Under the pieces are notes generated by a model. That model did not search any database. It saw only the letters and a list, made by a program, of their open reading frames with translations, and was not told where the DNA came from. From NCBI GenBank assembly GCA_028275705.1, contig JAPWUD010000015.1, positions 1 to 33,291 of the forward strand: a stretch of 33,291 nt of DNA. Direction: 5' to 3'. This document shows, in pieces, positions 1-33,291 of the stretch. The stretch comes from Desulfurococcaceae archaeon. Lineage in GTDB: Archaea; Thermoproteota; Thermoprotei_A; Sulfolobales; Desulfurococcaceae. A program made the position numbers and the translations under genes. Each line of letters begins with the position of its first letter. Position 1 is the first letter of the stretch.

Positions 1-698
1 AAGTAGGATACGTTCATCCAGTGGACATAGCCTAGGGATAGAAGTATTGTTGCCAGTGTGTATACATAGAACTTTCTGCCTAGACCTCTAAACGATATGC
101 TTGGTCTTGAAGCCTCTAGAGACTTTAGCTTTGGGTATAGAGCAAAAGCTGTTAAGACTAGAGCTATCGAGATTGTCCCTGGTATTGCAAGTGCTAGGAA
201 TGCTGATCTATAGCCGTAGAGGCTGATCATAAACGCTACTAGAAGCGGCCCTGCAACAGCTCCTGCCTGATCCATCAACTCATGTACCCCGAAACCCTTT
301 CCCATGCCAATATCCTCAGTAACCTCAGCAAGAACAACATCTCTAAGAGGTGTTCTGAGACCCTTACCAACTCTCTCAATAAGGTATAGAGCTGTTGCAA
401 CACTCCATGAATATGCAAAGGCGAGGGTTGGCATTGCGAAGAGTTGAAGAGCATAACCAAATATTATTATGCCCCAGAAAACCGATGATGCTGCTAGGTA
501 AGTGGCTATAACTGCTGACACAAACCTAAGCCCATAGCCTATAAGGTCGCCGGAAGCAATAGTAGCTGAGGCTACTGGGGGCCCTCCAAGTTCCTCAATA
601 TATGAGCCGCCAACGCTTCTAGCACCCTCATAAACCATGTCAGCTGTTAGAGACACTAAACTCAGTATTATGAAGACTATCAATGTTCTCCTCCTCAA
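1..698 (-). CDS. MFS transporter, N-terminal part (runs off the window)
   Basis: Partial gene: about 232 codons are open from a TTG at 698 to the window edge. A GGTGA ribosome-binding site lies 7 bases upstream of the TTG, and in-frame upstream DNA hits a stop, so this start is well supported. The protein has several hydrophobic helices and the loop motif ERVGKGLRTPLRD, which is characteristic of one major facilitator superfamily branch (E-R-x-G-K-G-x-R-x-P-x-R-D, between helices 2-3 or 4-5). It is a secondary transporter of the cell membrane; the substrate cannot be told. Helices 1 to about 6 are seen and the C-terminal half is missing only because the window ends. A TATA-like box lies near 766-775. 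Confidence 0.85.
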   Translation of the reverse strand, partial: MRRRTLIVFIILSLVSLTADMVYEGARSVGGSYIEELGGPPVASATIASGDLIGYGLRFVSAVIATYLAASSVFWGIIIFGYALQLFAMPTLAFAYSWSVATALYLIERVGKGLRTPLRDVVLAEVTEDIGMGKGFGVHELMDQAGAVAGPLLVAFMISLYGYRSAFLALAIPGTISIALVLTAFALYPKLKSLEASRPSISFRGLGRKFYVYTLATILLSLGYVHWMNVSY

Positions 699-763
699 CC
701 ATCATCACCGAGGGGATTCTTGAAGAGCTTAGCCATGGAGCTGGCTAAAAGCATGTTGTACAT

Positions 764-776
764 ACCTTAAAAAGCT
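764..776 (-). promoter_or_regulatory. TATA-box promoter of the MFS gene
   Basis: Reading the minus strand, CTTTTTAAGG preceded by A-rich BRE-like sequence lies about 70 bases before the TTG start, which predicts a leader of roughly 45 bases carrying the GGTGA site. Confidence 0.4.
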
Positions 777-789
777 TTATGAATGAGCT

Positions 790-1060
790 TCAGCTATCTT
801 CCTCCACAGCTCTGAGCCTATCAATCCTTTGAACTATCTTGTTGAACTCCCTCCAGGTACTGCAGGGCCTTGTAGACCACGATGTCCGGCACAACCCTAA
901 TCCCCTGGAGGTAGTTGTAGAGCGAGCCCCTGGCGATTCCAAGTTCTCTAAGAGTCCTCTCGAACCCGAGCTTCTTCTTGACTCTCTCGAGGATGAGTCT
1001 GCGGGCCTCGTCGCTTAGGGCGCTAACGTTCACTCTATCATGCCAGGGGCTAGCAGGCAT
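790..1060 (-). pseudogene. Tyrosine integrase N-terminal remnant, frameshifted
   Basis: From ATG 1060 (GGGTGA ribosome site 5 bases upstream) the frame gives 79 residues ending at 821. Residues about 15-70 (LSDEARRLILERVKKKLG, then ELGIARGSLYNYLQG and VPDIVVYKALQYLE) match the N-terminal helix-turn-helix-like domain that I know from archaeal tyrosine recombinases of plasmids and viruses. Removing one G from the GGG run at 849-851 joins the frame to EEFNKIVQRIDRLRAVEEDS, a normal continuation of that domain, ending at a stop at 790-792. So a one-base insertion seems to have broken the frame. The catalytic domain (Arg...His-x-x-Arg...Tyr) is absent. It lies about 100 bases past the 3' end of tRNA-Arg, a classic integration site. 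The integrase assignment is family recognition from memory; a stand-alone DNA-binding protein is the alternative. Confidence 0.6.
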
Positions 1061-1085
1061 GATTTCACCCAGTAAATCATATAGT

Positions 1086-1116
1086 AGTTCACGCCCCCAC
1101 CACGGAAGCGTGAACT
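1086..1116. repeat. Inverted repeat, 9-bp perfect arms
   Basis: AGTTCACGC at 1086-1094 is mirrored by GCGTGAACT at 1108-1116 with a 13-base spacer. It sits between tRNA-Arg and the integrase remnant, just ahead of the remnant's start codon. It could be an operator, an arm-type recombinase site or an RNA hairpin. Confidence 0.7.
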
Positions 1117-1146
1117 GTGGAAAACAACCCCATAGAATTTATCTGG

Positions 1147-1158
1147 GTATTTAAAAGG
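1147..1158 (-). promoter_or_regulatory. TATA-box for the integrase remnant
   Basis: On the minus strand CCTTTTAAATACC lies directly after the tRNA-Arg 3' end and upstream of the 1086-1116 inverted repeat. It would place the inverted repeat within the 5' leader of the remnant gene. Confidence 0.45.
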
Positions 1159-1163
1159 AACCG

Positions 1164-1238
1164 CGGGCCCGCCGGGACTTGAACCCGGGTCCTCCGGCTC
1201 CGAAGGCCGGCGCCCTCTCCTGGCTAGGCGACGGGCCC
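1164..1238 (-). tRNA. tRNA-Arg, anticodon UCG
   Basis: A full cloverleaf folds on the minus strand: acceptor GGGCCCG/CGGGCCC with discriminator G, D stem GCCT/GGGC, anticodon stem CCGGC/GCCGG with loop CUUCGGA (anticodon UCG, reading CGA and related Arg codons), five-base variable loop, and T stem CCGGG/CCCGG with loop UUCAAGU. The very GC-rich stems suit a hyperthermophile. CCA is not encoded and I see no intron. A TATA-like CTTTTTACA lies about 30 bases upstream (near 1263-1272). An integrase-like remnant lies just past its 3' end, so this gene is a plausible past attachment site. Confidence 0.95.
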
Positions 1239-1535
1239 TCTGGGTTGGTATTTGTATTGGTCTGTAAAAAGCATTTCTTCGATTTCTACGTGTTCGTTTG
1301 GGTTTTTATTATTGCCGCTTATATATTCTCGCTATTAACTTCTTCCACTACTGCTCTACGTGGTAATTATTGGCTTCTGTGACACTCAGAGTGCAGCTCT
1401 TTCTAGTGATACTCATAATATTCATACACCAAAGTTTCACACTAATTATAGGGACTAGATATCCGTGGACTCCTCGAGGAAAGCCTCATTACAGTTACAT
1501 TTCTGCTTCTACTTTCATCAGCTATTTAGCCCGAC
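1239..1535. other. Gene-free stretch after tRNA-Arg
   Basis: Apart from the tRNA promoter nothing is recognised. Open frames here overlap the tRNA or have no ribosome site or family resemblance. The palindromic GAGGAAAGCCTC at 1476-1487 is the only small structure noted. Confidence 0.4.
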
Positions 1536-1690
1536 CTCCTCCTCGTTATGAATGGCGAGGATTCCCTGAGAGCGGGGGTTTGGGGCTACATCCCCTCTTC
1601 CTAAGGATTCAACCCCTGGCTGAGTCTCCGGCCTATCACCCATATCCTGAACGAGACTCGAGGGTAAGAGTAGTCGTAGGGTTATAGAAT
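1536..1690 (-). pseudogene. Relic of a TnpB 3' end and transposon right end
   Basis: The minus strand encodes DMGDRPETQPGVESLGRGD followed by VAPNPRSQ, clearly related to the C-terminal stretch of the intact TnpB at 8603-9919 (RGNGLETRPGIKPSGRGD then VIPNLP). At the DNA level the similarity continues through the right-end hairpin region to GGAGGAGGTC, where it stops in both copies. Only the last 40-50 codons remain, without RuvC or zinc motifs. This shows an older insertion of the same element family, in the same orientation, close to tRNA-Arg. Confidence 0.75.
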
Positions 1691-1821
1691 AAACGATTAC
1701 AGATGACGCTAGTAACTATCAAGACACTGCAAGGCACATATCCAACGGCGACAACTCTATTATAGTGTTAAAATTAAATAGGGCACCTAGACAACTCTCT
1801 CTAAACCTCAAGGACAATGCG
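1691..1821. other. Short gene-free stretch
   Basis: Between the TnpB relic and the MNT gene end. No promoter, repeat or coding signal that I can support. Confidence 0.3.
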
Positions 1822-2160
1822 CTATATACTGGAATCTACATCAACTGGGGTTGCACTCCCACATATTCTCTTCGCGTCTCTAAGCATTTCTCTATACACG
1901 GGGTCTTCGAGGTCGCTTCTACGAAGAACTATTACGTCTAGTGGTATACTCGTCTTCTTCAATAACCTCAATTTAATAGCCACGTCTAGTATGTCTACGT
2001 CATCCTCCACTACGACTACTACGTCGAAGTCGCTGGAGGGAATACTGTCTCCACGTGCCCGGGATCCAACTAGGTAGGCCTCTACGACGAGTCCGCTACT
2101 ACATAGTAGTTGTGTAAACTCCTTAAAACCCCTCTCATACGACTCTACTTTCCTAGCCAT
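1822..2160 (-). CDS. MNT-type nucleotidyltransferase (antitoxin of HEPN/MNT pair)
   Basis: 112 residues with the minimal nucleotidyltransferase signature: GSRARGD at 32-38, then SSDFDVVV with Asp44 and Asp46, and a third acidic residue Asp75 in LDVIVL. All three metal-binding acids are therefore present, and the protein is full length for the family. It starts 13 bases after the stop of the HEPN gene upstream, so the two are co-transcribed. In the best studied such pairs (type VII, HepT/MntA) the nucleotidyltransferase adds AMP to a tyrosine of the HEPN toxin and silences it; that role is inferred here. The stop region at 1822 is followed by no clear terminator. Confidence 0.85.
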   Translation of the reverse strand: MARKVESYERGFKEFTQLLCSSGLVVEAYLVGSRARGDSIPSSDFDVVVVVEDDVDILDVAIKLRLLKKTSIPLDVIVLRRSDLEDPVYREMLRDAKRICGSATPVDVDSSI

Positions 2161-2173
2161 AGTGGAGTAGAAT

Positions 2174-2563
2174 TTATGGGTCTGCAGTTCTCCTCACCCA
2201 CTCCACGACTTTCTCAGCATACTCCACGCATAGTCTACCTCTCCCGGATGTGTAGCTATATACCCTCCTACCAGGATATCTCGAGAGGGTGTAGTGTGGA
2301 GTCAGTAGCTCACATGCTAGTGATACCTCACTAGATACCTCGATACCTACAGCTCTAACTGCATCGAGTAACTCAACTAAGTCGTGTGTATAAGGGTGTA
2401 TGCCCGTCAAGGCAACGATTAAGCTCTTCAAGTACAGCTCGACAGCCTGGTGAGCGCTAAAACATGTTAGCCAGTAGACTCCTTCATCATAGTTGCGCCT
2501 AGCATTGCGTAGAAATACCTCTGCTTTCTCAACCCACTCGATCGGTAACTTTATACCCTTCAT
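2174..2563 (-). CDS. HEPN-domain protein (toxin/partner of MNT)
   Basis: 129 residues of all-helical HEPN type (PF05168-like): EWVEKAEVFLRNARRNYDEG at the N-terminus, then the conserved core FSAHQAVELYLKSLI (about 35-49), TGIHPYTHDLVELL, and the C-terminal HYTLSRYPGRRVYSY. The order HEPN then MNT with a 13-base gap is the standard operon. GGAGGT lies 6 bases before ATG 2563. I do not see the RX4-6H ribonuclease motif of the toxic HEPN families, so the activity may not be RNA cleavage. It is a cytoplasmic protein and forms a complex with its partner in characterised pairs. Confidence 0.85.
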   Translation of the reverse strand: MKGIKLPIEWVEKAEVFLRNARRNYDEGVYWLTCFSAHQAVELYLKSLIVALTGIHPYTHDLVELLDAVRAVGIEVSSEVSLACELLTPHYTLSRYPGRRVYSYTSGRGRLCVEYAEKVVEWVRRTADP

Positions 2564-3251
2564 AGACTACCTCCACGTACTCTACAAACACATATGTAAC
2601 TATGTCTCTAAAGACACTAAAATAATGCCAGAGCAAAATAACCTAGCATTATTCGTGGAGAGCGCGAATTCAGCACTGCATTCTCGTTTCGGCTTCTCGT
2701 ATGTCCTTCTTCAACCCCTCTAACTAGATTAATAGTTAATTTATTCCACACTAACTCCTATCTGTGTTTTCATTAATATTATGGTCAATATTGCGAACAC
2801 CGTGATCCACTGCGATATTATAAACCAGGCTACTAGCGAGTCTAACGGCTGAAACGAATACTCACGTATTTGGCTATCTCTGCATTAAGCATTCACATTT
2901 TCACACTTGCAAGCTCTAGTGTGATGGGGGCCTACGTAATATAATGCTGTACGCATTCAGGATCACTGAGTTTCTCCTTGGACTAATGAAAGGGGTTTAG
3001 TCTTAGGAACGCATCCGCAGCATGCAAGAGTATTTTGAGCAGACCCCATTAATAAGTGAAAATCGGGATCCCCGGGTCCCATTTCAATGCGTTTAATTTC
3101 ATTTTTCTCGTGTTTTATTTGTCTTAGCTTTGCGGCTTTGTGTTTATTAGATTGTTTTGTACATTATATGACTCTTAGAGCTGTGTTTGTTGTTGATTAT
3201 CTACGCTGTTTCCACCGATCTACTTATGTCTTTATCTATGGGGTGTTTTAA
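2564..3251. other. 688-bp stretch without a recognised gene
   Basis: Contains the HEPN ribosome site and promoter at its left, a T-rich tract (about 3090-3160) before the CDF-like gene, and a long imperfect dyad at 3057-3086. I found no convincing frame with codon character like the neighbours, no tRNA fold and no repeated units. Confidence 0.4.
3057..3086. repeat. Imperfect 30-bp dyad
   Basis: TGAAAAT-C-GGGATCC on the left is answered by GGGTCCC-ATTTCA on the right, with a GC-rich centre (GGGATCCCCGGGTCCC) inside an otherwise AT-rich gap. It occurs once, so it is not a CRISPR repeat. Confidence 0.5.
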
Positions 3252-4163
3252 TTGAGGAGTGTTATTGCCTTTAAGTTGACTGGTGCTTATAGGGGATTTG
3301 TCTACTCGGCTTTGTTCTCGCTACTTGGCTTACTCATTGAGTCATTGTTCTTTGTCTACTATGGTGGCATTATACTGTTAACCGACATTGTGCACTGGGC
3401 TGTTGACACATTGGTTGAGGTTTTTGGTTTAATTGTACTATACTACGCTGTGAGGTTTGGTAGGAGGTTTCCATGGAGTATACTAGTACTGGAGAGCGCC
3501 GCAATGCTACTATCTATAATAATGGCACTTGGAATATACATCTTCTTCTTCAGTAGCTACATAACTTCAGAGTTCGCAATGGGCGAGCCCACAACGAGAA
3601 GCCCCATTCCCGCATTAGCCACTACTATAGGTGGGTTATTGACTGGATTAACTCTAGTCATACAGGTGAAGAACTATAGACTATACGAGCTTGAGGTTTT
3701 AAGGGTAGACTACACCCACGCCTTAATAGACTTAATCGCGGCGTTTTCTGCAACGATAGGTATACTATTAGTATACACCACTAGGAGTCAAAGCCTAGAA
3801 TTACTATTCACATTGATAACTACAATGTTCATAGTCCACAGTCTTCTCGAAATACTGAGGGATATAGTGAAAACCATCACAGGGTCGAATATAGACTACG
3901 AGCTAAGTAATAGACTACTAAAGAAATTAGTAAATGAACTTAAGGGAGTATATATAGAGGACATTATTGCACGGAAAATAGGGTCTTTCTACATTGTTGA
4001 AGCAAGAATTGGTGTAGACCCATACGAGAAGCTAGTAGCAATCCATAAACTAAGAAATAGGATAGTAAACACTGTTATTAACGAGTCTGATCTAATATAC
4101 CACGTCGACGTGAAGTTCTACCCATTGAAAACAAAGTATAGGAGGGGTTCAGCTCTCATATGA
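3252..4163 (+). CDS. Cation diffusion facilitator (CDF)-like membrane transporter
   Basis: 303 residues with about six hydrophobic helices and a cytoplasmic C-terminal tail of about 90 residues. Helix 2 carries LLTDIVHWAVDTLVE and helix 5 carries DYTHALIDLIAA; these correspond to the D/H-x3-D metal sites of the CDF family, which exports Zn, Fe, Mn or Co. The sequence is more divergent than the second CDF gene at 12416-13309, with a longer loop between helices 3 and 4. The start is TTG 3252 with GGGGTG upstream. Its last 15 bases overlap the end of a convergent tnpB frame, and the transposon right end lies immediately downstream, so the native 3' region may have been altered by the insertion. 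Metal specificity cannot be read. Confidence 0.8.
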   Translation: MRSVIAFKLTGAYRGFVYSALFSLLGLLIESLFFVYYGGIILLTDIVHWAVDTLVEVFGLIVLYYAVRFGRRFPWSILVLESAAMLLSIIMALGIYIFFFSSYITSEFAMGEPTTRSPIPALATTIGGLLTGLTLVIQVKNYRLYELEVLRVDYTHALIDLIAAFSATIGILLVYTTRSQSLELLFTLITTMFIVHSLLEILRDIVKTITGSNIDYELSNRLLKKLVNELKGVYIEDIIARKIGSFYIVEARIGVDPYEKLVAIHKLRNRIVNTVINESDLIYHVDVKFYPLKTKYRRGSALI

Positions 4164-5402
4164 GTTCATATAACTTGATGTGGGCATTGCCTCATCCTGG
4201 TTCCCCCGCATCCCGCTCGGATTCTCATCGGGCTTGGGGGCGTTCGGGGCTACCCCGGGAGCCCCACATCTTGAGTGTTTGAATACATATTTCCTGTAGA
4301 GGTTTAATGTTGCAGTAACATCTCTATCACCTATGAAGCCGCACTCCCTACATCTCAATACTCTATGCCCGTATTCAACTAGTTTTCCAATGCACCTAGG
4401 GCACTTCGATGAAGTGCCCCTGGGATTAATTTTAACTACTTCGAGATTCCTCTCTCTAGCTTCATACTCTATGCAGAACTGTATTCTACGGTAGAACCAC
4501 AGTCCAAGCTTCTTATTGAATCTCTTATCCTTCTTATTGTTCTCCCTCAGTTCATCCAGGTCTTCAAGGACTACTACCGAGTGGTATTTGAGTGCTAATT
4601 CGGCTATTAAATCCCCTATCTTATGGGAGTAGTCCCAAGAGATGTTCTTAATCTTCTTTCCATGTCTCTTAATGGCTTTTCTAACACCCTTGATAAACCT
4701 CCATGACTTCGGATACCTCCTCTGGATCCTCTCAATCCAGATTTTATATGTCAAGATCTTCCTGTGAGGTGTCTTAAACCTCTTCAACTTCGTTAGCCTA
4801 CCATTAAGAGTAAATATGGCTATTGTTACATTGTCGAAGTTTAGATCGATTGCCATTACTGACTTGGGTTTTATTGTCTTAACAATTCTCCTAAAGTATA
4901 CTGAGACCCAGAACTCATTATCCTCGTACTTTACAACTATCTCGTAGTTGCTCCAACCCCTATACTTCTCAATCCTCTCTCTAGATGTTACTAGCTTTAA
5001 TTTAGCCTCGTAGTCGCTGTGTAGCTTCAGTGTTAAAACCATGTTGTCTAAGTCTAACCCGTAGTCGTACTTGTCTATCCTAGCGCTCAGCCTCCTGAGA
5101 ACCGGCTTTCTACCACCATTACTCCTGGCTGAGTCAACTAGGCTCTCAGCGTATACATATATCTCCTTAGCGTGGTGTGCTCTAAGCCCACGTCCCACCA
5201 AGTCGCTGTAGAATAGCCTGTGTAGCTTCTTCCAGGAGAGCTTTTTATTAATACTCCAAATCCTGTCAACAACCGATTGGACTGCATCACGGTATAGCCT
5301 CAGGAACTCCAGTAAATGGTCATAACTACCCTCGGGGAGAGCCCTCGCCTTCAAAGCCTCAACAACGGTGGGCTCTTCACCCCTCACGGAGTAGCTCACC
5401 AT
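4149..5402 (-). CDS. tnpB: TnpB, RNA-guided nuclease of an IS200/IS605-family element (no tnpA)
   Basis: 417 residues with all parts of an intact TnpB: RuvC-I Asp186 (VMAIDLNFD), RuvC-II Glu280 (VVVLEDLDEL), zinc ribbon Cys334, Cys337, Cys351, Cys354 (CPRC...CREC) and RuvC-III Asp361 (GDRDVTATLN). TnpB proteins use an RNA made from the transposon right end to cut DNA at the donor or target site, helping the element persist. No Y1 transposase gene accompanies it, so it is a solo element that would need TnpA in trans. A TATA box (5426-5433) centred 27 bases before ATG 5402 predicts a leaderless mRNA. The C-terminal residues after about Ser409 appear to be coded outside the transposon end, overlapping the CDF-like gene. 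Confidence 0.93.
   Translation of the reverse strand: MVSYSVRGEEPTVVEALKARALPEGSYDHLLEFLRLYRDAVQSVVDRIWSINKKLSWKKLHRLFYSDLVGRGLRAHHAKEIYVYAESLVDSARSNGGRKPVLRRLSARIDKYDYGLDLDNMVLTLKLHSDYEAKLKLVTSRERIEKYRGWSNYEIVVKYEDNEFWVSVYFRRIVKTIKPKSVMAIDLNFDNVTIAIFTLNGRLTKLKRFKTPHRKILTYKIWIERIQRRYPKSWRFIKGVRKAIKRHGKKIKNISWDYSHKIGDLIAELALKYHSVVVLEDLDELRENNKKDKRFNKKLGLWFYRRIQFCIEYEARERNLEVVKINPRGTSSKCPRCIGKLVEYGHRVLRCRECGFIGDRDVTATLNLYRKYVFKHSRCGAPGVAPNAPKPDENPSGMRGNQDEAMPTSSYMNSYES
4160..4330 (-). ncRNA. Predicted omega (re)RNA region of the solo TnpB
   Basis: Known for TnpB: the guide RNA scaffold comes from the 3' end of tnpB plus the right end, and the guide is the flanking DNA beyond it. Here the 3' coding region ends in an imperfect hairpin (GATG..GGC ATT GCC.CATC, 4177-4196); the guide would be the bases just below about 4176, inside or next to the CDF-like gene end. 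Boundaries are inferred. Confidence 0.35.
4177..4196. repeat. Right-end hairpin of the solo TnpB element
   Basis: Imperfect palindrome: outer arms GATG (4177-4180) and CATC (4193-4196), inner arms GGC (4183-4185) and GCC (4189-4191) around ATT. Subterminal hairpins of this kind are the TnpA recognition structures of IS200/IS605 ends. Confidence 0.5.
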
Positions 5403-5425
5403 ATTGGATATTTCAATGGTGATGG

Positions 5426-5433
5426 TTTATAAA
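5426..5433. promoter_or_regulatory. Palindromic TATA box serving both directions
   Basis: TTTATAAA is a perfect 8-bp palindrome. It is centred 27 bases from the tnpB ATG on the minus strand and about 21 bases from the GTG of the small gene at 5451 on the plus strand, so one box may drive two divergent leaderless transcripts. Confidence 0.55.
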
Positions 5434-5450
5434 GATATCTATCAGTATTT

Positions 5451-5708
5451 GTGAGTTATGGTAGAGCGACTGAATTCATATATGCAGAGTGCCCTGTGAT
5501 AAAGTATAGAGGTGGAACAGTAGTCCTATACCCACTGGCCAAGTACCAACCCGAAGTAAAACAACTACACGGTAAAAAAGTACACGTAGTAATAAATAAC
5601 AAAAGAATAAAATCAAACCATATAAACCTATATGAAAACCAAAACAGTCGCAAAAGGGCGAAGGTAAATCAGGCTATTAAATCAATTGGTGGGGTCAATG
5701 GGTTATAA
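5451..5708 (+). CDS. Small hypothetical protein, 85 aa
   Basis: GTG start at 5451, about 21 bases past a TATA box. The first half (VIKYRGGTVVLYPLAKYQPE then LHGKKVHVVINN) looks like a short beta-strand-rich domain, faintly similar to small AbrB/DUF2080-type proteins that accompany transposons; this is a weak impression only. The second half is lysine- and asparagine-rich and its DNA is very G-poor, unlike the neighbouring genes. It lies between a TnpB element and the KaiC-like gene, with 38 bases to the next start. It may be real and transposon-associated, or chance. Confidence 0.4.
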   Translation: MSYGRATEFIYAECPVIKYRGGTVVLYPLAKYQPEVKQLHGKKVHVVINNKRIKSNHINLYENQNSRKRAKVNQAIKSIGGVNGL

Positions 5709-5746
5709 ACACCGTAAGTGACAATTAATTATCGAGGGGTTATGCA

Positions 5747-6577
5747 GTGAGTAGGCAAAACCCAGACATTGTGAGGGTTTCAACGGGTATAAGAGAACTT
5801 GACAGTGCACTAGAGGGTGGCATACCTAAGGGTAGTTGGGTAGCTATTACAGGTGAACCCGGGACTGGTAAGTCTATTCTATGTATGCACTACGCATGGG
5901 CAGGCGTACTGGCTGGAGACCCCGTTGTATACGTAACTACAGAGGCTGAGTTCCGCGATGTATTGAGGCAGGCTAAGATGTTTGGCATGGATTTTGAGTC
6001 TTATAGATTACACGATATATCTAGAGGGGAGCTCCCCGCAGAGACGCCTGATATTGTTGTAATTGACTTGTTTGGTTTATTGAAGATTGCCAGGCAAATG
6101 ACAGAGCAGGCTCAACTAGACGCAGAGGCGTTGAAGAAGAAGAGGTATGCAGCACTAGACATTCAGACCCTTATAGCGGCTATACATGAAGCATATAGAA
6201 TACTTGGTGTTTTAAGAGACGACAAGGCGAAGTCTCCATATAGACATGTAAGGCTAATAATAGACTCTCTAAGCGCATTCTGGGCTGATAAACCAGCCAT
6301 GGCTAGGAAGTATAGCTATGACTTGAAGATAGCGACTCATAGAGAGAATGTAACTGCATATCTCGTATCACAGTACGCTATGACCACGAGATCCACGTTT
6401 GGATTCGGACTAGAACACATAGCAGACGGTGTATTCCACTTGTGGATGGAAGATGTTGAGTCGACAAGGGAGGTTAAGAGATACATGATAATTAAGAAAA
6501 TGAGAATGACTAATCACAAGAGAACAGCGTTTAAACTAGAAATCAACCCAGGTAAGGGAATAATCCTCAGCGATTAA
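5747..6577 (+). CDS. KaiC/RadA-like RecA-superfamily ATPase
   Basis: 276 residues, single RecA-type domain. After VSTGIRELDSALEGGIPKGS comes Walker A GEPGTGKS (36-43) and, near 167-173, Walker B VRLIIDSL with Asp173. The C-terminal strands (YMIIKKMRMTNHKRTAFKLEI) are typical of archaeal KaiC-domain proteins. Crenarchaeal proteins of this size include recombinase paralogues (aRadC type) that help RadA, but KaiC-like proteins also act as regulators, so the process is uncertain. The start is GTG 5747 with GAGGGG 8 bases upstream; the ATG at 5742 is out of frame. The 3' end overlaps the convergent glycosylase gene by 11 bases. Confidence 0.88.
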   Translation: MSRQNPDIVRVSTGIRELDSALEGGIPKGSWVAITGEPGTGKSILCMHYAWAGVLAGDPVVYVTTEAEFRDVLRQAKMFGMDFESYRLHDISRGELPAETPDIVVIDLFGLLKIARQMTEQAQLDAEALKKKRYAALDIQTLIAAIHEAYRILGVLRDDKAKSPYRHVRLIIDSLSAFWADKPAMARKYSYDLKIATHRENVTAYLVSQYAMTTRSTFGFGLEHIADGVFHLWMEDVESTREVKRYMIIKKMRMTNHKRTAFKLEINPGKGIILSD

Positions 6578-7538
6578 TAACACTACAGAAGCCATACATA
6601 TTTAGAGGAGACTGCTTCAACCCAGGATCTGGCGTGAGCTTACCACATCTAATTCTCTCGAGGGCTTTCCTTAATGGCTCAGCATCTAGTGCTATTGTTA
6701 CAGCAATAGATGCTAGTGCAGACCAAGAACCCCACTTCTCAACCCAATACTCCTCAGAGTACTTCTCGTCAACCCCGTAGACAAAGCCTATAATCTTACT
6801 AAGCCACCTGTCTATCGGCGGTAGTTCATACCTTCTCTGGGACAGGGCTATGGCTAGGCGAGCTGTGTATTGTCCAACACCCTTTATACTCCTCAACTCC
6901 CTCTCTACTTCAACGGGCTTCATTGAGCTAAGGTCGATCTCAGAGCCTCCGCTAGTGAAGTACTTAGCTACATTTAGAATAGTCTTTGCCCTATAGCCAA
7001 CTCTAGACTCTAGTAGTGGAGAGGGCTCCTCTAGTACTTCGCGTGGCTGTGGAGGCCTAGGAATTACCTCTCCACCAATAGATACTCTGTATCCATAATT
7101 CAACACTATTTTGTGAAGCATACTCCACCCCTGCTTGAAGCTGGCATTTTGCTGGCAAATACCTGTTACTAAAGCCCACCACATACTAGTGGATCTAAGC
7201 CTCCAACCAGGATACATTGATACAAACTCGTTAAGTAATGGGTCCTTCAAGGCAACCTCGTGGAAGCTGGATACATCTTCACTTAAGCCAATAACTTTGT
7301 ATAAATAGTGTTCAATCCCACTAATACACGTCGTTGAGTAAGCCTCATAGTAGCCACTTGGATATAGAGCCACAATAGTTGTTGGCTCTATTGGAAGGTA
7401 TAGGTACGACTTCTCACTACTAAGCCAGAAACATAGATTATAGGTCTTAGCGGTGATCCAGTAGTCAATACCCATACTTGGAAGCCTCCCATCACCGCAA
7501 AACTCTAGTTTTTCAGGTTCTCTAGTCAATCTATTCAA
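6567..7538 (-). CDS. HhH-GPD DNA glycosylase (AlkA/Ogg-like)
   Basis: 323 residues. The C-terminal two thirds hold the HhH-GPD fold: GICQQNASFKQGWSMLHKIV (about 127-146), VGYRAKTILNVAKYF (190-204), the helix-hairpin-helix IKGVGQYTARLAIAL (218-232) and the catalytic Asp in PPIDRW (Asp243). The hairpin has Gln where Ogg-type bifunctional enzymes have the Schiff-base Lys, so I expect a monofunctional AlkA-like glycosylase that removes damaged bases in base excision repair. Residues 1-110 form an N-terminal lobe resembling the beta domain of AlkA/Ogg. It is transcribed toward the KaiC-like gene. The damaged base recognised cannot be deduced. Confidence 0.82.
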   Translation of the reverse strand: MNRLTREPEKLEFCGDGRLPSMGIDYWITAKTYNLCFWLSSEKSYLYLPIEPTTIVALYPSGYYEAYSTTCISGIEHYLYKVIGLSEDVSSFHEVALKDPLLNEFVSMYPGWRLRSTSMWWALVTGICQQNASFKQGWSMLHKIVLNYGYRVSIGGEVIPRPPQPREVLEEPSPLLESRVGYRAKTILNVAKYFTSGGSEIDLSSMKPVEVERELRSIKGVGQYTARLAIALSQRRYELPPIDRWLSKIIGFVYGVDEKYSEEYWVEKWGSWSALASIAVTIALDAEPLRKALERIRCGKLTPDPGLKQSPLNMYGFCSVINR

Positions 7539-7576
7539 CCACCCCTGGAATCCAATAGTAGTGTACTATGATATAG

Positions 7577-7584
7577 GATATAAG
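7577..7584 (+). promoter_or_regulatory. TATA box of the molybdopterin-protein gene
   Basis: ATATAAGC lies about 29 bases before GTG 7610, with no ribosome site between, which points to a leaderless transcript starting at that GTG. Confidence 0.45.
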
Positions 7585-7609
7585 CATTAAGGCTCTATAT
7601 CTCAAAAAA

Positions 7610-8569
7610 GTGGGTTGGTTTAACTTGATCAAGCAATGCTACGAGACCAGCTCCAAGGGTCTTTTGTCGAAGGGTGTATCGAGAGTATTAGACTGCGCTG
7701 TCGAGGAACACGCTGTCAAAGATGTGCAAGAGATCATAGACTACACTATATCACTTGTAAATAGAGCCCTGGGGAAAAACACTAGTTTATTATTCGACTC
7801 TAGTGAGTGCATTGGCACTACACATACGCTATATAGATTTAGAATACCATTGGAGAAGGGTAAATACATAGGTGTTCGAGTAATTGTGCGTGGAAGAACC
7901 GTAGTTAGGGTTTTACTCACTTTACCTATGGGTTTAGATATAGATCTTCATTACCAGAGGGCAATATATAATCCAACACGAGAACTCACTGAGAACCAAA
8001 GTATTACTCAGACTGATCCTCCAAAGGGACAAGTCTATGTAGACCTACCGGTTGTGTATGCAATACTTGGCATTCCAGAAGTAGACCTGCGTAATTGGGG
8101 ACTAAGCATTAATGGATTAGTTGAGAATCCTGCCGTGTACACTTTACCGGAACTATACGATCTAGGAGTAGAAACAGTAAAGACTACTTTCCACTGTGTG
8201 ACAGGTTGGAGTGTGCGTGAATTAGAGTTTACAGGTGTTCCCGGAGAGAGAATTATTGAGGTAGTTAAGCCGCTGAAAAGCGTTGAATGGGTCTACATAG
8301 AGTCTCTAGATGGATACTCAACGATCATACCATTCAAGGAGTTCAATAACCCTAAATCACTCATAGCGATTGAAATGAATGGAAAGCCACTTGACATACT
8401 ACATGGCTACCCAGCGAGACTTGTAATACCGCAACTATATGGATGGAAGAGCGCTAAGTGGATTACTAGGATCTCGTTCATAGATAAATACATTGATGGA
8501 TACTGGGAGTCGATGGGTTATCACCCACGCGGCCGAGTCGACTTAGAGGAGAGATTTAAGAGCACGTAG
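7610..8569 (+). CDS. Sulfite-oxidase-fold molybdopterin protein with unknown N-terminal domain
   Basis: 319 residues. From about residue 140 the sequence follows the oxidoreductase molybdopterin-binding (sulfite oxidase/MsrP) fold: VYVDLPVVYAIL, WGLSINGLVENP, TTFHCVTGWSV with Cys196 as the expected Mo ligand, YIESLDGYSTIIP, LVIPQLYGWKSAKWI and a GYWESMGYHPRGR tail. Residues 1-125 match nothing I recognise: a helical start, then strands with RVIVRGRTVVRVLLTLP. No Tat or Sec signal is present, so the protein is probably cytoplasmic, unlike exported MsrP. No cytochrome or membrane partner lies beside it. The start is GTG 7610, supported by TATA spacing; TTG 7625 is an alternative. Confidence 0.82.
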   Translation: MGWFNLIKQCYETSSKGLLSKGVSRVLDCAVEEHAVKDVQEIIDYTISLVNRALGKNTSLLFDSSECIGTTHTLYRFRIPLEKGKYIGVRVIVRGRTVVRVLLTLPMGLDIDLHYQRAIYNPTRELTENQSITQTDPPKGQVYVDLPVVYAILGIPEVDLRNWGLSINGLVENPAVYTLPELYDLGVETVKTTFHCVTGWSVRELEFTGVPGERIIEVVKPLKSVEWVYIESLDGYSTIIPFKEFNNPKSLIAIEMNGKPLDILHGYPARLVIPQLYGWKSAKWITRISFIDKYIDGYWESMGYHPRGRVDLEERFKST

Positions 8570-8602
8570 AGTATCTTTATCAGCTTATCGCTCATTCATA
8601 GT

Positions 8603-9919
8603 TCACAGTGGAACACTTGGAGTATATAAGTCTCGGCTGGACAGATCTGACCTCCTCCCCGCCATGAATTGTGAGGGTTCTGCGGGGAGGTTTGGGATTA
8701 CATCCCCTCTTCCCGAGGGTTTAATCCCGGGCCGGGTCTCCAGCCCATTACCCCTATCCCTCTCGGGACTCGGGGTTATGAGTATGTTGTATGCTCCTAC
8801 TAGGTCTGCATTGAATACCTTGTTTAGCTTGGTGCATTTGAATAGTCCACGCTTAATTCTCTTCCCGCATCCTGGGCCGTGTACTGGACACTTGGACGAT
8901 GTATATGCCTCGTTTACGTAGACCACTGTTATTCCATATTCCTCTGCAACCTCGTAGATTCTCTTCAGCAGGTAGCCATATGTCCATATGTGGACATTGT
9001 TGAAGTCTCCGTTCTCTTGAGCAATGTTCTTAGGGTAGCCGATCTTTATAATAGAGACTCCCACGCTATAAAGCCACTCAATTACCTGTCTAACCCTTGA
9101 GTCAATATAGGCTTTGACCTGTCTCCTCCACTTGGAGTACATAGACCTAAGCCTCCTAGACATCCTCAAGCCATACCCATTCAGCGTAGACTGGTACTCA
9201 GCAATCCCCATCCTCCAGTAGTGGGATACCGCTTTGAGTGGTCTGCCATTAACAAGCTTTACTAAACCGTTCTCAACGTATATAGCCATTAAATTGTTAA
9301 TACCGATATCAATGCCCGCCACTAGATCCCCTCTCGGTCTCTTCGGGATGCTAGCCCAGATCCCCCTGATGGCTTTCTCACTCACCTCGAATGATATGTG
9401 TGCATACCACTTCCCCCTGTCTTGGTCGTAGTGTATCTCCAGCCTACCTTGCTCCCCCCTCAGGTGTACTAAGCCCTTGTACTTCAGCACCATCCTTCCA
9501 ACAACCCCCAGCCCTTTGAGGATTATTTTATCGTCCTCTACCTTGTACTGGTCTCTCCTTAGGACAGTCCATAGAGTCCTCTTATTGTTTTTCTTCTTGT
9601 AGCCTGGCGGGTTAACCCTCGTGATGAATGGCGGTAGCTTACCCTCTTTCTTAAGCTTTAGTAGCTTGAAGAAGCTCCTCCAAGCCTCATCATTCTTATT
9701 CAAAACTTGCTGTGCTGTGGCAGAACCTATGAGTGTTTTATACTTCTCGTAGAACTCCTTGTACGTTGCTTTGAGGTCTACTCCCCTCTTCTTGAAGAAC
9801 ATCCTCCTCCTAGCGTAGTTAACCTCGTTCCACAGCTTAGATGATAAATTGCAGAGTAACTTCAGCCTCTCCTCAGAGCTCTTATCGACTACGAGCTCTA
9901 CTACGCTAGTCCTCCTCAT
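8603..9919 (-). CDS. tnpB: TnpB/OrfB of a complete IS200/IS605 element
   Basis: About 438 residues from ATG 9919, whose ATGA overlaps the tnpA stop; the frame is also open to a GTG at 9934 (443 residues, numbering used here). Features: RuvC-I Asp209 (AGIDIGINN), RuvC-III Asp377 (FNADLVGAYNIL), and a reduced zinc region with Cys349, Cys356, Cys367. At the usual RuvC-II position there is Gly299 (SIIKIGYPKNIAQ) rather than Glu; Glu342 in VNEAYTSSKCP may take its role, as in TnpB branches with a rearranged active site. It is partner and nuclease of the neighbouring Y1 transposase. The last 15 or so residues after GRRSDL are coded beyond the transposon right end. A 3' relic of a related copy lies at 1536-1690. 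Confidence 0.9.
   Translation of the reverse strand: MRRTSVVELVVDKSSEERLKLLCNLSSKLWNEVNYARRRMFFKKRGVDLKATYKEFYEKYKTLIGSATAQQVLNKNDEAWRSFFKLLKLKKEGKLPPFITRVNPPGYKKKNNKRTLWTVLRRDQYKVEDDKIILKGLGVVGRMVLKYKGLVHLRGEQGRLEIHYDQDRGKWYAHISFEVSEKAIRGIWASIPKRPRGDLVAGIDIGINNLMAIYVENGLVKLVNGRPLKAVSHYWRMGIAEYQSTLNGYGLRMSRRLRSMYSKWRRQVKAYIDSRVRQVIEWLYSVGVSIIKIGYPKNIAQENGDFNNVHIWTYGYLLKRIYEVAEEYGITVVYVNEAYTSSKCPVHGPGCGKRIKRGLFKCTKLNKVFNADLVGAYNILITPSPERDRGNGLETRPGIKPSGRGDVIPNLPAEPSQFMAGRRSDLSSRDLYTPSVPL
8630..8800 (-). ncRNA. Predicted omega (re)RNA region of the IS200/IS605 element
   Basis: By analogy with characterised TnpB systems the scaffold would come from the last part of tnpB and the right-end hairpin (8654-8690), and the guide from the flank below about 8650. 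The 8691-8800 stretch is conserved in the degenerate copy at 1536-1690, consistent with an RNA constraint, but I cannot test expression or exact ends. Confidence 0.35.
8654..8690. repeat. Right-end hairpin of the IS200/IS605 element
   Basis: Perfect 9-bp arms CCTCCCCGC (8654-8662) and GCGGGGAGG (8682-8690) with a 19-base loop. It lies within the tnpB reading frame. It would be the TnpA recognition structure and the terminal stem of the guide RNA scaffold. Confidence 0.7.
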
Positions 9920-10344
9920 TTCTCCTTCTCCCACTGCTCCTCAACATACTTCCTAACAATATCTGCTGTTACGTTTCCAACGGTTGCTACGAAGTAGTTC
10001 CTACTCCACAGCTTCCCACGGGTAGTTTTAGTCTTCAGCTCTGGAAACCTCTGCAGTATCCTCCTAGCACTCTTCCCCTTAAGGTAGTTCACGATATAGG
10101 CTGGAGAGTGCCTTGGAGGGCATAATGCAAACACATGGACATGGTCAGGCATGACCTCTAGGGCTAGTGGCTTGCATTCCAACTCCTTGAGTATTTCCTT
10201 TAAGACCTCTCTAGTGTACTCAGCAACCTCCCCCACAAGTATATCCCTACGGTACTTGGGAATCCACACAAAGTGATATCCACACCAATACCTAGCATGC
10301 CTAGTACTCCTAGGCCTCAACCACCCTAGAGATTCGCCCTCCAA
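9916..10344 (-). CDS. tnpA: Y1 (HUH) transposase TnpA of IS200/IS605 family
   Basis: 142 residues, standard family size. The HUH motif is HVHVF with His68 and His70; the nucleophile is Tyr133 in IVRKYVEEQ, with Gln137 as the third metal ligand; WSRNYFVATVGNVT is the conserved segment ahead of it. It cuts and joins single-stranded transposon ends. The start is TTG 10344 with GGGGAG (10349-10354) upstream and a TATA box (GCTTATAAG, 10378-10386) at the expected distance. Its stop overlaps the tnpB ATG as ATGA, so translation is coupled. Confidence 0.93.
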   Translation of the reverse strand: MEGESLGWLRPRSTRHARYWCGYHFVWIPKYRRDILVGEVAEYTREVLKEILKELECKPLALEVMPDHVHVFALCPPRHSPAYIVNYLKGKSARRILQRFPELKTKTTRGKLWSRNYFVATVGNVTADIVRKYVEEQWEKEK

Positions 10345-10377
10345 GGCACTCCCCAGAACACACTATAGGATATACAT

Positions 10378-10386
10378 CTTATAAGC
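10378..10386 (-). promoter_or_regulatory. tnpA TATA box
   Basis: GCTTATAAG on the minus strand; the predicted transcription start near 10356 leaves a short leader holding the GGGGAG ribosome site. It lies just inside the left-end hairpin. Confidence 0.6.
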
Positions 10387-10397
10387 TTTTTCTATCC

Positions 10398-10428
10398 ATC
10401 CCAGCCCTAAAGGGCGAGGCTTTCGGTT
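10398..10428 (-). repeat. Left end of the IS200/IS605 element
   Basis: Contains the hairpin GCCC-TAAA-GGGC (10404-10415), and ends with GAAAGCC preceded by TTACAACC on the minus strand. A similar arrangement recurs alone at 14840-14868. Confidence 0.6.
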
Positions 10429-10504
10429 GTAACATGGTAGTATAGTGGATTAGTCTACAGTCAATACATAGTTTTTCACAGTATTGCGGAACTCTTAATT
10501 AGAT

Positions 10505-11521
10505 CTACTTTCCCCTCCTATACAACAACCAAGTCAATACAATAAGTACTACCGCGGTTGATAACCCAACTATGATCAGCACCCCATCCTCACGGGGCTT
10601 CAGCCTAGTCTCCGTCTCCGAGGTAGCCTCAGGCGATCTACTCGTGACTTGAGTGCTCTTCTCAGGGGTTGTAGTTGGGGTTAATGAGACCTGGGTCTCT
10701 GATAATGGGTAAGTATGAGTTCGTGTTTCACTAGTTGTTATTGTTCCCTGACTAGTCTGAGTTGTAGTTACTTGAGTCGTAGTCCGCGTTGTCTCAGTGC
10801 TCGCCCACGTGTAAGTCGTTGTTATTTCGGTCTGTGTATATGTTGTTGTAGGTGTTGTGGTTATTTGCGTAGTGGTTAGTGTAGGGGTTGTTGTATTAAC
10901 CTCTTGTATCTCGGCACTTATTATAATATATGCTAATCCAAACCCCTTTGCGTAAATACTGTTTGTATTGCTATCTACAATTATATATAGATTGCCCCCT
11001 GAGTTATACACGGTTATATTATATTGATCTGTAAGAGTAATGTTTAATTCAAGGTTGCCTGTGTATTGGTATAAACTAGATGTGTTGATCAATCCTACGT
11101 ATTGAAACAATCCATCTTCATCTAGAGCGTTATCCAGTGTAAACGTCAACTCAATGACGCCATAACCGCATGCGATAGCCTCGAATACTCTACTATACTC
11201 ATTGAAATTTGAGCCTAAAAGATAGAGTTCTGGGCTAGTAGAGTAGTTTATGAAGCTGTAAACAGTATCTATATCTCCAAAGATCCCCACAGGTATTTCT
11301 ATGTATAGGCAATCACTTGCATATATAGAGGAGTTTATTGATAAAATCCCAGTGTTATCTAGCGGGTCATATATTATCCTATATGATATAGACTGCAGAG
11401 ACTGTGCGTTAGCGCTTATTGAAAGAATCTGAGTTGAGAGTACGCTGGTTATAATTAGTAAAGTAATTATTACTTTAAATAGAGTCGAATCCATTAATCT
11501 ACACCACTTATTAAACTCCAT
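10505..11521 (-). CDS. Secreted, membrane-anchored Thr-rich surface protein
   Basis: 338 residues. There is an N-terminal signal/anchor (FKVIITLLIITSVLST, about 15-30), then an exported domain of about 170 residues rich in Ser, Asn, Tyr and N-glycosylation sites (NSS, NYS, NTSS), then a Thr/Ser-rich stalk (about 210-305, runs of TTT with few charges) and a C-terminal helix (VLIIVGLSTAVVLIVLTWLLY) closed by RRGK. This is the layout of crenarchaeal cell-surface proteins held in the membrane with an O-glycosylated stalk. I do not recognise the globular domain. ATG 11521 lies close to AT-rich TATA-like sequence; Met10 is an alternative start. It is divergent from the nuclease-like gene at 11579. 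Confidence 0.7.
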   Translation of the reverse strand: MEFNKWCRLMDSTLFKVIITLLIITSVLSTQILSISANAQSLQSISYRIIYDPLDNTGILSINSSIYASDCLYIEIPVGIFGDIDTVYSFINYSTSPELYLLGSNFNEYSRVFEAIACGYGVIELTFTLDNALDEDGLFQYVGLINTSSLYQYTGNLELNITLTDQYNITVYNSGGNLYIIVDSNTNSIYAKGFGLAYIIISAEIQEVNTTTPTLTTTQITTTPTTTYTQTEITTTYTWASTETTRTTTQVTTTQTSQGTITTSETRTHTYPLSETQVSLTPTTTPEKSTQVTSRSPEATSETETRLKPREDGVLIIVGLSTAVVLIVLTWLLYRRGK

Positions 11522-11578
11522 TATTTTAAGGAATAAATACCTTATTAATCCACGTGATAATGAAGGGTTTGATTAGTC

Positions 11579-12400
11579 ATGGGTTATCAAAGTGGGTTGT
11601 CAGCTCGTAGAAGGTGGGTTGCGAGCGAGAAGATCGCTTTGGGGGTTTTAGAGGAACTGGGATATAGCATAGTGGAGACCGGGAAGAAGATCATACTTAA
11701 CGGAGTTGAAGTGGGGGAAGTAGATGTAGTAGCCGTAGACTCCTCCAATGATAAGTACGCAGTTGAGGTAAAAGCAGGGAGGATAGATGTAAGCGGGGTT
11801 AGACAAGCATTCGTAAATGCAATGATCCTCGGAGCAAAACCACTCGTTGTCTGTAAGGGTTTCGCAGATGAAGCAGCGAGAGAACTTGCTGAAAAACTAG
11901 GTGTTAGAGTGATACAGTTATCGGATGTCTTCCTTGTTGAGAGCGAGGAGATATATACAATTGTACGCGAAGTGATCGAGGAGACCCTTACAGACTACCT
12001 AGAGGTGTTTTATGGATTCAACCCCCAGTTAAAGCAAGAGCAAGTAGATGTACTCTACGCTATATACTCATCCCAAACAATAGATGAAGCTGCTGGCAAA
12101 TTGGGATTGGATCCTGCAGGGCTCGCTAGAAAGATCGATGAGTTGAGGAAACAAGGTGTTATACCAAAGTGGGCTATAAAATACCCAAGTGTGAAGAGAA
12201 TTGCAACTATAATTATAAATAGACAGAGCGTTATTAGTGCTCTAGAGGAGAGTAGGAAGCTTGTTGAATCCGTTAAGCAGTTAGAGGAGCAATTGAAAAG
12301 CATTCAATCAATCCTCCCATTAATAAACCAACAATTAAAAAAGCTCCAGGAAGTGGTTTCTAAACTAGAGAGTAGTGTTCAAGTTGAGGAGTCTAAGTAG
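11579..12400 (+). CDS. PD-(D/E)XK nuclease-like protein with winged-helix and coiled-coil tail
   Basis: 273 residues. Residues 15-115 form a restriction-endonuclease-like fold: Glu18 region VASEKIALGVLEELGY, Asp49 in GEVDVVAVD, and Glu63-Val-Lys65 in YAVEVKAG, followed by SGVRQAFVNA. These are the D...E-x-K metal residues, so catalysis is possible. Residues about 150-195 (QEQVDVLYAIYSSQTIDEAA...LARKIDELRKQG) look like a winged helix-turn-helix; residues 225-268 form a coiled coil with heptad Leu/Ile (LVESVKQLEEQLKSIQSILP). Such proteins are common in Crenarchaeota and may act in DNA repair or recombination; the substrate is unknown. It has no partner gene on the same strand. Confidence 0.7.
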   Translation: MGYQSGLSARRRWVASEKIALGVLEELGYSIVETGKKIILNGVEVGEVDVVAVDSSNDKYAVEVKAGRIDVSGVRQAFVNAMILGAKPLVVCKGFADEAARELAEKLGVRVIQLSDVFLVESEEIYTIVREVIEETLTDYLEVFYGFNPQLKQEQVDVLYAIYSSQTIDEAAGKLGLDPAGLARKIDELRKQGVIPKWAIKYPSVKRIATIIINRQSVISALEESRKLVESVKQLEEQLKSIQSILPLINQQLKKLQEVVSKLESSVQVEESK

Positions 12401-12415
12401 TCGCATATCAGTAGA

Positions 12416-13309
12416 TTACTCTTCGTCAAAATCACCCTGCTCCCTAGGCTCTACGTGGACGGTGACTATGTATCCAAGCTTTTCTCTAACCACTCTCTCA
12501 ATCCTATTGGCTACATCGTGTGCTTGACTAAGCGTTATATCGCCGGGTAGGTTAACATGTAAAGTGACCTCAACGTGGTCTCCATATTTATGGAAGTGTA
12601 TGTGGTGTACGCCTTCAATCTCAGGACAAGCATCCCTAATGACCCTGATCAAATCATCCTGCTCAACCTTACTTGGAGCCCTACCGAGAAGCTCCATTGA
12701 TGAATCATAAATTATTCTCCCAGCAGTGTAGAAAATTAATGTTGAAACTATAACACCTAATACTCCATCTAGCCACCAAATACTTCTCCCCGTGTATATT
12801 GCTATGGATAAAACCCCTGTCGCAATAGTATCACTGAGGTGATGCCAAGCATCAGCCAATATTGGACTAGATGAGTGCCTCTTGCCAAGTCTATAAGCCC
12901 ATAAACTAAGTAAAGCCTTCGCCAGGGTTGAAGCAGCTAGAACTACAACGAGTAAATCCGAGTAGGCCAGTGGAATTCTATTTAAGAGCTTCTCTACGCT
13001 TTCAAATACAAAATCATATGCTACAACTCCGAGTAAAACACCTATGACTACGCCGGTAATGACTTCAAACCTCCCGTGTCCAAATGGATGCTCCCTATCG
13101 GCTGGTTTACTAGCTAGGTGATAGCCTATAATAAGTACTATTGATGTTAGGGAATCGCTGAGTGTATGAATAGAGTCCGCTATAACCGCAATTGAATTGA
13201 ACATTGCTCCAACAATGTACTTAGCTATGAAGAGGAGAGTATTTACTATTATTGAAACCGCTCCCTCAATATAACCAGCCCTCTTACGTTCTTCAAACCC
13301 CTTACTCAT
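12416..13309 (-). CDS. Cation diffusion facilitator (CDF) metal exporter
   Basis: 297 residues, canonical. Six helices; metal sites IADSIHTLSDSL in helix 2 and LADAWHHLSDTI in helix 5 (H/D-x3-D pairs); the signature DREHPFGHGRFEVI between helices 2 and 3; and a C-terminal cytoplasmic ferredoxin-like domain of about 80 residues with HHIHFHKYGDHVEVTLHV, which binds regulatory metal. It exports Zn, Fe or related divalent ions by proton antiport. The HxxxD/DxxxD pattern is like FieF/YiiP. Its end lies 16 bases from that of the convergent nuclease-like gene. It is the better conserved of the two CDF genes in the window. Confidence 0.93.
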   Translation of the reverse strand: MSKGFEERKRAGYIEGAVSIIVNTLLFIAKYIVGAMFNSIAVIADSIHTLSDSLTSIVLIIGYHLASKPADREHPFGHGRFEVITGVVIGVLLGVVAYDFVFESVEKLLNRIPLAYSDLLVVVLAASTLAKALLSLWAYRLGKRHSSSPILADAWHHLSDTIATGVLSIAIYTGRSIWWLDGVLGVIVSTLIFYTAGRIIYDSSMELLGRAPSKVEQDDLIRVIRDACPEIEGVHHIHFHKYGDHVEVTLHVNLPGDITLSQAHDVANRIERVVREKLGYIVTVHVEPREQGDFDEE

Positions 13310-13450
13310 TCAAACCACTAGTCGCTTCCACACACTACAATATCGTGAATTCCTAAAAATAAGTATCCCCTGTGTAAATAGTTAGACTCTATGGGTATTG
13401 TTTATATAGATTAAATGCACTTGTCAAGAGGGCTACCGCGATAAACCCAA

Positions 13451-14005
13451 CTACTCAAACCCCATGAGCCTCATAGTCTCCATGCGTAATGCATAGTCTC
13501 TGAACTTCCCCCTGATCGCTGAAGTAACCACTTCTGCATTTGGGGTTTTAACACCCCTCATTCTCATACAGTAGTGTATGCCGTTTACAACAACCATTAC
13601 ATCACTGCTTTCAACAAGCTCTTGCAGTTTGCTCGCAACGTTCTCTGTGTACTGCTCTTGGAGACTGAGTTTCCTAGCTTCATCTAGTATTAAACGCACA
13701 ATCTTACTCACCCCAACTACTTTACCACTTGGTATGTAGGCTGCGTAAACCCTATAGAAGACTGGTAGTAAGTGGTGGGGGCATAGTGTATAGGCTTGAA
13801 TGTCCTTAACTACTACAAGATCCCCTCTACTAGTGAAGTACTTGTAGTCTTCATCCCCGATCTTCGGGCTAAGCAACTCCTCATAGAACTCAGCGATCCT
13901 AAGCGGCGTCTCCTTAAAGTTCTCGTCATTCGGGTCCACGCCAATACCCTCCAATATAAGTCTAACTCCCTCCATGATTTTTTCTCTATTGATCTTCAAC
14001 TCCAT
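13451..14005 (-). CDS. folE: GTP cyclohydrolase I
   Basis: 184 residues from ATG 14005, which has AGGTG about 10 bases upstream; the frame is open to a TTG at 14023 but that adds only WLF-type residues outside the family. The zinc site is present: Cys75 and His78 in LCPHHLLPV, Cys146 in HYCMRMRGV. VGVSKIVRLILDEARKLSLQEQYTE is the signature helix. The enzyme converts GTP to 7,8-dihydroneopterin triphosphate; in archaea this feeds the 7-deazaguanine pathway (archaeosine in tRNA) or pterin cofactors. It is the FolE (type IA) form rather than the MptA/FolE2 form common in many archaea. No pathway partner lies nearby. Confidence 0.92.
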   Translation of the reverse strand: MELKINREKIMEGVRLILEGIGVDPNDENFKETPLRIAEFYEELLSPKIGDEDYKYFTSRGDLVVVKDIQAYTLCPHHLLPVFYRVYAAYIPSGKVVGVSKIVRLILDEARKLSLQEQYTENVASKLQELVESSDVMVVVNGIHYCMRMRGVKTPNAEVVTSAIRGKFRDYALRMETMRLMGFE

Positions 14006-14069
14006 GAATAACCACACCTGCAATCTACTAATGAAGATGCGGAATAAAATCCTCTAAATAACGAACTCG

Positions 14070-14675
14070 CTATGAAATCAATCTCCCACTGCTCCATATG
14101 GATTCAATATACTTCTCTACCTGGCTCGCTAGCTCACTCGAGTTCACTAGTAGAGTTGTCTCGTGGTTGTACTTTAACGCACTCTCAGTCCAGTTGTGGC
14201 TACCTATGAACACGTATTGATCATCTATAACAACGATCTTGCAGTGAGTGGTTTTACCCTGAGATTCGTCGAGCCTCACGGGTACACCGTTCCCAACGAG
14301 GTAGTTGATAGTTTCTGGATAACTATTCTTTGTTTCATCATCAACAACAACCTTTACATCTACACCTCTCTTGTGTAGATCAACTAGCTTCCTCAATATG
14401 ACGTTAACAGGGTCATTATATTGACTTGCATCATATTTAACCGCATACATTACAACATACACACTTCTATTAGCTTGATCCAGGTACCACGTGATGTTCC
14501 CATAGTACGTGTCGTCAGGTAGGAATAAAACATTGTTTTGCGGAATGAACACACCCCGGGTGCTAGGTTGCTCGGGACTCTGCGAGATCTGTATTGCTGT
14601 AAAATACCCTATAATAACCCCAAGTATAAACACTACTACTAATGCCCATACAACATCGCTCTTTACGCGGGGCAA
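14070..14675 (-). CDS. Membrane-anchored phospholipase D-family (Nuc-like) protein
   Basis: 201 residues. An N-terminal helix (VVWALVVVFILGVIIGYFTA, about 8-27) anchors it with the rest outside. A single PLD domain follows, with one HKD motif THCKIVVIDDQYVFIGSHNW (His143 region), and GVDVKVVVDDE before it. Single-motif members work as dimers and include Nuc-type endonucleases. TTG 14675 has GGAGG 10 bases upstream, and a TATA-like TTTTTATAC lies at about 14729-14737. An exported nuclease for scavenging DNA is plausible; phospholipase activity would be less expected. It is next to folE but separately started. Confidence 0.85.
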   Translation of the reverse strand: MPRVKSDVVWALVVVFILGVIIGYFTAIQISQSPEQPSTRGVFIPQNNVLFLPDDTYYGNITWYLDQANRSVYVVMYAVKYDASQYNDPVNVILRKLVDLHKRGVDVKVVVDDETKNSYPETINYLVGNGVPVRLDESQGKTTHCKIVVIDDQYVFIGSHNWTESALKYNHETTLLVNSSELASQVEKYIESIWSSGRLIS

Positions 14676-14839
14676 GTCAAAGACGCCTCCTAATAGACAT
14701 TACTGGAATTATCTCATCCACATAGGTGTATAAAAACATGGCCTTCACTGAATACAACTAGCGTGCTGGCCACTTGAAGAGCCAAATTAACTTAAATACA
14801 TGTTTCCCAATAATTACTCTCAGCGCTTTAAGTAGTTGT

Positions 14840-14868
14840 GTCTCTTAGAGACGGGCTTTCAGTTATAA
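14840..14868 (-). repeat. Solo left-end-like remnant of an IS200/IS605 element
   Basis: Hairpin GTCTC-TTA-GAGAC (14840-14852) is followed by GGGCTTTCAGTTATAA, matching 13 of 18 bases of the left end at 10416-10433 (GAGGCTTTCGGTTGTAAC), with the differences mostly transitions. No transposase is attached. Confidence 0.5.
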
Positions 14869-14902
14869 TGTTATTGGAATCCATTGATTAAGGTGCGGTT
14901 GT

Positions 14903-15586
14903 TTAGTTCTTCCTCACGGTGGTTTTAATAGTGTTCTCCACTGTTATCCAATCTATTAATGTTCTACGTGTTTCACACCTAACCGGGTGCTCGAGTATAG
15001 TGTATGGTATTGTCTTAAACCCTCCTTGCTTAACTGGGTGTTTCACTAACTCAGCTGTTATCACTTTCTTCCCCCGTGACAACTTAGTAATTACTTTCAC
15101 TACGTGGTGGTGGAAGCTTCCTCCTTCTGGTCTTCTCTCCCCAAACTTAGTTATGGTATTAAATAACAATACCTGGTTCCTAGATGCAACCCTCGAGATT
15201 AACCCGGTGATCCACGTTGCTTCACTATAGTGTAGTGGATCCCTCGAGACATAGTTATAAGGGTAGAGGACTAGTACTAAGCCATTGCTAATTGATGCTA
15301 TGGACTCTAAAGCATCAACGGTATCACTTAGTCTAAAAGCCCTTGATACAACAATATTTTCTAGTCTACAATCAAGGATTCTACACAGCCTAATGAGGTA
15401 TAGTGTATCCAAACCCCCAAACTCCATGTTAAACAATACATAGACTCTCTCACTCCTACTCCTATAAGCCATAGTGTAGTGGAATACTCGGAGCACTGGG
15501 TCTTGATCACCGTAAACCTCGAAAACCCACTCCCTCCTAATGGGGTTAACAAGATCATCCAATTGCTTAATACCGGTAATGTTCAC
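14903..15586 (-). CDS. Inactivated RecA/RadA-like paralogue, Dpo2 neighbour
   Basis: About 227 residues from GTG 15586, placed about 30 bases after a TATATAAAG box; the frame is open to TTG 15607. ITGIKQLDDLV at the start and the strand order resemble RadA/KaiC-type RecA folds, but the Walker A position reads FEVYGDQDPVLRVF with no GKT/GKS, and the Walker B strand LVLVLYPYNYV has no Asp. ATP binding is thus probably lost. Genes for such degenerate RecA-fold proteins sit beside crenarchaeal dpo2; a recombinase-like accessory or loading factor for the polymerase is my inference. It follows the 79-codon gene by 30-50 bases on the same strand, but has its own promoter. Confidence 0.7.
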   Translation of the reverse strand: MNITGIKQLDDLVNPIRREWVFEVYGDQDPVLRVFHYTMAYRSRSERVYVLFNMEFGGLDTLYLIRLCRILDCRLENIVVSRAFRLSDTVDALESIASISNGLVLVLYPYNYVSRDPLHYSEATWITGLISRVASRNQVLLFNTITKFGERRPEGGSFHHHVVKVITKLSRGKKVITAELVKHPVKQGGFKTIPYTILEHPVRCETRRTLIDWITVENTIKTTVRKN

Positions 15587-15614
15587 AAAGCCCCGGTTTA
15601 AAAACAAGTACTTT

Positions 15615-15623
15615 ATATACTAG
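15615..15623 (-). promoter_or_regulatory. TATA box of the RecA-like gene
   Basis: Minus-strand TATATAAAG lies in the gap after the 79-codon gene; its distance favours GTG 15586 over TTG 15607 as the start. Confidence 0.5.
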
Positions 15624-15637
15624 AGGGGTTGCCAAAA

Positions 15638-15871
15638 CTAATCTCTGCAGCACTCGCAGAGTTCTCCAATTCTCCTAACAAGGTGTAGTATGAATAACTC
15701 AAGTGGGTCAACAACCCCTAGGTGCATGTATAGAGATAGAGTATCATCTAAGCCCTCAAGATACTTCTCAACAAGCAATCTCTCACGTTGAGGCAGTAAC
15801 TCAGATACTTTCCTAAACCTCTCAACATACTCTTTTGCAACAATCCTCAGAGACGGAGTAGTTCTACCCAC
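15638..15871 (-). CDS. Small conserved-type helical protein beside Dpo2
   Basis: 77 residues from GTG 15871, which has GGGGA 6 bases upstream; TTG 15877 is directly against that site and so less likely. All-helical, charged: LRIVAKEYVERFRKVSELLP, then RERLLVEKYLEGLDDTLSLY, and a C-terminal Cys cluster GELCECCRD. The Cys residues could bind metal or form disulfides. I cannot name a family; its place between a RecA-like gene and the divergent polymerase suggests a role in the same process. Confidence 0.6.
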   Translation of the reverse strand: MGRTTPSLRIVAKEYVERFRKVSELLPQRERLLVEKYLEGLDDTLSLYMHLGVVDPLELFILHLVRRIGELCECCRD

Positions 15872-15902
15872 GGTCAATCCCCGAGCACACTATACACTCA
15901 TG

Positions 15903-15912
15903 AACAATTGTT
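15903..15912. repeat. 10-bp palindrome in the dpo2 divergent promoter
   Basis: AACAATTGTT, perfect. It lies between the two divergent transcription units and overlaps the likely TATA region of the minus-strand unit; it may be an operator or only part of that promoter. Confidence 0.4.
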
Positions 15913-15930
15913 AAGTAGCTGGGAGGAAAT

Positions 15931-15956
15931 ACTTTCACCCACCCCTTGTTTAAAAA
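15931..15956 (+). promoter_or_regulatory. dpo2 promoter with possible damage-response hexamer
   Basis: ACTTTC at 15931-15936 fits ANTTTC, the hexamer reported upstream of DNA-damage-induced genes in Sulfolobales. TTTAAAAA at 15949-15956 is the TATA box, 12 bases downstream. The hexamer could occur by chance. Confidence 0.4.
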
Positions 15957-15981
15957 CCCCGTGCTTTATATGGGGGTTGTT

Positions 15982-17934
15982 TTGGCTAAGTGGTTTTTAG
16001 ATGCTTATGTATCTAGTGGATGGGTTTTCCTAGTGTTCTACGATGAGGACTCCCACTCTTTAGAGACTCGTAGATTCGACTTAGATCTCTACGGATACAT
16101 AGCTGGTGGAGAGCCTGGATTGATTGCAGCCGAGTTGAAAGGTATTGATGGGGTTTTAGATGCATGGGTTGAAGACTGGAGGACTCCGCCATTCTACGAC
16201 TCCCTGAAGCCCGTAGTGGTGTTTAAAACAAGGAGTTATAATGTATTGAGGAGTATCCTTGGATTAGCTAGTGTTAAGGGGCTTAGAGTTGTCAATACAT
16301 ACCCCCACCCACTTGTAGAGGCACTATATAGAGCTGGAATTCAACCAGTTACACCGGTTAAGAGCTTGAGTAATGGCGGAGTTAAAACCACCAAGTGGGA
16401 TCCAGGCATGGCAGACCCCGTGCTAAATTACGCTTTAGTAGGCTTTGAAGACGGGTACTATGTTCTAGAGTCTCCGGAGAGTAGAGAGAAGTTTTGGAGT
16501 ATAGAGGAGTTAGCTGAACACCTCTCATCGAGGAGGCTACACCTTGGCTTTGCGGACCCTTACGTATACTCTAGGCTAATAGAAGTTGAGCCTGAGATCG
16601 CTAGTGTTGCATATAGATGGGTTACTGGCGGCTTTTACAGTCCACACGAGTACTTTGAGTGGAGTAGGTTGTCTTATACCCCCTTGAGTTTAATGAATAA
16701 CATCACTATTGGAAGAGTCTTGACAACCATTGAGGCGCTGTATGCTAGAGATAGAAAGATTATTGTTGATAAATCACGTGGTAGGCGTGAGGGGTGGAGG
16801 AGTATTAGTGAGCTCCTATTGTTCGACCGCGGTGGAGTAGTATACCAGCCTAAACCAGGACTCTACTGGTGGGTTTGCCAAATAGACTTCAAGAGTCTTT
16901 ATCCAAGTATAATGGTGAAGTATAATGTCTCAGGGGAGACTATTGATAAGCCAAACTGTGGAACCCCCGTGAAGCCCGAGTGGACTCCACACACTATATG
17001 CTTAGACGAGGAAGGCATTGTATCTGCGAGTATAGGGAGGCTCATAGATCTCAAGGACGTCTATGATAAGCTCTACAAGGAGACTGGCGATACCGTATAC
17101 GAGGAGAGGAAGAAGGCTGTTAAATGGATACTTGTCGCCAGCTTCGGCTACTTGGGGTATAGGAATAGCTTATTCGGCTCTGTCATGGCCCATGAAGTCG
17201 TAACTAGTACTAGTAGAGAGGTGTTGAGGAGAGCTAGACTCGTAGTCGAGGAAATGGGTTATAGAGTGGTGCATGGTATTGTTGATAGCTTATTCGTAGC
17301 TGGCGTGGGAGAGCCGAGCGAGTGCAACTGTGTAAAGGACCAAATTGTCGAGGAGACAGGCTTCGATGCAAAGGTTGAAGCACACTACGTGTGGCTCTAC
17401 ATACCTAGGTGCCTTAATAGTAGTGATAGTGTTGCGAACAAGTACTATGGATTGCTAACAAGTGGCTTTTGGAAAGTAAAGGGTGTAATGGCTGTGCGTA
17501 GTGATACACCACCACTAGTTAAGAAAGCAGAGTTGGAGGCTTTAGCTAAGTTGTTTGAGGCTAGAACACCGAGTGAGCTAGAGGAGAAGATCGAGAAGGC
17601 TAACCACGTAATAGATGAATACATAGAGCTAGTTGAGAAGAGAGAGGTTGATCCAAGAGAACTCGTAGTTTCAAGGACTAGTGGTGTTAGAGATAGATAT
17701 AGAAGACCCCCTAGATACGTCTTGGAGTCTAAGCCCCCGTATAGATTAATATATATTAACGGTGAGCTAGTGCCATTCGAGAAAGCACTAAATAGAAGTT
17801 ACGATGTAGATAAATACGTTGAACTACTGGAGAAAACCCGTAGAGAGCTGCCTTCGCGAATAGACCTACTAAATAGCTATGTAGAAAAAACTTTATCACG
17901 ACTTGACTTTAGCCGGGCCCCTAAAACCTGGTAA
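15982..17934 (+). CDS. dpo2: Family-B DNA polymerase Dpo2 (PolB2 type)
   Basis: 650 residues from TTG 15982. The frame is open to 15946, but that region contains the TATA box; TTG 15982 is 29 bases from its centre. Motif A CQIDFKSLYPSIM is intact (Asp302). Motif B reads KAVKWILVASFGYLGYR. Motif C, normally GDTDS, reads GIVDSLFV, so the first Asp is lost and the second (Asp435) kept. The N-terminal 280 residues lack the clear D-x-E of a proofreading exonuclease. The protein is shorter than replicative PolB1/B3 (about 780-880). This is the archaeal PolB2 class; in Saccharolobus islandicus Dpo2 is damage-induced and gives error-prone damage tolerance. Its 3' end overlaps the convergent dehydrogenase by 39 bases. 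Confidence 0.9.
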   Translation: MAKWFLDAYVSSGWVFLVFYDEDSHSLETRRFDLDLYGYIAGGEPGLIAAELKGIDGVLDAWVEDWRTPPFYDSLKPVVVFKTRSYNVLRSILGLASVKGLRVVNTYPHPLVEALYRAGIQPVTPVKSLSNGGVKTTKWDPGMADPVLNYALVGFEDGYYVLESPESREKFWSIEELAEHLSSRRLHLGFADPYVYSRLIEVEPEIASVAYRWVTGGFYSPHEYFEWSRLSYTPLSLMNNITIGRVLTTIEALYARDRKIIVDKSRGRREGWRSISELLLFDRGGVVYQPKPGLYWWVCQIDFKSLYPSIMVKYNVSGETIDKPNCGTPVKPEWTPHTICLDEEGIVSASIGRLIDLKDVYDKLYKETGDTVYEERKKAVKWILVASFGYLGYRNSLFGSVMAHEVVTSTSREVLRRARLVVEEMGYRVVHGIVDSLFVAGVGEPSECNCVKDQIVEETGFDAKVEAHYVWLYIPRCLNSSDSVANKYYGLLTSGFWKVKGVMAVRSDTPPLVKKAELEALAKLFEARTPSELEEKIEKANHVIDEYIELVEKREVDPRELVVSRTSGVRDRYRRPPRYVLESKPPYRLIYINGELVPFEKALNRSYDVDKYVELLEKTRRELPSRIDLLNSYVEKTLSRLDFSRAPKTW

Positions 17935-18621
17935 TAATGGTGATAGTAGTTTAGCTATCGCCATGTAGCGTGGAATATAGATCTCGGCCTTCCCCTTCTC
18001 AATTGCTTTAATTACCTCACTTGCAACTCTAGCAGGATCTAATCCACTCTCAACCTTAAAGCCAGCCCTCTCGTGGAAACTACTTTTCACAACGCCAGGG
18101 TACACTGCTAGTACATTTATCCCCCGATCTCTCAGCTCCTTTCTCAACGCCTTTACAGCGTAGTGTAGACCTGCCTTGCTGGCACCATATAGTGGTAGAG
18201 ACTCCATTAATACATGGACTCCAGCTGTTATAATGAAGACTACAGTTGACCCTGTCTTCAGCAAGTGTAGTAGTTTCTTAGTTAGTAGTATGGGCGCTGT
18301 AAAGTTCACCATGATCATAGACAAAGCCTCCTCATCGCTGTGATCAATAATCTCCTTGTAGAGGCCGAAGCCCGCGTTATTTACGAGTAGATCTACTTCA
18401 CCAAGCATCCTCGAGGCTACTTCAACAACTCTTTCAACTCCACTAAGCTTCGATAAATCTGCTTGCAGTGGTATAATGCAGTCTCCAAGCTCTCTAGCTA
18501 GATCATTCAATGCATCTACGTCCCGGCCAACGCCTAGAACACTGTTTCCCCTACCTCTACATAGAATCCTCACTAACTCCCTTCCAATGCCAGATGATGC
18601 CCCCGTAATGATGACTTTCAA
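17896..18621 (-). CDS. Short-chain dehydrogenase/reductase (SDR)
   Basis: 241 residues, classical SDR length. NAD(P)-binding TGASSGIG (6-13), NNAG (81-84) and the catalytic Tyr145-x3-Lys149 (YGASKAGLHY). The usual active-site Ser region reads VVFIITAGV with Thr132. The Arg/Lys pattern after the first glycine loop (CRGRG, VGRD) suggests NADP(H). PGVVKSSFHERAG and a hydrophobic C-terminal segment (YMAIAKLLSPLLPG) resemble SDRs acting on lipids or steroid-like substrates. The true substrate is unknown. It is convergent with dpo2 and overlaps it, and is separate from the stomatin gene upstream. Confidence 0.9.
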   Translation of the reverse strand: MKVIITGASSGIGRELVRILCRGRGNSVLGVGRDVDALNDLARELGDCIIPLQADLSKLSGVERVVEVASRMLGEVDLLVNNAGFGLYKEIIDHSDEEALSMIMVNFTAPILLTKKLLHLLKTGSTVVFIITAGVHVLMESLPLYGASKAGLHYAVKALRKELRDRGINVLAVYPGVVKSSFHERAGFKVESGLDPARVASEVIKAIEKGKAEIYIPRYMAIAKLLSPLLPGFRGPAKVKS

Positions 18622-18677
18622 TTAGTTCACCATCTACTCCACCTTATATAGAGTAAAAAACGAATTACACGAGTTAA

Positions 18678-19547
18678 CTACTCTCCACTCTTCTTCTCGG
18701 CACCACTAAGGATTTTACTGAATACACCTAGTAATTCTAGTGGTAGAACAATTTTAGTTGCTGGAGTTTGGGCAATTGACTTAAGTGCCTCTAGATACTG
18801 GAGTAGGAGTGCGTTGGATCCTAGTTTTTCAGCCGCCTCCTGTATTAACTCCAAAGACCTCTTCTTACCCTCAGCCACTAGGATCTCGTATTGCCTCTCA
18901 CCCTCACCCTTCTTGATCAACGCCTCCCTGTGGCCTTCGGCCTCTAATATTGCAGACGTCTTCTTACCCTCAGCCTCCAGGATCATTGCTCTCTTAGTTC
19001 TCTCGGCAGCCATTTGCTTAATCATAGCCTCTTGCACTTCTCTAGGTGGCTTTATCTCCTTGATCTCTACACTCGTAACCTTGATCCCCCACCTATCAGT
19101 GACTTCATCTAGTTTAGCCCTCAAAGTGGAGTTAATATACTCCCTCCTAGCTAGGACATCATCCAACGGCATATCTCCAATAACAGCTCTCAAAGTGGTA
19201 ACTGCTATACCAGTTGCAGCGGCTACATAGTTTTGCACAGCTGTGACCGCTAAATTGGGGTCGAATATCTTCATGTATACTAGTAAGTCGACATCTACTG
19301 GTGCATTATCCTTCGTAATACATGTCTGTGGCGGAATATCAAGTACGAATTCACGGAGGTCTACTTCAACACCGCGATCGATTATTGGAACGAGGAATAT
19401 TATACCGGGGCCTCTGATACCAATTAATTTACCCAGTCTAAACAAGACAAGTCTCTTATACTCAGGAATAACCTTCAAGTGACTCAGTATTATGGATAGT
19501 ATTATCAATAGAAATATTAGCCCTATTATTAAAGTAACAATGTCCAT
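18678..19547 (-). CDS. Stomatin/SPFH-domain membrane protein (p-stomatin)
   Basis: 289 residues. One N-terminal membrane helix (VTLIIGLIFLLIILSIILS), then the SPFH domain: VIPEYKRLVLFRLGKLIG, RGPGIIFLVPIID, VDLREFVLDIPPQ, and AVTTLRAVIGDMPLDDVLARRE. A charged coiled coil follows (KQMAAERTKRAMILEAEGKK, about 180-240), then a hydrophobic end. In Pyrococcus horikoshii the stomatin PH1511 is the substrate and partner of the NfeD protease PH1510; here an NfeD gene lies 1.1 kb away on the other strand. GGTGTGAGGA precedes ATG 19547. It forms oligomeric membrane microdomain scaffolds. Confidence 0.93.
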   Translation of the reverse strand: MDIVTLIIGLIFLLIILSIILSHLKVIPEYKRLVLFRLGKLIGIRGPGIIFLVPIIDRGVEVDLREFVLDIPPQTCITKDNAPVDVDLLVYMKIFDPNLAVTAVQNYVAAATGIAVTTLRAVIGDMPLDDVLARREYINSTLRAKLDEVTDRWGIKVTSVEIKEIKPPREVQEAMIKQMAAERTKRAMILEAEGKKTSAILEAEGHREALIKKGEGERQYEILVAEGKKRSLELIQEAAEKLGSNALLLQYLEALKSIAQTPATKIVLPLELLGVFSKILSGAEKKSGE

Positions 19548-19626
19548 TCCTCACACCAAGTAGTAGTGTATGCCCCGAGAGATATATAAGAATTGTATGA
19601 CTAGTATTTAAATAATTGTTTGAATT

Positions 19627-20457
19627 ATGATAATGACGGGGGTACCCATGGAGGCTATTAGTGAGCCCACTGGCCTACTTCTACATGGAATTAAACGCCT
19701 TAGACAAAACCTTATCTTCGGTATTATTGCATTAATAATAGCTATTATAGCCGCTTCCATCATGATCTTTAGTGTAGCTTATGCAATTATGAGAGGAGAA
19801 CCCGTAAATCCAGTCTCGGTCATCGCATCAATGATCACTGTTACGGTGTTTGCACTTATTTCAAGCTTTCTGTATTTCGATGGTGCTAGAAAGCTCTCCC
19901 AGTGGAATACGAGTTTCTACTTCTACGCTAAGCTAGCTTTAATACTGATCATCATATCGATAGCACAAATGCCTATTGAAGTACTCGTAATTAACTCTAT
20001 TGTGAGCTCTATAAATGAAGTAATTAGCTCTATCCATACATATTCCATTACCCAAGTAGAGGAGGTAGCTAGGCGGGTTCAAGGACAAGTAGCACTACTA
20101 TCAGTTATGCAAAGCATGATTTCCATAGTATCGAGCATTATGGGAATTATACTTGTAAGAATACTTAGAGACCTCGGGGAAGCACTTAAAGAAACGATAT
20201 CACGTGCACAGCCGGCTGGTCAGACTCCATCATTTGCCCTTTGGAAACTAAGTGAAGCTACAACGTTTCTCACATGGAGCTACATATTGAATCTATTAAG
20301 TAGCCTTGCTGGACTGGTTTCATCAGCTATGAGCGGTATATTTGGGTTAATTGGACTAGTACTATACATCATTGGGCTAGTGAGGGGGTTTGGAGGATTA
20401 TCGGAAGCAGAGAGTGCTGCCCACTTCCTAAAGCATAGTGGGTTGCCATTGATTTAG
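19627..20457 (+). CDS. Multi-helix membrane protein (DUF973-like), between stomatin and NfeD
   Basis: 276 residues, about five or six membrane helices: IFGIIALIIAIIAASIMIFS, VSVIASMITVTVFALISSFL, YAKLALILIIISIAQ, LLSVMQSMISIVSSIMGIILV and a Gly-rich last helix (GIFGLIGLVLYIIGLVRGFGG). The N-terminal GLLLHGIKRLRQNLIFGI resembles the opening of crenarchaeal DUF973 proteins; I am only moderately sure. No catalytic motif. The frame begins at ATG 19627; Met8 (19648), after GGGGGT, is an alternative start. TATTTAAAT at 19605-19613 is the promoter. It splits the usual stomatin-NfeD pair. Confidence 0.65.
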   Translation: MIMTGVPMEAISEPTGLLLHGIKRLRQNLIFGIIALIIAIIAASIMIFSVAYAIMRGEPVNPVSVIASMITVTVFALISSFLYFDGARKLSQWNTSFYFYAKLALILIIISIAQMPIEVLVINSIVSSINEVISSIHTYSITQVEEVARRVQGQVALLSVMQSMISIVSSIMGIILVRILRDLGEALKETISRAQPAGQTPSFALWKLSEATTFLTWSYILNLLSSLAGLVSSAMSGIFGLIGLVLYIIGLVRGFGGLSEAESAAHFLKHSGLPLI

Positions 20458-20644
20458 AGACACTCTACATGTAGTAAATAATATTGCTAATTCAGCACTA
20501 CCGCTGTTGATTAATAATTGATTTTTTACTTATAGTTGCAGACGTCACCAATCTCTCTGCATAAACTTAGATCTTGGAGGGACAAGGGTCAAATGTATTT
20601 CTAAAGTACTCTCCACACAATAATCTCGACTACTACTTGGAAGA

Positions 20645-20656
20645 GCTTTAAAGACA
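20645..20656 (+). promoter_or_regulatory. TATA box of nfeD
   Basis: GCTTTAAAGAC lies about 35 bases before the nfeD starts; the AGGGTGGTG ribosome site follows at about 20677-20685. Confidence 0.45.
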
Positions 20657-20683
20657 CGTGTATTTACTCAATATTAGGGTGGT

Positions 20684-21934
20684 GTGTTGTCAGTGCAAGT
20701 CAATAAAAACCATATACTTGGATTATTCATTTTGCTCTCTTTGTTTCTAATAATTACACATATAAACTCTGCTTTATCCGAGCCTGAACATGATGGAGAG
20801 GCCGTACTACTCGTCCTCGATATGAATATTGACGGTGGCGCTGTTTCATTTGTAGAGTCTAGTGTTAAATCTAATCCAGGAAGAGTCTACATACTCGAAG
20901 TTCATAGTTATGGAGGATACTTGTCTGCTGCTGATAGAATAATTAATGTAGTTGACTCATCGGGCTCGTATTGCATAGCCTGGATCCCGCGGGGAGGATA
21001 TGCTGTCTCAGCAGCTGCACTAGTCTCTCTATCATGTAGAGAGGTCTATATGGCTCCAGGCTCTGTAATTGGTGGTATTAAGCCTTCTCCAGAGGATCCT
21101 AAAGTAGTTGAGTACATTAAAGCCAGGTTGAGGTCCTTCCTAGAGAGAAGGGGTTTAAGGAATATTAGCTGGGTTGTCGACGACCTTGTTGACCGAGCGA
21201 AGTCATATAGCTATGAGGAGGCGGTTGAAATAGGCCTCGCGAAGCCTGCTAGAGATCTCGAGGAAGTGGTTTCTACCCAGGGTTTGGAGTTGAAGTCTAG
21301 GATCTATCCTAGTTTATGGGATAAGTTAGTATCTATTATTTCACACCCCTTAGTCTCCGAGATACTATTATTCGCCGGCGTTGTATTGATACTCATAGAG
21401 GTGTTCACAACGGGCTTCCAGGGATATGGCATAGCCGGTGGATTAATGCTAGTCTTCGCACTATACGGTATGACTGTTATTCCAAGTGAAATACTACATG
21501 TTGCACTAGTGTTAGCTGGAGCTGTGCTGTTGATTATTGAATTGTTCACACCCGGATTCGGGCTTTTCGGAGTAACGGGTATATTGCTCACAGCCACTGG
21601 CTTCGCGTTAACAGTATTATCAACACCAGGAGAGGCTTTGACAAGCTACATAGTTACTGTTTCAATAGGGTTGGGCTCGATAGCTGGACTATTCATTTTC
21701 ATAGGCTACAAAGCAGCATCCACAGCTAGGATCAAGAGGAAAACCCTGACTGAGCAATTAGTAAGTGCAATTGGATATGCTAAGACAGATATCAGCGAGG
21801 TAAACCCTGGAACAGTCTATGTATTAAATGAAGATTGGACAGCATACTCAGTTAGAGGTAGTATACCCGCTGGAAGCAGAGTTAGGGTTGTTAGAGTGGA
21901 GGGGCTTAAATTATACGTTGAGAGAGTGGATTAA
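20684..21934 (+). CDS. nfeD: NfeD full-length membrane serine protease
   Basis: 416 residues. Signal/anchor helix (ILGLFILLSLFLIITHI), ClpP-like protease domain (about 40-205) with catalytic Ser109 in YAVSAAALVS, MAPGSVIGGIKPSP, and Lys146 in VEYIKARLR as the expected Ser-Lys dyad partner. Then four membrane helices (LVSEILLFAGVVLILIEVF through SIGLGSIAGLFIFIG) and a C-terminal OB-fold domain (GTVYVLNEDWTAYSVRG). It is the archaeal PH1510 type, which cleaves the hydrophobic tail of stomatin. GTG 20684 and TTG 20687 are both possible starts after GGGTGG. The stomatin gene is at 18678-19547. Confidence 0.93.
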   Translation: MLSVQVNKNHILGLFILLSLFLIITHINSALSEPEHDGEAVLLVLDMNIDGGAVSFVESSVKSNPGRVYILEVHSYGGYLSAADRIINVVDSSGSYCIAWIPRGGYAVSAAALVSLSCREVYMAPGSVIGGIKPSPEDPKVVEYIKARLRSFLERRGLRNISWVVDDLVDRAKSYSYEEAVEIGLAKPARDLEEVVSTQGLELKSRIYPSLWDKLVSIISHPLVSEILLFAGVVLILIEVFTTGFQGYGIAGGLMLVFALYGMTVIPSEILHVALVLAGAVLLIIELFTPGFGLFGVTGILLTATGFALTVLSTPGEALTSYIVTVSIGLGSIAGLFIFIGYKAASTARIKRKTLTEQLVSAIGYAKTDISEVNPGTVYVLNEDWTAYSVRGSIPAGSRVRVVRVEGLKLYVERVD

Positions 21935-22022
21935 CACACTCTGGCCCCTCCACGCGCTCAATGGACAGGCTACAGATTAGGTAACTAAAGGAACTGCGTG
22001 AATGTAGACATAATATATTGAG

Positions 22023-22039
22023 ATTAGATTTAATCTAAT
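22023..22039. promoter_or_regulatory. Palindromic operator over the HEPN start codon
   Basis: ATTAGATT (22023-22030), one spacer T, then AATCTAAT (22032-22039): perfect 8-bp arms reaching into the ATG at 22038. Position and symmetry fit autoregulation of a toxin-antitoxin operon. Confidence 0.5.
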
Positions 22040-22434
22040 GGGAATTCACTTGGGCTTTGAATTGTTGAAAAATAGAGCACTGGGTTTTCCTAGAGATGCA
22101 AGAATGGATTTTGAGAATAGAGACTACGACCTTGTATTGTTCCACATAGAGCAATTCGCTCAATTGTATTCAAAATATCTCCTATTTAAGAGAATCGGAG
22201 ACTACCCTAAAACGCATTCACTACTCAGGCTTCTCAGCGATTTGGCAAGAATCTATGGGGACTGCGGGCTACGGGATTTTATTGATAAATATTTAGGGTT
22301 TATACTTACTCGAGGAGGCGTATATATCAACACGTTACCTGCCGCGTACTTACGATGAATACATTGCAAAAGGAATCTTACTACTAGCGGACAATCTGTT
22401 AGAGGTGTTTAAATACCTCGAGTCACAACCGTAG
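22038..22434 (+). pseudogene. HEPN-domain gene, broken by a +1 frameshift
   Basis: Residues 1-90 from ATG 22038 give a normal HEPN core (YDLVLFHIEQFAQLYSKYLLF, GDYPKTHSLLRLLSDLARIY, LRDFIDKY). That frame ends at 22358 with non-family residues. In the +1 frame, from about 22290, it continues with LLEEAYISTRYLPRTYDEYI and AKGILLLADNLLEVFKYLESQ to a TAG at 22432-22434, exactly the expected HEPN C-terminus. A one-base insertion around 22285-22310 (GGG and TTT runs are there) explains it. It is followed by its MNT partner. Unless the frame is corrected in expression, the product loses its conserved STRYLPRTYDE helix. Confidence 0.75.
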
Positions 22435-22763
22435 ACCTCGAGCTTGAACACGCCTTAAAGAGAAGGCAGTATATTGAGAATGCATGGCATTACCTCAGTA
22501 GAGTGAAGAAAGCTTGTATAGAAATAGACCCAGAGTGCAGATTAATAGTATTCGGCAGCTTCATTAAGGGTGAAATACGAGTTGATAGCGATGTAGATGT
22601 TTTAGTAATTACAAAACACGCTGAGAAGCCTGAGTCTAGGGGTAGGATATTTAGATTGATCACCAAGGAAATTGGATATTATTTACCACTCGAAATCCAC
22701 ATTGTCACACCATTAGAGTTCGAAGCATACTCTAAACTAATAGACATATATCGCGAAGTATAA
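22413..22763 (+). pseudogene. MNT nucleotidyltransferase gene lacking a normal start
   Basis: The frame is open from 22413, and VDLELEHALKRRQYIENAWHY is what an MNT N-terminus looks like, but no ATG, GTG or TTG occurs before GTG 22503, which lies inside the domain. From there come VFGSFIKGEIRVDSDVDVLVI with both first metal acids, and LEIHIVTPLEFE with Glu where the third Asp is usual. The end (KLIDIYREV) is complete. The frame overlaps the HEPN end by 22 bases, as in normal operons. Either the start was mutated (GTC 22422 may have been GTG) or a rare start is used. A T-rich terminator-like CTTTTTCT follows at about 22774. Confidence 0.65.
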
Positions 22764-22770
22764 TTCGACG

Positions 22771-22781
22771 TATACTCTTTT
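22771..22781 (+). terminator. T-tract terminator after MNT gene
   Basis: ACTCTTTTTCT shortly after the MNT stop, in the form of a crenarchaeal oligo-T terminator. Confidence 0.4.
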
Positions 22782-22825
22782 TCTAGTCAATTGAATTAAA
22801 TTTAGCTAATTGAAATCAAGGGATT

Positions 22826-22848
22826 ATTGAAAAATAAAATGAAAAAGA
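22826..22848 (-). terminator. T-rich terminator of the substrate-binding protein gene
   Basis: On the minus strand CTTTTTCATTTTATTTTTCA follows the stop codon within 10-30 bases. Confidence 0.5.
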
Positions 22849-22857
22849 TGTGTATTA

Positions 22858-24519
22858 TTAACCTATCTGCTTATAGATCGTCGAGTAGGGCATTAGCATT
22901 GGTGGACCTATCTCTACTCCACCAACGCTCTTTCCATAAACTATCATTAGGTTGCCTTGTAGTAGTGGTATAAATGGTGCTTCATCAGCGAGGATCTTCT
23001 GTACTTGCCTATACAAGTCTTCCCTCTCGCTTTGACTTACTTTAACCATGGCGTCTCTGAGTAGTTGATCTACTGTTGGATTAGCATACTGTGAGCCAGT
23101 CCACTTGTTTGCAGTACTGAGTAGGAATGGTGATGTAAAGTCGTCTGGGTCTATGTAGTCTGGGTACCAGCCGAATAGACTAAGCATCATTCTTGCGTTT
23201 CTAGCATTATCTACGTATGTAGACCACTCAGCACTCTTTATCTCAACCGTGATCATTCCAGTTGCCTCGAGCTGCTTCTTCAGTAATGTAGCTACATCGG
23301 CTTCGGTATCACCATAGTGTGTTGGAGTATACCACAACTCAATGACTAATTTATTCGTCTCACTATATCCTGCTTGACTTAGTAGACTCCTAGCTAGAGT
23401 GATATTAGGTCCCTCTCCATAAGCTTCTTTAAATGCATCAGTATGACCCCACATTCCAGCTGGGATTAAGCTGTAGAGTGGCGTCATAGTGTTAAAGAAT
23501 ACTTTCTCCGCGATCTCCGATCTATTGATTGCAGCGGCAATAGCCTTCCTAACTAGAACATTGTCTACAGGTGGCATTTTGGTGTTTATAATTATGTACC
23601 TTATAAAGGTTCCGGGTATAGACTTAACAATGAAGTTGGGGTTCTTTGATAAATCCACGTAGTCCGGTGGTCTCAGCGTCCTCCACGCGATATCAACCTC
23701 TCCCGTCTCGAGAGCTAGTCTTAGAGCTGTTGCATCACGGTAGAACTTTATAACTACTTTCTTTGTCTTTGGCTGCTCACCGTGATAGTTTGGATTAGCT
23801 TCAAGTACCATATACTCGTCTCTCTTAAACTCCTTGATACAGTATGCTCCTGCACCACCCCACGTAGCATCACTCGCTATTTTATCCGGGTAGCTTGGGT
23901 GTACTGGGAAGTATGGCGGTGTGGCTGCCACTGCAAGGAAGTAGCTTGCAGGGGTCTTCAGTATAAACTTCACAGTGTAGTCATCTACAGCTACAACATC
24001 CTGAACAAACTCAGTAACAAGCCATGCAGGGTCTCCATTAATCTGCATTACTCTCTTCACACTCCTAACTACATCTTGCGCTTTAACCGGGGTTCCATCA
24101 CAGAATGATACATTTTTCTTTAAGTAAAACGTCCATGTAGAGCCATCACTCGAAACCTCCCACCTCTCCGCGATGCCTGGTATCAATTGATCTGTTCCAG
24201 GTTTGTATTTTACAAGCCCCTCCATAACATTGGACAATACCTCCCAAGTGAAGAAATCATACGCGTTTGACGGGTCTAAGTCGGTTACTTTATCTGTGAC
24301 TCCAATAGTAATAGTGTCAGCATACTTAGGTGCAGGTGGAGTAGTCGTTGGCGTGGTAGGTACAGGTGTTGTGGTAGTGGGTGTTGTGGGAGTAGTTGTC
24401 GGTGTAGGTGAAGGTGTGGGGGCTGGTGCTTGTGTAGAGTACCAAGCTACAATAGCAATCACTATAATTATGACGGCTATTATTGCTACCAATGTAGATT
24501 TCTTCAAAATACCACCCAT
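22858..24519 (-). CDS. Dipeptide/oligopeptide ABC transporter substrate-binding protein
   Basis: 553 residues. N-terminal membrane anchor (TLVAIIAVIIIVIAIVAW), then a Pro/Thr linker (about 30-65, PTTT repeats), then an SBP_bac_5 (family 5) domain: ITIGVTDKVTDLDPSNAYDF, LIPGIAERWEVSSDGSTWTF, LKKNVSFCDGTPVKAQDVV, VRKAIAAAINRSEI and DYIDPDDFTSPF. No lipobox Cys: crenarchaeal binding proteins are held by the N-terminal helix. It captures peptides outside the membrane for the divergent permease operon. ATG 24519 fits leaderless start behind the TTTTAAC box near 24545; TTG 24507, with GGTGG just upstream, is the other choice. Confidence 0.93.
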   Translation of the reverse strand: MGGILKKSTLVAIIAVIIIVIAIVAWYSTQAPAPTPSPTPTTTPTTPTTTTPVPTTPTTTPPAPKYADTITIGVTDKVTDLDPSNAYDFFTWEVLSNVMEGLVKYKPGTDQLIPGIAERWEVSSDGSTWTFYLKKNVSFCDGTPVKAQDVVRSVKRVMQINGDPAWLVTEFVQDVVAVDDYTVKFILKTPASYFLAVAATPPYFPVHPSYPDKIASDATWGGAGAYCIKEFKRDEYMVLEANPNYHGEQPKTKKVVIKFYRDATALRLALETGEVDIAWRTLRPPDYVDLSKNPNFIVKSIPGTFIRYIIINTKMPPVDNVLVRKAIAAAINRSEIAEKVFFNTMTPLYSLIPAGMWGHTDAFKEAYGEGPNITLARSLLSQAGYSETNKLVIELWYTPTHYGDTEADVATLLKKQLEATGMITVEIKSAEWSTYVDNARNARMMLSLFGWYPDYIDPDDFTSPFLLSTANKWTGSQYANPTVDQLLRDAMVKVSQSEREDLYRQVQKILADEAPFIPLLQGNLMIVYGKSVGGVEIGPPMLMPYSTIYKQIG

Positions 24520-24600
24520 ATATAAAGTAAATCAGAAAGGGTTAAAAGCCTATACAGTATTTAACAGCGTGGAGTCAACTATGTAGTAGGTGTCTCTGAG

Positions 24601-25611
24601 TTGGGTCTAGCTAGGTATATAGCTATTAGAGCACTAGCTATTATACCAACAGTTCTAATTCTATACACACTGGTATTCATAGTTCTACGAGTACTACCAG
24701 GCAACCCTGTTTTGGCAGCTATAGGGACTAAGAATATACCAGAGGAGCAACTAAAAGAGTTAATGAAAGAGCTTGGACTCGATAAACCACTATATCAGCA
24801 ATACTTCGAGTACCTTTACAACTTCATTAGGGGGGACATGGGTCAATCAATGATCATTAGGGGTAGGTCTATAGCTGGAGATATCGCGGATAAACTACCA
24901 GCGACAATAGAGCTATCTGTGTGGAGTATTATCTTCAGTCTACTAATAGGTATTGGACTTGGATACCTAGGTGCTAGGGCCCATAGTAGGGTCGTAAAAA
25001 CCGCTGTGAGACTAACTGGCTCAATACTATTCGTTATATTCATTCCGGCACTGGGGTTAAGCCTTCAATTAATTTTCTCCAAGTACCTCGGCTTGCTTCC
25101 AATAGGGGGGAGGTTATCGAGTGTTGGATTATTAAAGCCAATTACTGGGTTATACACTATTGATGCATTAATAGAGTTAAAACCATTAGTATTCATTGAC
25201 GCGCTACAACACCTCCTACTCCCAGCATTCACACTAGGCCTCGTTATTTCGGGTCCATATATTAGGCTAACTATGAATAACATTGAAGAAGTATTAGAGT
25301 CAAAGATAATTGAAGCATATAGAGCAAGAGGGGTTAGAGAAGAAAAAATATTTAGACATGCATTTAGGCATGTCTTAATACCAATAACTACTTATACAGG
25401 TCTACAATTCTCACTATTAATGGGAGGAGCTGTTCTAACCGAGACTACTTACAACTGGCCAGGGATCGGTACATACCTAGTAGATAAAGTCATGTATAGA
25501 GACTACACCGCGATACAGGCTGTTGTAATAATCTTCGCGGTCATAGTTGGATTAACAAGCCTCATCGTGGATATTTTATATGCACTAATAGATCCCAGGG
25601 TGAGATACTAG
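24601..25611 (+). CDS. dppB: Peptide ABC transporter permease, DppB/OppB type
   Basis: 336 residues, six helices. N-terminal LARYIAIRALAIIPTVLIL and the loop GLDKPLYQQYFEYLYNFIRGD with GQSMIIRGR are standard for DppB; the EAA cytoplasmic loop is IIEAYRARGVREEKIFRHAF, which docks onto the ATPases. It pairs with DppC to form the membrane pore. TTG 24601 has GGTG 8 bases upstream. Its stop overlaps the dppC start by one base. Confidence 0.94.
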   Translation: MGLARYIAIRALAIIPTVLILYTLVFIVLRVLPGNPVLAAIGTKNIPEEQLKELMKELGLDKPLYQQYFEYLYNFIRGDMGQSMIIRGRSIAGDIADKLPATIELSVWSIIFSLLIGIGLGYLGARAHSRVVKTAVRLTGSILFVIFIPALGLSLQLIFSKYLGLLPIGGRLSSVGLLKPITGLYTIDALIELKPLVFIDALQHLLLPAFTLGLVISGPYIRLTMNNIEEVLESKIIEAYRARGVREEKIFRHAFRHVLIPITTYTGLQFSLLMGGAVLTETTYNWPGIGTYLVDKVMYRDYTAIQAVVIIFAVIVGLTSLIVDILYALIDPRVRY

Positions 25612-26486
25612 TGCTTGAATTGTTTAAGAGCAATGTAGCTGGAAAAGCAAGTAGGGCTTTATTGAATGCCTCGAGGATTATACTTGGTAATAAGTATATT
25701 TTAGCAGGGTTCATAATAGTACTCGTCTTTGTCTTAATGGCTATTCTAGCGGATTTCATTGCACCATACTCCCCCATAGAGATCGTAGGCCCCGTTCTAC
25801 AACCACCAAGTCAAAAATACCTAATGGGTACGGATAACCTGGGTAGAGATGTTTTCTCTAGAACTATATATGGCTCGAGAGTAGTTCTCTTAACTACTGC
25901 AATAGCTATTGCATTGAGTGGAGCAATTGGTACATTACTTGGTTTAATAAGTGGCTATATTGGTGGAGCCTTGGATAGAGTGTTTTCATTTATAATGGAC
26001 TCTATATATGCATTCCCATCCCTAATACTGGCTATTGCTCTATCGGTTGCTCTAGGTCCAAGCCCAATTAACGCAGCAATAGCAATCGCGGTAGTCTACA
26101 TACCAACGTACTTTAGAATGGTGAGGGGGCAAGTATTAAGCATTAAAAACGAGCCATACATTGAGATAGCACGAGCACTCGGCATACCATCCACTAGGAT
26201 TGTTACAAGACACATACTTCCACACGTGGGGAGAACATTAATGGTTGTCTTCAGCATGAATAGCGCAGACGCGATCCTAACTGAAGCCGCACTAAGCTTT
26301 ATAGGACTCACAGTTCAACCTCCACAACCAGATTGGGGATTTGACCTCTACAAGGGGAGAGGATTCATTTTAACCGGCTATTGGTGGATGATGGTTTTTC
26401 CAGGCTTCTGCATTACACTCCTCGCAGTGGGGTTTGCATTGATAAGTGAGGGTGTCTCAACAGTGATCTCAGGGGGAAAGAGGTGA
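25611..26486 (+). CDS. dppC: Peptide ABC transporter permease, DppC/OppC type
   Basis: 291 residues, six helices. N-terminal ADFIAPYSP, then LMGTDNLGRDVFSRTIYGSR, the hallmark DppC segment, and the EAA loop YIEIARALGIPSTRIVTRHI. ALSFIGLTVQPPQPDWG closes the family signature. GTG 25611 overlaps the dppB TAG and is preceded by GGGTGAG. It forms the pore with DppB. Confidence 0.94.
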   Translation: MLELFKSNVAGKASRALLNASRIILGNKYILAGFIIVLVFVLMAILADFIAPYSPIEIVGPVLQPPSQKYLMGTDNLGRDVFSRTIYGSRVVLLTTAIAIALSGAIGTLLGLISGYIGGALDRVFSFIMDSIYAFPSLILAIALSVALGPSPINAAIAIAVVYIPTYFRMVRGQVLSIKNEPYIEIARALGIPSTRIVTRHILPHVGRTLMVVFSMNSADAILTEAALSFIGLTVQPPQPDWGFDLYKGRGFILTGYWWMMVFPGFCITLLAVGFALISEGVSTVISGGKR

Positions 26487-26492
26487 TTGCGA

Positions 26493-27440
26493 GTGAGTGT
26501 TCTAGAGGTAAAAGATCTATGGGTGAAGTACTACACCTTTAGCGGCATAGTATCAGCTGTTTCAGGTGTTTCATTTAATCTACGCAAAGGTGAAATGCTT
26601 GCAGTTGTAGGTGAGAGTGGGAGTGGGAAGTCAACTCTTGGCTTAGCATTATTGAACATGGTTCCAAAGCCTGGTAAAATAGTAAAGGGAGAAGTTCTAC
26701 TAGGGGGTGTGAACGTCCTTAAGCTAACACCCGAGGAAATCAGAAAAATACGTGGGAGTAGGTTATCAATGGTTTTCCAAGATCCATTCACTACACTAGA
26801 TCCTTTGAGAAAGATAGTGGATCAATTCGAGGAGTTTCTATTAGAACACGGGTTCGATAAGTCTAAGTCGAGGAGTATTGTCAAAGAATACCTAGAAGCA
26901 GTTGGTTTACCCGAGAGAATAATGTACTCCTACCCCCACCAATTAAGTGGCGGCCAGAAACAAAGGGTTTCAATAGCGATGGCTATTGCTCTAAACCCCG
27001 AAGTTATCATTGCAGATGAACCCACTACAGCCCTAGATGTAGTTGTCCAGAAGCAAATAATGGATCTCATCGACTACATTAAGGGTAAGTATGGTTCATC
27101 AATTATATTGATAACACATGACCTTGCATTGGCACTTGAGAGAGCAGACACTGTTATGGTAATGTATGGAGGCTACATAATGGAGTATGCTGATAAAAAG
27201 GAATTATTAAACAACATGAAGCATCCATATACAAAGGCGTTATTTGAGGCCCTACCGAGAATTACAACTAGGATACTTCCAAAATCACTACCCGGCTATC
27301 CACCAGACCTCCGTAGTCCACCCCAGGGATGTATATTTCACCCGAGGTGCGAGTATGCAACAGAGGAATGTAGATTGAAGAGGCCGGTGATGATTGAAGT
27401 AGGGAAGGGGCATTTTGTAGCGTGCCATCTATATAGGTGA
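26493..27440 (+). CDS. dppD: Peptide ABC transporter ATPase, DppD/OppD type
   Basis: 315 residues. Walker A GESGSGKST, signature LSGGQKQR, Walker B VIIADEPTTALD, switch His in LITHDLAL, and the C-terminal oligopeptide-transporter domain with CIFHPRCEYATEEC, whose Cys residues resemble the iron-sulfur site reported for this class. I prefer GTG 26493 (GAGGTGA 6 bases upstream) over TTG 26487, which touches the ribosome site. It energises DppBC with DppF. Confidence 0.93.
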   Translation: MSVLEVKDLWVKYYTFSGIVSAVSGVSFNLRKGEMLAVVGESGSGKSTLGLALLNMVPKPGKIVKGEVLLGGVNVLKLTPEEIRKIRGSRLSMVFQDPFTTLDPLRKIVDQFEEFLLEHGFDKSKSRSIVKEYLEAVGLPERIMYSYPHQLSGGQKQRVSIAMAIALNPEVIIADEPTTALDVVVQKQIMDLIDYIKGKYGSSIILITHDLALALERADTVMVMYGGYIMEYADKKELLNNMKHPYTKALFEALPRITTRILPKSLPGYPPDLRSPPQGCIFHPRCEYATEECRLKRPVMIEVGKGHFVACHLYR

Positions 27441-27445
27441 AATCC

Positions 27446-28414
27446 ATGGATGTTGTTTCAAAACTAGTTGACGTAACAATGGATTTTGAAACTAGGATAT
27501 TTGGGAGGAAGCGTAGAGTTAGGGCAGTGGATAGAGTATCCTTAGAGGTTAGGAGGGGAGAAATATATGGACTTGTAGGTGAAAGCGGTAGCGGGAAGTC
27601 AACAATAGGGCGTATATCAATTAGACTATACAAGCCAACGAAGGGGAGGGTTTTCTATGGGAAATTAGATATCACGGAACTACCGGAGAGTAAGTTGAGG
27701 TATTTGAGGAGAGAGATGCAATTGATCCCTCAAGATCCATATGGAGCTATAAATCCGATACAGACTATTGGAGAAGCACTCGTAGAGCCCCTGCTAATAC
27801 ACTATAAGTTATCAAAGGACGAGGCAGTTGAGCAAGCACATAGAGCCCTCGAGGAAGTGGGTTTACACCCATCAACGGAGTTCTTTACTAGGAGACCCCG
27901 CGAGCTGAGTGGTGGTCAACTACAGAGAGCTGTTATTGCGAGAGCCATGATTCTTAAACCTAAATACATAGTTGCCGATGAACCAACCAGTAATCTCGAC
28001 GCATCTATAAGAACGTCAATTATAAAGCTACTCCTGGACCTCCGCGAGAAGTATGAGCAATCATTACTGTTCATAACACACGACATTGCTCTCTTAAGTC
28101 TAATAGCAAACAGAATTGGAGTACTTTACCTTGCTCAGTTGTTTGAAGAAGGCCCTACAGAGAAAATTGTTAAAAACCCACTGCACCCCTACACAAAGGC
28201 ATTGCTTAGTGCTATACCATTACTAAGCGATGAACTGGGACTCGAGAAAGTTTACTTAAAAGGAGAGATCGGCGATCCCAGTAATCCACCTAGAGGGTGC
28301 AGACTGCACCCGCGATGTCCATATGCCATGGATAAGTGCAAAACCGAGGAACCGCCTCTAATCATGGTCAATGAGGGTAGATCTGTCAAGTGCTGGCTAT
28401 ACTACAACTCATAG
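27446..28414 (+). CDS. dppF: Peptide ABC transporter ATPase, DppF/OppF type
   Basis: 322 residues from ATG 27446, with GGTGA 5 bases upstream overlapping the dppD stop; GTG 27437 is out of proper spacing. Walker A GESGSGKST, Q-loop LIPQDPYGAINP, signature LSGGQLQR, Walker B YIVADEPTSNLD, switch LFITHDIAL, and the C-terminal CRLHPRCPYAMDKC domain. Second ATPase of the heterodimer; last gene of the operon. Confidence 0.93.
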   Translation: MDVVSKLVDVTMDFETRIFGRKRRVRAVDRVSLEVRRGEIYGLVGESGSGKSTIGRISIRLYKPTKGRVFYGKLDITELPESKLRYLRREMQLIPQDPYGAINPIQTIGEALVEPLLIHYKLSKDEAVEQAHRALEEVGLHPSTEFFTRRPRELSGGQLQRAVIARAMILKPKYIVADEPTSNLDASIRTSIIKLLLDLREKYEQSLLFITHDIALLSLIANRIGVLYLAQLFEEGPTEKIVKNPLHPYTKALLSAIPLLSDELGLEKVYLKGEIGDPSNPPRGCRLHPRCPYAMDKCKTEEPPLIMVNEGRSVKCWLYYNS

Positions 28415-28492
28415 TATGCTTATTTAATACTTTAGAAATTATACCTAGATTCAATCGCTTGTTTTATACTACAGGACATGAAGGTGGTAGCA

Positions 28493-29500
28493 TTGTTCTG
28501 TATGCTTGAGGGTAAGAAGAGAATACTCGTCGTAGCCATTGGAGGAGGAGGCGACATTGCATCTGCATCCATGATTGCTGATTCCCTAGAGAGAATGGGT
28601 TATATCACTGTACTTGCCTCGATCGCGTGGGAGAGGTACATATATGATCCAGTCCCAGGCCCAATTAGACTAAGTGAAGTAGAAAATCCCTCTAAGCGCG
28701 GGGATTATTACATACTTGTAAATGAGGATTCATACGCTACACGTGGCGGGAGACTAGTTATACCTCAAGCTGTTAAGGCTTCGCGTGCCCTTGGTAGAGA
28801 AGTGTACATTATCGACATGTATAGTGGTGTTGAGGGCTATGTTAAAGGACTTAGCAGCATTATTAGTGATGAAAGAGTGGATCTCGTGATTGGAGTAGAT
28901 GTAGGAGGCGACGTACTGGCCAGTGGATCCGAGGAGGACTTGTGGAGTCCTCTAGCCGATTGGATTGGATTGGCAGCTCTATTCAGACTAAACGGCGTTG
29001 TAGCTGTACACTCACCTGGCAGTGATGGAGAGTTATCCACTAATTACTTAATAAAGAGAATTGATGAAGTAGCCGCTAAAGGAGGCCTACTCGGGGTTTC
29101 AACCATGTGTATGCATGATGCAGTACTTCTTGAGAAGATACTGAAGTATGTAGATAGCGAAGCATCTAGAATACCTCTACTTGCTTATCAAGGTCGGAGA
29201 GGTCAAATACCACTAAGGAAGGGCTCTAGAGTAGTCGAGATCTCACTATTTAACACAATGACCTTCTACATGGACTCCAAGATAGTTATAGATCTCGTAG
29301 AACCAGCTAAAAAACTACTATATACGAAGACGCTGGATGAAGCACGTAGAATACTCAACGAGCTTGGAATATACACAGAGCTAGACCTAGAGGAAGACTT
29401 GGCGAGACTAAACATTAATCCCACCGAGGTAACCAGCGATCTCTTAATAAGTGTTAGATCTACGGGTTTAAAGCGCTTGAGAAGCAAGAAGTCTATCTAG
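28493..29500 (+). CDS. DUF1152 family protein
   Basis: About 335 residues. Glycine-rich nucleotide-binding-like start RILVVAIGGGGDIASASM, then VIGVDVGGDVLASGSE and GLLGVSTMCMHDAVLLEKIL, the pattern of archaeal DUF1152 proteins, whose biochemistry is unknown. The frame is open to ATG 28478, but a TATA-like TTTTATAC at 28460-28467 and GGTGG just before it favour TTG 28493; ATG 28502 is a third option. It follows the dpp operon by about 80 bases with its own promoter. Cytoplasmic. Confidence 0.82.
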   Translation: MFCMLEGKKRILVVAIGGGGDIASASMIADSLERMGYITVLASIAWERYIYDPVPGPIRLSEVENPSKRGDYYILVNEDSYATRGGRLVIPQAVKASRALGREVYIIDMYSGVEGYVKGLSSIISDERVDLVIGVDVGGDVLASGSEEDLWSPLADWIGLAALFRLNGVVAVHSPGSDGELSTNYLIKRIDEVAAKGGLLGVSTMCMHDAVLLEKILKYVDSEASRIPLLAYQGRRGQIPLRKGSRVVEISLFNTMTFYMDSKIVIDLVEPAKKLLYTKTLDEARRILNELGIYTELDLEEDLARLNINPTEVTSDLLISVRSTGLKRLRSKKSI

Positions 29501-30130
29501 ACACCTCTAGAGTACCAGTTTGAAGTGCGAATTGATTATTTCAATTTAAAGCAAAAAGCAGCCCGTGAAAATGTTAAGTGGAAATTAAGTGTTTAAATAA
29601 TGCGGAGGCAGGTATATAGGTTCTCTATACTTTTAGGTTTTCACTAAAGACTAACATGTATTTTCTCCACGTCCACAGCCGAGTTAACTTAGAGTAGAGG
29701 GTATAGTTTAATTGATGCTTCAATGTACCAAATACTTGTAGTTTATATTTTTAATTAAATATTAAATACATGGAATCCTCGCGTGGTACTGCACTAGGCA
29801 AAATGACTCCAAAGATCACTAACATAGCTATAGCAAACCCACTGCACTCTTTTAAATCTACCAGCCATATCCTATTGAAGATACAATATATCAGAAGATA
29901 CAGGATCAATGGAGCACGCAGCGCTATTTATTGGCTTATTGCTCATCTTCGGCTAATGATATAATTGATCTTGAATCGTTAACCACAGAGTATTGGAATG
30001 GAATTAATGCTTGGATCTATAATCTGAACTATTTGAGCGTCTATTGTAATGTTTATGCCTGTATTATACTAGGTGAGTAATCTAACGAATAATTGAGTTT
30101 CTATAGTTTAAGTATTCTCATAGCGTTGGA
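29501..30130. other. 630-bp stretch without a recognised gene
   Basis: AT-rich. Several frames of 60-75 codons occur on the plus strand (29770-29964; and another ending near 30081) but neither has a ribosome site or a recognisable family, and they overlap in different frames. Could hold a decayed gene. No repeat or RNA fold that I can support. Confidence 0.4.
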
Positions 30131-31201
30131 TTATAACGTTGAATGGGTAATATGTGTTATATTATCCGTAGATGCGCTTTTTTCATCGAGCTTTCTCATT
30201 GATTTGTATACATTGATGTCTATAGCTAGCTCTGCTATGTCTCTAGAGTACTCTGCTATTCTTCTAGTGCTTTCAAGCAGTGAGAGAAGTGGAATTAACT
30301 CTCTTGGGTTGAGTATATTTATATACTTGCCTAATACGCTTTCCTCTCTCCTTCTGAGTTCTCTAATTTCTCGGTCTACTTCATCAATAGTACGGTAATT
30401 GAATTCGAAAAATGCATTTATAGCTTTTAGATATATTTTCAAAGCGCTAGTGCATAGTTCACTTACTTCCTCTACCAGGTTTTTATAAGAGCTTAGAATT
30501 GGAGCGTTCTTCGCTATGTTCACCCCGTGATCTCCTATTCTCTCAAGTAGTTTACTGAGAGAGCGATATGTTAGTAGTACTTTCGCATCGTATACTTCAT
30601 CTGTGTCAATACTCCCCTCAGCAGCCATGTTTAATGCCCTAATGGTGTAGAAGTATACTCGGTCAACACTATCATCCTCCTTTACAACTTCCTCTGCTGG
30701 AATACCTCCAGTATCATTTAATACCATGCACGCATCTTGTATTACAGAGTAGACTACTTTCGTAAGTCTCTTTAGAATATCTAGTATTGGGATATTCATG
30801 GTATTTAGTAGTACTTGTAATTTTATCTCTTTTTCATCTTCGCCAGTGATCTCTATACCTGGTAGTTTATTAACAATGAGTTCTCTAATAGTATTTCTAA
30901 TTAATGGATTCACGTAGTCGCTGGTTTTCAATATAATTGTGTCATATCCCATGATGTACGCTGCAATAACCATCCTTGTAGCCGACTCGAGAGTAGTGTT
31001 CTTATCTAATGATATAGTTAATAATCTATCCTTCCTACTAGTTGATAAATCCATAGGCTTGACTAATATAGCATCACCTCTTTCCTCCACAATTACTTGA
31101 CTACCCGGCTTTATTCCTTGTTTAACAACCCATGTTTTAGGTAGTGAAACTATAAAAGTAGACTTTCCAGTGAATTGAACTCTCCTAGTATGCTTTTTCA
31201 T
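30131..31201 (-). CDS. AbrB-PhoU fusion, phosphate uptake regulator
   Basis: Residues 1-45 from ATG 31201 (frame open to 31219) form a SpoVT-AbrB DNA-binding domain: MKKHTRRVQFTGKSTFIVSL, PKTWVVKQGIKPGSQVIVEE. After a linker, two PhoU-type helical repeats follow (about 130-340), with LLERIGDHGVNIAKNA and LLESTRRIAEYSRDIAELAI as the E/D-rich metal-binding motifs. Archaeal AbrB-PhoU proteins regulate phosphate transport genes, but no pst genes are in this window. A perfect palindrome (31223-31236) lies between the TATA box and the start, so self-regulation is likely. Confidence 0.9.
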   Translation of the reverse strand: MKKHTRRVQFTGKSTFIVSLPKTWVVKQGIKPGSQVIVEERGDAILVKPMDLSTSRKDRLLTISLDKNTTLESATRMVIAAYIMGYDTIILKTSDYVNPLIRNTIRELIVNKLPGIEITGEDEKEIKLQVLLNTMNIPILDILKRLTKVVYSVIQDACMVLNDTGGIPAEEVVKEDDSVDRVYFYTIRALNMAAEGSIDTDEVYDAKVLLTYRSLSKLLERIGDHGVNIAKNAPILSSYKNLVEEVSELCTSALKIYLKAINAFFEFNYRTIDEVDREIRELRRREESVLGKYINILNPRELIPLLSLLESTRRIAEYSRDIAELAIDINVYKSMRKLDEKSASTDNITHITHSTL

Positions 31202-31222
31202 AATAAAGCACCACTTCAAATA

Positions 31223-31236
31223 ATCTATATAGATTT
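31223..31236. promoter_or_regulatory. 14-bp palindromic operator before the AbrB-PhoU gene
   Basis: AATCTATATAGATT is a perfect palindrome. It covers the predicted transcription start of the minus-strand gene (TATA TATATATAAG at about 31245-31255). Confidence 0.55.
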
Positions 31237-31327
31237 AATAGGCTTATATATAGATACGTAAGTAGTAAGTTATTTATTAGCTCCCTACTCATTAAATCCA
31301 TAGTGGCACATAGCGTTGGTGTAGTAA

Positions 31328-32674
31328 TTGGTCGTTATCCCAGGCGGTGGTGAATTCGTTGGGAAAAGGTATAAGCCATTAGTTATTATGTCAATTATAG
31401 TAGTCAATGTTATTGTATTCATATACACCTCTATAGGCTACATTCCACTACTATACTCCTCGCAGGAATCAATTGAATCCCTCGGGTTTAAACCAATATA
31501 CTTCTTCACAGACCCCGTTAAAGCATTATTAAGCATCTTAACAAGTATGTTTGTCCACGCAGATATACTCCACATATTCTTCAACATGTACTTCCTCTGG
31601 ATTTTTGGGAGCCGTGTGGAAGGCATTATTGGGCACGGCAAGATTGTAGCTTTATACTTCCTATCAGGCCTTGCAGCAGTGTTATTTCATATAGCGTTTA
31701 CACCTATTGGAGGCTATGACTCTCTAACAATCCCCGCTGTAGGGGCATCTGGAGCTATTAGTGGTGTACTTGGTGCATATTTACTAATGTTTCCATATAC
31801 GAGGCTATCAATGTGTTTATTCTACTTCTTCATGCCACTATGCTTCAACCTGTCTGCATCAGCTTTCTTAATATTCTGGTTCGCCGAGCAAGTGATCTAC
31901 GGGTACTTTAGGCTTGGGGGTGTTGCATACTTCGCACATGTAGGGGGCTTTGTAATGGGCCTATTCCTCATACCATACCTATATAGAGCCCGGGCAAGGC
32001 CGCCGGCTTACCTAGAAAATGTGCTCAGATACCTACACGAGTATCTAGGAATACAAGTAATGAAGCCAAAGGCTCTTGGTAGAACTGCGAAGATTATATT
32101 AATAGTGCTATTATTGCTTATCACGGGGGGATTTTTATACTCAACATTTATTTCTTCAAATACAATGGTATATCAAGCAAGAGTATTGACGGATGGTGGG
32201 GCTGAAACATTTTACATATCAATCAACCCGCTTGAGATAACACCAACACCGATAATGACTGAAAAAGTCAGGATTGTAACTAATAGATTAATACCATTAA
32301 TATACAATGAAACCCTATCGTTAAGTACTGTTAAGTGGCCTAGGCTAGACTACACTATAAGTATTTACGGTGTCCAAGTACCCGTTACCATAATTAACTA
32401 CACTGGACTCTATGATGAACACGGCGTGCTAGTTAATGCAAGTGGAGTAATGCACACAATAAGTGTTAGGGTTAGTGAGGGGGCTGCTACTATGGGTGAG
32501 GAATTAATAGCATCATTTATCTACAAAAGCTCATACATAGACACGTCACCGCTAGCAGGTCTATGCGTGATTGCCGCTGCTCTATCAATATTTGCTATCT
32601 CCTCAATAATCAAAAGCGAGGAGGTTGCAGTTTACACTGTACCTCCATTCCCAGGTACTTATCCATATCTATGA
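31328..32674 (+). CDS. Rhomboid-family intramembrane serine protease with extra C-terminal domain
   Basis: 448 residues. Rhomboid core (about 15-215): HADILHIFFNMYFLWIFG (His82, Asn86), catalytic Ser141 in VGASGAISG, and His204 in AHVGGF, making the Ser-His dyad. After it comes another helix (AKIILIVLLLLITGGFLYS), an exported domain of about 130 residues with several N-glycosylation sites (NET, NYT, NAS) and a last helix (AGLCVIAAALSIFAISSII). Typical archaeal rhomboids end near 220 residues. TTG 31328 with GGTG upstream. It cleaves membrane-spanning substrates; these are unknown. Confidence 0.9.
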   Translation: MVVIPGGGEFVGKRYKPLVIMSIIVVNVIVFIYTSIGYIPLLYSSQESIESLGFKPIYFFTDPVKALLSILTSMFVHADILHIFFNMYFLWIFGSRVEGIIGHGKIVALYFLSGLAAVLFHIAFTPIGGYDSLTIPAVGASGAISGVLGAYLLMFPYTRLSMCLFYFFMPLCFNLSASAFLIFWFAEQVIYGYFRLGGVAYFAHVGGFVMGLFLIPYLYRARARPPAYLENVLRYLHEYLGIQVMKPKALGRTAKIILIVLLLLITGGFLYSTFISSNTMVYQARVLTDGGAETFYISINPLEITPTPIMTEKVRIVTNRLIPLIYNETLSLSTVKWPRLDYTISIYGVQVPVTIINYTGLYDEHGVLVNASGVMHTISVRVSEGAATMGEELIASFIYKSSYIDTSPLAGLCVIAAALSIFAISSIIKSEEVAVYTVPPFPGTYPYL

Positions 32675-33214
32675 TGTTTTCATAACTATGAACTTAGATC
32701 CATACTTATTAAGAAATACCACTTCACCAATGGGTCTCCTCGGCCTAGGTTCTGGTTTTTCATCGGGATACCCAATAGCTATAACCGCTACTGGAATAGC
32801 ATTATTTGGAATGCCAAGTAGCTCTCTTAACTCTTCGACATTCCTCAAAGCCTGTATCCACACTGCTCCAAGTCCCAGCGCGTGGAGTGCTAGTAGGAGG
32901 TATATAGTGGCGTTTGCACAGTCAAGCATGTATGAAGTAGGGGATTCATCAATGTGGCATGCAACAACAACGCCTATTGGAGCCTCCTTTAGTGGCCTAG
33001 CCCACGGATGTATCTCTGCTAATTTGTTTTTCAACGATGGATCATTTACAACTATAAATCTCCAGGGTTGACTATTCCTAGCGCTTGGAGCATACCTAGC
33101 TACATCAATAGCCTTTAATATAAGATCTAGAGGGGGGGAATCCCTTCTAAATCTTCTAATACTCCTCCTAGACTTCAAGAACTCTAGACAATTATCCATT
33201 AGCTGACTCACCAT
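32669..33214 (-). CDS. Nitroreductase-family FMN oxidoreductase
   Basis: 181 residues. FMN-binding SRRSIRRFRRD near the N-terminus, APSARNSQPWRFIVV, GLGAVWIQALRN and VAVIAIGYPDEKP are the family's conserved blocks. It reduces nitro compounds, quinones or flavins with NAD(P)H; the substrate is open. TATA TTTTTAAATA (centre near 33241) predicts a leaderless start at ATG 33214, while ATG 33199 has GGTGAG 8 bases upstream. The 3' end overlaps the rhomboid gene by 6 bases. Confidence 0.9.
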   Translation of the reverse strand: MVSQLMDNCLEFLKSRRSIRRFRRDSPPLDLILKAIDVARYAPSARNSQPWRFIVVNDPSLKNKLAEIHPWARPLKEAPIGVVVACHIDESPTSYMLDCANATIYLLLALHALGLGAVWIQALRNVEELRELLGIPNNAIPVAVIAIGYPDEKPEPRPRRPIGEVVFLNKYGSKFIVMKTS

Positions 33215-33291
33215 GATAGTGCAATATCCACGCCTTATTTAAAAAGCGCTTTAAGGAGAGGGCTTATAAATTTTTCGTCAACGCTAGTTTT

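Follow-up and report, generated by a model that had tools for sequence, protein, structure and literature searches.

The closest described counterpart of the locus considered here is the PolB2 mutasome of archaea, in which a B-family DNA polymerase (PolB2, or Dpo2) is accompanied by iRadA and PPB2/arCOG07300 (PMC4104785; PMC11791011). The complex has been modelled with AlphaFold-Multimer at high confidence, gene fusions have also been reported, and the published descriptions name an MGRT arm in PPB2 and PCNA-binding motifs in iRadA (PMC11791011). The Dpo2 of Sulfolobus, whose motif C has no first Asp, actively extends mismatched or lesion-opposed primer ends and does not proofread (PMC8764526), and in Sulfolobus islandicus the enzyme is damage-inducible and solely responsible for targeted mutagenesis (PMC7390963). 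UV induction in Sulfolobus requires the hexamer ANTTTC at -39 to -44 from the transcription start (PMC5817253). This hexamer is bound by Orc1-2 in Sulfolobus, and in S. islandicus CedA1 is among the genes that are strongly up-regulated via Orc1-2 (PMC9738581).

The window (the whole 33,291-nucleotide stretch of DNA analysed, from a Desulfurococcaceae archaeon) is held in a 1.47-Mb genome (G000) that is 98.9% complete; among the named relatives in the collection, a Thermosphaera MAG (L002) is the closest, with a PolB2 that is 91% identical. Positions 14903-17934 comprise three genes, with PolB2 on the plus strand and PPB2, then iRadA, on the minus strand, and these very probably encode the known DNA-damage-tolerance polymerase complex, consisting of PolB2 and two helper proteins. 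The trio is already published as the PolB2 mutasome (PMC4104785; PMC11791011), and the window cassette is, as judged from its sequence, an additional example in a less common gene orientation. It shares with the published system the same three proteins, the adjacency of the genes, the inactive RadA, the MGRT arm of PPB2, the PIP-like motif of iRadA and a motif C without its first Asp. It differs in that PPB2 and iRadA diverge from PolB2, with two promoter regions, whereas published cassettes are mostly unidirectional, and in the Cys-rich tail of its PPB2, unseen in relatives. Elsewhere in the window, translations alone point to TnpB-like genes at 4149-5402 and 8603-10344, the latter adjoining a TnpA-like gene (IS200/IS605 type).

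PolB2 is encoded at 15982..17934 (plus strand). TTG 15982 is the favoured start, since the conserved protein begins at about this position in an alignment of 32 relatives; an in-frame ATG at 15970 is possible, and TTG 15946 falls inside the promoter region. Pfam DNA_pol_B (PF00136) covers residues 294-579 (E=5e-21), and NCBIfam NF004416 matches at 3.6e-74, yet under the family cut-off. Pfam gave no match to an exonuclease domain, which is to be read as the absence of a match only. The first-pass annotation had described a polymerase retaining the Asp of motif A and the second Asp of motif C but with IVDS for DTDS, and the alignment bears this out: motif A reads QIDFKSLYPS and motif C HGIVDS, and both retained Asp residues are invariant in the 32 relatives. 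All 32 of these have [IVL][IV]DS in motif C, such that the loss of the first Asp is the state of the family and no peculiarity of the window gene. The protein resembles S. islandicus Dpo2 in its B-family membership, in a motif C without its first Asp and in having no recognisable exonuclease (PMC7390963; PMC8764526), although it is only about 34-45% identical, over the matched part, to the PolB2s of family f9 (called Sulfolobaceae-like from, among others, its Y-family polymerase and cassette type). The D(K/R) loop, which meets PPB2 in the published mutasome, reads IIVDKSRGRR in the window protein and is not seen in several of the aligned relatives.

Several catalytic residues are replaced across the PolB2 family, and Makarova in 2014 put forward a non-catalytic regulatory role (PMC4104785), according to which an inactivated PolB2, together with an inactive RadA and arCOG07300, would block or clear stalled forks or regulate replication. 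The Dpo2 enzymes of S. islandicus and S. solfataricus are, however, active extenders with the same motif C state (PMC8764526), targeted mutagenesis requires that of S. islandicus (PMC7390963), and the invariance of the two remaining Asp residues also argues against inactivation, making a purely regulatory trio very improbable and an active extender polymerase the preferred reading.

The second gene, iRadA (14903..15586, minus strand), encodes a RadA/Rad51 homologue without Walker A and B; GTG 15586 is its favoured start, and TTG 15607 is possible (open reading frame 14903-15607). A profile of 27 relatives aligned with the intact RadA of the same genome over 186 columns (hhalign score 44.8, P 7e-6); none of 40 shuffled RadAs scored above 23.2. 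In this alignment, the RadA Walker A motif GEYGSGKT lies opposite GDQDPVLR and the Walker B motif LVAIDS opposite LVLVLY. As these facing stretches lack the catalytic residues, both motifs have been lost, which agrees with the earlier reading of a RecA-like protein deprived of its Walker motifs. The alignment begins at RadA position 93, the N-terminal RadA domain being missing. Database profiles barely detect iRadA (RadB, E=0.067), a sequence search against the PDB gave no match, and an AlphaFold2 model built from four sequences was poor (pLDDT 47); a PDB search with this poor model gave no match below 1e-3 and placed Rad51 entries 6th and 16th in a list that also contained unrelated folds. 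Near its C-terminus, iRadA has a PIP-like (Q/R/K)xxLxxW stretch, conserved in the 27-relative alignment (RRTLIDWI in the window, QRRLTEWL in others), in agreement with published reports of PCNA-binding motifs in iRadA (PMC11791011). A strongly conserved GGSxHHH (GGSFHHH in the window) faces GGHVLAH of RadA, at the end of the L2 DNA-binding loop (GGHxLAH). The gene is adjoined by one for a phospholipase-D-type protein (window 14070-14675); in the Thermosphaera MAG, an extra gene, decarboxylase-like by eye and absent from the window, lies between the two (L002:1600-2750).

The third protein, of 77 residues (15638..15871, minus strand), has an MGRT N-terminus and three predicted helices. Its start is GTG 15871, reading MGRTTPSLR..., and the sister MAG L002 has ATG at the same codon. 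Among the relatives surveyed, an MGR(T/S/N) N-terminus and a DPxE motif are each found in 30/30, and the AlphaFold2 model consists of three helices (pLDDT 70). Pfam and NCBIfam searches with the protein gave no match, and its identity as PPB2/arCOG07300 rests on motif and context. The first-pass annotation considered this 77-79 residue protein undescribed, but it is already known under these names, as its MGR signature indicates. The Cys tail (CECCRD) that had been singled out as a feature of the small protein is unconserved in relatives, this form being found in the window only; the tail as a metal site was accordingly rejected, CxCC occurring in the window gene only when compared with 30 relatives.

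A survey of gene neighbourhoods, proposed with the first description as a check, found the neighbourhood conserved. Single-sequence queries of 214 genomes of the order detected PolB2 in 81, iRadA in 68 and PPB2 in 56, the weakest PPB2 matches including chance ones. Outside family f9, iRadA is present in 47 of the 52 genomes with PolB2, and the other five are, on our reading of the tables, incomplete or have the gene near a contig end. In the 40 genomes with all three genes close together, PPB2 lies between iRadA and PolB2 in 38, strand flips giving three arrangements of a cassette with PPB2 in the middle: iRadA> PPB2> PolB2> (27 genomes), iRadA< PPB2> PolB2> (seven) and iRadA< PPB2< PolB2>, the type of the window (four); the remaining two read PPB2< iRadA< PolB2>. 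Three relatives of the same genus that are 95-99% complete (G084, G085 and G090) jointly lack PolB2, iRadA and PPB2; they keep CedA1 and an Orc1-2-like gene. The PolB2s of several genera in the window's own family are about 42% identical to that of the window, and those of some other families 47-59% (L009 in G005, L014 in G030, L015 in G136 and L020 in G133); this greater closeness to other families suggests horizontal transfer of the cassette.

Purified Dpo2 is active by itself (PMC8764526), and the flips in orientation imply that a single operon is unnecessary, both of which would be expected if PolB2 acted alone and iRadA and PPB2 were neighbours under common regulation with functions of their own, such as the control of recombination. 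The close co-occurrence of the genes and their almost invariable adjacency in different families, the joint absence from the three near-complete relatives of the same genus, and the gene fusions and confident models of the complex in the literature (PMC11791011) speak against this, and we regard such independence as improbable. For the window organism, we infer a predicted PolB2-iRadA-PPB2 complex from the published AlphaFold-Multimer study (PMC11791011). The proposal that a low-fidelity B-family polymerase is helped by an inactive RecA-like protein, made in the first-pass annotation by comparison with bacterial mutasomes, fits both the conserved neighbourhood and the published descriptions (PMC4104785; PMC11791011).

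Three B-family polymerases are encoded in the window genome, in which no Y-family polymerase was detected, in contrast to Sulfolobus, which also carries the Y-family Dpo4. Within the order, a Y-family polymerase was identified in 30 genomes, every one a member of family f9, and outside that family none was detected, so that in the lineage of the window PolB2 alone is recognised as a dedicated translesion polymerase.

PPB2 and PolB2 diverge from one control region, as had been proposed for all three genes; iRadA departs from that proposal, having a promoter-like gap of its own. Between PPB2 and PolB2, a match to ANTTTC, ACTTTC (15931..15936, plus strand), precedes the favoured PolB2 start by about 51 bp and is followed, before PolB2, by a TATA-like box, TTTAAAAAC (15949-15957, plus strand); the Sulfolobus ANTTTC/Orc1-2 element (PMC5817253; PMC9738581) is the same hexamer and likewise stands upstream of the TATA-like box. 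iRadA sits behind PPB2, with a 51-bp gap (to GTG 15586) that contains a TATA-like box of the TATATAAAG type (15611..15620, minus strand), conserved in the sister MAG L002 and a possible iRadA-proximal promoter, and AGTTTT (15634..15639, minus strand; -53 from the iRadA GTG), a one-base variant of ANTTTC in place of which the sister has AGTTTC. Any one occurrence of a hexamer with a free position carries little weight, and a putative ANTTTC element is supported chiefly by its position, by its spacing and by its repeated appearance at two loci that are unlinked, iRadA and cedA1. The hexamer is found at a similar position in the divergent gap of eight of nine divergent cassettes (single-base shuffles, p 0.0175) and within -45 to -70 of the iRadA start in 14/16 representatives (mean 0.76 and maximum 5 in 2000 shuffles), with 4/101 of the other open reading frames of the same loci having it at that position; because the genomes compared are related, these counts exaggerate how much of the evidence is independent. 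It also occurs at -57 of iRadA in two closely related Nitrososphaeria loci (L003 and L004).

Upstream of cedA1, ANTTTC is at the expected place in 15 of 20 genes sampled across the order, including genomes without PolB2 (shuffle control: mean 1.3, maximum 6). In the window's genome, the CedA1 gene (L079:1501-1823, on C18; NCBIfam NF041797, 107 bits, cut-off 100) has AATACTTTCGG at -56. Over the whole genome, the longer version AATANTTTCGG matches at two places: within a gene of transposase type and, as the only intergenic match, at -56 of CedA1. Genome-wide enrichment of AATANTTTCGG was rejected (two matches, against five for the reversed control); only its position upstream of cedA1 is informative. 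Of the two Cdc6 proteins of this genome, one is clearly Orc1-1-like and the other distinct, this second type being widespread in the order. The putative Orc1-2-like cdc6 gene (L075:598-1830; L075/L111, on C25) has TGAAAGTTTCGG some 20 bp ahead of its ATG, a feature shared by genera g13 and g14 and missing from most relatives; such a position would suit autoregulation. As a general feature of orc1-2-like genes, ANTTTC was rejected, being near the start in 7/26 only, with one further, internal match (G073).

The shortness of the motif, its absence from orc1-2-like genes in many of these genomes and the confinement of expression data to Sulfolobus would all be compatible with ANTTTC being a feature that promoters of these archaea generally carry upstream, unconnected with the damage response. 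We consider this unlikely, given that the hexamer occupies the relevant position in so few of the other open reading frames compared with iRadA and cedA1, and that the single intergenic match to AATANTTTCGG in the whole genome is the one ahead of CedA1. A putative damage-response element is the reading preferred here. As in Sulfolobus, ANTTTC precedes homologues of damage-response genes (cedA1 and, in part, orc1-2), although here the candidate element lies outside Sulfolobaceae. No literature report of ANTTTC outside Sulfolobus was found in an incomplete search, and its wider distribution may therefore have been reported already.

Mutasomes of the ImuA-ImuB-DnaE2 type likewise unite an error-prone polymerase with a small accessory protein and a partner of RecA fold, are damage-inducible and use other polymerase families. 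Bacterial Pol V (UmuC-UmuD'2-RecA) shows the same likeness, but it belongs to another polymerase family and uses an active RecA. No UmuD or ImuB homologue was recognised among the neighbours read, and the likeness to these bacterial systems is, by analogy, one of function only.

The sequence of events that we propose would begin with DNA damage, after which an Orc1-2-type regulator would activate (or derepress) the cassette through the ANTTTC elements. The ATPase-dead RadA would then serve as a structural adaptor holding PolB2, with the polymerase in a RadA-protomer-like site, and a PPB2 trimer would also hold PolB2, its MGRT arm reaching into the polymerase/iRadA cleft. The C-terminal PIP-like motif of iRadA may tether the complex to PCNA, and the complex, with a PolB2 devoid of proofreading, would extend mispaired or lesion-opposed primer ends, the outcome being damage tolerance, with mutations as the cost. 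Extender activity, damage induction, mutagenesis and the binding of ANTTTC by Orc1-2 would apply here by extension from the Sulfolobus papers, and we infer the predicted PCNA contact and the regulation of the cassette in the window organism. Taken as a whole, a PolB2 mutasome under damage control via Orc1-2 and ANTTTC, extending lesion-opposed ends, is in our view a highly likely explanation of the locus.

The protein set being known, the value of the window lies in adding one more well-behaved example, from a lineage whose only translesion polymerase seems to be PolB2. It is, on balance, probable that an Orc1-2/ANTTTC regulon is conserved across Desulfurococcales, and perhaps Nitrososphaeria, where it would drive both the PolB2 mutasome and Ced DNA import, the mutasome being the only dedicated translesion and mutagenesis machinery of these lineages, in which Y-family polymerases went undetected. 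The conserved element suggests that a single archaeal damage response, joining a replication-initiator-like regulator, lesion bypass and DNA import, extends well beyond Sulfolobus.
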